In this document: positions 1-64,000 of the stretch, one piece after another
Numbering within the stretch: position 1 is the stretch's first letter
Layout of the letters: every line of letters begins with the position of its first letter
Assembly (NCBI RefSeq): GCF_035934735.1
Contig: NZ_CP142396.1
Coordinates: 682,001 to 746,000 of the forward strand
Reading direction: 5' to 3'
DNA from: Sedimentibacter sp. MB31-C6
GTDB taxonomy: Bacteria; Bacillota; Clostridia; Tissierellales; Sedimentibacteraceae
Length of the DNA stretch: 64,000 nucleotides
Notes under the pieces: model-generated
The model's input: the letters and a program-made list of their open reading frames with translations, nothing else
Databases searched by the model: none
What the model was told of the DNA's origin: nothing
Translations under genes and position numbers: made by a program

Positions 1-255
1 CAATAAATCATACTCACATGGCTCTATTTCTTTAACTTTAGCTACCAAATCACATTTAGAGTATATTTCCTCCATTGTGTCTACAATTTCAGCTCCTGTT
101 TTTACATAATCTTCATCAGCAAAACCAGCTTTTTCACCTGCACCTTTTTGAACTAATACCTTATGTCCATCATCAATAATAGTTGATACTTCAGACGGAG
201 TTGCAATTACTCTGTACTCTCCATTCTTAATATCTTTTAAAACACCAAATATCAC
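1..255 (-). CDS. ald: Alanine dehydrogenase, N-terminal part (cut by window start)
   Basis: The 85 codons present start at a GTG five to six bases after a strong AGGAGG. They read like the N-terminus of NAD-dependent alanine dehydrogenase, with the family pattern GVLKDIKNGEYRV, then PSEV and VLVQKGAG, and a GF-D-DY-K-GAEIVD segment. The enzyme interconverts L-alanine and pyruvate plus ammonia in the cytoplasm. The rest of the gene, including the Rossmann domain, lies outside the window. The N-terminus of NAD(P) transhydrogenase alpha is related, but the start fits Ald better. A sigma-54 promoter and a sigma-54 activator gene lie immediately upstream, so expression is probably activator-dependent and induced by amino acids (inference). 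Confidence 0.8.
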   Translation of the reverse strand, partial: MIFGVLKDIKNGEYRVIATPSEVSTIIDDGHKVLVQKGAGEKAGFADEDYVKTGAEIVDTMEEIYSKCDLVAKVKEIEPCEYDLL

Positions 256-294
256 AATATGCCTCCTGTAAATTTATTTAGTCATATTAAATAT

Positions 295-310
295 TGCAAG
301 TTATATGCCA
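295..310 (-). promoter_or_regulatory. Sigma-54 (-24/-12) promoter for ald
   Basis: On the minus strand this reads TGGCATATAACTTGCA. It matches the sigma-54 consensus TGGCAC-N5-TTGC with exactly 10 bases between the invariant GG and GC. It lies about 40 bases upstream of the ald GTG start, and the next gene upstream encodes a sigma-54 enhancer-binding protein, which makes a chance match unlikely. Confidence 0.8.
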
Positions 311-395
311 TGCTTTAGTATTTGTTTTTACAATAGAAAATGTACAGAATTTCAATCAATCGTTCAGTTTTAACATTTAAATAAGTATATTTAAT

Positions 396-433
396 AGCCC
401 ACACATGGGCACTGCCATGCTCATATGTGGGCT
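396..433. promoter_or_regulatory. Nested inverted repeat, candidate activator site or terminator
   Basis: Outer arms AGCCCACACATG and CATATGTGGGCT enclose a second inverted repeat, CATGG/CCATG. It lies 85-140 bases upstream of the sigma-54 promoter, the usual distance for an enhancer (UAS) of the neighbouring regulator. It also follows the stop codon of that regulator and could fold in RNA, but there is no run of U after it. The UAS reading is therefore somewhat preferred. Confidence 0.5.
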
Positions 434-449
434 ATCGATTTCTAATTAT

Positions 450-1880
450 TTAAATCAAATCATAGTTTTTAACTTTTCTTTGTAATGTCTGTCTAGGGAC
501 TTTTAAAATTTTCGAAGCTTTAGATACATTGAAGTCAACCTGCTTTAAAGTCTTTTCGATTATGCTTTTCTCATAATTCTGAATCATTGCAGTTAATGGT
601 TCTACCATATTAAGCTTCACATCGCTATTAAGCTCAGTTAATTCATTGATTTTTTTCTCTATGTCAGAATATTCTAACTTTTCTTTATCTTTACTAACAG
701 TACTTAATCCATATATTATTACATTTTCTAATTCTCTAATATTACCTGGCCAATCATACTTACTTAAATTATGGTATAAATTCCTTGATACATATTTAAT
801 ATTCTTATTCAATACAATATTATACTTAGATATTATAGAATTAACCAAAATAGGTATATCATCTTTTCTTTCACGCAAAGGAGGTATGTTTATATTTAAA
901 ACACTTAATCTATAATATATATCACGTCTTAAGTGTCCTTCTTCAATTGATTTTAATGGTTCTTCATTTAAAGCAGCTATTATTTTTACATCTACTTTTT
1001 TTTCTTTCTTTGAGCCTATACTCCTGAAAGTTCCGTCTTGTAATACTCTCAGTAGTTTTGATTGCAAATGTATAGGCATAGAATTAATTTCATCTAATAA
1101 TAAAGTTCCTCCATTAGCAAGTTCTAATAATCCTATATTATCAATCGCCCCTGTAAATGCTCCTTTTGATGTACCAAATAAAATACTTTCTAATAAATTT
1201 TCAGGTATGGCTGCACAATTTTGAGCTATAAAAGGTTTATTTTTTCTATTGCTTGAATTATGAATAGCTTGGGCAAAAAGCTCTTTACCAGTTCCTGTTT
1301 CACCATAAATTAATGTAGGCAAATCACAATCAGCTGCAATTGTAATATATTCTTTTAATTCTATCATTTTTTTGTTATTTGTAATTATACTGTCAGTTTC
1401 GTAAACTGCTTTATTATCTTTTCCTTTTAGTTTATTGACTTTATTATTTTCAAATGTTTCTATATTAATATGATCTTGAATATTTTTCTGAAAATCTTTA
1501 GAACTTATTTCTATATTATCCTTTTCAAAATCATCCTCATTAACAGATAAATCTATAGCACCAACAATTTTACTTCCTGATTTAATAGGAATGGACAGGG
1601 ATGTAATATTTATCTCTTTTCTTCCTTTTGATTTGAGATTCTGTTTTTCTGTATATAAAGGAGCACCTAAAGTCATTGATTTATATGTAGAACTTGTATT
1701 TTCATCGAGGTTTTCATAAACATCTAAGAACTTCTTACCAACTACTTCATAATTCTCATTACTTCCGGAGTTTAATTTATTATTAAATTTTGCTGTAAAT
1801 AGAATTTCTCCTTCTAAATCTATAATTGTTATACCATCTATATAACCTTTACCATTAAAAAGATTATTCATTAATTGCAT
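450..1880 (-). CDS. RocR-like sigma-54-dependent transcriptional activator (PAS, AAA+, Fis HTH)
   Basis: A 476-residue enhancer-binding protein. The N-terminal ~120 residues resemble the PAS sensor of RocR-type regulators (DGITIIDLEGEILF, then GKKFLDVYE and TSSTYKSM). The central AAA+ domain has Walker A GETGTGKE, the sigma-54 contact loop GAFTGA, and Walker B GGTLLLDE. The C-terminus is a Fis-type helix-turn-helix (VSKASKILKVPRQTLQRK). The ATG at 1880 is chosen because AGAGGTGG precedes it by four bases; a longer reading frame to 1913 lacks this. The regulator probably binds upstream of the sigma-54 promoter of the adjacent alanine dehydrogenase gene and responds to an amino acid or its breakdown product (inference from RocR relatives). 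The ligand is unknown. Confidence 0.88.
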   Translation of the reverse strand: MQLMNNLFNGKGYIDGITIIDLEGEILFTAKFNNKLNSGSNENYEVVGKKFLDVYENLDENTSSTYKSMTLGAPLYTEKQNLKSKGRKEINITSLSIPIKSGSKIVGAIDLSVNEDDFEKDNIEISSKDFQKNIQDHINIETFENNKVNKLKGKDNKAVYETDSIITNNKKMIELKEYITIAADCDLPTLIYGETGTGKELFAQAIHNSSNRKNKPFIAQNCAAIPENLLESILFGTSKGAFTGAIDNIGLLELANGGTLLLDEINSMPIHLQSKLLRVLQDGTFRSIGSKKEKKVDVKIIAALNEEPLKSIEEGHLRRDIYYRLSVLNINIPPLRERKDDIPILVNSIISKYNIVLNKNIKYVSRNLYHNLSKYDWPGNIRELENVIIYGLSTVSKDKEKLEYSDIEKKINELTELNSDVKLNMVEPLTAMIQNYEKSIIEKTLKQVDFNVSKASKILKVPRQTLQRKVKNYDLI

Positions 1881-1998
1881 ATTGCCACCTCTTATTCCTA
1901 AGCTTTTATACATTATATAATAATAGTGGCATTAATACAATTGGATAAATTATTATTCTATAACAAGCAGACTATCTATATAAGTATCACGAAAAATC

Positions 1999-2051
1999 GG
2001 TATGCCTACAATGCATCCCCTACATTGTAGGCTATGAACTGAATGCATACC
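1999..2051. repeat. Palindromic element, variant copy of the dispersed family
   Basis: Outer arms GGTATGC and GCATACC enclose a perfect inner repeat, CCTACAATG/CATTGTAGG, around GCATCCCC. The words GCATCCCCTACA and GCATACCGCG recur in the elements near 55400 and 55640, so I treat this as a rearranged member of the same family. It lies between two divergent genes. Confidence 0.6.
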
Positions 2052-2161
2052 GCGATCGCATTATTTTACTATTTGCTAAAACTTCTCATTGTGATATAAT
2101 AATAAAAAATATTTCCCAAGAAATATAATTTTTGTCACTCTAAAATATGGAGGTAATAAAT

Positions 2162-2752
2162 ATGCCTAATGTACCTGCTTTTTTATCTTATGTAATTGTT
2201 ACAACCTTTACACCTGGACCTAATAATATAATGTCTATGTCTAATTCTAGTAGATATGGATTCAAAAAAAGTATTTTTTTTAATATTGGTGTTTTCTTTG
2301 GATTTTTCATTATAATTAATTTATGTAATATTTTTAGTATGACTCTTATCAATCTTATTCCTACTATTAAACCGATTATGACTTTCATTGGTGCTACTTA
2401 TATATTGTGGCTGGCTTGGAAGACATTTAAAAGCAAACCTATAAACGATAATAATGGAACAATTAAAAATCACACAAATACTTTTATTTATGGATTATTG
2501 CTACAGTTTGCAAATCCAAAAGTAATTCTTTATGCAATTACAACTGTTTCAACCTTTATTGTTCCATACTATAGTTCAATTTTTATACTATTACTTTTTG
2601 CACTATTTCTATCAACTATGAGTTTTATTTCAACTTGCTGTTGGGCACTGTTTGGTTCAATATTCCAAAGTTTTCTTGCTGAAAATGTTAAGATAATAAA
2701 TATCATTATGTCTTTATTATTAGTTTACTGTGCTATTTCATTATTTTTCTAA
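2162..2752 (+). CDS. LysE/RhtB family amino-acid exporter
   Basis: A 196-residue integral membrane protein with about six hydrophobic segments. It has the LysE-family signature near the N-terminus (TPGPNNIMSMSNSSRYG) and the later QFANPKVILYAI segment. Family members export amino acids or derivatives such as lysine, threonine, cysteine or O-acetylserine. The substrate cannot be read from sequence. The start at 2162 follows GGAGG with good spacing; an upstream in-frame ATG at 2147 overlaps that ribosome binding site. It is transcribed divergently from the RocR-like activator. Confidence 0.85.
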   Translation: MPNVPAFLSYVIVTTFTPGPNNIMSMSNSSRYGFKKSIFFNIGVFFGFFIIINLCNIFSMTLINLIPTIKPIMTFIGATYILWLAWKTFKSKPINDNNGTIKNHTNTFIYGLLLQFANPKVILYAITTVSTFIVPYYSSIFILLLFALFLSTMSFISTCCWALFGSIFQSFLAENVKIINIIMSLLLVYCAISLFF

Positions 2753-2824
2753 AATAAATCAATAAAGTTAAGTTATATTTATATGTAATTCTCTACGAAG
2801 TGAAGAATAATATTTTTTAATGAA

Positions 2825-3307
2825 TTATTGAATAGTAATCAACTCGACTTCTATCCATAGTTTCAATATATCTGTAAGTACCAGTTTAATTACATTTAAT
2901 TTATACTCAGCATCATCAAACTTTAAAATTCTATTATCTATTACTTGTTCAAGTATTTCGGCATCAAGATTTTTTACTTCTTTTCCTATAGAAGAATTAA
3001 ACTTTTCCTTTATAACTTTTTCTATTTCAATGTTATCAATTTGGGAAATTTGGACTTCACCAAAGTCTAATATGATTTCTATATCTTTAAGGATAAAATT
3101 ATAATTATTTATTGACTTTTCAAGCTTTTCAAGTTTTTCATTTTTATCAACTATAGTATTTTTCAAATACGCAATTTCTTCATAAAACAAATCCATTCTA
3201 TAACTTACTAAAATACTCATTATTACAGAACCAATTAGTACCCCCCATAATAATCCTGCTATAAAGCAAAAAATAAATTTTAAACAGCTTTCTTTTAATT
3301 TCCCCAT
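2825..3307 (-). CDS. ytrI: YtrI-like sporulation membrane protein
   Basis: A 160-residue protein with one transmembrane segment near the N-terminus (FIFCFIAGLLWGVLIGSVIMSIL) trimmed of no obvious signal cleavage site. A coiled-coil-like stretch rich in K, E and L follows (about residues 45-70). The C-terminal half has no recognised catalytic motif. The sequence alone would be hypothetical. The assignment rests on its 13-base overlap with the ytrH gene upstream, since ytrH and ytrI are adjacent sporulation genes in Bacillus. Overlap implies translational coupling. The likely place of action is the forespore or outer spore membrane (family knowledge). Confidence 0.6.
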   Translation of the reverse strand: MGKLKESCLKFIFCFIAGLLWGVLIGSVIMSILVSYRMDLFYEEIAYLKNTIVDKNEKLEKLEKSINNYNFILKDIEIILDFGEVQISQIDNIEIEKVIKEKFNSSIGKEVKNLDAEILEQVIDNRILKFDDAEYKLNVIKLVLTDILKLWIEVELITIQ

Positions 3308-3633
3308 ATTTCACTACACCTTTGGATAAGTCTGATAAAACCATATCCTACATTAGCCCCAATTAGAGATATAAGTATATATAAAGCTTGCTTTATCAGT
3401 GTTCTTATTTCACCTTCAAAAATCCCTTTTTCTATAACTGTAAGTGATGAAAAAGTTCCACCTAAAGAAGCAGCTATAGCCCATATCTTTATTGAACTGG
3501 CAACTTCAATCATTGCTTTATATGGTGGATGGTTTGTAATTATTGCTCCTATCCCAGAAAAAATACTTGCACCTACAACTACTCCGAAGGCAATTAAAAA
3601 GTTATGTATAACACTAGTATAAAAAGAAGACAT
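3295..3633 (-). CDS. ytrH: YtrH family sporulation protein
   Basis: A 112-residue hydrophobic protein with about three membrane spans. It matches YtrH in the features I recognise: an N-terminal FLIAFGVVVGAS segment, a conserved PPYKAM loop, SSIKIWAIAASLGGTF, then a charged EKGIFEGE turn and a final span with GANVGYG. YtrH is a conserved membrane protein of endospore formers, expressed in sporulation and needed for efficient sporulation in Bacillus. It starts at an ATG after GGTGATG and overlaps ytrI downstream, forming a two-gene operon. Confidence 0.85.
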   Translation of the reverse strand: MSSFYTSVIHNFLIAFGVVVGASIFSGIGAIITNHPPYKAMIEVASSIKIWAIAASLGGTFSSLTVIEKGIFEGEIRTLIKQALYILISLIGANVGYGFIRLIQRCSEIWGN

Positions 3634-3778
3634 TTCATCACCAAACCTTTTTTAATATCTTTCTTATAAGGTATGATTAATTCAATGTCTTTATGATTTA
3701 TTAAATTTATTAATACATCTTATATCATAATAATATTCATAAACATATAAACCTAAATTATCAAATTGCTTGATATTA

Positions 3779-4957
3779 TTAAATTTTCAATAGTTTCTTA
3801 GCTGATGCTTTAATACCTATGGCACCTAATGGTGCTGTAACTAATATTGATAATACTGCTATAGCTAATATAATATCTCCTGATTTTACTCCTAAAGACA
3901 GTGGAACTGCACCTATTGCAGCTTGAACAGTGGCCTTTGGCAAATATGAAATCGCACAAAATAATCTTTCTTTCCAGTTTAAATCTGTTCCTAATGTAGA
4001 TAATATTACTCCAAAACTTCTTCCAATTAAACCTACAAATATTATTATAAGTCCTATTGACCCAGCATTAAATGCAACATTTATGTTTACTTGTGAACCT
4101 ACCAATACAAATAATAAAATTTCTGCAAAAATCCATATCTTATTGAATTTAACCGACAATCTTTTCGCCACTTTAGGTGTTTTTTCAAGTATTATAAAGC
4201 CTATTGTCATGACCCCTAAAAGACTTGCTACTTCAATTTTATCTTTTAAAAGATCTTCAATTGCTGTAAGTAATATAGCAGAACCTAGTATTAACAAAAC
4301 TTTTTTAGTATCTCTTATAAAATACTTCTTGAATGATTTAATCATTATCAATCCAATTAAAAAACCTAATATAACACCTAAAATAATAGATACAGGTATA
4401 TTAAGAATTTGTATACCTATATTTACATGCTTACCACTATATAATCCTAAAAACGTTGTGAATACAGTTATAGCAAATACATCATCTATTGAAGCACCTG
4501 CCAAAATTAAAGTTGGAATACTTTTATTAACTCCTATTTTTTTGTCAATTAATTCTAACATTTGAGGAACTACAACAGCGGGAGATACTGCAGCAATAAT
4601 AAATCCTAAAATTCCTCCTTGTATAAAGGTAAAACCGAGTAATTTCATTGAAAGGAACGCTATAGTAAAGCCTTCTATTAATCCTGGAATACAGCTTAGT
4701 TTTATTGCAGTTCTACCAACTTTATTTAAATCATCTTTACTTATTCCTAACCCTGCTCTCAATAAAATTATAATTAAAGCAATCTGTCTAAGATCTTCTG
4801 ATACTTTCAGTAGTTCCTGGTCAATCCAGTTTAATCCATACGGACCAATAATTACTCCTAATATTAACATGCCTAATAATCCAGGTAATCTCATTTTCGT
4901 AAATATTCTATTTGCTAATAATCCTAAAATAACTATAATTCCTAAACTTGTTGTCAT
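3779..4957 (-). CDS. Cation:proton antiporter (CPA family) under a fluoride riboswitch
   Basis: A 392-residue membrane protein with 11-13 hydrophobic segments. It has the cation/proton exchanger pattern LLANRIFTKMRLPGLLGMLILGVIIGP near the N-terminus (trimmed ends vary) and a helix with GASIDDVFAITVF, where the adjacent acidic residues fit the ion-binding site of CPA antiporters. The start at 4957 follows TTGGAG; a longer frame to 5044 would run through the riboswitch. The fluoride riboswitch and terminator in its leader make the role specific: it is probably expressed under fluoride stress, either extruding fluoride-associated ions or restoring ion balance. CPA antiporters are known members of fluoride riboswitch regulons. 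The transported ion is not proven. Confidence 0.85.
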   Translation of the reverse strand: MTTSLGIIVILGLLANRIFTKMRLPGLLGMLILGVIIGPYGLNWIDQELLKVSEDLRQIALIIILLRAGLGISKDDLNKVGRTAIKLSCIPGLIEGFTIAFLSMKLLGFTFIQGGILGFIIAAVSPAVVVPQMLELIDKKIGVNKSIPTLILAGASIDDVFAITVFTTFLGLYSGKHVNIGIQILNIPVSIILGVILGFLIGLIMIKSFKKYFIRDTKKVLLILGSAILLTAIEDLLKDKIEVASLLGVMTIGFIILEKTPKVAKRLSVKFNKIWIFAEILLFVLVGSQVNINVAFNAGSIGLIIIFVGLIGRSFGVILSTLGTDLNWKERLFCAISYLPKATVQAAIGAVPLSLGVKSGDIILAIAVLSILVTAPLGAIGIKASAKKLLKI

Positions 4958-4990
4958 AAAATTCTCCAATGCTTTTTTTAAAATACAAAC

Positions 4991-5075
4991 AAAAAAATCC
5001 CACAAAAATAAATTTAAATCTATTTTTGTAGGAGTCATTAGCATTTATGCGATTAAAGGTGAACTCCATCACCAC
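4991..5075 (-). promoter_or_regulatory. Fluoride riboswitch (crcB motif) with terminator expression platform
   Basis: The minus-strand leader contains GGTGATGGAGTTCACC, then TCGC, GCTAATGA and CTCCTAC. These are the hallmark segments of the crcB/fluoride aptamer in the right order, including the pairing of GGAG in the loop with CTCC. The 3' CCTAC of the aptamer overlaps a second hairpin, CCTACAAAAAT/ATTTTTGTGGG, that ends in ATTTTTTT, an intrinsic terminator. Ligand binding should hold CTCCTAC in the pseudoknot and prevent the terminator, turning on the antiporter gene. Confidence 0.95.
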
Positions 5076-5080
5076 ATCTT

Positions 5081-5108
5081 ATTTTACTATAATTCAAGAT
5101 AATGTCAA
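5081..5108 (-). promoter_or_regulatory. Sigma-A promoter of the riboswitch-controlled antiporter gene
   Basis: The minus strand has TTGACA (5103-5108), a 16-base spacer and TAAAAT (5081-5086), ending six bases before the fluoride aptamer. The transcript would start at or just before the aptamer's first stem. Confidence 0.7.
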
Positions 5109-5110
5109 TG

Positions 5111-5320
5111 TTAATTTATAAGAAAATCTAATATATTCCAGCCGTCAGATGAAGAACCTTTATACAACTCTGTATAACCACATTGTTTACAACTTATAGT
5201 AGTAAATTTCTTATTTTGCACATCAAATATCTTTGCAAAGTTTCCTCCAGTTGCTTGAAATTGATCTACTTCATACTCCCTATTTCCACATTTCACACAT
5301 ACATATTGTACTTTCTCCAT
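5111..5320 (-). CDS. Small zinc-ribbon protein, predicted nucleic-acid binding
   Basis: A 69-residue protein with two Cys pairs, CVKCG near the N-terminus and CKQCGY in the C-terminal half, separated by about 35 residues. This is the layout of a single zinc ribbon, as in the small COG3478-type predicted nucleic-acid-binding proteins of Firmicutes. The start at 5320 follows GGAGG by seven bases. It ends three bases from the antiporter's promoter. No partner or function can be inferred. Confidence 0.7.
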   Translation of the reverse strand: MEKVQYVCVKCGNREYEVDQFQATGGNFAKIFDVQNKKFTTISCKQCGYTELYKGSSSDGWNILDFLIN

Positions 5321-5377
5321 TATTACCTCCATATTAAAACAATTTATTATTTTTCGCTAATATACTATTATTAATCA

Positions 5378-5707
5378 TTAACCTAATTTATCACCTTTCT
5401 TCACTGACTGTTCTGGTTGTATTAAAACAACTCCTTGTTCGGCATAAATTCCCAGTACTAAAACCTCAGACATAAAATCTGCAATTTGTCTTTGAGGAAA
5501 GTTTACAATTCCTAAAACTTGTTTGCCAACTAGTTCTTCCTTCTTATAACAATCTACAATTTGGGCGCTTGATTTCTTAATACCAATTTCATCTCCAAAG
5601 TCAACCCATAATTTATATGCTGGTTTTCTAGCTTTTTCAAAAAATTCTGTTTTTATAATTTCACCAACTCTAATATCTAATTTCATAAAATCATCAAATG
5701 TAGCCAA
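5378..5707 (-). CDS. csaA: CsaA-type tRNA-binding-domain chaperone
   Basis: A 109-residue single OB-fold protein of the tRNA-binding-domain family. Recognisable segments are FMKLDIRVGEI, KPAYKLWVDFG, IGIKKSSAQI, VLGIVNFPQRQIADFMSEVLVLG and a C-terminal VVLIQPE. The length and segments match CsaA, a dimeric protein-secretion chaperone in Bacillus that also binds tRNA. Translation starts at TTG, placed seven bases after GGAGG; no closer ATG keeps the conserved N-terminus. It follows the zinc-ribbon gene's direction but no shared promoter was resolved. Confidence 0.88.
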   Translation of the reverse strand: MATFDDFMKLDIRVGEIIKTEFFEKARKPAYKLWVDFGDEIGIKKSSAQIVDCYKKEELVGKQVLGIVNFPQRQIADFMSEVLVLGIYAEQGVVLIQPEQSVKKGDKLG

Positions 5708-5964
5708 GTCACAACCTCCAATTACGGTAATTATTGCTGAGTCGAAAAATCTCTCGTTTTCAATATAATTTTAAAGTTTTTATTATTATATAATATGATA
5801 TTTTAATAGTCAATATAAATTAGACCAAGTATTGCCAAACTTTGTTACAATTAACCATATGCAATAATAACCATTGCCAACTATTTTTATATAGTATAAG
5901 AACATAATTTTATAACAAACTAATAAGACTGATGATTTTAAAAATTATATAAGGAGTAGAAATT

Positions 5965-6198
5965 ATGAACAATAAGCCAAAGCCAGATGACAGAAGAGAT
6001 AATGTTAATAGAATTCAAAATAATATTGATAACACAATATCTAATTACAGAGAAACAAAGGATATTATTAAAAGCACTGAAGATAATAAAATGAAAAGAG
6101 AATTAGAAGAAAAAAACAAAAGAAGAGAACAATCCTTAAAAGGTATGAGAAGGGAAATTAAACAAGAAGCAATAGACAAAAAAAATGGTTATAAATAA
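5965..6198 (+). CDS. tlp: Small acid-soluble spore protein Tlp
   Basis: A 77-residue, highly charged protein. The N-terminus KPKPDDRRDNV, the internal IDNTISNYRET and the C-terminal EEKNKRREQSLKGMRREIKQ region with KKNGYK at the end are the Tlp family pattern. Tlp is a minor spore-core protein degraded during outgrowth. It has an AAGGAG site eight bases before ATG and is a single-gene unit ended by a strong hairpin. A forespore sigma-G promoter is expected, but no convincing match was found upstream. Confidence 0.88.
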   Translation: MNNKPKPDDRRDNVNRIQNNIDNTISNYRETKDIIKSTEDNKMKRELEEKNKRREQSLKGMRREIKQEAIDKKNGYK

Positions 6199-6206
6199 CT
6201 TTTATT

Positions 6207-6255
6207 AAAAAACTTCTTCCTAATAAATATAGTTATTTACCAAGAAGAAGTTTTT
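6207..6255. terminator. Bidirectional terminator after tlp
   Basis: Arms AAAAAACTTCTTC and GAAGAAGTTTTT flank a 24-base loop. Both strands end in a T run. It serves tlp on the plus strand and would end any transcript from the SigD-type promoter at 6330 on the minus strand. Confidence 0.85.
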
Positions 6256-6323
6256 ATATAATATTTTGGGTTATATGGGGGGTGTTAACCCAAAATAATT
6301 ATAACATAGTAAAAATTACTCTA
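6207..6323 (-). ncRNA. Candidate SigD-dependent small RNA with C-rich loop
   Basis: A near-consensus SigD promoter (6330-6356) points at this stretch, which has no minus-strand reading frame with a ribosome binding site. It contains a hairpin with an 11-base stem, ATTTTGGGTTA paired with TAACCCAAAAT (6263-6296). The loop carries six consecutive C residues. The strong terminator at 6207-6255 follows. Together these would give an RNA of about 115 nt. C-rich single-stranded loops that pair with Shine-Dalgarno sequences are typical of Gram-positive regulatory RNAs. There is no direct evidence of expression. Confidence 0.4.
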
Positions 6324-6329
6324 TATATA

Positions 6330-6356
6330 TTATCGACTTATTATTATGTAATTTTA
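6330..6356 (-). promoter_or_regulatory. SigD (sigma-28) type promoter, orphan
   Basis: The minus strand reads TAAA-N15-GTCGATAA against the consensus TAAA-N15-GCCGATAA. Related promoters precede both chemoreceptor genes. Here no minus-strand coding sequence follows before csaA, and tlp lies on the opposite strand. Confidence 0.75.
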
Positions 6357-6417
6357 GCTTTTAAATTATAATAAATCTAACAATTATGGTATATTTTAAC
6401 AATTTGTTTACCTCTGA

Positions 6418-6448
6418 ATAAAAACCCCTCCGATATCTCGAAAGGGTT
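6418..6448 (-). terminator. Terminator downstream of the chemoreceptor gene
   Basis: On the minus strand AACCCTTTCGA pairs with TCGGAGGGGTT (11 pairs, three of them G-T) around a GATA loop, followed by TTTTTATT. It lies downstream of both the 42-codon frame and the first chemoreceptor. A close relative of it ends the second chemoreceptor gene. Confidence 0.85.
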
Positions 6449-6496
6449 ACTAAATTAATATAATATTTATTTCAATTAACTCTATACTATTTTATA

Positions 6497-6625
6497 TTAG
6501 TATCTTCTGTTCTCATGCTGATGTTCATAAAATCTATTTCTTCTACATCTACGCTCGTTACGTCTTTCATTACATTTTCCAAACCCATATCCTAAGGCAA
6601 ACCATGGGATTATATAACAAAACAT
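6497..6625 (-). CDS. Small Cys/Arg-rich protein of unknown function (42 residues)
   Basis: An ATG frame preceded by AAAGGAATGGTAAT encodes a hydrophobic N-terminus (MFCYIIPWFALGYGFG) and then a strongly basic stretch with C18 and C27, ending HQHENRRY. The layout, a short hydrophobic head and an Arg-rich tail, recalls small membrane-associated proteins of sporeformers, but I do not recognise it. It sits between the first chemoreceptor gene and a terminator, so it may be co-transcribed with it. Support is the ribosome binding site, clean start and stop, and position. Confidence 0.45.
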   Translation of the reverse strand: MFCYIIPWFALGYGFGKCNERRNERRCRRNRFYEHQHENRRY

Positions 6626-6710
6626 ATTACCATTCCTTTATTATAAAGCTTGTATTATTATATTCAAATTCATTCATTATGTTACTATATAAATACTTTT
6701 TAACTTAATT

Positions 6711-8744
6711 TTAAATTTTAAATTTCGCAATAATAGTTTGTAAATTTTGTGCTAAAGTTGATAATCCTTCACTTGAACCAGCAATTTCTTCTGATGAAGC
6801 TGCTTGTTCTTCAATAGATGCTGTTGCTTCTTGTGTTGCAGCCGAATTTTCTTCTGCTATGGCAGATAAGTCTTCCATTGTTGCAAGTATTTGATCCTTC
6901 ATCTTCTCCATTTCATCCCCTGAAGCATTTAATTGTTTTACAGTTTCTTCAGTTTCCATCATTGCTTCTTTAATTAATTTATACTTATCTTTACTATTAA
7001 CTACACTATTTGTTTGTTGTTCTGTTATAGTCAATATTCTCTCCATTGTATTTACAGCATTTAAAGTATTAATTTGTAATTCATTTACAATTTCGTCAAT
7101 TTCCTTTGTAGAGGAAGCTGATTGTTGTGCCAAATTTTTAATTTCTTCTGCAACCACTGCAAATCCCTTACCTGCATTACCAGCTCTTGCTGCTTCTATT
7201 GCTGCATTTAATGCTAATAAATTTGTTTGTTGTGCTATGGTAGAAATCACAGTACTTGCTTGTCCTATTTTACTAGAACTATCATTTGTCTTTAATATTA
7301 CTTCTTTTATTTCGTTTGTTGCTTCGTTACTTTCTTCTGTTATTTTATATAAATTATCAATTTCTTTTAATCCTTCATCAACTACTTCTGTTACTTTATT
7401 TGATTCATCATTTAGACTCTTCACATATTCTTGATCATTTTCAATAATTCTACCTAATTCATAAGATTTAGTAGAACCTTCTTCTGTACTTTGTGCTTGA
7501 TTAAATGCACCTTTTGCAATTTCTTCTACAGTTTGAGAAACCTGTTCAGCAGCAGTTGCTGATTGTTGTGATGCTGCACTTAATTCTTCTGAAGAAGCAA
7601 GTACTTGTTCTGATGTATTGCTTATTTCATTAATAATATTTCTAAGGCTATCAATAATAACCTGAAGCGCATTTGATAAGTCTCCAATTTCATCTTTTTT
7701 CTTTTTAAATTTTGCAGGTACATCTTCCGTAATATCCAAGTCAGCAATTCTTTTGGAAAGTTGGGCAGCTTTCACGATAGGACTAGCAATTGAATTTCCA
7801 ATTAATCCAACTAGTATTACGCTAACTATTAAAGAGATAATTACTACATTTAAAACGTTCTTTTGCATTTCAGGGATTGCAGATAATACTTCATCTTGAT
7901 TAGCAGTAATAATAAATGACCAATTAGTACCTTCAATAGATGTGAATCCAGCATTTAAATCTACACCCTCATAAGAATAATTACTAACTCCAGTTTTTTC
8001 TTCCAACACTTTTTCAAATAATGTTGCTAATGATTTTACACTATCATCAAATTCTGCTTCAATAATTGGATTAAATTGAGTCATTACCTTTTCTCTATCT
8101 GGGTGAGCCACAATGGTACCAATATTATCAATCATATAACCGTATCCACTATCTCCAAAACCAGTATCATCTGCAATCATACTTAGGCTATTTCCATCAC
8201 TTCGTCCTACTAATGCCCCTATTACTTTTCCATCTTTTTCAATAGGTGCTGCATACATTAACACCACTTCATTAGTTACACGACTAATTATCAAATCTGA
8301 CACATTTGATTCTCCATTTAATGCTTTTTTAACATAATCTCTATCACCTAACTGACTTACATTACCATTTGAATAATGAGCATCTCCATCAGGTGTAACT
8401 ATTGCTATATCAAGAAAATTTGTATTCTTAACTGAGTCTTGTAAAATAGGTTGTTGTATTTCCCAATCCATTGAATTTATATTTGGCATAATAGATAGCA
8501 TATCCAATGTTTTTTGCTGTGTTTCTACTCTACTTACAGTTAGCTTAGATGCCTCTTCAGCCAACAATTCTAGAGATTCTTCTGATTTTTCTGTAACAAC
8601 TTCACTGGATCTTTGTAATAATATAAGTCCTAAAGAAATAGATGACACTAAAATTAAAATTGAAAAATAAATAATAAGTTTTGATCTAATACCCCAAATT
8701 TTAATTTTCTTCATTTTATTACCTTTGCCTTTAATCCTATTCAT
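6711..8744 (-). CDS. Methyl-accepting chemotaxis protein, dCache sensor (copy 1)
   Basis: A 677-residue transmembrane chemoreceptor. A short basic cytoplasmic tail is followed by TM1 (about 23-44), an extracellular double-Cache sensor (about 45-295, with [12 protein letters not shown] and [17 protein letters not shown]), TM2 (about 298-320), HAMP, and a long coiled-coil signalling domain. The conserved hairpin tip reads [19 protein letters not shown]. It signals to CheA/CheW. The start follows GGAGGAAGC. Its own SigD-type promoter is at 8820-8846. From about residue 191 onwards it differs from the adjacent copy by a single residue, while the membrane-distal sensor differs at many positions. 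The ligand is unknown. Confidence 0.95.
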
Positions 8745-8819
8745 TACGCTTCCTCCATTATAATTTAAAACATTATATCCTCTGTTAAAAAATGATATAT
8801 ATGTTATTTCTACCCTATA

Positions 8820-8846
8820 TACTCGACATAATTTTATGTAATTTTA
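8820..8846 (-). promoter_or_regulatory. SigD-type promoter of chemoreceptor copy 1
   Basis: The minus strand reads TAAA-N15-GTCGAGTA, with the same 15-base spacer and almost the same spacer sequence as the promoters at 6330 and 11251. It lies about 75 bases before the start codon. Confidence 0.75.
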
Positions 8847-8918
8847 GCTTTAAAATAGTAATAAATCTAACAAATATGGTATATATTTCCTTATATCTGT
8901 CTATGAATACTATCTTAA

Positions 8919-8948
8919 ATAAAAAACCCCTCCAATATATTGAAAGGG
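8919..8948 (-). terminator. Terminator of chemoreceptor copy 2
   Basis: On the minus strand CCCTTTCAATA pairs with TATTGGAGGGG and is followed by TTTTTT. It lies just downstream of the second chemoreceptor stop codon and is homologous to the hairpin at 6418-6448. Confidence 0.85.
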
Positions 8949-8980
8949 CTTTTACTATATAATTACTTTTTAATTAAATA

Positions 8981-11077
8981 TTATATTTTAAATTTTGCAA
9001 TAATAGTTTGTAAATTTTGCGCTAAAGTTGATAAGCCTTCACTTGAACCTGCGATTTCTTCTGATGAAGCTGCTTGTTCTTCAATAGATGCTGTTGCTTC
9101 TTGTGTTGCAGCCGAATTTTCTTCTGCTATGGCAGATAAGTCTTCCATTGTTGCAAGTATTTGATCCTTCATCTTCTCCATTTCATCCCCTGAAGCATTT
9201 AATTGTTTTACAGTTTCTTCAGTTTCCATCATTGCTTCTTTAATTAATTTATACTTATCTTTACTATTAACTACACTATTTGTTTGTTGTTCTGTTATAG
9301 TCAATATTCTCTCCATTGTATTTACAGCATTTAAAGTATTAATTTGTAATTCATTTACAATTTCGTCAATTTCCTTTGTAGAGGAAGCTGATTGTTGTGC
9401 CAAATTTTTAATTTCTTCTGCAACCACTGCAAATCCCTTACCTGCATTACCAGCTCTTGCTGCTTCTATTGCTGCATTTAATGCTAATAAATTTGTTTGT
9501 TGTGCTATGGTAGAAATCACAGTACTTGCTTGTCCTATTTTACTAGAACTATCATTTGTCTTTAATATTACTTCTTTTATTTCGTTTGTTGCTTCGTTAC
9601 TTTCTTCTGTTATTTTATATAAATTATCAATTTCTTTTAATCCTTCATCAACTACTTCTGTTACTTTATTTGATTCATCATTTAGACTCTTCACATATTC
9701 TTGATCATTTTCAATAATTCTACCTAATTCATAAGATTTAGTAGAACCTTCTTCTGTACTTTGTGCTTGATTAAATGCACCTTTTGCAATTTCTTCTACA
9801 GTTTGAGAAACCTGTTCAGCAGCAGTAGCTGATTGTTGTGATGCTGCACTTAATTCTTCTGAAGAAGCAAGTACTTGTTCTGATGTATTGCTTATTTCAT
9901 TAATAATATTTCTAAGGCTATCAATAATAACCTGAAGCGCATTTGATAAGTCTCCTATTTCATCTTTTTTCTTTTTAAATTTTACTGGTACATCTTCTGT
10001 AATATCCAAGTCAGCAATTCTTTTGGAAAGTTGGGCAGCTTTCACGATAGGACTAGCAATTGAATTTCCAATTAATCCAACTAGTATTACGCTAACTATT
10101 AAAGAGATAATTACTACATTTAAAACGTTCTTTTGCATTTCAGGGATTGCAGATAATACTTCATCTTGATTAGCAGTAATAATAAATGACCAATTAGTAC
10201 CTTCAATAGATGTGAATCCAGCATTTAAATCTACACCCTCATAAGAATAATTACTAACTCCAGTTTTTTCTTCCAACACTTTTTCAAATAATGTTGCTAA
10301 TGATTTTACACTATCATCAAATTCTGCTTCAATAATTGGATTAAATTGAGTCATTACCTTTTCTCTATCTGGGTGAGCCACAATGGTACCAATATTATCA
10401 ATCATATAACCGTATCCACTATCTCCAAAACCGGTATCATCTGCAATTTCACTTAAGGCATTTCCATCACTTCGTCCTATTAATGCTCCTACTACTTTAC
10501 CATCCTTTTTAATAGGTGTAGCATACATTACAACAACCTTGCTAGTTACACGACTAACTAGTAAATCAGATACATTCGATTCTCCGCCTAAAGCTTTTAT
10601 TACATAATCTCTATCACCCAAATAAGTTTCAGTACCATCTGTATAAGACGCATAGCCGTCAGGCTGAACAACAGCGACATCTAAGAAATTAGTACTTTCA
10701 ATTGAATTTTGTAAAATAGGTAGTTGTATTTCCCAATCCATTGAATTTATATTTGGCATAATAGATATCATATCCAATGTTTTTTGATGTGTTTCTACTC
10801 TGCTTATAGTTAACTTAGATGCCTCTTCTGCCAATAATCTTAGAGATTCTTCTGATTTTTCTGTAACAACTTCACTGGATCTTTGTAATAATATAAGACC
10901 TAAAGTAATAGATGAAATAAAAATTAAAATTGAAAAATAAATAATAAGTTTTGATCTAATACCCCAGAATTTGAATTTTTTTATTTTTTTACCTTTACCC
11001 TTATCTTTACCTTTGTTTTTGTCCTTTACTTTAATGTCTTTTAATTTGGCTTTGCCTTTACCTTTAATCCAATTCAT
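8981..11077 (-). CDS. Methyl-accepting chemotaxis protein, dCache sensor (copy 2)
   Basis: A 698-residue chemoreceptor with the same architecture as its downstream neighbour: TM1, double Cache, TM2, HAMP and MCP signalling domain. It carries an N-terminal extension of about 21 residues that is almost entirely Lys, Gly and Asp (repeats of the type KGKGK and KDKNKGKDK), placed on the cytoplasmic side before TM1. The membrane-distal sensor differs from copy 1 (for example [17 protein letters not shown] instead of [17 protein letters not shown]). The last ~487 residues match except V for A at one HAMP position. The start follows GGAGGAAGC. A SigD-type promoter lies at 11251-11277. Confidence 0.95.
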
Positions 11078-11250
11078 TAAGCTTCCTCCGTTATGATTTA
11101 AAATGATATGTTTAATTATATCTACCTACATACACATATTATAAAAAGTTATTTTTATAATATTTTATAGGTTTTATATACCTCATAATTTTATGGTAAA
11201 AATAATTTAGAAAATAATAATAATTTTAACAATAAATAACATTATATATA

Positions 11251-11277
11251 TATTCGACATAATTTTATGTAATTTTA
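11251..11277 (-). promoter_or_regulatory. SigD-type promoter of chemoreceptor copy 2
   Basis: The minus strand reads TAAA-N15-GTCGAATA, about 175 bases before the start codon. It is the third of three homologous promoters in this region and indicates flagellar/chemotaxis sigma control. Confidence 0.72.
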
Positions 11278-11353
11278 GCCTTTGAATTAATTAAATCTAA
11301 GAGTCGTGTTATTTTTTCCATATTTAATATATTTTCCAGCTGTTTTAAAGCAT

Positions 11354-11400
11354 AAAAAAACATGTATATTATAATTTTCTTGATTGATACATGTTTTTTT
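11354..11400. terminator. Bidirectional hairpin terminator
   Basis: Arms AAAAAAACATGTAT and ATACATGTTTTTTT surround a 19-base loop, with a T run on both strands. It separates the chemoreceptor promoter region from the DUF3267 gene and the structured segment upstream. Confidence 0.8.
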
Positions 11401-11522
11401 ATATCTTTAGTTTTCAATTACTATTATTAAATTAATTCACACAAAACATCTTCTTATTTTAAGATATTACTATCTTTCCCCTTTAACATGGGAAACAAAA
11501 ATATATCTATCATCTATTTTCC

Positions 11523-11584
11523 TTAAGGTGAGAATGTTGGCAATAAGCCTTTTCAGCCCACCACGGCCTTAATGTCTCGCCTAA
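11523..11584. other. Possible structured RNA element, not identified
   Basis: GGTGAGA (11527-11533) pairs with TCTCGCC (11575-11581), and the pairing extends by flanking TT.A/TAA. The ~40 bases inside are noticeably richer in G and C than the surroundings and have further complementary words (GGC/GCC, AAGCC/GGCCTT). No reading frame explains it. The minus-strand sequence GTTAGGcGAGaC loosely resembles the start of an M-box aptamer, but the rest does not fit. It could be a small RNA or a 3' element of the DUF3267 gene, ended by the hairpin at 11354. Confidence 0.3.
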
Positions 11585-11615
11585 CAACCTAACTGCACAA
11601 TAAATATAATGAAAA

Positions 11616-12233
11616 TTACTTGAAATATGTCTCAAATCCGTTATTTACAATGTATGAATTATTTGGAACTTGTATTCCAACAATGCATATATTTAAACAA
11701 TCAACACATGAACCTACTGAATTTACAAAACATAGAAATATAGTGAATTCATTTAACCACCCCAAATCTTTGAGAATGAAAGGTAATATAATTGATAGCA
11801 AAAGAAATGGCATAATTGAAATTATTAAGAATCTGCTCTTTTTAATTTTTTCTGTAGTATAAACAAATCCGAATAATCCATTAATCCCCCAATAAGTTTT
11901 TTCTGACTTCAAGAAATTAGGTATAAAACAAGCATGTAAAAATTCATGTATTATCATAAATAAAAAAAATATAACAACGTATATAAGTGTAGATTGATTT
12001 ATTGTAAAACTTATGTTAAATCCTTGCTTGCTATTGTATATAAATTCTTGCAATGGATGATACAAAAAAAATAAAATAACTATAGATATAATTCCATTTA
12101 TTAACATAAAAGGTACTGACAATAAAGTTGCTATACCTAAATTAGATGGTTCTTTTATTTTCTCCCACCCCTCAGATATTAATTTTTCACTCAATTCTTT
12201 ATCTGTAGAGGGTATTTTTTTTATATATCTCAT
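11616..12233 (-). CDS. DUF3267 family membrane protein, putative zincin metalloprotease
   Basis: A 205-residue protein with four or five membrane segments. Its second span region carries HEFLHA, the HExxH zinc-peptidase motif of DUF3267 proteins, and a later SVGSCVDCLNI segment replaces the usual aspartate-bearing motif context with a Cys pair. These proteins resemble site-2-type intramembrane peptidases, but no substrate is known. The start ATG lies after GAAAGGATTGCAATA. It stands alone between terminators. Confidence 0.75.
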   Translation of the reverse strand: MRYIKKIPSTDKELSEKLISEGWEKIKEPSNLGIATLLSVPFMLINGIISIVILFFLYHPLQEFIYNSKQGFNISFTINQSTLIYVVIFFLFMIIHEFLHACFIPNFLKSEKTYWGINGLFGFVYTTEKIKKSRFLIISIMPFLLLSIILPFILKDLGWLNEFTIFLCFVNSVGSCVDCLNICIVGIQVPNNSYIVNNGFETYFK

Positions 12234-12367
12234 TATTGCAATCCTTTCAGAAATTATAGCTAATCTTAATTTTCATAACATTTTAAATATATACAATTAT
12301 AGCAAATATACGTGTTTATATCAAATTAACCGATTTTTACATTTAAGATTTTTTTTATTTTTTTAAT

Positions 12368-12422
12368 AAAAAAAGGGAGCTATCTCCCTTAAAATATTTA
12401 TACTTTATTTTGAGATAGCTCC
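12368..12422 (-). terminator. Terminator of the DUF2680 gene
   Basis: On the minus strand GGAGCTATCTC and GAGATAGCTCC form a perfect 11-base stem with a 25-base loop, followed by CTTTTTTT. It starts seven bases after the stop codon. Confidence 0.9.
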
Positions 12423-12428
12423 TCTTAT

Positions 12429-12854
12429 TTATTGCCTACCTCTGCCAAAACCCATTCCTCTACCTTGGCCGCCATTACCGAATCCATATCCACGCATACC
12501 ATATCCACCTGTTCCATTACCATGGCAGAATTCTTGTCTTTCAAGCATGTTGTTATAATATTGATCAGCTTCTTCTTGTGTAATTGCACCTTCAGTTACT
12601 TTCTCATCTAAGAAAGCTTTTTTACTTTCATTCATTTCATCTCTATACTCTTCCCATAAACCTTCATCATAAGCAATCTGACCATACGTTTTGCTTGATT
12701 CATATCTATTTGCCACCACTTCCTCAACAGGTTTTCCTGCTAAATTAGCAACTATTTCAGCAGGTGAATTGTAAGTAAATGCAAATGCAGTTATTGACGT
12801 AGCTGCTATAGTAAGTACAGCTAATCCGGATATTATTATTTTATTAAGCTTCAT
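12429..12854 (-). CDS. Secreted DUF2680 family protein
   Basis: A 141-residue protein with a typical Sec signal peptide (MKLNKIIISGLAVLTIAA, likely cleavage near AFA). The middle holds the DUF2680 pattern AFLDEKVTEGAITQEEADQYY, in which short helices count residues between Lys and Glu. The C-terminus is Gly/Arg-rich (GGYGMRGYGFG and GMGFGRGRQ) with an isolated Cys-His pair. Such proteins are common and uncharacterised in Clostridia. A good GGAGG precedes the ATG, and a strong terminator makes it monocistronic. Confidence 0.82.
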   Translation of the reverse strand: MKLNKIIISGLAVLTIAATSITAFAFTYNSPAEIVANLAGKPVEEVVANRYESSKTYGQIAYDEGLWEEYRDEMNESKKAFLDEKVTEGAITQEEADQYYNNMLERQEFCHGNGTGGYGMRGYGFGNGGQGRGMGFGRGRQ

Positions 12855-13039
12855 TTCAAACCTCCATTTAATTATTTTAATTTATATTTATAATATAAAC
12901 AATAATTGTGGCAAATTTGTGTTATAATTTTAAAATATATATGGTAATTGTTCTATAGTATTAAGACAATTTTCAATATCATGTTTCTTTTTTAAAAGGA
13001 ACTCTCACAGTAAAATAAGAATTCCTTTAATCCTTTAAA

Positions 13040-13495
13040 CTAACTTAACAAAATCTTCAATTCGACTTCATCTTCATCAGTTTTACCTGTCTCTTTAAAA
13101 CCCATTTTTTTATATAAATGATACGCTGATAAATTATTTGGATTGCAAGTTAAGAGTACAACTTCAGATTTGCCAAATGGTTTTTGACGAATATACTCCA
13201 ATACGCAATTTAACGCATTTCGTCCATATCCCTTTCCCTGCTCAATTCCATCAATCATCATGTGCCATATATTATATGTTTCTTCATCATAATCATATAT
13301 AATCATTACGTATCCAACCATTTTTTCAGCATAATATATACCAAAAGGAATACACTGACTATAATATACATATGCTTGTGCTAAGCTACGAATAGGATGT
13401 GAAACATATTCCTCTTGTCCTTTTTTTAACTTCAAATTAAAGCAATCAATAAAATTTGATTCATCAATTTTTTTCAATGTAATGTTATTATTCAT
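13040..13495 (-). CDS. GNAT family N-acetyltransferase (BltD/spermidine acetyltransferase-like)
   Basis: A 151-residue acetyltransferase. The acetyl-CoA loop reads EQGKGYGRNAL, matching the GNAT motif Q/RxxGxG/A. The C-terminal half has VVLLTCNPNNLSAYHLYKKMGF, the usual N-x-x-A/Y...Y-x-x-x-G-F motif. Overall it resembles polyamine-type acetyltransferases such as BltD. The acceptor is not identifiable. The ATG at 13495 follows GGAGG by three to four bases; the longer frame to 13531 overlaps that site. A tiny frame with its own ribosome binding site precedes it. Confidence 0.82.
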   Translation of the reverse strand: MNNNITLKKIDESNFIDCFNLKLKKGQEEYVSHPIRSLAQAYVYYSQCIPFGIYYAEKMVGYVMIIYDYDEETYNIWHMMIDGIEQGKGYGRNALNCVLEYIRQKPFGKSEVVLLTCNPNNLSAYHLYKKMGFKETGKTDEDEVELKILLS

Positions 13496-13520
13496 ATTTC
13501 CTCCAATTTTTATCAAGAGG

Positions 13521-13577
13521 TTAAATAACATTAACCCCCAGTATTAATGTAATAGTCTGCATATATATTTTTTTCAT
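13521..13577 (-). CDS. Possible 18-residue leader peptide upstream of the GNAT gene
   Basis: AAAGGAG followed nine bases later by ATG opens an 18-codon frame (MKKIYMQTITLILGVNVI) that stops 25 bases before the GNAT start. A CACAAG-AATA-CTTGTG hairpin lies upstream at about 13614-13629. It may be a regulatory leader, a remnant, or a small hydrophobic peptide. No homologue comes to mind. The stretch between this frame and glmS otherwise holds only the terminator at 13716. Confidence 0.28.
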   Translation of the reverse strand: MKKIYMQTITLILGVNVI

Positions 13578-13715
13578 AATGAACAGCTCCTTTCATAAAT
13601 TGATATCTATATAAACACAAGTATTCTTGTGGTCTTTTATTTGCTACAGCATATTAATCAAGTTTTCATCCTATAGTTATTTCGCAATCTTTATGCTATA
13701 TGAACTGACATATAT

Positions 13716-13764
13716 AAAAAATCACTTAAAGAATTAATAGTGTTCAGTCTTCTAAGTGATTTTT
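13716..13764. terminator. Terminator of glmS
   Basis: AAAAATCACTTA and TAAGTGATTTTT form a 12-base stem about 100 bases past the glmS stop codon. T runs follow on both strands. Confidence 0.8.
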
Positions 13765-13861
13765 GTGTAACAACTTACTATTATATTTTTATCAATAATT
13801 ATTCATTTTTATTTTTGCAACTTTATTGTACGACTACAAATTCTTCAAACCCTATTTTACA

Positions 13862-15652
13862 TTACTCAACTGTTACTGACTTTGCTAAATTTCTTGGCTT
13901 ATCAATATCACAGCCCTTTAGTAAAGCTGCATAATATGCTAGGTATTGAGCTGGAATTATTGTTGCTAAAGGTGAAAGCAATTCATTTACATCATCTATT
14001 ACTATTTGATCTGTTTCTTGGCTAAACTTACGCATGGATATTACCATTGTAGCAGCACCTCTAGCTTTAACTTCTTTAATATTACTTCTTGTATTTAAAT
14101 TAATATTTTCTTGAGTTATTATAGCTATTACTGGTGTATTGTCTTCAATCAGAGCTATTGTACCATGTTTTAATTCACCTGCAGCAAATCCCTCTGTTTG
14201 TATATATGAAATTTCTTTAAGTTTAAGTGATGCTTCCAAACAAATAAAGTAATCCATACTTCTTCCAATATAGAAACAATTTCTACTATTTTGTAAATAT
14301 TTTTCTGCAAGAGCTTTATAATTATCTTTATCATCACAGAGGGTTTCCATTGTGTATGCAATTTTACTTAATTCTTTAAATATATCAATATTTATTTTAT
14401 TATTTACTGATGCTGCAAGTATAGCTAATACAGCTATTTGTGCAGTATATGCCTTCGTTGAAGCAACTGCTATTTCAGGTCCTGCATATAAAAGTAATGT
14501 GCTATCTGCTTCTCTAGATAAAGTTGAGCCTTTTACATTTGTCAGTGTTAATGTTTTATAACCCATTTCTTTTACTTTTACCAATACAGCTCTACTATCA
14601 GCTGTTTCACCACTTTGTGAAATGAACATAAAAAGTGGATTTTCTGACAGTAATGGCATATTATAAATGAATTCACTGGCTATAATAACTTCTGTAGGTT
14701 TTCCTGCAATTTTTTCAAAGAATTGCTTTCCAATGAGACCGGCATGATAACTAGTACCGCAAGCTATTATATATAATTTGTCACATTCCCTTACATTTTG
14801 TATTATTTCCGGGGAAATTTTCATGTTACCCTTTTCGTCAGAATACTCTGACATAATTTTTCTCATAACAAATGGCTGTTCTTCAATTTCTTTCATCATA
14901 TAATGCGGGTATGTTCCCTTTTCTATGTCTGAAGAATCTATGTCTGCTATATATGGCTCTCTAGTTACTTTATTACCATATATTGTGTATATTTCAATAT
15001 TGTCTTTTGTTATTTTCAAAAATTCTCTGTCTTCAATTTCATAAAATTGATTTGTATGATTAATCATTGCCATCGCATCACTGCCTACCATATTAAAACC
15101 TTCTCCTTTACCCGCCAATAAAGGTGTTTTATTTTTAGCTGCATATATAGTATCTGTGTCAGTTTTATCTAGTATGGCTAATGCATAGGAACCTTCAAGT
15201 TCGCTCATAGTATGTCTGATTGCTAATTCTACAGACTCTCCATCATTAACGAATTTCTCTATTAGTTGAACTATAACTTCTGTATCAGTATCACTGGTAA
15301 ATTTTGTATTATTTAAATATTTTTTTCTCAATTCATCTTCGTTTTCAATTATTCCGTTGTGTACCAATGTAAATCTCTTTGTATAACTTTGATGAGGATG
15401 AGAATTAATTTTATTTGGAATTCCATGGGTTGCCCATCTAGTATGTCCTATTCCAATTGTTCCTGTTATGTTTTTATCTATAGATTCTCTTAACTGTGCT
15501 ATACGTCCTTTTTCTTTACATATATACATATTATCATTATTCTCTATAGCAATACCAGCTGAATCGTATCCTCTGTATTCAAGCTTTTCTAATCCGCCTA
15601 ATATAATTTCTTTTACATCTTCAAATCCAATATAACCTACTATTCCACACAT
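13862..15652 (-). CDS. glmS: Glutamine-fructose-6-phosphate aminotransferase (isomerizing)
   Basis: A 596-residue enzyme making glucosamine-6-phosphate from fructose-6-phosphate and glutamine, the first step of UDP-GlcNAc and peptidoglycan synthesis. The N-terminal MCGIVGYIG exposes the catalytic Cys of the Ntn glutaminase domain. HTRWATHG and HNGIIEN are glutaminase motifs. Two SIS sugar-isomerase domains follow ([30 protein letters not shown]-like). The C-terminus ends [13 protein letters not shown], the conserved isomerase tail. Length is normal for the family. Control is by the glmS ribozyme in its leader. Confidence 0.97.
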
Positions 15653-15839
15653 ATAAGTTCTCCATTCTTTTTATTTTTTTTCAAATTAAATAATACTCGA
15701 ATTTTTTCTTTTCAAGCACACCATAATAAATAATATTAGATTTTGATAATATTATTATATGATTCCTCGAATAAATTTTTTTTGTCACTTTTTTAAACAA
15801 ATATTGTTTTGGGGAAAACTTAAACTTTGACATGTGTTA

Positions 15840-15993
15840 TTTCATTAAAGATTTGCAAGCTTAAAGGTTTCACTTTGTTTTAACAGTCACCTGTTACTTT
15901 TGTAAAAACCTTATCGATGAAGCTACACCGCAGAGCATCCGCCGAATATTCGATAACTCTGTCCTCGTCAACTTATTAATAAGTTCTGGCGCT
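15840..15993 (-). ncRNA. glmS ribozyme: glmS ribozyme (glucosamine-6-phosphate-activated riboswitch)
   Basis: The minus-strand leader has AGCGCCAGAACT at the self-cleavage site (cut between A15993 and G15992), then GTTGACGAGG, ATCGAATATTCGGCGGATGC, TGCGGTGTAGC and, further on, AAGTAACAGGTGACTG and AAACCTTTAAGCTTGCAAATC. These are the core (P1-P2.2) and P3-P4 segments of the glmS ribozyme in order. Cleavage, triggered by glucosamine-6-phosphate, leads to decay of the glmS mRNA. The start of glmS lies about 190 bases downstream. Confidence 0.97.
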
Positions 15994-16467
15994 ATAATAC
16001 TATTGTCTCGTAAGTTCTCCGAATTTTAACCCTCCTTTTTTTATTTTATTATTAAAATATGTAACATTAAAATTTTAGTTACTTAATCTTTATTATTTTA
16101 ACACAAAATAGTTATAAAGTACATAATTAATTATGTATTTTTATCAATAAATCGTCTATTTGGTTATTCATAACCTTTTGTAGATATAATTTCCATGTAT
16201 TATAAAAACAAGAGTGCTAATAATAAGGTTAGAAAGTCAATTAATTGATTTTCTTCTTTGAAAATTTAATCATGTAAAATGTATAGGCAGTTTAGATTTG
16301 TCTAAATATTTATTAATATAAGTGGGTACCCCTATTCATACTTTAATTTTGGTAATTAAAATTTCAAAAAACTCAACATATATTACCAATAATACAATAA
16401 CTTACATGGTTAAATTAAATTCAAATGACAATAATAATATTACATCTACTAAGAAAGGAGAGACAAA
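15994..16467. other. Intergenic region between glmS ribozyme and SASP gene
   Basis: AT-rich divergent promoter region without a supported gene. The glmS promoter must lie just right of 15993. On the plus strand, CATACTT at about 16346 with TAATA 18 bases upstream is a weak sigma-G-like pair for the spore gene, and it would leave a leader of more than 100 bases. I do not consider it established. Confidence 0.3.
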
Positions 16468-16713
16468 ATGAGTAGTAATAACAACAGTGGAAGCAACAAT
16501 ATTGTAGTTCCTGAAGCAAAACAAGCATTAAACCAAATGAAAACTGAAATAGCTAATGAATTAGGTTTAACAAACTATGAACAAGTAGATAAAGGTAACC
16601 TTACTGCAAGACAAAATGGTTACGTAGGCGGATACATGACTAAGAGATTAGTTGAAATGGCACAAAGACAAATGAGTGGTTCAAGTGGAATGCAGAACCA
16701 ACAAATGAAATAA
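16468..16713 (+). CDS. Alpha/beta-type small acid-soluble spore protein
   Basis: An 81-residue DNA-binding spore-core protein. It has both SASP signature blocks: KTEIANELG, which includes the GPR protease cleavage site after Glu, and GYVGGYMTKRLVEMAQ near the C-terminus. The N- and C-terminal tails are Asn/Ser/Gln-rich. These proteins saturate spore DNA and protect it from UV and heat, and are degraded by GPR on germination. The start follows AAAGGAGAG. It is monocistronic, with a perfect hairpin downstream. Confidence 0.96.
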   Translation: MSSNNNSGSNNIVVPEAKQALNQMKTEIANELGLTNYEQVDKGNLTARQNGYVGGYMTKRLVEMAQRQMSGSSGMQNQQMK

Positions 16714-16753
16714 AGGTACATTCTGATTATAAAATAAATAAAGATATAAAATT

Positions 16754-16783
16754 GGTGAATAGCAATTGCTATTCACCTTTTTT
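16754..16783 (+). terminator. Terminator of the SASP gene
   Basis: GGTGAATAGCAA/TTGCTATTCACC is a perfect palindrome followed by six T on the plus strand. It also closes the gap to the convergent etfA gene. Confidence 0.93.
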
Positions 16784-16830
16784 AATGTTTATAAGGAAGG
16801 GATTAGTTTCCTTACAATACTTGTTACCAA

Positions 16831-17856
16831 TTATTTATTAACTGTTGCTTGTTTTAATTGTTCAATCAACTGTGGAACAACTTTAAATATATCTCCAACT
16901 ATACCAACATCTGCAACTTCAAATATTGGAGCTGTTTCATCTTTATTGATTGCTATAATATAATCAGATTCCTCCATACCGGCTAAATGCTGTATAGCTC
17001 CTGAAATACCACATGCTATATAAAGATTTGGTCTTACAGTTTTACCAGTTTGACCAACTTGTCTGTCCTTTGGTACCCAACCTGCATCAACAGCTGCTCT
17101 AGATGCTGATATTGTTCCGTCAAGAATGTCTGCCAATTCTTCAAGCATTGAATAGTTTTCAGGACCATGCATTCCTCTTCCGCCTGATACTAATACTTTA
17201 GCATCTTCAATGTTCATTCTTTGCTGAATTATTTTTGTTACATCTAATATTTCAACATTCTTACATTCAGCTGGAATTTCTAATTTATATTCTTCAATAT
17301 TTACAGGATTTGATTCTGATGGTTTTAATGCCTGCATAACTCCTGGTCTTACAGTAGCCATTTGTGGTCTTGTATCAGGACATGCAATTGTAGCCATTAA
17401 ATTTCCACCAAATGCAGGTCTTGTCATCATTAAGTTTAATTTTTCAGAATCTTTATCATCTGGTTCAATTGTTAAGCCTGTACAGTCAGCAGTTAATCCT
17501 GCTTTTAATCTACATGCAATTCTTGGAGCTAAATCTCTTCCAATTGCAGAAGCTCCATATAATACTATCTCTGGTTTTTTATCTAATATAATTTGATTCA
17601 TTGTATAAACATATGGTTCTGTCATATATAAATCAAGTAATTCATCATCTACATATATTACATTGTCTGCACCTGCATAGCACAATTTTTTTGCTTCGTC
17701 TTTCATATCTTTTCCAAGCAAAACAGCAGTTACAGTTGTATTTAAATCTTCTGCCAATTTTTTACCTTTGCCTACAAGTTCAAAGGCTACTTTTTGTACT
17801 TTTTGGTCTCTTTGTTCTGCAAAAACGAAGATGCCTTTATATTCAGAAATATTCAT
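16831..17856 (-). CDS. etfA: Electron transfer flavoprotein, alpha subunit
   Basis: A 341-residue subunit that holds the C-terminal FAD domain. The signature runs through GRGMHGPENYSMLEELAD, SRAAVDAGWVP, RQVGQTGKTVRPNLY and ACGISGAIQHLAGM, ending in AINKDETAPIFEVADVGIVGD. It pairs with EtfB encoded immediately upstream and with the acyl-CoA dehydrogenase gene before that. In clostridia this complex couples crotonyl-CoA reduction to ferredoxin reduction by NADH (electron bifurcation), an established role for Bcd-EtfAB. The start follows GTAGGAGGAGG. It is the last gene of the operon. Confidence 0.95.
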   Translation of the reverse strand: MNISEYKGIFVFAEQRDQKVQKVAFELVGKGKKLAEDLNTTVTAVLLGKDMKDEAKKLCYAGADNVIYVDDELLDLYMTEPYVYTMNQIILDKKPEIVLYGASAIGRDLAPRIACRLKAGLTADCTGLTIEPDDKDSEKLNLMMTRPAFGGNLMATIACPDTRPQMATVRPGVMQALKPSESNPVNIEEYKLEIPAECKNVEILDVTKIIQQRMNIEDAKVLVSGGRGMHGPENYSMLEELADILDGTISASRAAVDAGWVPKDRQVGQTGKTVRPNLYIACGISGAIQHLAGMEESDYIIAINKDETAPIFEVADVGIVGDIFKVVPQLIEQLKQATVNK

Positions 17857-17871
17857 TTTGTCCTCCTCCTA

Positions 17872-18654
17872 CTAAATTATAAATTTTTCTTTCATTTTAT
17901 CAAGTATCAGTTCAGCTGATTCTTGAGGTTCTAAGTTAAATACTTTACCTGCTGTTTTTGCGCCTTTTGTAAATGACTTTTTAACCTTTGTAGGAGAACC
18001 CTTTAATCCAATTTCATTTAAATCAACGTCTAAATCTTTAACTGTCCAAACTTTTACCTCTTTATCTCTAAAGGCTTCAAATATACCGCCTGGAGTCATA
18101 TAACGAGGTTGGTTTAATTCAGCTAATGCAGTTACCAAACAAGGTAATTTTGTTTTTAAAGTATGATATCTATCCTCATATTGTCTTTTAACAATGATGC
18201 AATCTCCATCAATTTTAATATCTTCTGCATAGCTTATGTTTGTTAAACCTAAATGTTCAGCTGTTTCAGGTCCAACTTGTGCAGTATCTCCATCTATTGC
18301 TTGTCTACCTGTAATAATTAAATCATAGTCTAATTTGCTCAATGATGCAGCAAGGGTTTTTGAAGTTGCCAATGTATCTGCTCCTCCAAATGCTCTATCT
18401 GTAATAAGGATTGCTTCATCTGCACCCATTGCCAATGCTTCTCTCAATGCTAAATCTGCTTGAGGAGGTCCCATTGATATTGCTGTTACATGTGCACCCT
18501 TTTCTTCTTTAATTCTTATTGCAGCTTCAAGACCTGCTTTGTCATCAGGGTTTATTATACTTGGTACGCCTTCTCTTATTAAAGTGTTAGTTTTTGGATC
18601 GATTCTAACCTCTGTTGTATCAGGCACCTGTTTAATACATACTACTATATTCAC
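17872..18654 (-). CDS. etfB: Electron transfer flavoprotein, beta subunit
   Basis: A 260-residue subunit with the ETF-beta start NIVVCIKQVPDTTEVRID, the nucleotide-binding stretch SLSKLDYDLIITGRQAIDGDTAQVGP and the recognition-loop region YHTLKTKLPCLVTALAELNQPRY. In bifurcating ETFs this subunit binds NADH and a second FAD. It starts at GTG, eight bases after GGGAGG; the frame cannot begin at a nearer ATG. It is 13 bases downstream of bcd and 15 bases upstream of etfA, so all three are one transcript. Confidence 0.95.
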   Translation of the reverse strand: MNIVVCIKQVPDTTEVRIDPKTNTLIREGVPSIINPDDKAGLEAAIRIKEEKGAHVTAISMGPPQADLALREALAMGADEAILITDRAFGGADTLATSKTLAASLSKLDYDLIITGRQAIDGDTAQVGPETAEHLGLTNISYAEDIKIDGDCIIVKRQYEDRYHTLKTKLPCLVTALAELNQPRYMTPGGIFEAFRDKEVKVWTVKDLDVDLNEIGLKGSPTKVKKSFTKGAKTAGKVFNLEPQESAELILDKMKEKFII

Positions 18655-18667
18655 TATCTTTGCCTCC

Positions 18668-19810
18668 CTATTTCAACATATTTGCACTGATAACCATTCT
18701 TTGAACTTCTGAAGTTCCTTCATAAATTTCAGTTATCTTCGCGTCTCTCATCATTCTTTCAACAGGATAATCTCTTGTATATCCATATCCTCCATGAAGC
18801 TGAACAGCTTTTGTTGTAACTTCCATAGCTGTTTCTGCTGCTATTAATTTAGCCATTGCTGCATCAACATTATATGGTTTACCTGCGTCTTTATTACATG
18901 CTGCTCTGTAAACCAAAAGTCTAGATGCATCTACCTTAGCTTGCATATCTGCTAACTGGAACTGAGTATTTTGGAATTTAGATATTGATCTACCAAATTG
19001 TTTTCTTTCTTTAACATATTTAACAGTTTCATCAATAGCACCCTGTGCAATACCAAGCGCCTGAGCAGCAATTCCTATTCTACCGCTATCAAGTGTCTTC
19101 ATTGCAATTTTAAAGCCTTGTCCTTCTTTTCCAAGAAGATTTTCTTTTGGTACAATACAGTCTTCAAATACCAACTCACATGTTGCAGAGCCTCTAATAC
19201 CCATTTTTAATTCTTTTTTTCCTATTGAAAAACCAGGGAAGTCTTTTTCCACAATAAATGCAGAAATACCTCTTGTTCCTTGAGATTTATCAGTCATAGC
19301 CATAACAATATAGCAATCCGCATAGGATCCGTTTGTTATAAATATTTTTGTACCGTTTAGAATATAATTATCTCCATCAAGTACTGCTTTAGTTTGTTGT
19401 CCTGCTGCATCTGTTCCAGCTCCAGGTTCAGTAAGTCCAAATGCTCCTATCCATTCACCCGATGCAACTTTTGTTAGATACTTTTTCTTTTGTTCTTCAG
19501 TTCCAAATTCATTTAATGGACCGCCACAAAGTGAAGTATGTGCGGATACTATAACGCCTGTAGTTCCACAAACCTTTGAAAGTTCTTCAACTGCCATAGC
19601 ATATGTTAAATAATCGCAACCTTGTCCACCATATTCCTTTGAAAATGGTATACCCATGAAACCGTACTTACTCATTTTTTCAACAGTTTCAACAGGAAAT
19701 CTTTCTTCTTCATCAACTTCTTGTGCTAATGGCTCTACTTCATTGATAGCAAAATTTCTGAATAACTGTCTTGCCATTTCATGTTCCTTGCTTAATTGAA
19801 AATTCATCAT
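18668..19810 (-). CDS. bcd: Short-chain acyl-CoA (butyryl-CoA) dehydrogenase
   Basis: A 380-residue flavoenzyme that reduces crotonyl-CoA to butyryl-CoA in fermentation. It shows the acyl-CoA dehydrogenase signatures [15 protein letters not shown] and [23 protein letters not shown], with the catalytic glutamate in [11 protein letters not shown] near residue 367. The start could be either of two adjacent ATG codons (19810 or 19807) after GGGAG. It heads the bcd-etfB-etfA operon. A Rex-like operator lies about 80 bases upstream. A crotonase gene lies upstream but is separated by a terminator. The substrate chain length is inferred from the neighbours. Confidence 0.93.
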
Positions 19811-19888
19811 TTCACTCCCTATTATTTTTGCATAACTAAGTTATGCTACAAATTTTTTAACAATTACTTAAACCCATAAATTTACCCA

Positions 19889-19906
19889 TTGTTAATAATT
19901 TAACCC
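19889..19906. promoter_or_regulatory. Rex-like redox operator upstream of bcd-etfBA
   Basis: TTGTTAATAATTTAACCC matches the Rex consensus TTGTTAA-N4-TTAACAA at 12 of 14 fixed positions. It lies 80-96 bases before the bcd start. Rex, an NADH/NAD sensor, is known to control butyryl-CoA dehydrogenase operons in clostridia. No rex gene is in this window. Confidence 0.6.
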
Positions 19907-19916
19907 AAACATTTTT

Positions 19917-19974
19917 AAAAAAACTTGATATCACCACATACGATTATACTAGCTTGTATATAAAATATCAAGTT
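19917..19974 (-). terminator. Terminator after crt
   Basis: On the minus strand AACTTGATAT pairs with ATATCAAGTT across a 33-base loop and is followed by TTTTTTT. It begins about 24 bases past the crt stop codon, so crt and bcd are probably separate transcripts. Confidence 0.75.
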
Positions 19975-19997
19975 AATTTGTCGAAATTTTATTTCCA

Positions 19998-20777
19998 TTA
20001 TATTCCTTTGAAATTTGCAGGCCTTTTTTCTATAAATGCTGACATACCTTCCTTTTGATCTTCTGAAGCAAAGCATAAACTAAATATATTAGATTCATAG
20101 GCAATACCTGTCTCTATATCAGTTTCAATTCCTCTATTAATAGCTTCTTTCGAATAAGCTACTGCTAATTTTGAATTTGACTTGATTTTTTGAGCAATAG
20201 AAATTACTTCTTCCATAAGGTTTTCTGGTTCAACCACTTTATTAACAAGTCCTATTCTATATGCCTCATCCGCTTTAATATGGCTACCAGTAAAAATTAT
20301 CTCTTTTGCCTTGCCTAATCCCACTATTCTTGGCAACCTCTGAGTTCCAGAAAATCCTGGTGTTATACCAAGTCCTACCTCAGGTTGACCAAATTTTGCT
20401 TTTGTAGATGCTATTCTTATATCACATGCCATTGTTAACTCACATCCACCGCCAAGTGCAAATCCATTGATTGCTGCTATTACGACTTTATTAAGAGTTT
20501 CAATTTTTCTGAAAACCTTGGCTCCATCTTCACCAAATTTCTTTGCACCTGCAGCGTCTAGTTCTTTCATATAAGCAATATCTGCTCCAGCTACAAAAGC
20601 TTTACCCTCTCCTGTCAATATTACAATATCAACTTCCTTATCATCCTTAATAGAATCAAATATATATTCAAGTTCTGCAAGAACTTCTGCATTTAATGCA
20701 TTTAAGGATTTAGGATTATTAATTTTTACAGTGCAAATTCCTTCATTTTTTTCTACTAACAAATTTTTAAGCTCCAT
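19998..20777 (-). CDS. crt: Enoyl-CoA hydratase / crotonase
   Basis: A 259-residue crotonase-fold enzyme that would hydrate crotonyl-CoA to 3-hydroxybutyryl-CoA, or the reverse. Oxyanion-hole segments AFVAGADIAYMKE and NGFALGGGCELTMACD are intact, and the catalytic region FGQPEVGLGITPGFSGTQRLPR carries the usual Glu pair spacing. The start at 20777 follows GGAGG by six bases. It lies upstream of bcd-etfBA in the same direction, which fits the butyrate pathway. Thiolase and 3-hydroxybutyryl-CoA dehydrogenase genes are not in the window. Confidence 0.92.
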   Translation of the reverse strand: MELKNLLVEKNEGICTVKINNPKSLNALNAEVLAELEYIFDSIKDDKEVDIVILTGEGKAFVAGADIAYMKELDAAGAKKFGEDGAKVFRKIETLNKVVIAAINGFALGGGCELTMACDIRIASTKAKFGQPEVGLGITPGFSGTQRLPRIVGLGKAKEIIFTGSHIKADEAYRIGLVNKVVEPENLMEEVISIAQKIKSNSKLAVAYSKEAINRGIETDIETGIAYESNIFSLCFASEDQKEGMSAFIEKRPANFKGI

Positions 20778-21144
20778 ATATGCCTCCATATGTAATTTTT
20801 ATTATTAATTTAATTATATCATTGAATAATCTATTTTGGATTAATTTTTATTAACATTTAATATTTTTACAAAATATTGTGATTTTTTAAACATTTGTTT
20901 AATAGTTATGCATTGGTTCAGTGTGAGAATTTTAGAAATATTTGTGATTTTTTTATTAGTTCCTACTTTTTCATTACTTTATGTAATATGCAACCGTTTC
21001 TCGATAATCATATTGCACGTTTTACATAAATTATTAAAATATCAATATGTTTTGCTATTTATATTTATAAATAATAAAATCTGAACTAAAAAGTATAATT
21101 CAGATTTTATTTTTATAAAATTTAACATGTATTTATTTTTAATG
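20778..21144. other. Intergenic region upstream of crt with two inverted repeats
   Basis: No supported gene. TTAAACA-TT-TGTTTAA at 20887-20902 is a compact palindrome about 110 bases before the crt start, a possible repressor site. Further right, TTTATGTAA/TTACATAAA at about 20977-21030 with an inner TGCAA/TTGCA pair forms a larger hairpin that resembles a decayed copy of the dispersed palindromic elements. The phosphatase terminator (21076-21108) ends the region. Confidence 0.4.
21076..21108. terminator. Terminator of the HAD phosphatase gene
   Basis: AAAATCTGAA and TTCAGATTTT form a 10-base stem with a 13-base loop about 40 bases past the stop codon. T-rich sequence follows on both strands. 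Confidence 0.75.
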
Positions 21145-21777
21145 CTAAATTAATTCAATGAGATCCCACATTTTGTCAAGTACATATTTCACCTTATATT
21201 CTTCTGCTAAGACCTGGGATTTTTTTTGCCATCCAACTAAAACAGGCGTTATTTCTGCATTAATAGCACATTCCATATCAAATTTCGAATCTCCAACATA
21301 CAATGTTTCTTTTGTAGTGCTATTAAGCTCATCAATTGCCCTTATTAATGGTTCTTTGTTTGGTTTATGTTTTTCTACATCATCTGCAGCGACTATTACA
21401 TCAAAATATTGCTCAATGTTAAAGTTTTTAATTGCATCTAATGTTGATTTTCTTACTCTAGAGGTCACTATTCCCATTTTAATACCTTTATTTTTTAAAT
21501 GTTCCAATGTTTCTATTACAGTATCATACAGATATACTTCATCATTGAACCTGTCTACTTGATATTCTCTGTAACATGAAATAACGTCCTCAAAGTTGAA
21601 TTTATCAAAATCTCTATTCAGTGTTGTATCTAGTGGTTCTCCAAAGGTACTCATAATATATTCTTCATCACAATCATTATTACAAAATACAGAATATATA
21701 TGTTTAAAGGAATTAATTATTAATTGATTTGTATTTGCTAATGTTCCATCAAAATCGAATACTACTGTTGTAACCAT
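21145..21777 (-). CDS. HAD-family phosphatase (phosphoglycolate phosphatase/PpaX-like)
   Basis: A 210-residue haloacid-dehalogenase hydrolase. All four motifs are visible: DFDGTLANT (nucleophile Asp) at the N-terminus, VTSR for motif II, the Lys in HKPNKEP, and GDSKFDME for motif IV. A helical cap follows motif I, as in phosphoglycolate phosphatase Gph and pyrophosphatase PpaX. The physiological substrate cannot be told apart. It lies ten bases downstream of tex and is probably co-transcribed with it. Confidence 0.85.
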   Translation of the reverse strand: MVTTVVFDFDGTLANTNQLIINSFKHIYSVFCNNDCDEEYIMSTFGEPLDTTLNRDFDKFNFEDVISCYREYQVDRFNDEVYLYDTVIETLEHLKNKGIKMGIVTSRVRKSTLDAIKNFNIEQYFDVIVAADDVEKHKPNKEPLIRAIDELNSTTKETLYVGDSKFDMECAINAEITPVLVGWQKKSQVLAEEYKVKYVLDKMWDLIELI

Positions 21778-21787
21778 TTAAGTCTCC

Positions 21788-24076
21788 TTACTTTTTTGCC
21801 TTTTTCATACTAAGACCAATTCTCTGTCTTTCGGTATCTATACTTATTATAGTTACATTAACTATATCTCCAACATGAACAACTTCCATTGGGTTTTTTA
21901 TATATTTATCACTCATTTCTGAAAGGTGAACTAGTCCATCTTGTTTAACTCCAATATCAACAAATGCTCCAAAATCAACAACATTTCTAACTGTTCCCGT
22001 CAACTGCATTCCAACCTTTATGTCATCCATTTTCATTACATCATTTCTTAATATTGGTTTTGGCATTTCATCTCTTGGGTCTCTACCAGGTTTTTTTAAT
22101 TCTTCTATTATATCTATTAAAGTAGGAATACCAATATTTAAATCATTTGCTAAAATTTTAATTCTATCATTGTATCTAGTTTTAAAAGGTTTCTTTTCCT
22201 CTTTAACATTTAACAAAGCTAAAGATTCCAAACCTTTAAGTCTATTGCTTTTATTTGGCTCTTTTACCTTTTTTGACTCTTCTTTTACTTCTATTTTCAT
22301 TATTCTTTCGGTAATATCTTTTAAACTACCATTTTTAACATCATCTAATGTATAACCGAGTTGTTTTAATAGCTTTTCAGCTATTTCATATGATTCAGGG
22401 TGTACTGCTGTTTTATCTAAAGGATTCTCACCATCACTAATTCTTAGAAATCCTGCACATTGTTCAAAAGCTTTATCACCAAGTTGTTTTACCTTAATTA
22501 ATTCACTACGATTACGAAATTTACCATTTTCTTCTCTAAACTTAACTATATTTTTAGAAATTGTTTTGGTTATACCTGATACATACTGTAAAAGAGCTGT
22601 TGAAGCAGTATTTAAATCAACACCTACACTATTAACGCAGTCTTCTACTACTCCGTCTAATTCCTGTCCTAATTTTGTTTGATTAACATCATGTTGATAT
22701 TGACCAACACCAATACTTTTGGGATCTATTTTTACTAATTCTGCTAATGGATCCTGCATTCTTCTTCCTATTGATATAGCTCCTCTAATTGTTACATCTA
22801 AATCTGGATATTCTTCTTGCGCTAATTTCGATGCAGAATATACAGAAGCACCAGCTTCACTTACAATAGTATAAGAAACTTTCTTATCTATTTTAGAAAG
22901 CATATCTGCTACAACCTGCTCTGTTTCTCTTGATGCAGTTCCATTTCCAATTGTTATAATTTCAATATCATATTTTTTTATTATTTCAGTCATAATCTTC
23001 TGAGATTTTTCCACTTCATTTCTTGGCTCATTAGGATATATGACTCCTTGTTCTAAAAATTTTCCTGTTCCATCTAAAACTGCTAACTTACATCCTGTTC
23101 TAAAACTAGGATCTATAGCTAATACTCGTACATCTTTAACTGGCGGAACCATAAGTAGATTTTTTGTATTTTTACCAAATACTTTTATAGCTTCTCCTTC
23201 TGCTCTATCTGTAAGTATATTTCTTACTTCTCTTTCAATAGATGGAGATATAAGTCTTTTGTAGCTGTCTTCAATAGCAGCTATCACGTAATCCGTTGTT
23301 ATTGAAACTTCACTTTTTGTTTCCTTGGATATTAAGTAATTTATTATTTTATCATCAGGAGTATTTAATTTAACTTTAAGTTTTTTCTCTTTTTCTCCTC
23401 TGTTAATAGCTAATATTCTATGATTTGCAATACGTTTAATATCTTCTTCAAACTTATAATACATTTCATAAACAGTTTTTTCTTCTTCGTCAACTGCCTC
23501 TGTAGTTAATACTCCATCAACTAAATATATTTCTCTAATATGCTTTCTATAATCAGCATTGTCAGAAATTCTCTCCGCTATTATATCGCAAGCTCCTTCA
23601 TAAGCTTCTTTTACATTTTTTACACCTTTTTCTTCATCTATAAAAGGCTTAGCAATTTCATCTAAATCGCCATCTGCTAAATTTTGGTCTATTATAATAT
23701 TTGCTAATGGTTCCAAACCTTTTTCTTTTGCTTTAGAAGCACGAGTAGACTTTTTCTGTTTATATGGTCTATACAAATCTTCTACTCTTTGAAGTACTTC
23801 AGATTTTAGAATTTCATTTTTAAGTTCTTCAGTAAGTTTTCCTTGTTCTTCTATTAATCTTATTACTTCTTCTTTTCTATTTTGTAAATTCCTTAAATAA
23901 ACTAACCTTTCATGCAAATCCCTCAAAACAATATCATCTAAAGACCCCGTTTGCTCTTTACGATATCTTGCTATAAAAGGAATTGTATTTCCTTCGTCAA
24001 TTAATTTAATAGTGTTTTCTACTTGATTTAACTTAATATTAAATTCTTCACATAATATTTTGTTTATATCCACCAT
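21788..24076 (-). CDS. tex: Tex family RNA-binding transcription accessory protein
   Basis: A 762-residue Tex-like protein. In order it has the N-terminal helical region with IPFIARYRKEQTGSLDD, a YqgF/RNase H-like domain (LAIDPSFRTGCKLAVLDGTG), helix-hairpin-helix segments (NTASTALLQYVSGI), and a C-terminal S1 domain (GTVRNVVDFGAFVDIGVKQD). The start is the ATG at 24076 after GGAGGGAGAG. The frame stays open to 24142, but that part is the palindromic element. Tex is a widespread cytoplasmic RNA-binding factor with a role in transcription that is still not precisely defined. Confidence 0.92.
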   Translation of the reverse strand: MVDINKILCEEFNIKLNQVENTIKLIDEGNTIPFIARYRKEQTGSLDDIVLRDLHERLVYLRNLQNRKEEVIRLIEEQGKLTEELKNEILKSEVLQRVEDLYRPYKQKKSTRASKAKEKGLEPLANIIIDQNLADGDLDEIAKPFIDEEKGVKNVKEAYEGACDIIAERISDNADYRKHIREIYLVDGVLTTEAVDEEEKTVYEMYYKFEEDIKRIANHRILAINRGEKEKKLKVKLNTPDDKIINYLISKETKSEVSITTDYVIAAIEDSYKRLISPSIEREVRNILTDRAEGEAIKVFGKNTKNLLMVPPVKDVRVLAIDPSFRTGCKLAVLDGTGKFLEQGVIYPNEPRNEVEKSQKIMTEIIKKYDIEIITIGNGTASRETEQVVADMLSKIDKKVSYTIVSEAGASVYSASKLAQEEYPDLDVTIRGAISIGRRMQDPLAELVKIDPKSIGVGQYQHDVNQTKLGQELDGVVEDCVNSVGVDLNTASTALLQYVSGITKTISKNIVKFREENGKFRNRSELIKVKQLGDKAFEQCAGFLRISDGENPLDKTAVHPESYEIAEKLLKQLGYTLDDVKNGSLKDITERIMKIEVKEESKKVKEPNKSNRLKGLESLALLNVKEEKKPFKTRYNDRIKILANDLNIGIPTLIDIIEELKKPGRDPRDEMPKPILRNDVMKMDDIKVGMQLTGTVRNVVDFGAFVDIGVKQDGLVHLSEMSDKYIKNPMEVVHVGDIVNVTIISIDTERQRIGLSMKKAKK

Positions 24077-24098
24077 TCTCTCTCCCTCCATTTTAACT

Positions 24099-24148
24099 GT
24101 AGAATACGCATTATATGCGTTCGAGGTTTGCGTATAATACAAACCTTA
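24099..24148. repeat. Palindromic element copy between prfB and tex
   Basis: Two hairpins in tandem: TGTAGAATACGCAT/ATGCGTTC and GGTTTGCGTAT/ATACAAACC. The first base pairs of the second hairpin begin at the prfB stop codon. Layout and the TGTA...ACGCAT...ATGCGT order match the copies at 25298, 55374 and 55611, though the sequence is divergent. Confidence 0.65.
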
Positions 24149-25259
24149 CGATTGTTTTAGTGATTTCATTTTCAAATATTCATTCATAAACATGTCAATA
24201 TTACCGTCCATGACTGACTGAACATTTCCAATTTCAGCATTTGTACGGTGATCTTTTACAAGATTATAAGGATGAAAAACATATGACCTAATTTGGCTAC
24301 CCCAAGCAATTTGATTATATTTGCCTTGTATATCTTCTATCTTTTCTTTTTGCTCCATTTCCTTGATTTCAATTAGCTTTGATTTTAACATTCTTAATGC
24401 AGTAGCTTTATTACTATGTTGTGATCTTTCATTTTGACAGGAAACGACTATACCCGTTGGAATATGGGTAATACGTATTGCAGAATCTGTTGTATTGACA
24501 TGCTGACCTCCTGCGCCACTAGAACGGTATGTGTCAATTCTTAAATCTGATTCATTTATTTCTATATCATTGTCTTCAGATATTTCAGGTATTATATCAA
24601 CTGACGCAAATGATGTATGTCTTTTATTTGATGAATCAAATGGAGATAAGCGAACTAAACGGTGAACTCCTTTTTCTGATTTTAAATATCCGTATGCATT
24701 TTCACCTTCTACAAGTAATGTAACACTTTTTATTCCAGCTTCTGTGTCAGGAAGTATATCAAGAACTGTTAAGTTATATCCATGGGATTCTACCCACCTT
24801 GTATACATTCTATAAAGCATGTCTGCCCAATCCTGAGCTTCTGTACCGCCTGCTCCTGAATGAATGGATAGTATAGCATTATTCTTATCATATTCTCCAC
24901 TTAACAACGCAACTATTCGAGCTGCTTCAAGTTGATCTTCAACTTCTTTCATATCACTTTTTATTTCTGAAATCTGACTTTCATCATCTTCCTCTATTAT
25001 CAGTTTTAATAAAAGCTCTATATCCTCTACTTGTTGTTTAAGATTTAAATAATCATTCATACGGTTAGTATTGCTTTTTAATTTCTGAGCTATCTTTTGT
25101 GCTTTTTCTTGGTTATTCCAAAAATCTGGTTCCTGCATTTCTTGCTCAAGTAATATGTTCTCTTCCTTCAACTTTTCCAAGTCAAAGGGAACCACCTACT
25201 TCATTTAATATTTCATTGAATTTTTTTAGTTTTTCGTTAATTTCATACAAATCTATCAA
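24146..25259 (-). CDS. prfB: Peptide chain release factor 2, with programmed +1 frameshift
   Basis: RF2 recognises UGA and UAA stop codons. The gene starts at TTG (25259) after AAGGAG. It reads 25 codons to an in-frame TGA at 25182-25184, where an upstream AGGTGG and CTTTGAC give the classical +1 shift site. The downstream frame then continues from GAC, for about 370 residues in total. The GGQ peptidyl-hydrolysis motif is present (SSGAGGQHVN), as are TGIVVSCQNERSQHSNK and the domain with HRLVRLSPFDSS. The in-frame stop is not a sequencing error: low RF2 promotes the shift. Elements of the palindromic family flank the gene on both sides. Confidence 0.97.
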
Positions 25260-25297
25260 ATTATCAACTCCTTTTTATAACTATTGACAAAAACAAA

Positions 25298-25348
25298 TGT
25301 ATGGAACGCTTAAGTGCGTTCCGCGTTGCATATTTTACACAACCTACA
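25298..25348. repeat. Palindromic element copy between secA and prfB
   Basis: TGTATGGAACGC/GCGTTCC forms the first hairpin, and GTTG...CAAC with TGCATATTTTACA the second. The unit begins TGTA and ends CCTACA. It has the same two-hairpin layout as the copy at 55611-55664 and lies six bases past the secA stop codon. Confidence 0.65.
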
Positions 25349-25354
25349 ATCATT

Positions 25355-28114
25355 CTATTCGTCTTTACCACAACATTTTTTATATTTCTTTCCACTTCCA
25401 CAAGGACATGGATCATTTCTGCCAACTTTTTTCTCTTTTTTTACTACAGGTTTTGGTTTTCCAGTTCCACCTAAATCTCCACCACTCATACCTGTAATTT
25501 TAGCAACTTCTTTTCGTTGAATTTTTTCTTGAGGTCTTACTCTCATTAACATCTTAATAGTTTCTTCTTGTATTGATGCAGTCATTTCTTCAAACATATC
25601 ATAGCCTTCAACCTGATATGCTCTTACAGGATCTTGGTTTCCTAAAGCTCGCAACCCAATACCTTGTCTCAATTGATCCATGGCATCTATATGATCAATC
25701 CATTTTGTATCTACGTTTCTAAGTAAAACAATTCTTTCTATTTCTCTGAATGTTTCTTCTCCAAATTCTTTTTCTTGTCTTTCGTAATGTCTACCTATTG
25801 CATTTCTAACTTTTTCTCTTAGTTTTTCTTTTGTAATTTCTTCAGGATCATCACCATCAAAACTTATTAGTATAGCAAAGGTATCTGCTATATATTTTTC
25901 AAAACTGTTAATATCCCAATTATCATTGCCTCGTTCTTCAGTAGTATACATACTTATACCATGTTCGATAATTTCATTAATCATATGATTTATATAATCT
26001 TTGAGATTTTCACCAAGGAGCACTCTTCTTCTTTCAGAATAAATAACCTCTCTTTGTTTATTCATAACATTATCGTATTGAAGAACATGTTTTCTTATAT
26101 TAAAGTTCCTACCTTCAACTCTACCTTGAGCTGTTTCTATGGTTTTAGTTAGCATTCCTGCTTCTAAAGGTTCATCTTCTGGCATTTTTAGTGTATTTAT
26201 AATTGTTTTAACTTTATCCCCTGCAAATAGTCTCATTAAATCATCTTCCAATGAAATGAAAAACCTTGTTGAACCAGGGTCTCCCTGTCTACCTGCACGA
26301 CCTCTCAACTGATTATCTATACGTCTTGATTCATGACGCTCAGTTCCTATAATATGCAATCCGCCTATTTCTTTCACTCTATCTTGCTCATCTTTAAGTT
26401 CTAATTTTGATTCTTCTAAAAACTTTTTATACATTTTTCGAGCTTCTACTACTTCATCATCATCTGTATCATCAAAGCCATCGGATAATGCAATAACCTC
26501 ATCAGAGAACCCTTTAGATTTCATCTTATGTTTTGCAAGATATTCAGGATTACCTCCTAATACTATATCCGTACCTCTACCTGCCATATTAGTTGCTATA
26601 GTAACAGAACCAAAACGTCCCGCTTGTGCAACTATATCCGCTTCCTTATCATGTTGCTTAGCATTTAACACTTCATGCTTAACGCCTTGTTTCTTTAAAA
26701 TTTTACTTATTAGTTCTGATTTCTCGATAGAAATTGTACCTACTAATATTGGCTGACCTGTTTTATGTTTCTCTATAATTTCATTTATTACAGCAATAAA
26801 CTTTCCTTGTTCATTTTTATATACTACATCTCCTAAATCTTTTCTTACGATATCTTTATTTGTTGGTATTTCAATAACATCAACGCCATAGATTTCTCGG
26901 AATTCTTCTTCTTCAGTTTTTGCAGTACCAGTCATACCAGATAGCTTCTTGTACATTCTGAAATAATTTTGAAATGTTATTGTTGCAAGAGTTTTTGATT
27001 CTTTTCTAACTTCTAATTTTTCTTTTGCTTCTATAGCTTGATGTAATCCATTTGAGTATCTTCTACCATACATTATACGGCCTGTAAATTCATCAACTAT
27101 TAAAACTTCACCATCTTTTACAATGTAATCTATGTCTTTTCTCATTGTATTATGTGCTTTCAAAGCTTGATTAATATGATGTGAAATTTCCATATTTTCT
27201 TGATCTGCTAAATTTTCTATATTAAAAAACCTTTCGGCTTTTTCTAAACCTTTTGATGTTAATGTTACATTTTTACCTTTTTCATCAACTATATAATCAA
27301 CTGTATCATCTTCTTCTACATCACCCATAATATAATCCATTTTGGATTTCTTTTCATTTGGATCCTGAATTTTACCCTTTAATGTCTTAACAAAATTATC
27401 AGCTTGATCATATAAGATAGTTGATTTTTCCCCTTCTCCAGATATAATTAAAGGAGTTCTTGCTTCGTCAATTAGGATGCTATCAACCTCATCTATAATA
27501 CAAAAGTTAAGATTTCTTTGAACCATTTCTTCCTTGTGAATTACCATGTTATCTCTTAAATAATCAAAACCAAATTCATTATTAGTACCATAAGTAATAT
27601 CACATTCATATGCTTTTCTTCTATCACTTTTAGTAATTCCATGAATTATACATCCTACAGAAAGACCTAAAAAGTTATGAACCTTACCCATCCAATCAGC
27701 ATCACGTTTAGCAAGATAATCATTAACAGTTATTACATGTACCCCTTTACCTTCTAATGCATTTAAATAAACTGGTAGTGTAGATACAAGAGTTTTACCT
27801 TCACCTGTTTTCATTTCAGCAATACGCCCCTGATGTAAAACTATACCACCGATAAGTTGAACTCTGTAATGCTTTTGTCCAAGAACCCTCCAAGCAGCTT
27901 CACGAACAACTGCAAAAGCTTCTGGTAATATGTCATCCTTAGTTTCTCCATTAGTAAGCCTTTCTTTAAATTCTTTTGTTTTAGCCTTTAGTTCGCTGTC
28001 AGTCAAGGCTTCCATATTTTTTTCTAGGGCAATAATTTTATCCACCGTTGGTTCTATCCTTTTAACTTCTTTTTCACTATAAGAACCAAAAACTTTTTCT
28101 AAAAATCTTTTCAT
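25355..28114 (-). CDS. secA: Preprotein translocase ATPase SecA
   Basis: A 919-residue ATPase that drives Sec-dependent export through SecYEG. It shows Walker A MKTGEGKT, helicase segments [12 protein letters not shown], the [19 protein letters not shown] stretch, MAGRGTDI and [16 protein letters not shown]. The C-terminal zinc/SecB-binding tail [19 protein letters not shown] is complete. The start at 28114 follows AAGGGAG; a frame extending to 28192 overlaps the upstream gene and is not used. It is 26 bases downstream of the YhiN-type flavoprotein gene. Confidence 0.97.
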
Positions 28115-28140
28115 ATTTTCTCCCTTTCTGCAATATATCC

Positions 28141-29364
28141 CTATATAATAGAACTGAAATACCCAGCTGTATATCCTGAGCTCCACGCCCATTGCAAATT
28201 AAATCCTCCACAATCACCATCAACATCAAGTATTTCACCTGCAAAGTATAAACCTTTCACTTTTTTAGATTCAAGGGTATCATTATTTATGCCTGATAAG
28301 TCAATTCCACCTGCAGTAACTTGTGCTTGTAGCCAATTATTATGTCCTACAACTTTAAATTTCCATTCTTTTAATATATCTATTATTTTATATATTTCTC
28401 TTTTATTTAGTTTGCTACATTTTATATCTTTTCTTTCTAAGCCAGCTTCTATTAATACTACTGGAATTAGTTTTTTGTTAATTAACCCTATTAAACTATC
28501 TTCCAGATTTTTATAACCTATTCTTTTAAATCTATCACTTATAATATCATAAAGCATCAATTTACTTAAGTTAGGAAACATATCAACTGATAAAAATACA
28601 TTTGCACCCTTATACATTTCTTCTAGTACTTTCCTACTAATTTGTAATATAGGTGGGCCTGAAATTCCATAGTCTGTAAAAAGAATTTCTCCGTTATCTT
28701 CCCTAACAGACTTTTTGTCAGTAAATGCTTTTACAGTTCCTTCAAATTTAACTCCATTCATCCTTTTGAAATATTTACCTTCAAGTCTAAGCTGTACTAA
28801 AGCTGGAAAAGGCTCAATTACATTATGTCCTAGAGATTTAGCAATTTCATATCCCCTACCATCTGAACCTAATTGAGGACTTGCCTTTCCGCCACAACAC
28901 AAAATAACCTTGTCTGCATAACAAGTTCTGTCACTACCTATAATACTGAACTTTTCTTTATTCTTTCTTAATTCACGAACTTCAAATTCAGTTATTGTTT
29001 CTATATTTAATCTTTCTATTTCATATCTCAGGACATCCAAAATACTTGAAGCTTGCAAAGAATTTGGATAAACTTTGCCACTTTCATCAGTATATACATA
29101 AATACCTAAATCTTCGAAAAATGAAAGAGTATAACTTAAATCAAAAAAATTTAACACTTTAGCTGCTTTCTTAATATTTGTTCCATGATATCTGTCTAAA
29201 GAAATATACATATTAGTAAAATTGCATCTGCCATTACCAGTAGCTAATATTTTTTTACCAACTCTATTCATTTTTTCATAAATTTTTACATTTGCTTTAT
29301 TTCTCTTAGCTACTATAGCAGCTATAAGTCCTGAAGCTCCTCCACCAATAATAGCAACTTCCAT
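28141..29364 (-). CDS. YhiN/HI0933-type FAD-dependent oxidoreductase
   Basis: A 407-residue flavoprotein of the BaiN/HI0933 family. The N-terminus has the dinucleotide motif [10 protein letters not shown], followed by [16 protein letters not shown], a family signature. The C-terminus has [16 protein letters not shown] and [18 protein letters not shown], also diagnostic. A related enzyme, BaiN, acts on bile-acid intermediates, but most members have no known substrate, so no function is assigned. It lies 13 bases downstream of another FAD protein, probably in one transcript. Confidence 0.85.
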
Positions 29365-29377
29365 TTAATCATTCCCT

Positions 29378-30976
29378 TTAGTCTTTTTTCATAGGTTTAT
29401 ATGTTTTAATTATTTGTTCAGCAACTTTAAGTCCATCTATTGCAGCAGACATAATACCTCCAGCATAACCCGAACCTTCTCCACAAGGATATATTCCCTT
29501 TACATTGCTTTGCATACTATCATCTCTAATAATTCTAAGAGGAGACGATGTCCTCGTTTCGACTCCAGTTAAAACTGCATCAGGTCTATCGAATCCTGAT
29601 AACCAATTTCCAAAGGCACATATGCCCTCAACTAAACTTTGGCACACATAGTCTGGCAAACACTCCCAAAGATTTGCAAATGTAGAACCAGGTCTGTATG
29701 TTGGATAAATATCTCCAAAAGTAGTAGATGTTCTCTTCTCTACAAAATCTTTTAACAACTGTACTGGTGCATGGTAATTTCCACCACCTAACTCAAATGC
29801 CTTTTCTTCAAATTTCCTTTGAAACTCTATTCCAGCAAGAGGATCTTCATCGCCTCCAAAATCCTCTGGTGTAACTGATACTACAATTGCTGCATTAGCA
29901 TTTTCCAAATCTCTATCATAAAAGCTCATACCATTTGTAACAACTCCACCTTTTTCAGATGAAGAACCAGTAACCATACCACCAGGACACATACAAAAAG
30001 TATAAACTGATCTGCCGTTCTTACACTTATGAACAAATTTATAATCAGCAGGTCCTAGAGATGGATGTCCAGCCATCTCACCATATTGAGCTTCACTTAT
30101 CATACTTTGAGGATGTTCAATTCTAACTCCTATTGCAAGAGGTTTTGCTTTTAGCTCTATTTTATTATTTAACATTTCAAAAGTATCTCTAGCACTATGT
30201 CCAATTGCAAGAACTAGTATATCTGTATCAATTATATCATTTTCAGTAATTACACGAATTAAATTATCGTCTCTTACTCTTATATCAGTTACTTTCTCTT
30301 CAAATCTATAAGTTCCACCAAGTTCAATAACTTTTTTTCTAATCTTTACTAAAACATCTCTTAATAAATCTGTCCCAATATGAGGTTTATTAACATATAA
30401 TATTTCTTCAGGTGCTCCAGCTTCAACAAATTCTTCAAGAACTCTTTTTCCTCTTTTTGATCTATCTTTAATTAATGTATTTAACTTCCCGTCAGAAAAT
30501 GTTCCTGCTCCACCTTCTCCAAACTGAATGTTTGAAGTTTCATTTAAAGTTCCATCTCTCCAAAACTTTTCTATATCTTTAACGCGTTCTTTAACTTTTT
30601 TACCTCTTTCGATAATTATTGGATTATATCCCTTTTCTGCTAAAAGCAGTCCACAGAACAATCCTGCTGGTCCACTACCTACAATTACAGGTCTTTTGCC
30701 CAATAATTTTTCACCAGTAGGTTCAATTTCATATATAAATGGTTCTACAACCGAAATATTATTATTTCTTTTTGAAATTTTTATATCATTATAAAGTTCT
30801 ACATCTAAAGCATATATAAACATTATATTGTCTTTTTTTCTAGCATCTATTGATTTCCTGAATACTGACAAGGATTTAATTTCTTCTTTCTTTACTCTTA
30901 AGGCTTCAGCAGTTTTATTAGTTAAATCTTCTTCAGTATGTTCTATTGGAAGCTTTACTTGCTGTATTCTAATCAT
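29378..30976 (-). CDS. Uncharacterised FAD-dependent dehydrogenase (COG2509 type)
   Basis: A 532-residue protein with an N-terminal ~90-residue domain followed by an FAD fold (VGSGPAGLFCGLLLAEKGY and IIIERGKKVKERV). The stretch NIQFGEGGAGTFSDGKLNT, the FCMCPGGMVTGSS segment and the C-terminal GEGSGYAGGIMSAAIDGL are the pattern of a widespread family of large NAD/FAD oxidoreductases without assigned substrate. Overlap in role with the next flavoprotein gene cannot be inferred. An ATG start after AAGAGGTGAAAATAA is used. Confidence 0.85.
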   Translation of the reverse strand: MIRIQQVKLPIEHTEEDLTNKTAEALRVKKEEIKSLSVFRKSIDARKKDNIMFIYALDVELYNDIKISKRNNNISVVEPFIYEIEPTGEKLLGKRPVIVGSGPAGLFCGLLLAEKGYNPIIIERGKKVKERVKDIEKFWRDGTLNETSNIQFGEGGAGTFSDGKLNTLIKDRSKRGKRVLEEFVEAGAPEEILYVNKPHIGTDLLRDVLVKIRKKVIELGGTYRFEEKVTDIRVRDDNLIRVITENDIIDTDILVLAIGHSARDTFEMLNNKIELKAKPLAIGVRIEHPQSMISEAQYGEMAGHPSLGPADYKFVHKCKNGRSVYTFCMCPGGMVTGSSSEKGGVVTNGMSFYDRDLENANAAIVVSVTPEDFGGDEDPLAGIEFQRKFEEKAFELGGGNYHAPVQLLKDFVEKRTSTTFGDIYPTYRPGSTFANLWECLPDYVCQSLVEGICAFGNWLSGFDRPDAVLTGVETRTSSPLRIIRDDSMQSNVKGIYPCGEGSGYAGGIMSAAIDGLKVAEQIIKTYKPMKKD

Positions 30977-31159
30977 TTATTTTCACCTCTTACTATCATT
31001 CATCTTGATATCAATATTATTATTTTTTTGCAACCTATTTATTATACCACAATATAAAAATTATTCTATGAGAAATTTGATTATTTTAAGCAATAATAAT
31101 ATAAGTATATTTGAGCAAAATAGTAAACAATTCATTGTCAATAAAATCGAGAGGTGCCT

Positions 31160-32011
31160 ATGAATATAAATAAAAATAAATCCATCATATTAATGCTAGT
31201 TTCATCATTTACTTTTTCTTCTATGCAGATAATTGTAAAACTACTGCCTAATATTCCTTTAATTGAAAAAGTGTTCTTTAGAAATTTAATAAGCATTTTA
31301 GTGGCTTTTTATATATTAAGAAAGAATAATTTAAGTTTTTTTGGTCTTCAAGAAAACAGAAAATATCTTTTCTATCGTTTTATTTTTGGCTTTGCTGGAA
31401 TTATATTGTTTTTTTATGCAACAACACAAATGTTAACTGCTGATGCAGCAATGCTTAATAAATTATCCCCAATTTTCGTAACTGTATTAGCACATTTTTT
31501 CCTAAAAGAAAGAATTAATAAAATACAGATAACTTCATTAATAATTTCTTTAATAGGAGCATCACTAGTTATAAAACCAGAATTTAATTCAGCAGTGTTA
31601 CCTGCTATCGCAGGTTTGCTTTCTGCTGTTGTTTCTGGTGCAGCTTACATTTTTATTACATCTATAGGCAAAAAGGAGAATGTGTATACTATAGTATTCT
31701 TTTTCTCCTTTTTTTCTGCATTAAGTTGTCTCCCGTTTTTCTATTTTGAATTTATTATACCAAATATTTATGAATTAAGTTTACTATTATTACTAGGTTT
31801 ACTTGCAGCTATAGGCCAAGTAGCATTGACATGTGCATACAATAATTGTCAAGCTTCTGAAATTTCTATATATGACTATTCTAATATAGTCTTTTCATTT
31901 ATATTAGCATATATTTTTTTATCAGAGATTCCCGATATTTTAAGTACAATTGGCGGAACTCTAATAATATCTGCATCTTTTATTTTATTTTTATACAATA
32001 AGAGAAATTAA
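31160..32011 (+). CDS. DMT superfamily (EamA) transporter
   Basis: A 283-residue integral membrane protein with ten predicted spans arranged as two EamA repeats. Typical segments are FTFSSMQIIVKLLPNIPLIEKVF in the first half and the paired repeat around AKLLSPIF/NKLSPIFVTVLAHFFLKE. Family members move metabolites or amino acids out of or into the cell; the substrate is not predictable. The ATG at 31160 follows GAGAGG by five bases; a GTG at 31154 overlaps that site. It converges with the Lrp-type regulator gene, their stop codons overlapping. Confidence 0.85.
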   Translation: MNINKNKSIILMLVSSFTFSSMQIIVKLLPNIPLIEKVFFRNLISILVAFYILRKNNLSFFGLQENRKYLFYRFIFGFAGIILFFYATTQMLTADAAMLNKLSPIFVTVLAHFFLKERINKIQITSLIISLIGASLVIKPEFNSAVLPAIAGLLSAVVSGAAYIFITSIGKKENVYTIVFFFSFFSALSCLPFFYFEFIIPNIYELSLLLLLGLLAAIGQVALTCAYNNCQASEISIYDYSNIVFSFILAYIFLSEIPDILSTIGGTLIISASFILFLYNKRN

Positions 32012-32433
32012 ATTTGTTTCCCATCTATTGGACTAGACATTATAATAAATGTTTCTGTATTTCCAAAAAATTGAATCTTCCCCACCAGTTCTTCTAGATG
32101 TGTCATTTCTCTTAAATATGCTTTCATAATCATACTGTGAGGTCCTGTAACATGATGACATTCAACTATTTCTTCAGAATTATTTGCGAATTCTAAAAAA
32201 TTATCCTGCTTTTCTGGCTTTATTGATGCATTAATTAATGCACATATAGGTTTCCCTACTTTTTCATTATTTATTACTGCTTTATAACGCATAATAACGC
32301 CTAGGTCTTCTAGTCTTTTAACTCTTTCTGCCACTGCTGGCGGACTCAGTGAAACTTCTTTTCCTAATTCTTTCATAGAAATTCTGCCGTCAGTTTGTAA
32401 TATATTTATGATTTTTATATCTGTATGATCCAT
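32008..32433 (-). CDS. Lrp/AsnC family transcriptional regulator
   Basis: A 141-residue protein with an N-terminal winged helix (DHTDIKIINILQTDGRISMKELG, then LSPPAVAERVKRLEDLGVI) and a C-terminal RAM ligand-binding domain (residues about 65-140, with CHHVTGPHSMIMKAYL). Lrp/AsnC proteins sense amino acids and form octamers on DNA. The gene converges with the EamA transporter and is upstream-divergent from the carboxyltransferase gene at 32686, so either could be a target. This is inference. Confidence 0.9.
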   Translation of the reverse strand: MDHTDIKIINILQTDGRISMKELGKEVSLSPPAVAERVKRLEDLGVIMRYKAVINNEKVGKPICALINASIKPEKQDNFLEFANNSEEIVECHHVTGPHSMIMKAYLREMTHLEELVGKIQFFGNTETFIIMSSPIDGKQI

Positions 32434-32685
32434 AAATACCGCCTTATTATATTAATTAAATTTTTGAATTTATTTTTATAATTAATGCAAATTATAAAAA
32501 CCTGTAATTTAAATTATGTACAAAATACTTTATTCATGGTATTATAACATAAATTTATAAATTAAATCAACATGTATCTTATATAATAATTAGTTGATTT
32601 AAAAATTAATAATAATTTACAATGTTTATTTTAAAATAATTTAATAATAATAGTATTAAAACTACAGTTTAACAAAGGAGGTTTT

Positions 32686-34020
32686 ATGTCAAAGCTAAAA
32701 ATAACAGAAACTTCGTTAAGAGATGGACACCAATCTCTTATTGCAACTAGACTGACAACTGATGAAATATTACCTATTGTTTCAGAAATGGATAAGATAG
32801 GATATCATTCAATGGAAGTTTGGGGAGGAGCTACTTTTGATAGTTGTTTAAGATTCTTAAACGAAGATCCTTGGGAAAGGCTTAGGAAAATCAAAGCTAA
32901 TGTTAAAAATACTAAACTTCAGATGCTTTCTAGAGGACAAAATATATTAGGATATAAAAATTATCCTGATGATATTGTTGAAAAATTTTTAAAAAATGCA
33001 ATTTACGAAGGAATTGATATTGTAAGGGTATTTGATGCTTTAAATGATTTTAGAAACTTCAAAAAATCAATTGAAGTTGTAAAAAGGGAAGGAGCCCACT
33101 GTCAATGTGCAATTTCTTATACTATAAGTCCAATTCACACACAAGATTACTACTTGAAATTAATAAAGGACTTTGAAAATGCCGGAGCTGATTCTATATG
33201 TATAAAAGATATGTCAGGAATTTTGCTACCATTTGAAGCTTACAAATTAGTTAAAGCTATAAAAGAAGTAACTAATCTACCTATTGAAATACATAATCAT
33301 TGTACTAGTGGAATTGCTGAAATGACACTCCTTAAAGCTATTGAAGCAGGTGTTGATATAGTTGATACTGCTATTTCCCCACTGTCTTCAGGTACTTCTC
33401 AACCATGTACAGAGTCTTTAGCTTTAACTCTTAAAGGTACAGAAAGAGATCCTGAACTTGATATTCAAACTCTTAGCACTGTGGCAGATTACTTTAAGCC
33501 TATAGTCAACAAATATGTTGATAACGGTACATTGAGCTCAAAGGTTTTAATGACTGAGCCTAAAACATTGCAATATCAAATACCTGGTGGTATGTTGTCA
33601 AATTTGATATCTCAAATGAAATCACTAAATGCTGAGGATAAATTCGAAACAGTTCTTGCAGAGGTGCCTAAAGTTAGAGCAGATTTAGGATATCCCCCAC
33701 TTGTTACACCTATGAGCCAAATGGTAGGAGCTCAAGCAGTTTTCAATGTTATTTCAGGTGGTAGATATAAAATTATTCCTACTGAAATTAAGGAATATGC
33801 AAGAGGTAAATACGGTTCACCTGCAGTTCCTATTTCAACTGAAATAAAGGAAAAAATCATAGGAAATGAAGAAGTTATAACCGTACGACCAGCAGACTTA
33901 TTAGAGGATGCTTATGATAATTTTAAAGCAGAAATAGGGAATCTAGCCAAAACAGAGCAGGATGTTTTATCATATGCACTGTTCCCCAAAGTAGCAAAAG
34001 AATTTTTAGAAAAAAGATGA
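32686..34020 (+). CDS. Carboxyltransferase subunit (oxaloacetate decarboxylase alpha / pyruvate carboxylase subunit B type)
   Basis: A 444-residue TIM-barrel carboxyltransferase. Metal-site and substrate motifs are ETSLRDGHQSLIATR at the N-terminus, CIKDMSGIL with the Lys expected to be carbamylated, and EIHNHCTSG with two metal-binding His. The family's C-terminal biotinyl domain, with the MKM motif, is absent: the protein ends after the carboxyltransferase and helical part, like transcarboxylase 5S. A separate biotin carrier protein must be encoded elsewhere. Start follows AAAGGAGG by six bases. The reaction, oxaloacetate decarboxylation or pyruvate carboxylation, is not decided by sequence. 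Confidence 0.85.
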   Translation: MSKLKITETSLRDGHQSLIATRLTTDEILPIVSEMDKIGYHSMEVWGGATFDSCLRFLNEDPWERLRKIKANVKNTKLQMLSRGQNILGYKNYPDDIVEKFLKNAIYEGIDIVRVFDALNDFRNFKKSIEVVKREGAHCQCAISYTISPIHTQDYYLKLIKDFENAGADSICIKDMSGILLPFEAYKLVKAIKEVTNLPIEIHNHCTSGIAEMTLLKAIEAGVDIVDTAISPLSSGTSQPCTESLALTLKGTERDPELDIQTLSTVADYFKPIVNKYVDNGTLSSKVLMTEPKTLQYQIPGGMLSNLISQMKSLNAEDKFETVLAEVPKVRADLGYPPLVTPMSQMVGAQAVFNVISGGRYKIIPTEIKEYARGKYGSPAVPISTEIKEKIIGNEEVITVRPADLLEDAYDNFKAEIGNLAKTEQDVLSYALFPKVAKEFLEKR

Positions 34021-34027
34021 TAACTTT

Positions 34028-34054
34028 TGTAGGGGACGCATTTTATGCGTCCCG
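34028..34054. repeat. Palindromic element, half copy
   Basis: TGTAGGGGACGCAT, then ATGCGTCCCG: the left hairpin of the dispersed family, without the right one. It is eight bases after the carboxyltransferase stop codon. Confidence 0.7.
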
Positions 34055-34064
34055 ATTCAACAAT

Positions 34065-34093
34065 AAAAAAGCTCGCATTTTTGCGAGCTTTAA
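34065..34093. terminator. Bidirectional terminator between carboxyltransferase gene and gntR
   Basis: GCTCGCA and TGCGAGC form a stem with a TTTT-type loop. On the minus strand it is followed by TTTTTTATTG, a good terminator for the GntR gene. The plus strand has only TTT. Confidence 0.8.
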
Positions 34094-34105
34094 CAATAAT
34101 ATAAT

Positions 34106-34771
34106 TTAAGATAAGTACATATCAATAATTTCTTGATCAATTTCATAGAATTCCTCTAAATGAAGACATACTAATTTCTTTATTCTTTCATAGTCACGAT
34201 CATATAATGATTCTATAATTTCTTTGTGCTTTCCTATTTGTTCAATACTATCTTCAATATTTGTATATCTAGATATTTGTATAAGATGAATTTTCATATA
34301 TAATTTTTCTTGATTATGAATCAACAACTCATTTCCACCAATTTTTGCAATCTGAAGGTGAAATTTTGTATCAAAAGAAATTCGTTCATATATATTTCCT
34401 TTTTTAGCATTCAACTCACACATTTCTGCTAATTCTTTTAATATTCTAAAGTCAAAATTAGAACCGTTTCTTATGGCTAACTGACAGGAAAGAAGATCTT
34501 GAGATAAACGAAGTTCACCTATTTTTTTTACAACATCATTATTATAATAAGCAACCTCCGAATATCGCCCTGGATACAAGGTTACTAAACCTTCTTCATT
34601 AAGTTTTCTCAAAGCCTCTCTTACTGGGGTCCTACTACAATTCACCAAATCTGTTATGCTTTCCTCTGGTATTCTTTCACCTGGCTTTATTTCAAGATGT
34701 AAAATCATCTTCTTTATTTGTTCATAAACTTGTTCACTCATACTTTTTTTCTTGGTAATTGTATTTTCCAT
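34106..34771 (-). CDS. GntR family regulator, FadR subfamily
   Basis: A 221-residue regulator with an N-terminal winged helix (VYEQIKKMILHLEIKPGERIPEES is split by me only as evidence; CSRTPVREALRKLNEEGLV is the recognition region) and an all-helical FCD ligand domain with the metal-site His pattern FDTKFHLQIAKIGG...IHLIQISR. The start at 34771 follows AAGGTAGG; a frame to 34828 lacks this. Two palindromes, one perfect, lie 200-230 bases upstream and recur before the dehydratase gene at 49053, so it probably represses itself and that operon. FCD effectors are usually small carboxylates. Confidence 0.88.
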   Translation of the reverse strand: MENTITKKKSMSEQVYEQIKKMILHLEIKPGERIPEESITDLVNCSRTPVREALRKLNEEGLVTLYPGRYSEVAYYNNDVVKKIGELRLSQDLLSCQLAIRNGSNFDFRILKELAEMCELNAKKGNIYERISFDTKFHLQIAKIGGNELLIHNQEKLYMKIHLIQISRYTNIEDSIEQIGKHKEIIESLYDRDYERIKKLVCLHLEEFYEIDQEIIDMYLS

Positions 34772-34968
34772 TTTAACCCTACCTTTTTTATAGAATATAC
34801 TATTGTAAAATATTGTATAAACAATCATATTATATACTATTTGTTATAATTAATCAATCTTTAGCAATTGTAGTTCATCGTTACCTTTATTAAATTTCTT
34901 ATATTGATATATAAAATAAAGAAATCTTAATTTTTGAAATTATGCACTTAAATTTATAAATTATAATT

Positions 34969-35002
34969 AATTGTATACAATTCGGATTAATTATATACAA
35001 TT
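34969..35002. promoter_or_regulatory. Tandem GntR-type operators upstream of gntR
   Basis: AATTGTATACAATT (34969-34982) is a perfect 14-base palindrome; AATTATATACAATT (34989-35002) differs by one base. Their centres are 20 bp apart. A weaker ATTGTATAAACAAT lies at 34812-34825. The same arrangement precedes the dehydratase gene at 49171-49203. The rest of this gap is AT-rich without a gene. Confidence 0.7.
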
Positions 35003-35078
35003 AATTATAATTTTGTCAATAAAGCATTTATTACTTTTTCTTAATCTTCACTTGTTTCTCTTTAAATAAATTAAAATT

Positions 35079-35124
35079 GAAAATAAGTAGCAACGTTTTT
35101 AATAAATATTGCTACTTTATTTTC
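35079..35124. terminator. Terminator of the pyruvate:ferredoxin oxidoreductase gene
   Basis: GAAAATAAGTAGCAA pairs with TTGCTACTTTATTTTC across a 15-base loop, with T-rich ends on both strands. It starts about 20 bases past the stop codon. Confidence 0.75.
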
Positions 35125-35145
35125 ATTAGGAGGTTTATTTATATA

Positions 35146-38100
35146 TTAATACTCTTGTTTGCTTAAACGAATATAACTTTCTAATCTTTCTTTTGCGTCT
35201 GATTCTGCTTTCTTAAACAATTCCTTCGCCATTTCAGGATACTGCTTTAACAGTGATGAATAACGAACTTCACTTAATAGGAATTCCTCAAAGCTTGCTG
35301 TTGGTTCTTTAGAGTCCAATGAGAAAGGATTCTTACCTTCTTCCTTCAACGTTGGATTATATCTATACAATGACCAGTATCCAGCTTCTACAGCGCGTTT
35401 TTCTTGTCTTTGTGATTTGCCCATTCCGCCTTTAATTCCATGATTTACACATGGTGCATATGCAATTATCAAAGATGGTCCTGGATATGCCTCAGCTTCT
35501 AATATTGCTTTTAATGTTTGATTATGATTAGCACCCATAGCTATCTGTGCTACATATACATAACCATAACTCATAGCCATCATTCCAAGATCTTTTTTCT
35601 TTGTACGCTTACCTGATGCTGCGAATTTTGCTATTGCAGCAGTAGGTGTTGATTTTGATGATTGTCCACCTGTGTTAGAATATACTTCAGTATCAAATAC
35701 TAATACATTTATATTTTCTCCAGATGCAAGTACATGGTCTAATCCACCATATCCAATATCATAAGCCCAACCGTCTCCACCAAAGATCCAGTTTGATTGT
35801 TTTACAAAGAAATCTCTTCTTTCATATATTTCTGCAAGTTCTGGTACATTTTTATAATTTTCTAATGCTTTTGATAATTTCTCTGCTCTATCACGAGTTC
35901 CCTCTGATGCATTGAATCCATCAATCCATTCTTGCATTGCTTCTTGTAATTCTTTATCTACACCTTTTTCAAGCTGAGTATTTACTTTATCTGCAATTGC
36001 ATTACGTACAGTTATTGTTCCTACATGCATGCCATATCCATATTCTGCATTATCTTCAAATAGCGAGAATCCCCATGCTGGTCCATGTCCATTTTTATCT
36101 TTTTTAAATGGAATTGATGGCGCAGATCCTCCCCATACAGTTGTACAACCAGCAGAGTTAGATATAACCATTCTATCTCCAAATAATTGTGTAACTAATT
36201 TAGCATATGGTGTTTCACCACAACCTGCACACGCTCCTGAAAATTCAAAATATGGCTGTGCAAACTGACTTCCTTTAACTGTTGATTTTTGTTTTTCTGC
36301 AACTTCTATAGATTCTATATCTTTTACATAATTCCATAAGTTAGCAAGCTCTTCTCTTCCATCTGCAAGCGGCTTCATCTCAAGCGCTTTTTCCTTTGCT
36401 GGACAAACATCCACACAGTTACCGCATCCAGTACAATCTAAAGCAGATAATCCCATATAGAATTCTTTATCTTTATAACCTATTGCATTTTTAGTTTTCA
36501 TTTTTTCTGGTGAAGCAGATACTTGCTCGTCTGTTAACAACATTGGTCTTAGTACTGAATGTGGACATACAAATGAACATTGATTACATTGTATACATTT
36601 CTCAGCATCCCAGTAAGGAACATCTATTGCTATTCCTCGTTTTTCATACTGAGAAACACCTGTTGGATAAGTACCATCTTCTACTCCGTTAAATGCACTA
36701 ACTGGTAATGAGTCTCCCTTTTGTTTATTCATAGGAATCATTATTTTATTTACAAATTCAGGTAATTCTTCTTTTGTTTCTTCTTTTTTATCTAATGTAG
36801 TTTTCCAACTATCTGGAATGTCAATTTTAACTATTGAATTAATTCCTGCATCAATTGCACTCCAGTTCATATCTACTACATCTTGTCCTTTTTTACCATA
36901 GCTTTTTACAACTGCATCTTTTAAATGTTTTACTGCATCTTCTATAGGCATAATTTTTGACAATTTGAAAAATGCGGCTTGCATTATCATATTAATTCTA
37001 TTACCTAATCCTAATTTCTTTGCAATATCTACTGCATTTATTACATAGAAGTTAGCATTACTGTCTGCTAATTTTCTCTTTATTGATGCTGGTAATTCAC
37101 TTTCTAACTGCTCATCATTCCATACACAATTTAATAAGAATGTTCCGCCTTCTTTTATGTCATCAACTAAATCATATTGATGTACATAAGATTGATTATG
37201 ACAAGCAATAAAATCAGCTGAATTTATTCCATATGGTGACTGAATCTCAACATCGCCAAATCTTAAATGTGATATTGTCAATCCACCGGATTTTTTAGAG
37301 TCATATGCAAAATATGCTTGTACATATTTATCAGTATTGTCTCCAATAATTTTGATTGCTGACTTATTAGCACTTACTGTTCCATCTGATCCTAATCCCC
37401 AGAATTTACATGCTACTGTTCCTTCAGGTGAAGGGTTAAATTTCTTTTCGTATGCTGGTAATGATTTATTTGTTACGTCATCTATTATTCCAACTGTAAA
37501 TCCATCTTGTGGATTTTCTTTTTCTATATTTGTAAATACTTCCATTACATTTGCTGGAGTAAATTCTTTTGATCCAAGACCATATATTCCGCCAACTATT
37601 AATGGAGCATTTTCTTTTCCATAGAATGCATTTTTAACGTCTAGGTATAGTGGTTCTCCTGGAGCACCAGGTTCTTTTGTACGATCTAACACTACTATAC
37701 GTTTCACTGTTTCTGGCAATGCTTCTAACATATGCTTTGTAGAGAATGGACGATATAAATGTACTTCTAATAATCCATAATTTCCACCTTGAGCATTGAA
37801 GTATTCAATCGTTTCTCTTATTGTGTCACAGCCTGATCCCATTGCTACAATAACATTTTCTGCATTTGGTGAACCATAATAATTAAATAGTTTATAGTTT
37901 CTTCCCGTTAATTTATTTATTTCATCCATATAATGCTGAATTGTTTCTGGTATCGGTTCATAGAATTTGTTTACTGCTTCTCTTGTTTGGAAGAATATGT
38001 CTGGGTTTTGCGTTGTTCCTCGAAGAACTGGGTGATCTGAGTTAAGTGCGTTTCCACGGAAACTATTTACTGCTTCCATATCAACTAATTTTGCTAATTC

Positions 38101-38670
38101 ATCATATTCTAACAATTCTACTTTTTGCATTTCATGAGATGTTCTAAATCCATCAAAATAATGTAATACTGGAATTTTAGATTTTATAGCAGATAAATGA
38201 GCTACTGAACCTAAATCCATACATTGTTGAACACTACTTGATGCCAACATAGTGAAACCAGTTTGTCGTATAGACATAACATCTTGATGGTCTCCAAAAA
38301 TACTTAGCGCATTTGACGCTAATGAACGTGCACTTACATGAAATACAGCTGGTAGCAATTCTCCCGCAATTTTATACATATTTGGTATCATTAGCAACAA
38401 CCCTTGAGAAGCTGTATATGTTGATGCTAAAGCTCCTCCTTGTAATGCTCCGTGTAGTGCTCCTGCTGCTCCACCTTCTGATTGCATTTCTTTGACTACA
38501 ACTTTATTCCCAAATATATTCTTTTTTCCAGCAGCTGCCCATTCATCAATATGTTCTGCCATTGGTGACGAAGGGGTAATAGGAAATATTACTGCCATAT
38601 CTGTAAATGCATATGATGCATATGCAGCTGCTGTATTACCATCCATTGTTTGTGTTTTGCGTTTGAGCAT
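35146..38670 (-). CDS. nifJ: Pyruvate:ferredoxin (flavodoxin) oxidoreductase
   Basis: A 1174-residue single-chain PFOR, normal length for the family. It converts pyruvate and CoA to acetyl-CoA, CO2 and reduced ferredoxin, the central step of clostridial fermentation. N-terminal TMDGNTAAAYASYAFTDMAVIFPITPSSPM is typical. Two ferredoxin clusters are encoded by CIQCNQCSFVCP and CTGCGNCVDVCP (about residues 690-760). The thiamin domain has FSGACAGCGETPYAKL, GGDGWAYDIGYGGLDHVL and VYSNTGGQSSKSTP. AAAGGAAGTTTATAA precedes the start. It is monocistronic by the look of the flanking gaps. Confidence 0.97.
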   Translation of the reverse strand: MLKRKTQTMDGNTAAAYASYAFTDMAVIFPITPSSPMAEHIDEWAAAGKKNIFGNKVVVKEMQSEGGAAGALHGALQGGALASTYTASQGLLLMIPNMYKIAGELLPAVFHVSARSLASNALSIFGDHQDVMSIRQTGFTMLASSSVQQCMDLGSVAHLSAIKSKIPVLHYFDGFRTSHEMQKVELLEYDELAKLVDMEAVNSFRGNALNSDHPVLRGTTQNPDIFFQTREAVNKFYEPIPETIQHYMDEINKLTGRNYKLFNYYGSPNAENVIVAMGSGCDTIRETIEYFNAQGGNYGLLEVHLYRPFSTKHMLEALPETVKRIVVLDRTKEPGAPGEPLYLDVKNAFYGKENAPLIVGGIYGLGSKEFTPANVMEVFTNIEKENPQDGFTVGIIDDVTNKSLPAYEKKFNPSPEGTVACKFWGLGSDGTVSANKSAIKIIGDNTDKYVQAYFAYDSKKSGGLTISHLRFGDVEIQSPYGINSADFIACHNQSYVHQYDLVDDIKEGGTFLLNCVWNDEQLESELPASIKRKLADSNANFYVINAVDIAKKLGLGNRINMIMQAAFFKLSKIMPIEDAVKHLKDAVVKSYGKKGQDVVDMNWSAIDAGINSIVKIDIPDSWKTTLDKKEETKEELPEFVNKIMIPMNKQKGDSLPVSAFNGVEDGTYPTGVSQYEKRGIAIDVPYWDAEKCIQCNQCSFVCPHSVLRPMLLTDEQVSASPEKMKTKNAIGYKDKEFYMGLSALDCTGCGNCVDVCPAKEKALEMKPLADGREELANLWNYVKDIESIEVAEKQKSTVKGSQFAQPYFEFSGACAGCGETPYAKLVTQLFGDRMVISNSAGCTTVWGGSAPSIPFKKDKNGHGPAWGFSLFEDNAEYGYGMHVGTITVRNAIADKVNTQLEKGVDKELQEAMQEWIDGFNASEGTRDRAEKLSKALENYKNVPELAEIYERRDFFVKQSNWIFGGDGWAYDIGYGGLDHVLASGENINVLVFDTEVYSNTGGQSSKSTPTAAIAKFAASGKRTKKKDLGMMAMSYGYVYVAQIAMGANHNQTLKAILEAEAYPGPSLIIAYAPCVNHGIKGGMGKSQRQEKRAVEAGYWSLYRYNPTLKEEGKNPFSLDSKEPTASFEEFLLSEVRYSSLLKQYPEMAKELFKKAESDAKERLESYIRLSKQEY

Positions 38671-38766
38671 TTATAAACTTCCTTTCATAAGTTTTATTTG
38701 TTTTATATTAAAGTAAACTGTCTTAATTTTATTTATCTTATTAAATTTAATTTGTGATATATGAAC

Positions 38767-39351
38767 TTATAAAAATTCTTCGCTTCTTTTTCCATCATTA
38801 TCAGATACATATATTCCACCGCAACTATTTATACCACTTCCATCAGATACAACAATATATAAGTCTGTTATTTTATCTAAACTTTCTATAATATATTCAA
38901 AACTATTATTACTAGATTTATATTCAGAAATAATATCTCTTATAACAATACTTTCTTTGTAAGTACCTGAAAAAGCTACGCCTGGACCTCCAGGAAAAGA
39001 AATAACATATATACCTTCTAAAATTTCTTCGATTTCTTCTTGGGCTGAGTTCTGTTCTTTAAAAGGATCCCCAATAATTCCTCCTGTATTATGCTTAACT
39101 CCATCTATTGATATTGAAGCTCCTACAAGAGAAATCCATACTGGTGATATTCGGGTAATTATAGTTGCTAATATATAATCTATTAAAAATTCATCTTTAG
39201 ATTGTCCAATTTTCATTTTATCAATTTTTGAATAGATATTACTAGCTTCCTTTTTTTTACCTTTTGGGCATAATCCTCCTATTATTACGTTATAATTATC
39301 CTCAGTTTTTGTTTTTAATAAAAATGCTTCTAATGGGAGTTTAGGGTTCAT
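38767..39351 (-). CDS. Unknown protein (194 residues) in the nadD operon
   Basis: I do not recognise this protein. It has no signal peptide or clear membrane span. Possible functional patches are GGLCPKGKKKEA near residue 27, a Gly-rich ISFPGGPGVAFSGTYKES around residue 120, and a C-terminal VVSDGSGINSCGGIYVSDN. The FPGGPGVAFS stretch suggests a ligand-binding loop. It is the last gene of a same-strand group with a MogA-like protein, a 120-residue protein and nadD, and about 60 bases separate it from the gene before it. Confidence 0.6.
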   Translation of the reverse strand: MNPKLPLEAFLLKTKTEDNYNVIIGGLCPKGKKKEASNIYSKIDKMKIGQSKDEFLIDYILATIITRISPVWISLVGASISIDGVKHNTGGIIGDPFKEQNSAQEEIEEILEGIYVISFPGGPGVAFSGTYKESIVIRDIISEYKSSNNSFEYIIESLDKITDLYIVVSDGSGINSCGGIYVSDNDGKRSEEFL

Positions 39352-39415
39352 ATTACTTTTTCCAATCTATAATTTAAAAAAGTTTAATTTCTTATATCAC
39401 ATTTATTACTTCAAC

Positions 39416-39958
39416 TTACTTAATATCTATGTTATTTCCATATTGAGCTTTGACTGCTTCAGTCATCTTTTTATTTATTTTTTTAAAATCTCTGCTGTCT
39501 TCTTCGTATGTTGTCTTAAATGCTTCTATTGCAGAACGGGCTTCCTGAAACGGTCCTGGCACATTAATAATCATAGTGTTGTTAATAATTCCGCATAATA
39601 GTTTGCTCCACATATGTCCATTTTTGCCGTAAAGCTCAGAGGAATATTTTTCATCTAAAATTGCTTCCAATGAAGAATGGGTAAAGTCTTTCCCCAATGT
39701 TGTGCTATATCTATGTCCCCCACCGGAACCGCCTATTAATACTATTAAATCTACTTGTTGGCTAAGGTAACCCTTTATACAATCTATTATCATATTTTCA
39801 TCATCTGCTATAGGTTCATTTCGAGTAATATTGCATTTACCGTTCATACTTAACAATACTTGCATAATCATAGGACTATCAGTATCTAGTACTATTCCTG
39901 TTTTTATTTCATCGCCAGTTGGAATAATAATAGCTTTGTTTATCACCTTTTTTGCCAC
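39416..39958 (-). CDS. MoaB/MogA-like molybdopterin-binding-fold protein
   Basis: A 180-residue protein with the molybdopterin-binding fold pattern: PTGDEIKTGIVLDTDSP near the N-terminus, VLIGGSGGGHRYSTTLGK in the place of the GGTGxGxRDxT motif, and NVPGPFQEARSAIEAF at the C-terminus. The motif departs from MoaB/MogA in having His after the glycines, so cofactor binding may be altered. It starts at GTG inside the last codons of the upstream gene (16-base overlap), implying coupled translation. The window also encodes a molybdenum hydroxylase, which might need such a protein, but a direct link is speculative. Confidence 0.6.
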   Translation of the reverse strand: MAKKVINKAIIIPTGDEIKTGIVLDTDSPMIMQVLLSMNGKCNITRNEPIADDENMIIDCIKGYLSQQVDLIVLIGGSGGGHRYSTTLGKDFTHSSLEAILDEKYSSELYGKNGHMWSKLLCGIINNTMIINVPGPFQEARSAIEAFKTTYEEDSRDFKKINKKMTEAVKAQYGNNIDIK

Positions 39959-40305
39959 CTTTCACCCTTACATCCGTTTTCAATATATTCTGGAACAGAA
40001 TTAATATCTATACTCTGAATTTTTTTAACAGAGGATAATGCTGACAAATCTGATATGCTAATACCATCTGCTAATGAAATAGCTTTTATTAATCCATTCT
40101 CTTCACGTAAAATGTCTTCTTCCTCAACACCGTAAACATCCATCTCAATTGAATTTCCAGTTACACCAATAACTCTTATTACACTTTTTAATTTGTCTGT
40201 GATGATTTTTTCTAGTTGTTGAATATTTAGCCCTTTTACTTCTACTCCGGTAACTTTTACTACTGTTTTATCTACTTGTACAATAATTTTAGCATCATCT
40301 TGCAT
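39943..40305 (-). CDS. Unknown protein (120 residues) coupled to the MogA-like gene
   Basis: I do not recognise this family. The protein is cytoplasmic by composition, with a beta-rich start (AKIIVQVDKTVVKVTGVEVKG) and a C-terminus ending ENGCKGERWQKR. No catalytic motif is evident. It starts after GGAGAG, 20 bases downstream of nadD, and overlaps the MogA-like gene by 16 bases. That tight coupling suggests the two products act together. Confidence 0.6.
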   Translation of the reverse strand: MQDDAKIIVQVDKTVVKVTGVEVKGLNIQQLEKIITDKLKSVIRVIGVTGNSIEMDVYGVEEEDILREENGLIKAISLADGISISDLSALSSVKKIQSIDINSVPEYIENGCKGERWQKR

Positions 40306-40326
40306 TACTATCTCTCCATTTCTATA

Positions 40327-40926
40327 CTATATAAAAAGTTTATTTCTCTTTATATAATTTGCTACCTTTTCAGATACCATACTATTAATTTCTAACCCGT
40401 TATATATATTTTTCCTTATAACTGTTGAAGATATTGGTAAAATTGGTGTTTCACATATTTTTGTATTAGCACCCATATCTTGCAACATCTTATTCATTTT
40501 ATATAAATGTTCACTTTCACTTATATCTCTAGAAGTCGTACATAATGTGGTCAACTTAATAATTTCTTTAAATCCAACCCATCTATTAACAGACATAAAT
40601 GAATCAGATCCCATAATCAAATACAATCCACTATCTTTGTAATTACTTGATATTTCATTAAGAGTGTCTATTGTATAACTTCTTCCTTCTCTTTTTAACT
40701 CAATATCACTAACTTTAAATAAAGGGTTTCCTTCACATGCCAAACGACACATTTCATATCTATGTTTATCATCTGTTATGTTAAACCAAGCTTTATGCGG
40801 AGGAACACTAGCAGGTATTACTAAAATAAAGTCTAAATTCAAATTTATACCAATATTTTCTGCCATATTTAAATGTCCGTTATGAATTGGATTGAAAGTT
40901 CCTCCAAAAATGCCTATTTTTTTCAT
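40327..40926 (-). CDS. nadD: Nicotinate-nucleotide adenylyltransferase
   Basis: A 199-residue nucleotidyltransferase that makes deamido-NAD from nicotinate mononucleotide and ATP. The ATP site GGTFNPIHNGHL is at the N-terminus, PASVPPHK and LIMGSDSFMSVNRW lie in the middle, and ISSTVIRK, the ISSTxIR motif, is near the end. Length is typical. It heads the small operon with three uncharacterised proteins, unlike the usual obg-nadD-yqeK order in Firmicutes. The HD-domain partner yqeK is not here, which leaves some possibility that this is a paralogue with another nucleotide substrate. Confidence 0.88.
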   Translation of the reverse strand: MKKIGIFGGTFNPIHNGHLNMAENIGINLNLDFILVIPASVPPHKAWFNITDDKHRYEMCRLACEGNPLFKVSDIELKREGRSYTIDTLNEISSNYKDSGLYLIMGSDSFMSVNRWVGFKEIIKLTTLCTTSRDISESEHLYKMNKMLQDMGANTKICETPILPISSTVIRKNIYNGLEINSMVSEKVANYIKRNKLFI

Positions 40927-40973
40927 AGCAATGTCCCCTTATCTTAAGTTCTCTACTATTCATACACTTTTGC

Positions 40974-41007
40974 AAAAGACGAGAAATTATAAATTTCTCG
41001 TCTTTTT
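40974..41007. terminator. Terminator between the TRAP/dehydratase operon and nadD
   Basis: AAAAGACGAGAAATT and AATTTCTCGTCTTTT form a near-perfect 15-base stem with T runs on both strands. It begins about 17 bases past the stop codon of the 340-residue unknown protein and ends that operon. Confidence 0.88.
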
Positions 41008-41023
41008 ATAATTTCGGAGAGTA

Positions 41024-42046
41024 CTATACTTCTACGTATTTTACTTGTACTATATCTGATACATTGAATCTTTTTGGATCATCTATACCTGGAATAATTT
41101 CATGTGCTCTAGCGACAATTTCTTCTGGTGTCAATTCTTCTACATCTTCTGTAATCCATTCTCTAGTACATCCTACGCTTGCTAATTCCTCATAAGCTTT
41201 TTCAGCTATATTTTCATAATCAGGCTGTATTTTCATATATTTTGATATAGCCAGTACTGATGGAGATGCTCCTATGTCTCTTCCTGGTATAACTCCAGTT
41301 TGTAATGCTTGAATAATATATTTAGCAAGTTCTTCCTTATCTGCTGCAATAATTGGAATATGGCTCTTTAAAAATTTAGCATATTCACCTGAATTGTGTG
41401 CTGTTGTACCACATTTCCATTGTCTATGAGGTACTATTCTGCCATATTCTTCTCCAACTACCATTCCTATACCTACTGAAATAGTCCAGCCAGTACCACC
41501 AACTTCAACTTTTCCATCTCTCATAATCTGCATTTGGCCTGATATTGGTAATAATAACTCTTCCATGTTTATATAATGCATCATTTCAGTTGCTGAATTA
41601 TTATTTCCTGCTCTACCAGTTAATACTGCATTATGAATTGGTATTTTCTTTTTATTTGGATCTGGTCCCATATATAATTTTCTTCCAGGGAAAGATTTCT
41701 TCCATTGCTTTAAGTGTGGTTCTTCTTTTATTAATTCTTCTGAATAAGGAATTTCTACCATTTCTAGATATCCGAAATCTTTATTAATCTTTCCATAATC
41801 AGATGCTGCAATACTAACCATAGCTCCATCAAGCATAATTCCGTTACTATTTGTTGTAGTACCAGTCATATCAAACATATTAAGTCCTGCTGGTCCTGGT
41901 ATTTCAGCTGCAATCTTTTCAAATGCTTCAAGCATAGTAAGATTACATGCTTTTACATCTGCATAATCAATAAAAACTGCTGAAATTGGTATATATATAT
42001 CTTCTAACATACCTTCAGGAATAATTTTATATTTTAATTTACTCAT
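41024..42046 (-). CDS. Unknown 340-residue protein, last gene of the TRAP/dehydratase operon
   Basis: I do not recognise this protein. It is soluble by composition. Notable stretches are AEIPGPAGLNMFDMTGTTTNSNGIM in the first quarter (cited in part), GGTGWTISVGIGMVVGEEYGR, then PHRQWKCGTTAHNSGEY with a Cys-His-rich turn, and GVIPGRDIGASPSVLAISK. Conserved-looking Gly, His and Cys turns suggest an enzyme with a bound ligand or metal. Two ATG codons are adjacent; the second (42046) is six bases from GGAGG and preferred. It is 20-25 bases behind the 127-residue unknown gene, so the two probably work as a pair after the LarA-like gene. Confidence 0.65.
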   Translation of the reverse strand: MSKLKYKIIPEGMLEDIYIPISAVFIDYADVKACNLTMLEAFEKIAAEIPGPAGLNMFDMTGTTTNSNGIMLDGAMVSIAASDYGKINKDFGYLEMVEIPYSEELIKEEPHLKQWKKSFPGRKLYMGPDPNKKKIPIHNAVLTGRAGNNNSATEMMHYINMEELLLPISGQMQIMRDGKVEVGGTGWTISVGIGMVVGEEYGRIVPHRQWKCGTTAHNSGEYAKFLKSHIPIIAADKEELAKYIIQALQTGVIPGRDIGASPSVLAISKYMKIQPDYENIAEKAYEELASVGCTREWITEDVEELTPEEIVARAHEIIPGIDDPKRFNVSDIVQVKYVEV

Positions 42047-42068
42047 CATATACCTCCACGCAATTTAA

Positions 42069-42452
42069 TTAATGTTTACCTATTGACGGTCTTCTATCAA
42101 TAATGTCAGGGCAATCATGAATCAATATATCTTCAGTAGGATGAAGAATGTTGATTGTCTCCAGAATTGCATGAACAGGCTTTCCATCCTTATCAAAACC
42201 TCTAATAACAGCACTATGCATTGATTCAGGAATACGAGGAATAACAGCTACTTCTATTCTATAAACATCTTCTTGTTTTGTTATTTCTTGTACAGCACGT
42301 TCTATTCTACCAGTTCTGTTTGATTGCATTTTTGCTGTTTTAAGATTTTCTAATCCAACTACTTCACATTCTTTGTATGTTGATCCTAATGTTGCTGCTA
42401 TTGCCTTCATCTTTCTTATAAATTCAGGCAATTTCGTGTGCATTAATCTCAT
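42069..42452 (-). CDS. Unknown 127-residue protein paired with the 340-residue protein
   Basis: Not recognised. A small soluble protein with KECEVVGLENLKTAKMQSNRTGRIER in its centre (cited in part), EVAVIPRIPESMHSAVIRGFDKDGK and a C-terminal LIHDCPDIIDRRPSIGKH. It carries Cys and His residues but no known motif. AAAGGAG precedes the start. It stands between the LarA-like gene and the 340-residue gene. Its size against the next gene recalls small/large subunit pairs of hydro-lyases, but no residue evidence supports that. Confidence 0.62.
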   Translation of the reverse strand: MRLMHTKLPEFIRKMKAIAATLGSTYKECEVVGLENLKTAKMQSNRTGRIERAVQEITKQEDVYRIEVAVIPRIPESMHSAVIRGFDKDGKPVHAILETINILHPTEDILIHDCPDIIDRRPSIGKH

Positions 42453-42520
42453 TTTTTACACTCCTTTTAACATTAATTTGAATATAATGTTCCTACATCA
42501 TATTCAAATTTAATGTCATA

Positions 42521-43798
42521 TTAATATTTATTGACAAAATTTCCATCAACATCGAATTTGAAGTCTTCAAATTCGCTTATGATTTCAATATCGCCATTTT
42601 TCTTAACATCTTCTAACAGCCCTTCAGAAACATATAATTCTTTCAAGCTTAATGTATCTTTGATTCTTGCTATTCTAATTTTACTATTGTCATCACAACA
42701 TGCAGCTCTTATTCCAAGCTGTATTGCTAGTTTATCACTACCCATTGCTATTGGTATTCTTGCACCATTTATTGATATTGCAGTTATGGCATTTGTATAC
42801 ATTGCTTCAGTTTCTAACTTATTGAATACCCTCATTGTTGTAATATCTGAAAGCCCAACACCATAAGCATTAGAGCCTGCTTCTTCAGTAGTATCTAATG
42901 AAACAATTTTATTTATTCTAATATCCTTATTTTTAGGTCCAATAACTCCTCTTCCAATAACATTTGGATCCATGCCATCGCCGCTTATATTTTTCCCAAA
43001 TTCATCAACTATTAATACATCTATGTCATTGAACAAAAATCTCGGAAGGTTTTCTTTGGACTTTTTCAACAAGGCTGGTTCCGCATCTGCTATTTCATCC
43101 GTAGGAATGAACTCTATTTGGCATGTTTCGTCATATGCATTTTCTAACAATCCAACTCCAAATATTATATTTGAATGTTGCAATGCATATCTAGCTATCG
43201 ATTTAAGTCTAGGAACAGCTTTGTCTAATCCCTTAGCATGCATAACTTGCGCACCCTTATGATTTCCTAAACCAATAACTATCATTTTATGCAATCCGCT
43301 TTCAATATCGCCCTCTAAGTCAGTATGTGCTTTTATTCTTCCTAATACTATAACTCCATCTAATTCACTAGCAATTTTGTCATAATATACAGGTAAACCC
43401 ATTTCAGTAGTTCCAAGTTGTACTACTTCCATGCCAGCTTTTATTTCAGCCCCTACTGCATCTTCTGTAATACCTAAACCACGAACAAATGAAGCCTGGC
43501 CTTCTGCAATTGCATTTCCATGACTTCCCATACTTGGTAAAATTACTGGAATAGCTCCTTTAGCTTTAATATTATCACATATACATTTAACTATTTCTTT
43601 AAGATTGTCAAGGCCCCTACTTCCTACAGTAATGCCAATTGTTTGACCTTCCTTAATAGTATCTTTTATATTATCCTGTTGAAACTTAGCATTGACAGTT
43701 TCTACAACATTTTCAATTTTTGTAGAATCAAATTTTTGACGAATACGCATAAATTTAGGGATTTCTATATCATCAAGCATACTTCTTATTGCATTCAT
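42521..43798 (-). CDS. LarA-like (DUF2088) nickel-dependent hydroxy-acid racemase/epimerase homologue
   Basis: A 425-residue protein of the lactate racemase-like superfamily. The N-terminal domain has GQTIGITVGSRGLDNL and the loop PSMGSHGNA (His 93). The catalytic region includes GRIKAHTD (K156, H158), SGLHKMIVIGLGNHKGAQ (H170, K171, H180, K181). These His and Lys residues fall where LarA binds its pincer nickel nucleotide, but exact alignment is uncertain. The C-terminal half continues with NISGDGMDPNVIGRG. LarA relatives racemise or epimerise various 2-hydroxy acids. LarB/C/E cofactor genes are not in the window. It follows the TRAP transporter. Confidence 0.75.
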   Translation of the reverse strand: MNAIRSMLDDIEIPKFMRIRQKFDSTKIENVVETVNAKFQQDNIKDTIKEGQTIGITVGSRGLDNLKEIVKCICDNIKAKGAIPVILPSMGSHGNAIAEGQASFVRGLGITEDAVGAEIKAGMEVVQLGTTEMGLPVYYDKIASELDGVIVLGRIKAHTDLEGDIESGLHKMIVIGLGNHKGAQVMHAKGLDKAVPRLKSIARYALQHSNIIFGVGLLENAYDETCQIEFIPTDEIADAEPALLKKSKENLPRFLFNDIDVLIVDEFGKNISGDGMDPNVIGRGVIGPKNKDIRINKIVSLDTTEEAGSNAYGVGLSDITTMRVFNKLETEAMYTNAITAISINGARIPIAMGSDKLAIQLGIRAACCDDNSKIRIARIKDTLSLKELYVSEGLLEDVKKNGDIEIISEFEDFKFDVDGNFVNKY

Positions 43799-43845
43799 TA
43801 CAGTAACCCTTCTTCCTTAAATTTAAAAAATAATATCTATACTAT

Positions 43846-43874
43846 CCAGAAAATCACACTAAGTGATTTTCTGG
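43846..43874. terminator. Perfect hairpin between dctP and the LarA-like gene
   Basis: CCAGAAAATCAC and GTGATTTTCTGG form a perfect 12-base stem with a five-base loop, 18 bases after the dctP stop codon. On the minus strand only a weak T-rich stretch follows at a distance, so it is more likely an mRNA 3'-end protector or a partial terminator that lowers downstream expression. Confidence 0.6.
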
Positions 43875-43891
43875 GCGATTATAAATTATAT

Positions 43892-44944
43892 TTATTTAGT
43901 TTTGTATTCTTCAATTGCATTAAAGTATGCATCATATACTGCTGGTGCAGTAGCTGATTTTATTTCTTCGTAAACTGGAGCAACTGCTTCAACTATTTTA
44001 GCTTTTTCTTCAGCAGGTACTTCTACAAATTCAGTTCCATAATCTTCTATTACTTCAATGTATCCTGGTTCTTTTTCATCATTAATTCTATTAGCAACTT
44101 CAACTGCTTGTCTTCCTGCATCATCAACAACAGCTTTTAATTCATCTGACAAACCATCATAGAAATCTTTATTCATAATCCATGTGTTTACTTGTAAAAT
44201 ATGATTTGTGTCAACTACATATTTTTGTTGTTCATAGAATTTTTGTGCATGCACTAATTCTACAGGATTTTCTTGTGCAGCAACTGTTCCCTGTTGTAAC
44301 GCTGTATATAACTCATTAAATGTTAATGGAGTTGGGTTTGCACCTAATAATTCCCATGTTTGCATATGATATTTGTTTTCCATTGTACGAATTGTAAGAC
44401 CTTTTAATTGCTCTAATGTAGTTATTTTATCATTACAAGTTAAAGTTCTAAATCCTTGTCCAGATGCTCCAAAATAATGGAAACCTGAATTTTCATATTC
44501 TGCAGCTATTGCTGACATAAAATTAGCATCATCTAAAACTGCTCTTCCATGTTCTAATCCTTCGAATACAAATGGTGAATCGAATATTGTTGCAGATTTT
44601 ACAAAGTTTACTTGTGGAGCAGGTGAAGAAACCATAGCTGTTATTGAGCCATTTTGAGTATTTTCAATTAGCTCACGATCTCCGCCAAGCTGTCCTGTTG
44701 GATATACATTTACTTCTAATTGACCATTTGAATTTGCTTCAACTACTTCCTTAAATTTAAGCGCTGCTTGATGTGTTGATGTTGATTCAGCACTTACGTG
44801 TGCAAAAGTAATTGTTTTTACATCATCAGAAGTACCCTTAGATGTATTATCTCCTTCAGCTGGTGCTTCGTTACCTCCACACGCTACAAGGCTAGCAATC
44901 ATTGAAACTGCTACTAAAGTACCTAAAATCTTTTTGATTTTCAT
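43892..44944 (-). CDS. dctP: TRAP transporter substrate-binding lipoprotein (DctP)
   Basis: A 350-residue binding protein. The signal peptide ends in the lipobox LVACGG, followed by a Gly/Glu/Ser-rich linker, so it is membrane-anchored on the outside. DctP-family features are TVRTMENKYHM-type context (here LTIRTMENKYHM, whose Arg normally holds the substrate carboxylate) and NPTPLTFNELYTALQQG. The start at 44944 follows TTGGAGG; the longer frame to 44986 lacks a site. With DctQ and DctM upstream it forms a complete sodium-driven TRAP importer for a carboxylate. The ligand is unknown. Confidence 0.93.
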   Translation of the reverse strand: MKIKKILGTLVAVSMIASLVACGGNEAPAEGDNTSKGTSDDVKTITFAHVSAESTSTHQAALKFKEVVEANSNGQLEVNVYPTGQLGGDRELIENTQNGSITAMVSSPAPQVNFVKSATIFDSPFVFEGLEHGRAVLDDANFMSAIAAEYENSGFHYFGASGQGFRTLTCNDKITTLEQLKGLTIRTMENKYHMQTWELLGANPTPLTFNELYTALQQGTVAAQENPVELVHAQKFYEQQKYVVDTNHILQVNTWIMNKDFYDGLSDELKAVVDDAGRQAVEVANRINDEKEPGYIEVIEDYGTEFVEVPAEEKAKIVEAVAPVYEEIKSATAPAVYDAYFNAIEEYKTK

Positions 44945-44983
44945 AATAATCCTCCAATTATTCTTTTGTTTTTTTATTATTAA

Positions 44984-45007
44984 CACTCACATATTCAAAT
45001 ATGAGTG
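44984..45007. other. Intercistronic hairpin between dctM and dctP
   Basis: CACTCA..ATAT pairs with ATAT..TGAGTG across a small loop. No U run follows on the minus strand. Such hairpins between membrane and binding-protein genes often raise binding-protein mRNA stability relative to the permease. Confidence 0.5.
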
Positions 45008-45055
45008 ATAACATTCTAATTTAATTAATATTATTGATTATCAACCACTCTTAAA

Positions 45056-46345
45056 CTATTTAAGCAAGAATAAACTTATTTCTGGTATAAATGTTATTAG
45101 CATTAATGCCATTAAGAACGCAACAATAAATGGAATAGCCCGCTTACCTATTTCCATAACAGACATATTCGTCAAAGAACTTGCTACAAAAAGGTTAATA
45201 CCTATCGGTGGTGTAACAAAACCAATAGCAAGGTTAACAACCATAATAATACCAAAATGTAATGGATCAACACCTATTAATTGAATTATAGGCATAAATA
45301 TTGGTGTTAATATAAGTATTGCAGGAGTTGTATCCATAACCATACCTACTACTAACAAAATTGCATTTATTATTAATAAAATTGATACCTTTGTAGTAAA
45401 CGTTCCTGTTATAGCATTTGATATTAACTGTGGTGCCTGCATAAATGTAAGTACTTTACCAAATACTGTAGCAATCGAAACAACTAGTAATATTGGTGCC
45501 GCTGTATTTACAGTAGCTTTCATTACAGCAGCTAAATCTTTAATTTTAAGAGTTTTATAAATAAATAAACTAACTATTAATGCATAAACAACCGATATAT
45601 TTGCTGCTTCTGTTGGTGTTACTATACCACTGTATATACCACCTAAAATAATAACAGGTGTAAGTAATGACCAGAAGCTATCTTTAAACATTGGCCAAAA
45701 ACCTTTTGCTCTAAGTGCTTGAGTGTTAGCTTCTAATTTTTCTTTATCTTCACCTTTTTTCTTACAATAAAAATAAGCATAAATAATCATACATAATGCT
45801 ATTAAAATACCAGGTAAAATACCAGCTAAAAACAAGTCTCCAACAGATGCCCCAGATGACTGACCATAAACTATAAACGGTATACTAGGTGGGATAATAA
45901 CGCCTAATCCACCAGCAACAGCTATCATAGGAATAACAAATTTTTTATCATATCCAAGTTCCAATAATAATGGAATTGTCATCGATCCAACAGCTGCAAC
46001 AGTTGCAGGACCTGAACCTGATATTGCTCCATAAAAAAGACATGTTACAATTGCAGCAATTGGTAAACCAGCAGTTTTATTTCCAATGAAATATGAGAAA
46101 AAGTCAAATAATTTTCTTGATATTCCACCCTTTGCCATTATATTTCCAGATAATATGAACAAAGGTATAGCTAATAATGCATATGAGTCCAACGCTGTGA
46201 CCATGCTTCTAAATATATATACTGCGTCAGCAGGTAATGACGGTACAAAAAATGATGCTGACAAAGCAGTAAATCCTAAAGATATTGCAATAGGTACTCC
46301 TAATGCCAAAGATGCTACAAATACTACAAATACACTACCTATCAT
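45056..46345 (-). CDS. dctM: TRAP transporter large permease (DctM)
   Basis: A 429-residue integral membrane protein with about 12 spans. Family segments include GVPIAISLGFTALSA near the N-terminus, LAIPLFILSGNIMAKGG, SGSGPATVAAVGSMTIPLLLELGYDKKF, LGVIIPPSIPFIVYGQ, and the C-terminal VVNLAIGFVTPPIGINLFVASSL. It forms the transport channel of the TRAP system using an elevator mechanism. Its start overlaps the dctQ stop codon by one base, coupling the two. Confidence 0.95.
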   Translation of the reverse strand: MIGSVFVVFVASLALGVPIAISLGFTALSASFFVPSLPADAVYIFRSMVTALDSYALLAIPLFILSGNIMAKGGISRKLFDFFSYFIGNKTAGLPIAAIVTCLFYGAISGSGPATVAAVGSMTIPLLLELGYDKKFVIPMIAVAGGLGVIIPPSIPFIVYGQSSGASVGDLFLAGILPGILIALCMIIYAYFYCKKKGEDKEKLEANTQALRAKGFWPMFKDSFWSLLTPVIILGGIYSGIVTPTEAANISVVYALIVSLFIYKTLKIKDLAAVMKATVNTAAPILLVVSIATVFGKVLTFMQAPQLISNAITGTFTTKVSILLIINAILLVVGMVMDTTPAILILTPIFMPIIQLIGVDPLHFGIIMVVNLAIGFVTPPIGINLFVASSLTNMSVMEIGKRAIPFIVAFLMALMLITFIPEISLFLLK

Positions 46346-46833
46346 TATTCTGCTCCTTTCACGGATTTCTTTTGTAATAATTTCATAATATATTTTTGTA
46401 TTATTCTGAAAAATACAAGGAAAAATCCTACTAATAATCCTGTGTAAACAATGTACATCGGAATTTCACCAGCTGGACTATCTTGTCCAGTAGCGATTAA
46501 AGATTCAACAACAGTAAAACCTGGTCCAATCATATAGCCAGAAAAGCCTACAAAACAAATATCTGCAAGGATTTCTAATGGCTTACTCAATTTTGGAATA
46601 AAATGTTCTAACATATCTATTCGCATATGAGAGCCATTTTTAATTCCATAACTTATGCCGACAAAGACCATCCAAATAAATAGGTATCTAGATACTTCTT
46701 CTGACCACGCCAATGAAGATTTGAAAACATATCTCATGATTATCTGAATACCCATTATAACTACAATACCCCAAAGGGCTGTAGACATAATTTTTTCTTC
46801 TAAATTTTCGTCTAACCATTTTAAAACTTTCAT
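46345..46833 (-). CDS. dctQ: TRAP transporter small permease (DctQ)
   Basis: A 162-residue protein with four membrane spans. DctQ family segments are LKWLDENLEEKIMSTALWGIVVIM, RYVFKSSLAWSEEVSRYLFIWMVFVG (the W-S-E-E motif) and KNGSHMRIDML. It associates with DctM. It lies 186 bases downstream of the CGGC-protein gene, in an AT-rich gap that could hold a second promoter but shows no clear one. Confidence 0.93.
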   Translation of the reverse strand: MKVLKWLDENLEEKIMSTALWGIVVIMGIQIIMRYVFKSSLAWSEEVSRYLFIWMVFVGISYGIKNGSHMRIDMLEHFIPKLSKPLEILADICFVGFSGYMIGPGFTVVESLIATGQDSPAGEIPMYIVYTGLLVGFFLVFFRIIQKYIMKLLQKKSVKGAE

Positions 46834-47019
46834 ATAGTCTAACCTCTTTCTTTTTTTCCTATAAATATATAAAAAACATTATCAACAATAATTTATAAAC
46901 TTTTTTAAATATCACCTTCTTTAAATTAAATACATATAAATTAATCAATAATTACACAAAATACTTGTACAATAAATATATAATTAACAATTGTTTACTA
47001 TCTATTAGTAACAATAATG

Positions 47020-47289
47020 TTAAACAAATTTACACATTTGTAATATTTTAGTTTTAACTTTAGTATATTCATTTTCTGATACAACAATCATCTTCTCTTT
47101 ACCTTTTATCAGTTCATGTTCTGGGCATGCACTAAAGCAACCACATATTACTAATATCAAGTCATAATAGTTGTTTTTATCTGCCAGTTCAATGGAAATA
47201 TTATCAATTTCATCCAGTAATCTATCGATAAATTTTTTTCTATCATATCTAGAATTACAGCCTCCACAATACTTAATTCCAATTCTCAT
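47020..47289 (-). CDS. Small CGGC-motif cysteine-rich protein (89 residues)
   Basis: A small soluble protein with IKYCGGCNSRYDR at the N-terminus and VICGCFSACPEH near residue 48-58, five Cys in two clusters plus a His, followed by a late lone Cys. This suggests metal or Fe-S handling or a redox switch. I do not know its function. It starts seven bases after the Nfu-type gene and is in one transcript with the dehydratase, so a role in maturing that enzyme's cluster is an attractive inference. Confidence 0.65.
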   Translation of the reverse strand: MRIGIKYCGGCNSRYDRKKFIDRLLDEIDNISIELADKNNYYDLILVICGCFSACPEHELIKGKEKMIVVSENEYTKVKTKILQMCKFV

Positions 47290-47296
47290 AGCAGTC

Positions 47297-47581
47297 CTAA
47301 CTTTCTTTCTTATGACTCAATATTTTTTTCGCCATTTCTAGCAAATCATCACTTACACTTTCAATTAAAGTTACTTTTCTAACTTCTTGAACATGTTTTT
47401 TAATCTCACTCTCAATAACATCTTCAACTGTAAACTTTGCAGAAGGACAATTACTGCATTGCCCTAATAATTTAATTTTTAAGTTTCCATCTTCTAAACT
47501 TAATACTTCTACATCTCCATAATGTTCTGATAATTGAGGTCTAACATATTGTTCTAATACATGTTCTATTTTATCAAGCAT
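47297..47581 (-). CDS. NifU-like (Nfu) iron-sulfur scaffold protein
   Basis: A 94-residue single Nfu domain. The cluster-binding motif is CSNCPSAKFTVEDVIES (C42 and C45), preceded by the typical GDVEVLSLEDGNLKIKLLGQ. Two Nfu subunits share one 4Fe-4S cluster and pass it to client enzymes. It is encoded 20 bases after the 4-hydroxybutyryl-CoA dehydratase homologue, which needs a 4Fe-4S cluster, so it is probably a dedicated delivery protein. Confidence 0.85.
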   Translation of the reverse strand: MLDKIEHVLEQYVRPQLSEHYGDVEVLSLEDGNLKIKLLGQCSNCPSAKFTVEDVIESEIKKHVQEVRKVTLIESVSDDLLEMAKKILSHKKES

Positions 47582-47601
47582 AATCTACTCCAATTATTTT
47601 T

Positions 47602-49053
47602 TTATTCATTAACTTTTGCAATAACCTTAGCTAATTCTTTCTTACCACTAATGTTCCCTTGTCTTGCAATCATAATTCTTTGAGCCTGTGGAGAACCTGC
47701 TCCATGCATTGATTCTGTTCTATATCCTACTGCTGCAGTTCCAAGTGTTATATTTTCAATTAACCTTAATACTTTTAATCTATTTTCTACTGATACACCA
47801 TTTATTCCTGTTAAATATTTTTCTATATATGGTCCAACTTTCGGATCTCTTAAATCTTTTTCAGAAGGTGCTGTAACCATAAGTCCTCCAGCTATATCTT
47901 CTGCTAATCTTGCTATTTCATATGGGAACCTAGTTATATTTTGTTTACACACATTTGCCAATAGTAAATCAATTATATAGTTTCCAGATTCTGTCTGATG
48001 GCCCTCTGCTGAACACGCAATACCACAGCTATATAAAGTTTCATTTAAATGAGTCATTTCAATTAATTTGTCTTTTATATGAGATGCTTTTTGCGCTCCA
48101 TTGTAATCTGCTATTAAAGCAGCAGCTCCAATTAATACATCACCTACACCAACTTTACATCCACCGTAACTTTGTCTATGGTAACCAGCAAATCTTTCTA
48201 CCATCATACCTGCAAATTCTGTTTCTCCATCTAAGAATATTCTTTCATTTGGAACAAATACATCATCGAATATCAATAATGCTTCCATTCCTCCGAATTC
48301 ACTATTTCCTACATCTATTGATGAACCTTCTAATTTTCTTGTATCACATGATTGACGTCCTATAATCATTAATACACCTTCTGCATCTACTGGAACTGAA
48401 AATGCTATTGCATAGTCTTTATCATCAGGTCCCATTGCAATAGTTGGCATAACTAATACTTCATGAGAATTACTTATACCTGTTTGATGTGCTTTTGCTC
48501 CTCTTACAACAACACCATCTTCTCTTCTTTCAACTACTCGCAAATACAAATCAGGATCTGCTTGTTTACTTGGAGATAATGATCTGTCTCCTTTAGGATC
48601 AGTCATTGCGCCGTCTACTGTTAAATCATTTTCTTGTACATATTTTAAATATTTAACAAAATTATCATGATATTTTGTTTCATGAGCTTTATCTGTTTCA
48701 TAAGTTGTGCTGTATACTGCATTAAATCCGTCCATTCCAACACATCTCTGAAAACAAGATGCAGTTTTTTGACCAAGTAATCTTTGCATTTTTACTTTTT
48801 TCACAAGGTCCTGTGTACTTTGATGAATATGAGTAAATCTATTAATCTTTTCTCCCGTTAAAGAAGAAGTTGCTGTCATTAAATCTTCATATTCAGGTAA
48901 TTGTGCTAAATCATATGTTGCTTTTACGGAGTTTAATGATGGTCTTAGTATTGGGTTATCCACAGGATTATCTACTTTTTCCCCAAACATATAAATTTCC
49001 ATATTCATTTTTCTAATACTCTCTACGTATTGTTCTCCAGTCATTAAGGCCAT
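47602..49053 (-). CDS. abfD: 4-hydroxybutyryl-CoA dehydratase family enzyme (AbfD-like)
   Basis: A 483-residue flavin and 4Fe-4S enzyme, close in length and, from memory, in sequence to AbfD of Clostridium aminobutyricum. The four cluster ligands of AbfD are present: C100 and C104 in TASCFQRCVG, H292 and C299 in GYHRQSYGGC. Other shared stretches are MLLGQKTASC-like context, REDGVVVRGAKAHQTG, FAGMMVERF, GVGDVLIGAAALIADYNGAQKASH and AVGYRTESMHGAGSPQAQRI. AbfD dehydrates 4-hydroxybutyryl-CoA via a ketyl radical to crotonyl-CoA. It feeds the butyrate genes at 16831-20777 in principle. No CoA-transferase is adjacent, so the true substrate may differ. GntR operators lie upstream. Confidence 0.88.
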   Translation of the reverse strand: MALMTGEQYVESIRKMNMEIYMFGEKVDNPVDNPILRPSLNSVKATYDLAQLPEYEDLMTATSSLTGEKINRFTHIHQSTQDLVKKVKMQRLLGQKTASCFQRCVGMDGFNAVYSTTYETDKAHETKYHDNFVKYLKYVQENDLTVDGAMTDPKGDRSLSPSKQADPDLYLRVVERREDGVVVRGAKAHQTGISNSHEVLVMPTIAMGPDDKDYAIAFSVPVDAEGVLMIIGRQSCDTRKLEGSSIDVGNSEFGGMEALLIFDDVFVPNERIFLDGETEFAGMMVERFAGYHRQSYGGCKVGVGDVLIGAAALIADYNGAQKASHIKDKLIEMTHLNETLYSCGIACSAEGHQTESGNYIIDLLLANVCKQNITRFPYEIARLAEDIAGGLMVTAPSEKDLRDPKVGPYIEKYLTGINGVSVENRLKVLRLIENITLGTAAVGYRTESMHGAGSPQAQRIMIARQGNISGKKELAKVIAKVNE

Positions 49054-49170
49054 TATATTTTACTTCCTTTCAATTTATAATTTTAGTATTACAACTAATG
49101 TATTATTGTAAATTGTTATAAAATTTACTAGCTACCAAATTATTTTGCATTTTGTATGCTATATATTCTT

Positions 49171-49203
49171 TTCGTATACTAATTATATTAATTGTATACA
49201 ATT
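49171..49203. promoter_or_regulatory. Tandem GntR-type operators upstream of the dehydratase operon
   Basis: AATTGTATACAATT at 49190-49203 is identical to the perfect palindrome upstream of the GntR gene. A second core, TTCGTATACTAA, lies 20 bp centre-to-centre to its left (49171-49182). The pair ends about 120 bases before the dehydratase start. Confidence 0.7.
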
Positions 49204-49279
49204 ATGTCAATGAAATGTTTGTTACGATTTTTTAAGCTTTTGTAAACTTGTTTTTTTTGCACTTGTTAATATATTAAAT

Positions 49280-49320
49280 TTCAAAACAAATGGAAGTTCT
49301 AGTTTCCTAAAACCTCCATT
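49280..49320 (-). terminator. Terminator of radA
   Basis: On the minus strand AATGGAGGTTTTAG and CTAGAACTTCCATT pair with a GAAA tetraloop and are followed by TTGTTTTG. It lies about 50 bases past the radA stop. The remaining gap to the operators at 49171 contains only AT-rich sequence. Confidence 0.75.
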
Positions 49321-49372
49321 AAAATTACAAAAACGTAACAATTTATTTTATATTATCTTAGTTAAATTATCT

Positions 49373-50731
49373 TTAAAACAACAAATCCATAACTTGCCTT
49401 ATGTTATTAACTGTCATTATTTCAATATTATTTATTTCTTTTAAAATACTTTCATTTGCTTCTGCTATAACAGCTTTTTTAAATCCCATTTTTTGGGCTT
49501 CTATAAGTCTTTTCTCTACAGAGTTAACCCCTCTTATTTCTCCAGTCAACCCTACTTCACCAATAAGTATAGTTTTATAATCCACTGGAATTTCTTTAAA
49601 GCTTGATGCCAAAGCACACAATATAGCTAAATCAGCCGCTGGCTCCTTTAACTGCAACCCTCCAGTAACATTTATAAAGGTATCCGAGCTTTGCATAGCT
49701 AATCCTGCCTTTTTCTCTAAAACTGCAAGTAGCATTGCAGCCCTATTGTTATCTATGCCTGTCGTTATACGTTTGGCAAAACCTGCAGGTGAATATGTAA
49801 CTAATGCTTGAATTTCTATAAGAACAGGTCTTGTACCTTCCATAGCAGCAGTAACTACAGTACCATAAGCTTCTAAAGGTCTCCCCTTCAAAAACACTTC
49901 TGATGGATTTTCAACTTCCATTAGACCTTTTTCTCGCATTTCAAAAATTCCTATTTCATTTGTTGAACCAAAACGGTTTTTAACAGATCTTAAAATCCTA
50001 TATGAAAAATGTCTTTCTCCTTCAAAATATAATACTGTGTCAACCATATGTTCCAATACTCTTGGTCCAGCAATGGCTCCTGACTTAGTAACATGTCCAA
50101 CAATAAAGGATGCCATGTCTCTAGCTTTAGTCATCCGCATAACCATAGATGTTACTTCACGAACCTGACTTACACTGCCCGGTGCTGATACTATTTCAGG
50201 TGAATATATCGTTTGAATAGAATCTAATATTAGTAAATCAGGATTTTCTTTTTCAACAAATTCTTTAATAATATCAATATTTGTTTCTGCTAATACATAT
50301 AATTCTCCTTTACCAATTCCTAATCTATCTGCACGAATCTTTATTTGCTCTCCAGATTCTTCTCCTGAAACATAAAGAACCTTTAAATCTATCTTCGCAG
50401 CATTATCAGCAACTTGTAAAAGTAATGTGGATTTTCCTATACCAGGGTCTCCTCCTACCAAAACTAAGGAGCTCTTTATAATTCCTCCACCTAAAACTCT
50501 GTCCATTTCTCTGCTACCAGTTGATATTCTTTCCTTTTTCATTGAAGTTATATTTTGTATTTTTTCAACTTTCCCTTTACTTATACCTCTTTGTTTCTTT
50601 GCATCAGTTTCTCTTACTTCTTTTTCTTCAACAAAAGTATTCCACTCACTACAAGAAGGACATCTTCCTAACCATTTTACAGTTTCATATCCACATTCTT
50701 GGCAAACAAATTTTGTTTTTACTTTGGCCAT
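49373..50731 (-). CDS. radA: DNA repair protein RadA (Sms)
   Basis: A 452-residue RecA-related ATPase and branch-migration helicase used in recombination. The N-terminal C4 zinc finger is CQECGYETVKWLGRCPSC. The RecA core has Walker A GGDPGIGKSTLL and the KNRFGST motif. The C-terminal part is Lon-protease-like with EPAADLAILCALASS. The start at 50731 follows AGGTAGG; a longer frame lacks a site. It is separate from both neighbours by terminators or divergent promoters. Confidence 0.96.
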   Translation of the reverse strand: MAKVKTKFVCQECGYETVKWLGRCPSCSEWNTFVEEKEVRETDAKKQRGISKGKVEKIQNITSMKKERISTGSREMDRVLGGGIIKSSLVLVGGDPGIGKSTLLLQVADNAAKIDLKVLYVSGEESGEQIKIRADRLGIGKGELYVLAETNIDIIKEFVEKENPDLLILDSIQTIYSPEIVSAPGSVSQVREVTSMVMRMTKARDMASFIVGHVTKSGAIAGPRVLEHMVDTVLYFEGERHFSYRILRSVKNRFGSTNEIGIFEMREKGLMEVENPSEVFLKGRPLEAYGTVVTAAMEGTRPVLIEIQALVTYSPAGFAKRITTGIDNNRAAMLLAVLEKKAGLAMQSSDTFINVTGGLQLKEPAADLAILCALASSFKEIPVDYKTILIGEVGLTGEIRGVNSVEKRLIEAQKMGFKKAVIAEANESILKEINNIEIMTVNNIRQVMDLLF

Positions 50732-50792
50732 ATTATACCTACCTATTATAACATCTAATAATTGCAAAAGCATTTACATATTACTCTGTTTT

Positions 50793-50829
50793 AACAAGGT
50801 AACTTAGTGCACCCTATGTACACCTTGTT
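50793..50829. other. Inverted repeat upstream of radA
   Basis: AACAAGGT and ACCTTGTT frame a 21-base loop that itself contains GTGCAC and GTAC. It lies about 60-100 bases before the radA start. It could be an operator or a leader hairpin. No T run follows. Confidence 0.35.
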
Positions 50830-50984
50830 TAGCTCGTTATTATATTACTATATATCAATGAATCTACTGTGTCAACATAGTTGTAATAGTTGATTTAACT
50901 ATTGCAAAGTTTAGCATTAGTAAACTCATAATCTAATAATTATGCTTTGTTTCAAATATTTCATAATTTTATACAATTACTGTA

Positions 50985-51013
50985 TTGACAACAATATATG
51001 CTATGTGTATAAT
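50985..51013 (+). promoter_or_regulatory. Consensus sigma-A promoter of the regulator-potABCD operon
   Basis: TTGACA (50985-50990) and TATAAT (51008-51013) are both perfect, with an ideal 17-base spacer. Start of transcription is expected near 51020. Confidence 0.88.
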
Positions 51014-51038
51014 TAGAATCGCTTTAAAGTTTAATTAA

Positions 51039-51057
51039 ATTAAACATTGTGTTTAAT
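51039..51057. promoter_or_regulatory. Probable operator for the XRE-cupin regulator
   Basis: ATTAAACATTGTGTTTAAT has perfect 7-base arms around ATTGT. It lies just after the predicted transcription start and 25 bases before the regulator's start codon, a position suited to autorepression. Confidence 0.55.
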
Positions 51058-51082
51058 AATGTAAACAAAATAGAGGAGTATT

Positions 51083-51622
51083 ATGGATATTGGTGAAAAA
51101 ATTAAAAGATTAAGAAATGCGACTTCCTTAACACAGCAGGAATTAGCAGATAGATGTGAGTTAACAAAAGGTTATATATCTCAGTTAGAAAGGGATTTAA
51201 CATCTCCTTCAATTGCAACACTTACTGATATTTTGGAATGCTTAGGTACTGATTTAGGCAGTTTCTTTAGCGACGCTGTAGACAGTAAGATAGTATTTAA
51301 AGAAGAAGACGTATTTATAAAAGAAGAAGTTGATGATAATTACACTATTAATTGGATAATACCTAATGCACAGAAAAACAAAATGGAACCTATTTTAGTT
51401 GAGCTTGGAAGCTACGGTAAAACAAAACTTGACGAACCCCATGAGGGTGAAGAATTTGGTTATGTTTTAAGTGGAACAATAATGCTTTGTTATGGTAATC
51501 AAATATACAAAGTTAAAAAGGGAGAATCTTTTTACTTTAAAACTAATAAAAGTCATTATATTGAAAACACTAGTAAGAATACTGCCCGTTTAATTTGGGT
51601 AAGTACTCCACCAAATTTTTAA
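51083..51622 (+). CDS. XRE-family regulator with cupin domain (PuuR-like)
   Basis: A 179-residue regulator. Residues about 1-60 form an HTH-XRE domain (IGEKIKRLRNATSLTQQELADR, cited in part; TKGYISQLERDLTSPSIATL). Residues about 105-175 are a cupin barrel (PHEGEEFGYVLSGTIML, GESFYFKTNKSHYIENT) that in relatives senses polyamines or similar small molecules. It is the first gene before potABCD, 16 bases upstream of potA, and fits a polyamine-responsive repressor of its own operon. The start follows GAGGAG. Confidence 0.92.
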   Translation: MDIGEKIKRLRNATSLTQQELADRCELTKGYISQLERDLTSPSIATLTDILECLGTDLGSFFSDAVDSKIVFKEEDVFIKEEVDDNYTINWIIPNAQKNKMEPILVELGSYGKTKLDEPHEGEEFGYVLSGTIMLCYGNQIYKVKKGESFYFKTNKSHYIENTSKNTARLIWVSTPPNF

Positions 51623-51637
51623 ATTAAGGAGAAATAA

Positions 51638-52678
51638 ATGAATAATGCAATTATAGAATTAAATAATATTACAAAAAAATTTGATGGTGAAACAGTTCTT
51701 GATGATATTACTTTATCTGTTCAAAAAAATGAATTTGTTACCCTTTTAGGGCCAAGTGGATGTGGAAAAACTACCACACTTCGTATAATTGGAGGTTTTG
51801 AAAATCCAGATGAAGGAAAAGTTTACTTTGACAGCCATCTTATAAATGATGTGCCTCCTTTTAAAAGACAATTAAATACTGTTTTTCAAAAGTATGCACT
51901 TTTCCCTCATATGAATGTATACGATAATATAGCATTTGGATTAAGAATTAAAAAAACAGATGAGAATCTAATAAAAAATAAAGTAGAAAAAATGTTAGAG
52001 CTTTTTAACCTTAAAAATTATGGCAAAAGACGAATAGACCAACTTAGTGGAGGACAACAACAACGTATTGCAATCGCTAGAGCATTAGTCAATGAACCAA
52101 AGGTTCTTCTACTAGACGAGCCTTTAGGAGCTCTTGATTTAAAATTAAGAAAAGAAATGCAGCATGAACTTAAAGCAATGCAAAAACAACTTGGAATTAC
52201 ATTTATATATGTAACCCATGATCAAGAAGAAGCACTTACTATGTCAGATACTATTGTGGTCATGAATGATGGAATTATACAACAAATGGGTTCTCCAATA
52301 GATATTTATAACGAACCTGAGAATGCCTTCGTTGCAGATTTTATTGGAGAAAGCAATATATTAGACGGAATTATGCACGATGATTACTTAATAGAGTTTT
52401 TAGGTGTAAAATTTGAATGCGTTGATTTTGGATTTGGCAAAGGCGAAGAGGTCGATGTTGTAATACGACCTGAAGATTTAAAATTAAAACACGCTGAAGA
52501 TGGACAACTAAAGGGTATAGTAAAGTCTGTTATATTCAAGGGAGTACATTATGAAATGATAGTAGCTGTATCAGATTTTGAATTTTTGGTTCATAGTACT
52601 TCTATGTCACCTGTTGATTCAAATATTAGCTTATCATTAACTCCCGATGATATACACATTATGAAAAAGGGGGAATAA
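51638..52678 (+). CDS. potA: Spermidine/putrescine ABC transporter, ATP-binding protein
   Basis: A 346-residue ATPase. Walker A is GPSGCGKTT, the ABC signature [12 protein letters not shown], Walker [13 protein letters not shown], and the switch His lies in [10 protein letters not shown]. The C-terminal TOBE regulatory domain covers about residues 275-345 ([14 protein letters not shown]). It energises uptake with PotB, PotC and PotD. An AAGGAG precedes the ATG. Only two bases separate it from potB. Substrate assignment as polyamine rests on family, order and the PuuR-like regulator. Confidence 0.95.
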
Positions 52679-52680
52679 AA

Positions 52681-53523
52681 ATGAAAAACAAAACTAAATA
52701 TTTTGCTTTTCCCTATATTATTTGGATAACAATTTTTATAGTCTTTCCTTCATTTTTAGTATTACTTTACAGTATAACTACAAAGGAATCAAATGGTTTG
52801 ACAACAATAAAATTCACATTAGGTAATTTCAAAGATTTTTTTGACCCTATGTATCTTAATATTTTATGGGAATCAATACTTTTAGCAGCTATTTCAACTG
52901 TAATTTGCTTATTAATTGGATACCCTACTTCTTATATTATTGCTAATGCAAGTTTAAATAAAAGAAATACATTGCTTTTCCTTTGTATTTTACCTATGTG
53001 GATGAATATGCTTCTTAGAACATACGCATGGATGACTATTTTAGGAAATAATGGACTAATTAATAATTTTTTAGAACTTATTGGTTTTTCAAAAATTAAT
53101 CTTCTTTATACAAAAGGAGCTACAGTAATGGGAATGGTGTATAACTTCCTTCCATTTATGATACTTCCTATTTATACAGCCTTGACTAAAATGGATACAG
53201 GACTTATTGAAGCTGCAGACGATTTAGGTGCTAATAAAGCAACAATATTTAAGAAAATCATTCTACCTCTTAGTATGCCTGGTGTTATTTCTGGAATTGT
53301 AATGGTATTTATGCCAGCAGTAAGCACCTTTATAATTCCTCAACTACTTGGCGGTAATAAGAGTATGATGATTGGTAATTTAATAGAAAAATTGTTTATA
53401 TTAAATGGCGATTGGAATTTTGGTTCTGCAATATCAATAATTATGATGATTATTATATTAATTTCTATGTCTATAATGAACAAATTTGATGTTGATAAAG
53501 AAGGAGGAGCTAGACTATGGTAA
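52681..53523 (+). CDS. potB: Spermidine/putrescine ABC transporter permease
   Basis: A 280-residue permease with six membrane spans. It has the EAA loop of ABC permeases: IEAADDLGANKATIFKKIILPLSMPGVISG. The N-terminus KYFAFPYIIWITIFIVFPSFLVL is typical of PotB. It pairs with PotC, whose gene overlaps it by seven bases. Confidence 0.94.
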   Translation: MKNKTKYFAFPYIIWITIFIVFPSFLVLLYSITTKESNGLTTIKFTLGNFKDFFDPMYLNILWESILLAAISTVICLLIGYPTSYIIANASLNKRNTLLFLCILPMWMNMLLRTYAWMTILGNNGLINNFLELIGFSKINLLYTKGATVMGMVYNFLPFMILPIYTALTKMDTGLIEAADDLGANKATIFKKIILPLSMPGVISGIVMVFMPAVSTFIIPQLLGGNKSMMIGNLIEKLFILNGDWNFGSAISIIMMIIILISMSIMNKFDVDKEGGARLW

Positions 53524-54329
53524 AAAAATATTTATCTAAAATATATATGGGATTTATTTTTATATTTCTATATGCGCCAATAATTGTTTTAGCTATCTTT
53601 TCCTTCAATGAATCTAAGTCAAGAGGTAATTGGACAGGATTTTCACTAAAATGGTACGTAGAGTTATTTAAGGATAGAGATATACAAATGGCAGTATATT
53701 ATACTATATCTATTGCTATTATTTCTGCTATTATTTCAACTATTTTAGGAACAATTGCAGCAATTGGAATTAACAGTATGAAGGGCAAAAAGAAATCAAT
53801 GATATTAAACATTAATTATCTTCCTGTTGTTAATCCAGATATAGTTACTGGGATTTCCTTGATGATATTATATATTTCATTTAATATAGATTTTGGATTC
53901 AATACCATGCTTATATCACATATTGTATTTAGTATTCCTTATGTAATCTTATCAATTCTACCAAAGCTTAAACAGTTAGATGTAAACATGACCGAAGCAG
54001 CTATGGATTTAGGAGCTACACCTATGTATGCCTTAAGAAAAGTTATAATACCAGAAATAAAGCCAGGAATTGTAACAGGGTTTTTAATGGCTTTCACATT
54101 ATCAATCGATGATTTTATCATAAGCTATTTTACTAAAGGAGAAGGAGTGACTAATCTTTCAATCGTTATATATTCTATGGCAAGAAGAGGTGTTCGTCCT
54201 ACAATTAATGCATTATCTACAATAATGCTTACAGTTGTATTGTTATTGATGTTATTAATAAATAAAAGGTCAAATGGAGCTATAAAAGAGAAATCTAATA
54301 TATTAAAAAGAAAAGAGGTTTTTAAATAA
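53517..54329 (+). CDS. potC: Spermidine/putrescine ABC transporter permease
   Basis: A 270-residue permease with six spans and the EAA loop TEAAMDLGATPMYALRKVIIPEIKPGI. N-terminal FLYAPIIVLAIFSFNESKS is a PotC hallmark. It overlaps potB upstream, and its stop codon overlaps the potD start (TAATG), so the four transporter genes are translationally coupled. Confidence 0.94.
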   Translation: MVKKYLSKIYMGFIFIFLYAPIIVLAIFSFNESKSRGNWTGFSLKWYVELFKDRDIQMAVYYTISIAIISAIISTILGTIAAIGINSMKGKKKSMILNINYLPVVNPDIVTGISLMILYISFNIDFGFNTMLISHIVFSIPYVILSILPKLKQLDVNMTEAAMDLGATPMYALRKVIIPEIKPGIVTGFLMAFTLSIDDFIISYFTKGEGVTNLSIVIYSMARRGVRPTINALSTIMLTVVLLLMLLINKRSNGAIKEKSNILKRKEVFK

Positions 54330-55372
54330 TGAAGAAAAAATTAAGCTTAATATTAACAACTTTAACACTGATAATAGTTACAATAACGGGTTGCAGTTCC
54401 AAAGAAAAAGAAGTTTTAAATGTTTTAAATTATGATATTTATATTGATAAAACTCTGATTACAGAATTTGAAGATGCAAATGATGTTACTGTTAAATATG
54501 ATACCTATTCTACACCTGAAGAGATGTATATTAAAGCTAAAGCTGGAGCTTCAAATTATGATCTAATAATTTCAAGTGAATATATGATTGAAAGAATGAT
54601 TAATGAAGGTATGGTTAATAAACTAAATTTAGAGAACATTCCTAACTATCAATATATAGATGACAAGTTCAAGAATCAACCTTATGATCCAAATAATGAA
54701 TATGCAGTTCCTTATTTTTGGGGTACTTTAGGTATATTGTACAATAAGGAAACAGTAGATGTATCTTCTGAAAGTTGGGAAATATTATGGGATGAAAATA
54801 ATTCTCAGAGAATTATAATGATGGATTCTCAAAGAGATGCTTTTGCAGCAGCACTTAAACTTTTGGGATATTCATTAAATACGGTTAATGAACAAGAATT
54901 AAATGAAGCTAAAGAACTTTTGCTTGAACAAAAGCCTCATGTTATGGCGTATATTACTGATGGAGCTCCTGATTTAATGATAAATGAAGAAGCAGATATG
55001 GCTCTTGTTTGGTCAGGTGAAGCTGTTTCTGCAATGTCTGAAAATGAAAATCTTGATTTCATAATTCCTAAGGAAGGTAGTAATATTTGGATAGATGCAA
55101 TGTTTGTACCATCAACTTCAAAAAATCAACCAATGGCGGAAGAATTTATCAACTTCCTTTGCTCAAAAGAAGCGACATTGAGAAATATAGATGAAGTTTG
55201 GTATTCAACAGTCCATACTGAAGCAATTACTGAAGTTGATGAAGAACTTATAAATAACAGTGCTTTCAACATTCCTGAAGAAAAAATAGAACAAATGGAA
55301 ATGTTCAGAGATCCTAAAGAATTTATTGACTTGTACAGCAATAGATGGACGGAAATAAAAGCAGACAAATAA
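54329..55372 (+). CDS. potD: Spermidine/putrescine-binding lipoprotein
   Basis: A 347-residue binding protein. The signal peptide ends with a lipobox at TITGC, so it is anchored outside the membrane. LNVLNYDIYIDKTLITEFE and the segments VKYDTYSTPEEMYIKAKAG, YDLIISSEYMIERMI and VPYFWGTLGILYNKE match PotD/PotF. Acidic and aromatic residues in these stretches normally hold the polyamine. It is the last gene of the operon, with a two-hairpin repeat acting as terminator. Confidence 0.94.
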   Translation: MKKKLSLILTTLTLIIVTITGCSSKEKEVLNVLNYDIYIDKTLITEFEDANDVTVKYDTYSTPEEMYIKAKAGASNYDLIISSEYMIERMINEGMVNKLNLENIPNYQYIDDKFKNQPYDPNNEYAVPYFWGTLGILYNKETVDVSSESWEILWDENNSQRIIMMDSQRDAFAAALKLLGYSLNTVNEQELNEAKELLLEQKPHVMAYITDGAPDLMINEEADMALVWSGEAVSAMSENENLDFIIPKEGSNIWIDAMFVPSTSKNQPMAEEFINFLCSKEATLRNIDEVWYSTVHTEAITEVDEELINNSAFNIPEEKIEQMEMFRDPKEFIDLYSNRWTEIKADK

Positions 55373-55373
55373 A

Positions 55374-55430
55374 TGTATGGGACGCATTTTGCGTCCCGTC
55401 TACGGTATGCATAAAATGCATACCTTTTTT
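55374..55430. repeat. Palindromic element copy serving as terminator of potABCD
   Basis: TGTATGGGACGCA/TGCGTCCC (55379-55397) and GGTATGCAT/ATGCATACC (55404-55424) form two hairpins, the second followed by six T. It begins one to two bases after the potD stop codon. The layout matches the copies at 55611 and 25298. Confidence 0.8.
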
Positions 55431-55431
55431 A

Positions 55432-55533
55432 TTAATTTAATTCATTATTTGCTTCTGCTTCTTTTAAATTCAATAAGTGAACTGTTGTAGCTACTGTAAT
55501 TGTTATTAAAGTAGCCAACACTAAAAATGACAT
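55432..55533 (-). CDS. Possible 33-residue single-span membrane peptide
   Basis: An ATG frame after AAAAGGGGATG encodes a hydrophobic helix (FLVLATLITITVATTVHLL) and a charged tail rich in Glu, Ala and Asn. It lies alone between two copies of the palindromic element. It resembles the many small membrane peptides of bacteria, but I recognise no family. Support is limited to the ribosome binding site and the amphipathic composition. Confidence 0.4.
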   Translation of the reverse strand: MSFLVLATLITITVATTVHLLNLKEAEANNELN

Positions 55534-55610
55534 ATGTATTCATCCCCTTTTTTCATTATTCCCAATTATAAATATACTTTATTGCAAGAACCTTAGAGTA
55601 ATCTTTAACA

Positions 55611-55664
55611 TGTAGGGGACGCATTTCATGCGTCCCGCGGTATGCATAAAATGCATCCCCTACA
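55611..55664. repeat. Palindromic element, most complete copy
   Basis: A 54-base unit with terminal inverted repeats TGTAGGGG and CCCCTACA. Inside are two hairpins, GGGACGCAT/ATGCGTCCC and GGTATGCAT/ATGCATCCC. It ends five bases before the ytxC stop codon on the minus strand. This copy defines the family. Confidence 0.8.
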
Positions 55665-55668
55665 ATGT

Positions 55669-56505
55669 TCAAATATCACAATATTGACAGCCGTTACATA
55701 CTTCATATTTACCTTCAAAAATACGTTTAATTACTTCAATAGTACTTTGAGACATTTTATCATCTTTATCTATTTTACTAATATGAAGAATAATTTTCTT
55801 TGGTGATATATTTAATAAAATATTAATTACTGATTCATCATAATTAACAATTCGTTTATCTAGCTCTTGTGCTATTTCCACATTGGTTATATAGTTAAGT
55901 TTCTTCATATTATTATCATAAACTTGTAATTTATTATTATTATATAATATATTTACAATATCATACTCTTTTTCATCAGACTCTGATATTAACCTTATAA
56001 TACTTATAAAATCAAGATATTCTTTTTTCATTAAATAACTATCTATACATTTTTCAACTACCTGAGCAACATATAACTTAATAAACTTTAGTCTAAACTT
56101 AATAAATCCATCTAAATTAATAGTATTAGATTTTTCTAATACTTCTTTAAATTTATTTTTTATAATTAGTTGAATTTTTATGTCGTTATCTATTTCTTCT
56201 TCAATAGCCTCAATTATTGAGCCAAATTCTTCTTCATCAAAATAGAAATAACTTTCTTTAAGGTAATTAATACTTTCATGTTTAGTATATTCTATTAATA
56301 ATTTTGTTATTTTTCCAATTATCTTTTCTAAATATTCCTTTTTGTTAATTTTGTCCTTTGTAAAATATCTTAATTTTATATCGTCTTCACTTACAGAAGA
56401 TAATTCTATGTTAATATCACTTTCATCTATATTTGTGATAATTTTAATATTGTTAATAATTTCATGATTTTCATTTTGATTTAACTCTATTGATAAAAGC
56501 TCCAC
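55669..56505 (-). CDS. ytxC: YtxC-like sporulation protein
   Basis: A 278-residue acidic and Lys/Ile-rich soluble protein. It matches the YtxC family in length, in its FIKFRLKFIKLYVAQVVEKCIDSYLMKKEYLDFI core (cited in part) and in its C-terminal Cys cluster CNGCQYCDI. YtxC is a conserved, poorly defined sporulation protein in Bacillus and Clostridia. It starts at GTG after GAGGAG; the preceding gene ends 26 bases upstream. Confidence 0.7.
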   Translation of the reverse strand: MELLSIELNQNENHEIINNIKIITNIDESDINIELSSVSEDDIKLRYFTKDKINKKEYLEKIIGKITKLLIEYTKHESINYLKESYFYFDEEEFGSIIEAIEEEIDNDIKIQLIIKNKFKEVLEKSNTINLDGFIKFRLKFIKLYVAQVVEKCIDSYLMKKEYLDFISIIRLISESDEKEYDIVNILYNNNKLQVYDNNMKKLNYITNVEIAQELDKRIVNYDESVINILLNISPKKIILHISKIDKDDKMSQSTIEVIKRIFEGKYEVCNGCQYCDI

Positions 56506-56531
56506 ACAGTCACTCCTCTCTGTCAGGGAGG

Positions 56532-57266
56532 TTACATTATTGGTATTAATGTTCCTAAGTCTATTATTTGTTGTCTTGAAGCTTCTTCATATATATATCC
56601 TGAGGACTGTATAAATTTCTTCAATGAGTTTAAAATAATATAATCATTAATTACACCCGTTGAAAGAAAAATTTTTTCATTTATTAAACCTGTACAGCCA
56701 CCAATAAATCCATGATTATATCCATTCAATTGAACAATTTTAGGATTTATAAACATACAATTTATATTATATGATATGAGTTTATCATGTATAGAGGAAT
56801 CTGATGTTATAGCCTTGTTATTACTTATAGTTGCTATAGAGCATTTAGAATATCCTTGATTAACATGAATAAATTCTACGTCTGCTTCTTCCAAATAATA
56901 CTTTAAAACCTGGTCTGTATGCCTTGTATTGTGCACAGCATATCTCCCTATTCTTGCTACATTATATGCTATATCTTCGGGATAGTTTCTACATAGAGTT
57001 TTTCCACCTTTAATTACTTTTATTCCTTTGTCATTAAAAACTTTATAGTAATACTCATAAACATTTGGAGCGACTACAATGTGTTTATCGTCAATAGGAT
57101 GCATTACCATGTCAGGATGTCCATCTACAGGACCCTGTAAATCACTGCACTTGATAGTTTTAATTGGTTCAATATTAAATTTTCTTAAATATTTCAAAAT
57201 TTCATTATTTGCTCTATAATCTATAACTACAAAACGTGGTGTTTTAAGTGGAATAAATGGATTCAT
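56532..57266 (-). CDS. DUF6873-type (guanidine-modifying-enzyme fold) protein
   Basis: A 244-residue protein that I associate with the DUF6873 family, said to share the propeller fold of amidinotransferases and arginine deiminases. Supporting stretches are QGPVDGHPDMVMHPIDD, YPEDIAYNVARIGRYAVHN and KIVQLNGYNHGFIGGCTGLI, the last with a Cys where deiminases have their nucleophile. No substrate is known. It lies between ytxC and the BCCT transporter. A terminator before it suggests it is transcribed with ytxC, not with the transporter. Confidence 0.55.
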   Translation of the reverse strand: MNPFIPLKTPRFVVIDYRANNEILKYLRKFNIEPIKTIKCSDLQGPVDGHPDMVMHPIDDKHIVVAPNVYEYYYKVFNDKGIKVIKGGKTLCRNYPEDIAYNVARIGRYAVHNTRHTDQVLKYYLEEADVEFIHVNQGYSKCSIATISNNKAITSDSSIHDKLISYNINCMFINPKIVQLNGYNHGFIGGCTGLINEKIFLSTGVINDYIILNSLKKFIQSSGYIYEEASRQQIIDLGTLIPIM

Positions 57267-57281
57267 GATAATCTCCTCATT

Positions 57282-57318
57282 AAAAAGAATGATATAATAT
57301 AAATATTATATCATTCTT
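57282..57318 (-). terminator. Terminator of the BCCT transporter gene
   Basis: AAGAATGATATAATAT and its exact complement form a 16-base stem with a two-base loop. On the minus strand it is followed by TTTTTAAT. It lies about 30 bases past the transporter stop codon. Confidence 0.88.
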
Positions 57319-57348
57319 AGACTACTGACAAAATACTTTTTGTAATAT

Positions 57349-58959
57349 TTAATCTTCTACAATTAAATCTTTATCTACAATTGCTATATCTGGATTATCA
57401 ACTACATCGTATTCCTTAGATTTAATTAACATTTTTATTGTACAAAATACCATTAATGCTACTACAAACAATAATGGAAAGGCACTAACTATTGCCAATT
57501 GTTTAGTTGCATCTATACCACTTACTTCTCCCACTGTTCCTGCAGTCGCTATGTTAACAAAAGCTAAAGATGACATTACTAAACCCCAAAACATTTTAAT
57601 TTTTTTAGGTGGTTCTTCAGAAGAACTCTTATTAGAATTTATGGAAAGTGAAGAAACCGTAGTGGTCATCGAGTCTGCTAATGTTACTACTGATAAAAAT
57701 GCTGTTATCATAAATAAAGCGCTTAAAAATTTACTTAATGGAAAATTCTCAAAGAATGCAAATACAGATACTTCTAAACCTCCTGATTGAATTTGTTCCC
57801 ATATTCCGCCACCATTCATTTCCAAGAATATTGATTCTGAACCAAAAACCCCGAACCAAATTATACCAAATATTCCTGGCAATAAGAAGTTATATAAAGT
57901 AAACTCCTTTAATGTTCTTCCAACTGCTATTTTAGCTAAGAACATTCCTATAAGAGGTGTATAAGCTATCATAAAGCTCCAATAGTTAATTGTCCACCAT
58001 ATAGGCCATTTATCTCCTTCGAATGTCCCTAAATATGTCGATTGTGTAAAATAGTTATCCAAATGAAACCCAAAAGACTCTGTTAACATATTAAGTATGT
58101 ACTTAGTATTACCGAATATCAATATGAAAATCATCAATCCTATGTATATTTTAGCATTTTTATCTGATAAAAATTTTACTCCCCTATTGATACCTGTATA
58201 ACTGGATATAATAAATGTAACTACTATTGTAAGTAATATTACTCCCCATACTATTGTTGTTGGTTCTATTCCAAATAGTAAATTCATTCCACTTCCTAAT
58301 TGCATAGATGCAACTCCTAATGATGCAGAAACACCTCCAGCTAAACCAAACAGACAAAGAATATCAACAATATCACCTGCTACACCATTTACTCTCTTTC
58401 CTAGTACAGGATAAAGACTTGATGATACACGATATGGAAGTTTCATATTATAAACAGCATATCCTATACCTATACCTGCTACACAATAAAATGCATATAA
58501 TGCTGGTCCCCAGTGTAAATAGCATGTACTTAATGAATATAATGCACCTTCTTTACTCATTGGGTCATATCCAAAACCAGGGATTGGAGACATTAAATGT
58601 GTTAAAGGTTCTGCAATACCCCAAAAAACAATACCAGTTGCAATACCGCCACATAAAGATATAACAAACCAACTCCATTTACTCATTATAGGTTTTGCAT
58701 CTTTTCCACCTAATTTAATGTTGCCATATTTCTTTGAAAACATCATCCAAATACATATAGCCATCATTGATAAAGCAACTAAATCGTATAGCCATCCAAA
58801 CCACTCTCCAGCAAAATTAACTATTGCACTTTCTGCTGAAGCAAATGATGCAGGTGACACAATTCCTAGAACTATTATGGCTGCATATATAATTACCATA
58901 GGGATAAAAACTATCTTTCTAACGTCCACCTTCTCTAGACTTTTAGCTTTACTGTTCAT
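57349..58959 (-). CDS. BCCT family betaine/carnitine/choline transporter
   Basis: A 536-residue membrane protein with 12 spans. The family signature is complete: the segment KWSWFVISLCGGIATGIVFWGIAEP, with its Trp-rich substrate box, and later WTINYWSFMIAYTPLIGMFLAKIAVGR. BCCT carriers import or exchange trimethylammonium compounds such as glycine betaine, carnitine or choline. There are no long charged termini of the osmosensory kind, which favours a catabolic or exchanger role. It is 114 bases downstream of the lyase gene, with no terminator seen between, so a shared operon is likely. AAGGAGG precedes the start. Confidence 0.93.
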   Translation of the reverse strand: MNSKAKSLEKVDVRKIVFIPMVIIYAAIIVLGIVSPASFASAESAIVNFAGEWFGWLYDLVALSMMAICIWMMFSKKYGNIKLGGKDAKPIMSKWSWFVISLCGGIATGIVFWGIAEPLTHLMSPIPGFGYDPMSKEGALYSLSTCYLHWGPALYAFYCVAGIGIGYAVYNMKLPYRVSSSLYPVLGKRVNGVAGDIVDILCLFGLAGGVSASLGVASMQLGSGMNLLFGIEPTTIVWGVILLTIVVTFIISSYTGINRGVKFLSDKNAKIYIGLMIFILIFGNTKYILNMLTESFGFHLDNYFTQSTYLGTFEGDKWPIWWTINYWSFMIAYTPLIGMFLAKIAVGRTLKEFTLYNFLLPGIFGIIWFGVFGSESIFLEMNGGGIWEQIQSGGLEVSVFAFFENFPLSKFLSALFMITAFLSVVTLADSMTTTVSSLSINSNKSSSEEPPKKIKMFWGLVMSSLAFVNIATAGTVGEVSGIDATKQLAIVSAFPLLFVVALMVFCTIKMLIKSKEYDVVDNPDIAIVDKDLIVED

Positions 58960-59073
58960 TTAAATCCTCCTTGTACTATTATTTAATAAATTCAAAATAA
59001 TTATAATTTATAATCGTCAAAAAATAGTCAAATAATATCGTTTTCATTTTGCTATATTATTAATTCTCCATTA

Positions 59074-60567
59074 TTAAAACAATAGTTTTTTTGACTTAAT
59101 TATTTCATATGCTTTTTTAATATCTATACTTAAATTTCTATCCTCGTCCAAAAAAGGTATATCGTTTCTAATTATCCTATATGCCTCTTTTGTAACCTTT
59201 CCCATTCTAATATTTCCTCTCAAATCAACAGCTTGAGCGGCATGAATGGCTTCTATACCTAAAATATATCTTATATTATCAATTATTTTCCTCACCTTAT
59301 CAGCTGCCAAAGGAGCATTACTAGCATGATCTTCTATATTGCCTGCTAATGAATATTGGTCTATAGATGATGGATTTGCTAACATCCTATTTTCAGCATC
59401 TAAATATGCAAATGGTTTTTGAATAGTTCCATATGCAATTGTTTTTGCTTCATTTGGAGTTAAAAACCTCGTAAGTTTCGTGAATGAAGGATCAGATAAT
59501 TTGATCATCCTATTACATGATAATTTTGATAGATGACATAAGGCAATTCCTAACATTTCAACACCTAGTACTAAGGATGTTATTTCAAAGTTTGCACTTA
59601 CAGATACTCTTTTTTCATCAGCTACTATACATGGATTGTCATCAGTAACATTAATTAAAACAGCTAATTTTTCTTTAATATAATCTAATGCATCATAAAC
59701 TGCTCCATTAACAGCAAACGAACACCTAAAGCTTAATGAATCTTGTAATGCTCTATCTTTATGAGGTTCATATAAATAACTACCCGTTAAATATTCCCTG
59801 CATTTTTTTGCACACTTAATTTGTCCTTTTAACTTTCTAAGATTATTTACACTCTCATCTAAAGATTGTACAACACCATTAAGACCCTCCATACCTAAAC
59901 AATAGATGATATTTGACATTTCTACCAATTCTTCTGTTTCTTTAACAAGCATCCCTATAAAAGCTTCACTCTGAGCATTTGAAGAAACTATACTTAATCC
60001 ATCTTTAGGCCCTAATACAGCTGGATACATCCCTTCTATTAACATAGCATCCTTTGAATTTATTATTTTTCCTTTATAACTTACTTCTCCCTCACCTATT
60101 ATTGATAAGCCTATATGAGACATAGTTGTAATATCACCTTCACCAATAGACCCTCTTCTTGGTACCCTAGGATGTATACCTTTATTTAAGAAGTCTTTAT
60201 AATGTTCTAAGATTTCTATTGAAACACCTGATGAACCACATAATGCTGTGTTTAATCTTATTAACATCATAGCTCGAACTTCTTCATCTGTACTATATGG
60301 TTCTACTCCTAGACTATGACTGTTTAAAAGATTTCTGTTATATGTTTCAAAAAAATCTACATCAAACTCCTTATCCTTATTCCAGCCAACGCCTCTGTTT
60401 AAACCATACACAGCTTCTCCCTTAGCTGCTAAATCAAAAAGTATTTGTCTGGCCTTTTTGGCTTTTTCTAATGCTTTTTCATCAATTTCAACTTGCCTGT
60501 TATTATATGCAACATCATATACATCATCAAGGCATAAGTCTATACCGTTTAAAATTAATTTTTCCAT
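59074..60567 (-). CDS. Histidine/aromatic ammonia-lyase homologue lacking the MIO tripeptide; candidate betaine (ergothionase-type) lyase
   Basis: A 497-residue protein with the HAL/PAL fold: VYGLNRGVGW (Tyr 54 at the HAL Tyr-53 position), RLNTALCGSSGVS, LQDSLSFRCSFAVNGA and GNIEDHASNAPLAADK. In true ammonia-lyases GSxG-Ala-Ser-Gly-D forms the MIO electrophile. Here residues 139-145 are GSIG-Glu-Gly-D (E143, G144), one residue short, so MIO cannot form. From memory, ergothionase is an MIO-less lyase of this fold that removes trimethylamine, a good leaving group, from ergothioneine. The neighbouring BCCT gene supports such a betaine substrate. The exact substrate is unproven. GAGAGGA precedes the start. 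Confidence 0.85.
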   Translation of the reverse strand: MEKLILNGIDLCLDDVYDVAYNNRQVEIDEKALEKAKKARQILFDLAAKGEAVYGLNRGVGWNKDKEFDVDFFETYNRNLLNSHSLGVEPYSTDEEVRAMMLIRLNTALCGSSGVSIEILEHYKDFLNKGIHPRVPRRGSIGEGDITTMSHIGLSIIGEGEVSYKGKIINSKDAMLIEGMYPAVLGPKDGLSIVSSNAQSEAFIGMLVKETEELVEMSNIIYCLGMEGLNGVVQSLDESVNNLRKLKGQIKCAKKCREYLTGSYLYEPHKDRALQDSLSFRCSFAVNGAVYDALDYIKEKLAVLINVTDDNPCIVADEKRVSVSANFEITSLVLGVEMLGIALCHLSKLSCNRMIKLSDPSFTKLTRFLTPNEAKTIAYGTIQKPFAYLDAENRMLANPSSIDQYSLAGNIEDHASNAPLAADKVRKIIDNIRYILGIEAIHAAQAVDLRGNIRMGKVTKEAYRIIRNDIPFLDEDRNLSIDIKKAYEIIKSKKLLF

Positions 60568-60593
60568 TTAAAATCCTCTCTATCTGTATTTAT

Positions 60594-62840
60594 TCACCTA
60601 GAAACATTTCTTATAATTACTTCTGGTGTTGCAGGATATGTAGTTATGTTAGTATCAAGTGCAAAATTAATTGCATTTAAGACTGCTGGACCTGGTGCAA
60701 CTGCTGCTATTTCACCTACACTTTTAGCCCCATAAGGTCCAAAAGGTTCATTTCCTTCAATAGTCATCACTCTTACTTCTGGCATTTGAGGTGCATTTAT
60801 CATATGGTATTTAGAAAAATTAGTTGATTTAACATAACCCTTTTCATCAATTTTAATTTCTTCTAAAAGAGCCATACCTAAACTAAATTGAGCTCCTCCT
60901 TGTATTTGACCTTCCACTAATAAAGGATTTATTGATTTTCCAATATCATGTACTGCTAATAAATCTATTATTTCAACTTGGCCAGTATATTTATCTACCT
61001 TTACTTCTGCAAAGCTTGCGGAGTAAGTTCCAGGATTCGCAGGAGATTCATATCTTTCAAATACTGATAGCGATTCATGATATTTTAATTCCAATTCAAT
61101 TGCAATTTCTCCATAAGTGTATTTTTCTTCTGAATTCTTTTCATAAATAATTCCATTTGTAGCTATCACATTTTCTTTTCTGCAATTTTTGAGCTTACAA
61201 AATGAATCTATAAGTTTTTTCTTAAGTTTTTCGCCAGCTGATTTAACAGCACCACCACATACAAAAGTTACTCTACTTGCTTGAGTTCCAGCAGAATCAT
61301 AAGGAGATGTAATAGTATCAACTTCTAAAACTCTAACTTTATCCATATTTATGTCAAGAGATTCTGAGGCTATTTGCTGCATTGTTGTTACGGTACCGCA
61401 TCCTTGCTCATGTATACCTATCTTTACTAGTACGCTACCATCTGAAAATATACTCATATCTACATTTGTAAAATCAGGATGAGCACCTTTGTATCCATTT
61501 CCATGAGCTCCACAAGCCATTCCTACTCCATAAGCATATCTATGGGTATTTTTATTTTTAATATTTTGACGCTTGTTTTTCCAATCAAATTTTTTCATTC
61601 CATTTATAACGCATTCGATGATTTTTGTATTTCCGATTTCAGTTCCACCAGTAGGATCCTTTGCTCCTTCTTTTACAAGATTTTTAAGTCTAAAATCACA
61701 AGGGTCCATTCCTATTTTTTTTGCAACATTATCGATATTTATCTCTGTTATTGCATGAGCTTGAGGTGAACCATATCCTCTGCATGGACCTCCAGGTATT
61801 GTGTTTGTATAGTACGTATTTCCTTCATAATACTGATCTTGAATGTCATATAATCTAAATAGTTTTTTGCCCAAAGCCATTGCAATAGCACTTGAATTAG
61901 TGTAATACGCTCCACCATCAATATCTACAACTATCTTTCTACCTAAAATTTTACCATCTGCTTTTATAGCTGTTTCAACACTTATTTCAGTTGCATTCCT
62001 ACTTCTTGTTCCTAATATAGCATCTTTTCTATCCATATAAAGCATTACTGGTCGATTGAGTTTATATGCTGCAAATGCACATATTGGTTCCAATACAGTA
62101 TGCCCTTTCCCTCCAAAAGAACCTCCCATAGCAGCCTTTATAACTCTCACTCTATTAAAAGGAATATTTAATACACTAGCTACATGGTATTGTATTTGAA
62201 AAGCTGTTTGGCATGGACTCCAAACAACCAAACTTCCCTGTTCATCTAATTCACTTAGACATATGTGTGGTTCTATTGCAGAATGATGTATTTTCGGCGT
62301 TTTCCCTGTATCTCTTATAATAAAATCTGCATCTTTAAATTTTTCTTCATAATTTCCGCAATTTATTTTTTTTGCAAAAGCTAAATTTGTATTTCCATTA
62401 ACAGTTGCTGCATTTTGTTTTGCTTGATTTATTCCTATTACACTATCAAGCTCTATATAAGCAATACTTAGTTTAGATATAGCTTTTTGTACAGCTTTTT
62501 TGCTTGTTCCTACTACTAATGCTATTCTATCTCCTACAAATCTTGCTTTATTACACAATAAGTACTCATCTTGAAATTCCTTTGCACCAGCATACCATTC
62601 ATGTGAATTATATAAAACATGTGGAACATCATCATATGTATATATTGCTTCAATACCTTCAACTTTTATAGCTTCGCTTTTATCAACTTCTATTTCAGCA
62701 TGAGGTTTTTTGCTTAAAACTAATTTTGCATAAAGCATGTTATGTCTTTTCATATCACATATAAATTTTGTTTTACCGGTAGCTTTATCATATGAATCTT
62801 CCCTAATAACACTTTTACCTACATATTTTAATTGTTCCAT
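60594..62840 (-). CDS. Molybdenum hydroxylase, large (molybdopterin) subunit, xanthine dehydrogenase family
   Basis: A 748-residue subunit. The molybdopterin sites are recognisable: KAAMGGSFGGKGH, GGPCRGYGSPQAHA, HEQGCGTV and, at the C-terminus, GAKSVGEIAAV, with the catalytic Glu. It hydroxylates an electron-poor carbon, usually in an N-heterocycle or aldehyde, using water. The FAD and 2Fe-2S subunits are encoded immediately upstream. The lyase gene is 26 bases downstream, so an imidazole or similar ring product is a plausible substrate (inference). AAGGAG precedes the start. Confidence 0.93.
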   Translation of the reverse strand: MEQLKYVGKSVIREDSYDKATGKTKFICDMKRHNMLYAKLVLSKKPHAEIEVDKSEAIKVEGIEAIYTYDDVPHVLYNSHEWYAGAKEFQDEYLLCNKARFVGDRIALVVGTSKKAVQKAISKLSIAYIELDSVIGINQAKQNAATVNGNTNLAFAKKINCGNYEEKFKDADFIIRDTGKTPKIHHSAIEPHICLSELDEQGSLVVWSPCQTAFQIQYHVASVLNIPFNRVRVIKAAMGGSFGGKGHTVLEPICAFAAYKLNRPVMLYMDRKDAILGTRSRNATEISVETAIKADGKILGRKIVVDIDGGAYYTNSSAIAMALGKKLFRLYDIQDQYYEGNTYYTNTIPGGPCRGYGSPQAHAITEINIDNVAKKIGMDPCDFRLKNLVKEGAKDPTGGTEIGNTKIIECVINGMKKFDWKNKRQNIKNKNTHRYAYGVGMACGAHGNGYKGAHPDFTNVDMSIFSDGSVLVKIGIHEQGCGTVTTMQQIASESLDINMDKVRVLEVDTITSPYDSAGTQASRVTFVCGGAVKSAGEKLKKKLIDSFCKLKNCRKENVIATNGIIYEKNSEEKYTYGEIAIELELKYHESLSVFERYESPANPGTYSASFAEVKVDKYTGQVEIIDLLAVHDIGKSINPLLVEGQIQGGAQFSLGMALLEEIKIDEKGYVKSTNFSKYHMINAPQMPEVRVMTIEGNEPFGPYGAKSVGEIAAVAPGPAVLNAINFALDTNITTYPATPEVIIRNVSR

Positions 62841-62842
62841 AT

Positions 62843-63688
62843 TTATCTCCTTAATTTATTCAATATATCCTCTATTAATCCTTCTGCTGCTATCTTTTTA
62901 TAATGTTTTGAACTTCTATTTGGTATAGCATTCTCTATTTGCATATAAACTGCTTCATGTAAATCTTCATGATTAATATTTTTAATATTTTTATATAATA
63001 ATTTTTCCTCAATGAGTTTTGCTTTAATCGGTTTAGGTCCTACAGCCCCAAGATATATATTTGCTTTATATATGATTAAGTCTTCACTGATATTAATTTT
63101 AGCGCAACAATTAATTTTTGATATAGTAACTGCCTTCCTTGACCCAACTTTTGAAAAGGCAGATTTAGAAGAGGATTTTTTTATTATTATTTTAGTTATT
63201 ACTTCATCGGAATCTAAATTGTTCTTTTCTAATCCCTCGACTACGTTTTCAATTTTATCAATTCTTCTTTTACCAGTAGAATTAATTATTTCAATGTTTG
63301 CATCGTAAGAAAACAGCACAGGTAAAGTATCTCCACTTTGCGATGCATTCGCAACGTTTCCTCCTATTGTAGCTCTATTTCTTATTTGTTGAGAACCTAA
63401 GTTATAAGCAGAATCAACTAGCGCAGGTATATATTTATTAATTAAAAGGCTATTTTCCAATTGTGTCATTGTTACACAGGACCCTATTGTTATCTCATTC
63501 TCTGTTTCATTTATTTTTTTAAATTCCTCTAATTTTGTTATATCAATTATGTTATAATCGTAAATTTCTTTTTTATTAAAGTGAATGATTAAATCAGTCC
63601 CCCCACTAATTACAAATGTATTGTTATCTTTTTGCTTTAAAGCTTCACATAATTCTTCAATTGTTTTTGGAGATACAAAGTTTTTCAT
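62843..63688 (-). CDS. Molybdenum hydroxylase, FAD-binding subunit
   Basis: A 281-residue CO-dehydrogenase-type flavoprotein subunit. N-terminal FAD segment VISGGTDLIIHF and the second FAD motif ATIGGNVANASQSGDTLPVL are intact, and the C-terminal CCAKI and YLGAVGPKPIKAKLIEE part is typical. It transfers electrons from the Mo site via 2Fe-2S clusters to NAD or another acceptor. It ends two bases before the large-subunit start and starts four bases after the small-subunit stop. Confidence 0.94.
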   Translation of the reverse strand: MKNFVSPKTIEELCEALKQKDNNTFVISGGTDLIIHFNKKEIYDYNIIDITKLEEFKKINETENEITIGSCVTMTQLENSLLINKYIPALVDSAYNLGSQQIRNRATIGGNVANASQSGDTLPVLFSYDANIEIINSTGKRRIDKIENVVEGLEKNNLDSDEVITKIIIKKSSSKSAFSKVGSRKAVTISKINCCAKINISEDLIIYKANIYLGAVGPKPIKAKLIEEKLLYKNIKNINHEDLHEAVYMQIENAIPNRSSKHYKKIAAEGLIEDILNKLRR

Positions 63689-63691
63689 ATG

Positions 63692-64000
63692 CTACACCTC
63701 TTTTACAGTAATGTCTTTTACTGCTTTCACAATTTTGTTATATCCTGTACACCTACAAAGATTTCCTTCAATAGCTCTTTTAATTTCATCTTCTGTAGGA
63801 TTAGGATTTTTTAATAAAAGAGCTTTACATGATAAAATCATACCTGGAGTACAAAAACCGCATTGGATAGCTCCATTTTCTATAAATGATTTTTGTATTA
63901 CATCAAGTTCACCACTTTGTTCTAAACCCTCTATTGTTATAATTTCACATCCATCCACTTGCCCAGCAAGTATTGTGCAAGAAGTTACGGCTTCTTCATT
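63692..64000 (-). CDS. Molybdenum hydroxylase, 2Fe-2S subunit (cut by window end)
   Basis: The last ~102 codons of the iron-sulfur subunit. Visible are the Cys of the plant-type cluster (SCTILAGQ), the linker ITIEGL, CGFCTPGMILS and CRCTGYNKIV, which bind the second 2Fe-2S cluster. The N-terminal part with the first ferredoxin loop is outside the window. It is the first gene of the three-subunit set as read here, and further genes may lie upstream. Confidence 0.94.
   Translation of the reverse strand, partial: NEEAVTSCTILAGQVDGCEIITIEGLEQSGELDVIQKSFIENGAIQCGFCTPGMILSCKALLLKNPNPTEDEIKRAIEGNLCRCTGYNKIVKAVKDITVKEV

Follow-up and report, generated by a model that had tools for sequence, protein, structure and literature searches.

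In the catabolism of ergothioneine, ergothionase eliminates trimethylamine and forms 2-thiourocanate. For the step that follows, a 2025 PNAS paper (PMC12771579, available part) credits Feng et al. (JACS 2025, 10.1021/jacs.4c09350) with the characterisation of a xanthine-oxidase homologue of the gut that reductively cleaves the aromatic C-S bond, and a thiourocanate desulfhydrase releasing H2S is reported in the accessible portion of PMC13405746. Both statements cite Feng et al. and probably concern one enzyme. A literature search returned nothing joining thiourocanate with molybdenum terms and nothing joining xanthine dehydrogenase, ergothioneine, trimethylamine and gut bacteria, and the available portions of PMC13101508, PMC12310921 and PMC9732360 hold nothing on the second step.

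The window, that is the whole stretch of 64,000 nucleotides from Sedimentibacter sp. MB31-C6 that was analysed, very likely carries at its end an operon for the anaerobic degradation of ergothioneine, in which import and removal of trimethylamine would be followed by reductive desulfurisation and the Hut pathway. A scan of the window for ORFs and protein families found the gene cluster reported by an earlier note in its place, with all five ORFs on the minus strand between 57349 and 64000:

57349 to 58959, minus strand: BCCT-family transporter, probable ergothioneine (betaine) importer (PF02028, E 1.3e-130)
59074 to 60567, minus strand: MIO-less HAL-fold trimethylamine lyase, very probably an ergothionase (PF00221, E 6.1e-131)
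60594 to 62840, minus strand: XdhA-like molybdopterin subunit of the probable thiourocanate desulfhydrase (PF01315, PF02738, PF20256)
62843 to 63688, minus strand: XdhB-like FAD subunit (PF00941, PF03450)
63692 to 64000, continuing to about 64153, minus strand: XdhC-like [2Fe-2S] subunit, clipped by the window edge (PF01799)

That note had counted four kinds of gene; its list comprises three kinds and five genes, all of which exist. From xdhC through xdhB, xdhA and the lyase gene to the BCCT gene the intergenic gaps are 3, 2, 26 and 114 bases. Upstream of the xdhC gene, beyond the window edge and on the same strand, lies a gene for a 962-aa BTAD/AAA/TPR regulator which probably controls the unit. 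Promoter and terminator scans gave sites no more numerous than in shuffles. The cluster genes are a real and conserved unit, coherent but largely explained.

The best solved match of the lyase is ergothionase (6s7j/6s7q, E 2.6e-224; next match 1.4e-72), with 67.5% identity to 6s7j over 493 aa. These structures are presumably those of the Treponema denticola enzyme of Maurer et al. 2019, which is likewise MIO-less, and no difference relevant to function was found between it and the window lyase. Where the Ala-Ser-Gly triad that forms MIO would stand, the lyase has Glu-Gly (GSIG-EG-D, where true HALs read GSLGASGD), in agreement with the earlier description of an ammonia-lyase homologue without MIO. 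Moreover, in a tree of 100 rows, from which rows shorter than 440 aa were left out, the lyase groups with the characterised ergothionase and apart from the MIO-containing HALs, the placement that the earlier note had proposed as a check. An ordinary histidine ammonia-lyase (HutH) was rejected, as the protein stays below the HutH cut-off (TIGR01225, 361.7 bits vs 539.15) and the triad is absent; a separate MIO-bearing HutH is encoded elsewhere in the genome. The lyase would thus be expected to convert ergothioneine to 2-thiourocanate and trimethylamine, and the homology supports that part of the earlier proposal in which betaine import is followed by trimethylamine elimination.

XdhABC has the three-subunit MoCo/FAD/2Fe-2S architecture, as indicated by family scans and cysteine motifs; the complete xdhC-like gene, read past the window edge in the genome (L003), encodes PF00111 and PF01799 with both [2Fe-2S] cysteine motifs. 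The GAKSVGE motif, which holds the active-site Glu of the xanthine-oxidase family, is kept in XdhA. An ordinary xanthine dehydrogenase or another named enzyme of that family was rejected, since XdhA stays short of the cut-off for all 13 listed NCBIfam models, the top one being xanthine dehydrogenase NF043082 (552.7 vs 780). The closest solved structure is the alpha subunit of 4-hydroxybenzoyl-CoA reductase (1rm6), although XdhA is far under the cut-off for that enzyme (TIGR03194, 402.8 vs 994.55). The extra [4Fe-4S] cluster that the 4-hydroxybenzoyl-CoA reductase family has in its FAD subunit moreover does not fit the window FAD subunit, whose 281 aa include four Cys, one adjacent pair among them (in 46 xdhB rows from the named loci the number of Cys ranges from 1 to 10).

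In a quick tree without bootstrap, from which rows shorter than 650 aa were left out and which did not include locus L149, the window XdhA falls in one clade of 50 XdhA rows (SH-aLRT 98), and 46 of these, the window included, are near an ergothionase-type lyase. Two of the other four come from genomes with the lyase elsewhere (G845, G821) and two from the incomplete genomes with XdhA only that are described below. Gut bacteria such as C. symbiosum contribute ergothionase-linked rows to the clade, and the enzyme of Feng et al. would be a member of it; two further XdhA-type genes of the window genome are both outside it. From clade membership and gene context XdhABC is a probable thiourocanate desulfhydrase.

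The coupling of the lyase with this molybdenum-hydroxylase-family enzyme, and with it the conserved neighbourhood in relatives that the earlier note had asked about, was borne out in two surveys; neither of the two sequence-level outcomes that would have refuted that note, a lyase grouping with MIO enzymes and an unconserved neighbourhood, came about. In 199 genomes sampled from the order, 14 have the lyase, 15 a close XdhA and 13 both (p 1.8e-17 by Fisher's test, without correction for kinship), two XdhA matches at 36% identity not being counted as clade members. The two genomes with XdhA only are 82% and 71% complete, and in Peptoniphilus catoniae (G863) the lyase is present with an XdhA-like neighbour only 29% identical. 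In addition, a lyase-profile search gave 79 distinct named loci from the best 80 of 155 matches, and 48 of these have a linked XdhA in a six-frame check (at least 44% identity to one of three clade members, identities in the named-locus surveys being to the nearest of several references and not to the window alone). The linkage is not due to chance: of the 48 loci among 79 that show it, 47 carry XdhA and lyase on one strand and 32 have the two within 300 bases of each other. The linked loci, again among the best 80 of 155 matches, are from Bacillota (42) and Synergistota (6). One of them is that of [Clostridium] symbiosum ATCC 14940 (L105), whose species the available part of PMC13405746 cites as having ergothionase activity.

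The route through thiourocanate hydratase (NF058530) and thiohydantoin desulfurase (NF058529) has its first enzyme and its intermediate in common with the pathway proposed here but differs in the second enzyme, which was never found with XdhA. A desulfurase-like gene accompanies the lyase in 11 of the 79 loci (best 80 of 155 matches), 10 from Bacilli and one betaproteobacterial, and eight of these also carry a hydratase-like gene. All four of the eight hydratases that were scanned are above the NF058530 cut-off, and the single desulfurase scanned exceeds that of NF058529. The six-frame check gave no XdhA match in any of the 11 loci, and neither gene is found in any of the 48 XdhA-linked loci. 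In 20 of the 79 loci (same best 80 of 155 matches) clade XdhA, hydratase and desulfurase are all missing within reach, 12 of them having a less similar XdhA and eight none, so that the lyase is also found in different surroundings or has partners that are not linked to it.

In the proposed pathway ergothioneine would be brought in by the BCCT carrier. This protein matches the general family model PF02028 and does not reach the glycine-betaine equivalog NF047988 (376.1, with a cut-off of 650). A BCCT gene is present in 43 of the 48 XdhA-linked loci (79 loci, best 80 of 155 matches), but the carriers split into two groups about 31% alike and orthology therefore does not establish their specificity. 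After the lyase, XdhABC would reductively strip the sulfur from the ring of thiourocanate to give urocanate and H2S, as clade membership and gene context suggest, with electrons supplied through FAD and the two [2Fe-2S] clusters. Urocanate could then be taken to glutamate by urocanase, imidazolonepropionase, glutamate formiminotransferase and cyclodeaminase, encoded elsewhere in the genome, where the genes for HutU, formiminotransferase, HutI and cyclodeaminase form one run with a related BTAD regulator nearby. Urocanase is encoded in all 15 XdhA carriers of the order compared with 129 of the 199 genomes overall. It lies directly after xdhA in genome G821 and adjoins xdhABC in Thermosediminibacter (TIGR01228, 784 bits), but it is inside only five of the 48 XdhA-linked loci (79 named loci, best 80 of 155 matches). 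These linked urocanase genes fit urocanate as the product of XdhABC.

The system of Feng et al. likewise has, as far as the available text goes, an ergothionase followed by a xanthine-oxidase homologue cleaving the aromatic C-S bond in anaerobes; the likeness is one of description, and the context of Hut genes, regulator and YqeB comes from the present analysis. The earlier note took this coupling to be undescribed, a view that no longer holds because reductive C-S cleavage and a thiourocanate desulfhydrase are published (available parts of PMC12771579 and PMC13405746). Import, trimethylamine elimination and the coupling to a molybdenum enzyme can be retained from the pathway of the earlier note, but not its last step, ring hydroxylation, which would mean an oxidative attack of XdhABC on the imidazole ring of (thio)urocanate to give a thiohydantoin-type acid. 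Such a hydroxylation would suit a family whose majority is oxidative (PMC12771579, available part), the retained GAKSVGE motif and the rank of NF043082 as highest-scoring, if unreached, model. It was rejected and appears improbable, given that a homologue in the ergothioneine pathway is reported to be reductive (same part of PMC12771579), that the best solved match of XdhA is itself a reductive enzyme and that the linked urocanase genes indicate urocanate.

It is very improbable that the lyase uses hercynine or another trimethylated histidine and yields urocanate directly, the molybdenum enzyme acting on another substrate and being linked for another reason. Genome G845, with its lyase beside Hut genes and its clade XdhA on a different contig, would agree with this, as would the eight of 79 loci (best 80 of 155 matches) without XdhA of useful length, hydratase or desulfurase. 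Against it, the lyase and the XdhA clade go closely together (13 of the 14 genomes with the lyase, 13 of the 15 with XdhA), and G845 still encodes XdhA. Ergothioneine is the likelier main substrate, since hercynine would yield urocanate directly and no second enzyme would be needed. Desulfurisation of another betaine with a thio-imidazole ring (S-methyl or oxidised ergothioneine, for example) in place of free ergothioneine is hardly credible: S-methyl-type substrates exist in related pathways, since NCBIfam has one family for S-methyl-thiourocanate hydratase and another for S-methyl-thiohydantoin desulfurase, but the nearest solved lyase bears the plain label ergothionase.

A further and doubtful reading, on which XdhABC is again the desulfhydrase of the ergothioneine pathway, would make the enzyme of the window's lineage one of the selenium-dependent molybdenum hydroxylases. 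The selenium-dependent XDHs of clostridia are said to work reversibly and to be capable of reducing urate (PMC11448449, available part), and as in such systems the window genome carries genes for YqeB, a YqeC-like protein and SelD. Within the order every one of the 15 XdhA carriers has YqeB, compared with 66 of the 91 other genomes that possess a MoCoBD enzyme (one-sided p 0.013); outside the order all four carriers have it. In G805, G813, G821, Anaerovirgula and Thermosediminibacter the gene for YqeB stands a few genes away from xdhA of the clade or from the associated lyase. Peptoniphilus mikwangii (G923) has one MoCoBD match in total, which is therefore the linked XdhA, and it carries a YqeB-MocA-YqeC-XdhC-type maturation set. 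The survey of named genomes among the best 80 of 155 lyase-profile matches covered 50, of which 39 are further carriers of linked XdhA (L149 included) and 11 have the lyase without it, one of the latter (L137) having the tail of an xdhA 49.5% identical to its nearest reference at the locus edge. YqeB does not separate the two groups, because it is over the cut-off in 23 of the 39 and in six of the 11. The association fails in the remaining 16 carriers, C. symbiosum included, in which YqeB is not over the cut-off; selenium dependence thus cannot hold across the whole XdhA clade and was rejected at that level.

These results extend to Sedimentibacter a pathway only recently published for gut bacteria, and the linked loci carry it further to other Clostridia, Tissierellia and Synergistota. 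One lyase is combined with either of two second steps that handle the sulfur: a molybdenum enzyme, probably reductive, in those anaerobes, and a hydratase with a desulfurase in Bacilli. Trimethylamine and H2S may be set free from ergothioneine by the organisms to which the linked loci point. If selenium dependence were true, a selenium-using enzyme would take the sulfur off a dietary antioxidant, and the distribution of YqeB makes this question directly testable.

The cluster is a real and conserved operon which, judging from its sequence, would serve the degradation of ergothioneine. ORF and domain scans place five genes in the following order, from the regulator towards lower coordinates:

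from 63692, minus strand, xdhC-like gene, truncated by the window edge
62843-63688, minus strand, xdhB-like gene
60594-62840, minus strand, xdhA-like gene
59074-60567, minus strand, lyase gene
57349-58959, minus strand, BCCT carrier gene

The intergenic gaps in this order are 3, 2, 26 and 114 bases, so the five genes are likely to form a single transcript. Upstream of the xdhC-like gene the genome encodes a 962-aa BTAD/AAA/TPR regulator, followed by an aldehyde:ferredoxin oxidoreductase-type protein and a ferredoxin-type protein, a 132-aa polyferredoxin:

L003:11724-14296 (locus of the window genome), upstream of the window end and beyond the regulator, aldehyde:ferredoxin oxidoreductase-type gene

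This gene has an 82% identical counterpart in S. acidaminivorans, and among 20 neighbourhoods compared a close match was found in the other Sedimentibacter locus alone. A link of the oxidoreductase and polyferredoxin to electron supply is possible.

The closest solved chain to the lyase is 6s7j, labelled ergothionase (E 2.6e-224; 67.5% identity, 493 aa), and the next, a histidine ammonia-lyase, is far weaker (1.4e-72). The Ala-Ser-Gly triad forming MIO is missing from the lyase and present in a separate HutH encoded elsewhere in the genome. The earlier note had read the enzyme as an ammonia-lyase homologue without MIO, and a quickly built, unbootstrapped tree of 100 lyase rows puts it with the ergothionase chain inside one supported set of 29 rows of the same lyase type, apart from the triad-bearing true HALs. 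The lyase of G819, a genome of the same genus, is 85% identical. The proposed import of a betaine and elimination of trimethylamine stand as predicted functions.

The gene set was also found in relatives. XdhA of at least 44% identity occurs in 48 of 79 named loci, the best of 155 lyase matches; 12 of the 79 have only a less similar XdhA and 19 none of useful length. In the 48 linked loci (42 Bacillota and 6 Synergistota, locus L149 counted) xdhA and the lyase gene share a strand in 47 and lie at most 300 bases apart in 32, with a BCCT match in 43 and a regulator match in 30. XdhA of the lyase-linked clade is near the lyase in 15 of the 20 neighbourhoods fetched. Among 199 Tissierellales genomes, 14 have the lyase (E <= 1e-120), 15 XdhA (at least 50% identity, two more matches at 36% being left out) and 13 both; the Fisher p of 1.8e-17 overstates independence because kinship is uncorrected. 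Window genome included, the lyase was found in 6 of 391 genomes of the class and, at a laxer limit, in 4 of 398 of the phylum.

In the 79 named loci, taken as the best of 155 matches, the BCCT carriers split into two groups, one of 29 rows that contains the window carrier and one of 23. The groups are only about 31% alike, which suggests that carriers of two branches were recruited. Some clusters are adjoined by chemoreceptors that combine an MCP signalling domain with a betaine-binding OpuAC domain at the C-terminus (domains scanned in L041, L106 and L146; L043 and L111 assigned by similarity):

L041:14105-16078, MCP-OpuAC chemoreceptor
L043:13645, MCP-OpuAC chemoreceptor
L106:11584-13545, MCP-OpuAC chemoreceptor
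L111:11584-13545, MCP-OpuAC chemoreceptor
L146:4281-6260, MCP-OpuAC chemoreceptor

In the two examined for hydropathy, hydrophobic stretches are confined to the N-terminal part, so the betaine-binding domain may face the cytoplasm. Further lyases were observed in the fetched neighbourhoods and named loci:

L027:11973-13514, L028:10507, L029:11287, L031:4250, second MIO-less lyase family
L073:13179-14681, L083:4590-6200, L108:3620-5176, L141:12688-14241, second MIO-less lyase family
L114:15011-17844 (Acidaminobacter hydrogenoformans), tandem PF00221 gene pair adjoining the ergothionase cluster
L131:8668-11463, tandem PF00221 gene pair adjoining the ergothionase cluster

The second family carries GSVGY-LSPEAH in place of GSLGASGDLAPLAH and sometimes adjoins the ergothionase and BCCT genes. 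It occurs in 4 of the 20 fetched neighbourhoods, and 9 rows from 8 of the named loci (79 in all, the best of 155 matches) form one fully supported branch; two members scanned score near HutH, under the equivalog cut-off. In the tandem pairs the first gene has lost nearly all lyase motifs and the second lacks MIO (GSTGL-SDLG) with the other motifs kept, an arrangement suggestive of a two-subunit lyase in which one partner has degenerated.

With every one of the 13 listed NCBIfam models XdhA stays below the cut-off. Among solved structures it is closest to the 4-hydroxybenzoyl-CoA reductase alpha subunit, and that enzyme is a reductive representative of the same family. A 67-row tree puts the 46 lyase-linked rows, the window's among them, inside a clade of 50 (SH-aLRT 98). 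The four clade rows without a linked lyase are from G845 and G821, which have the lyase elsewhere in the genome, and from G813 and G824, genomes 82% and 71% complete. Two further XdhA-type genes of the window genome fall outside the clade. R301, H362, G403, V524 and N682 are invariant across the 50 rows and present in at most 3 of 15 others; C353, which adjoins a conserved Arg, is kept as Cys in 40 of the 50.

At four Oscillospiraceae-type loci (L082, L085, L086, L087) an XdhA of 37-38% identity, encoded on the strand opposite to the lyase, is sister to the linked clade (quick tree, support 93); its function may be the same or different. In Peptoniphilus catoniae (G863, locus L032) the lyase adjoins a 923-aa protein, 29% identical to the window XdhA, that matches both 2Fe-2S and molybdopterin subunits. 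This is a fused, divergent enzyme occupying the same position, with HutI and HutU close by.

An excerpt of PMC2276186 proposes that YqeB (TIGR03309) marks selenium-dependent molybdenum hydroxylases; in C. difficile, an excerpt of PMC11448449 reports that yqeB deletion resembles selD loss in purine use and that yqeC deletion has no clear effect. YqeB is over the cut-off in all 15 Tissierellales carriers of the clade XdhA versus 66 of 91 other MoCoBD-enzyme genomes (one-sided p 0.013), and in four of four carriers outside the order (judged by 44-50% identity); it was not found in G863, which has the lyase and no clade XdhA. SelD was matched in all 20 of these genomes, in one below the cut-off only. 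The P. mikwangii genome, with one MoCoBD match, holds a YqeB-MocA-YqeC-XdhC-type set. Selenium as a trait of the whole enzyme family is ruled out, since YqeB is over the cut-off in just 23 of 39 further named carriers, and in none of C. symbiosum, Acidaminococcus massiliensis, Clostridium mobile and three related Clostridium records. Selenium dependence is possible in some lineages.

The ring hydroxylation that the earlier note had put second should give way to reductive desulfurisation, by which the elimination product would become urocanate: an excerpt of PMC12771579 (PNAS 2025) credits Feng et al. (JACS 2025) with a gut xanthine-oxidase homologue that reductively cleaves the aromatic C-S bond in ergothioneine catabolism. 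Urocanase is encoded in all 15 XdhA carriers of the order versus 129 of the 199 genomes overall, and inside 5 of the 48 XdhA-linked loci. Its gene is directly 3' of xdhA in G821 and adjoins xdhABC in Thermosediminibacter (784 bits versus a TIGR01228 cut-off of 375). The window genome has urocanase, formiminotransferase, imidazolonepropionase (called from its 76% identity with a member of TIGR01224) and cyclodeaminase genes in a single run, and about 3 kb away a regulator 36% identical to that of the cluster.

An excerpt of PMC13405746 cites Feng et al. for the release of H2S by thiourocanate desulfhydrase and lists Clostridium symbiosum among ergothionase-bearing organisms. A thiohydantoin-desulfurase-like gene is present in 11 of the named loci (79 in all, as above the best of 155 matches), ten of these from Bacilli and one from a betaproteobacterium; in eight of the 11 it is accompanied by a urocanase-like gene that resembles thiourocanate hydratase. 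The four hydratases scanned pass the cut-off of NF058530, and a single desulfurase that was scanned passes that of NF058529. XdhA matches are absent from all 11, and neither a hydratase nor a desulfurase gene occurs in any of the 48 XdhA-linked loci. The one lyase therefore pairs with two alternative routes for sulfur. The operon of Sedimentibacter sp. MB31-C6 is a new instance of a pathway that is itself already in print.
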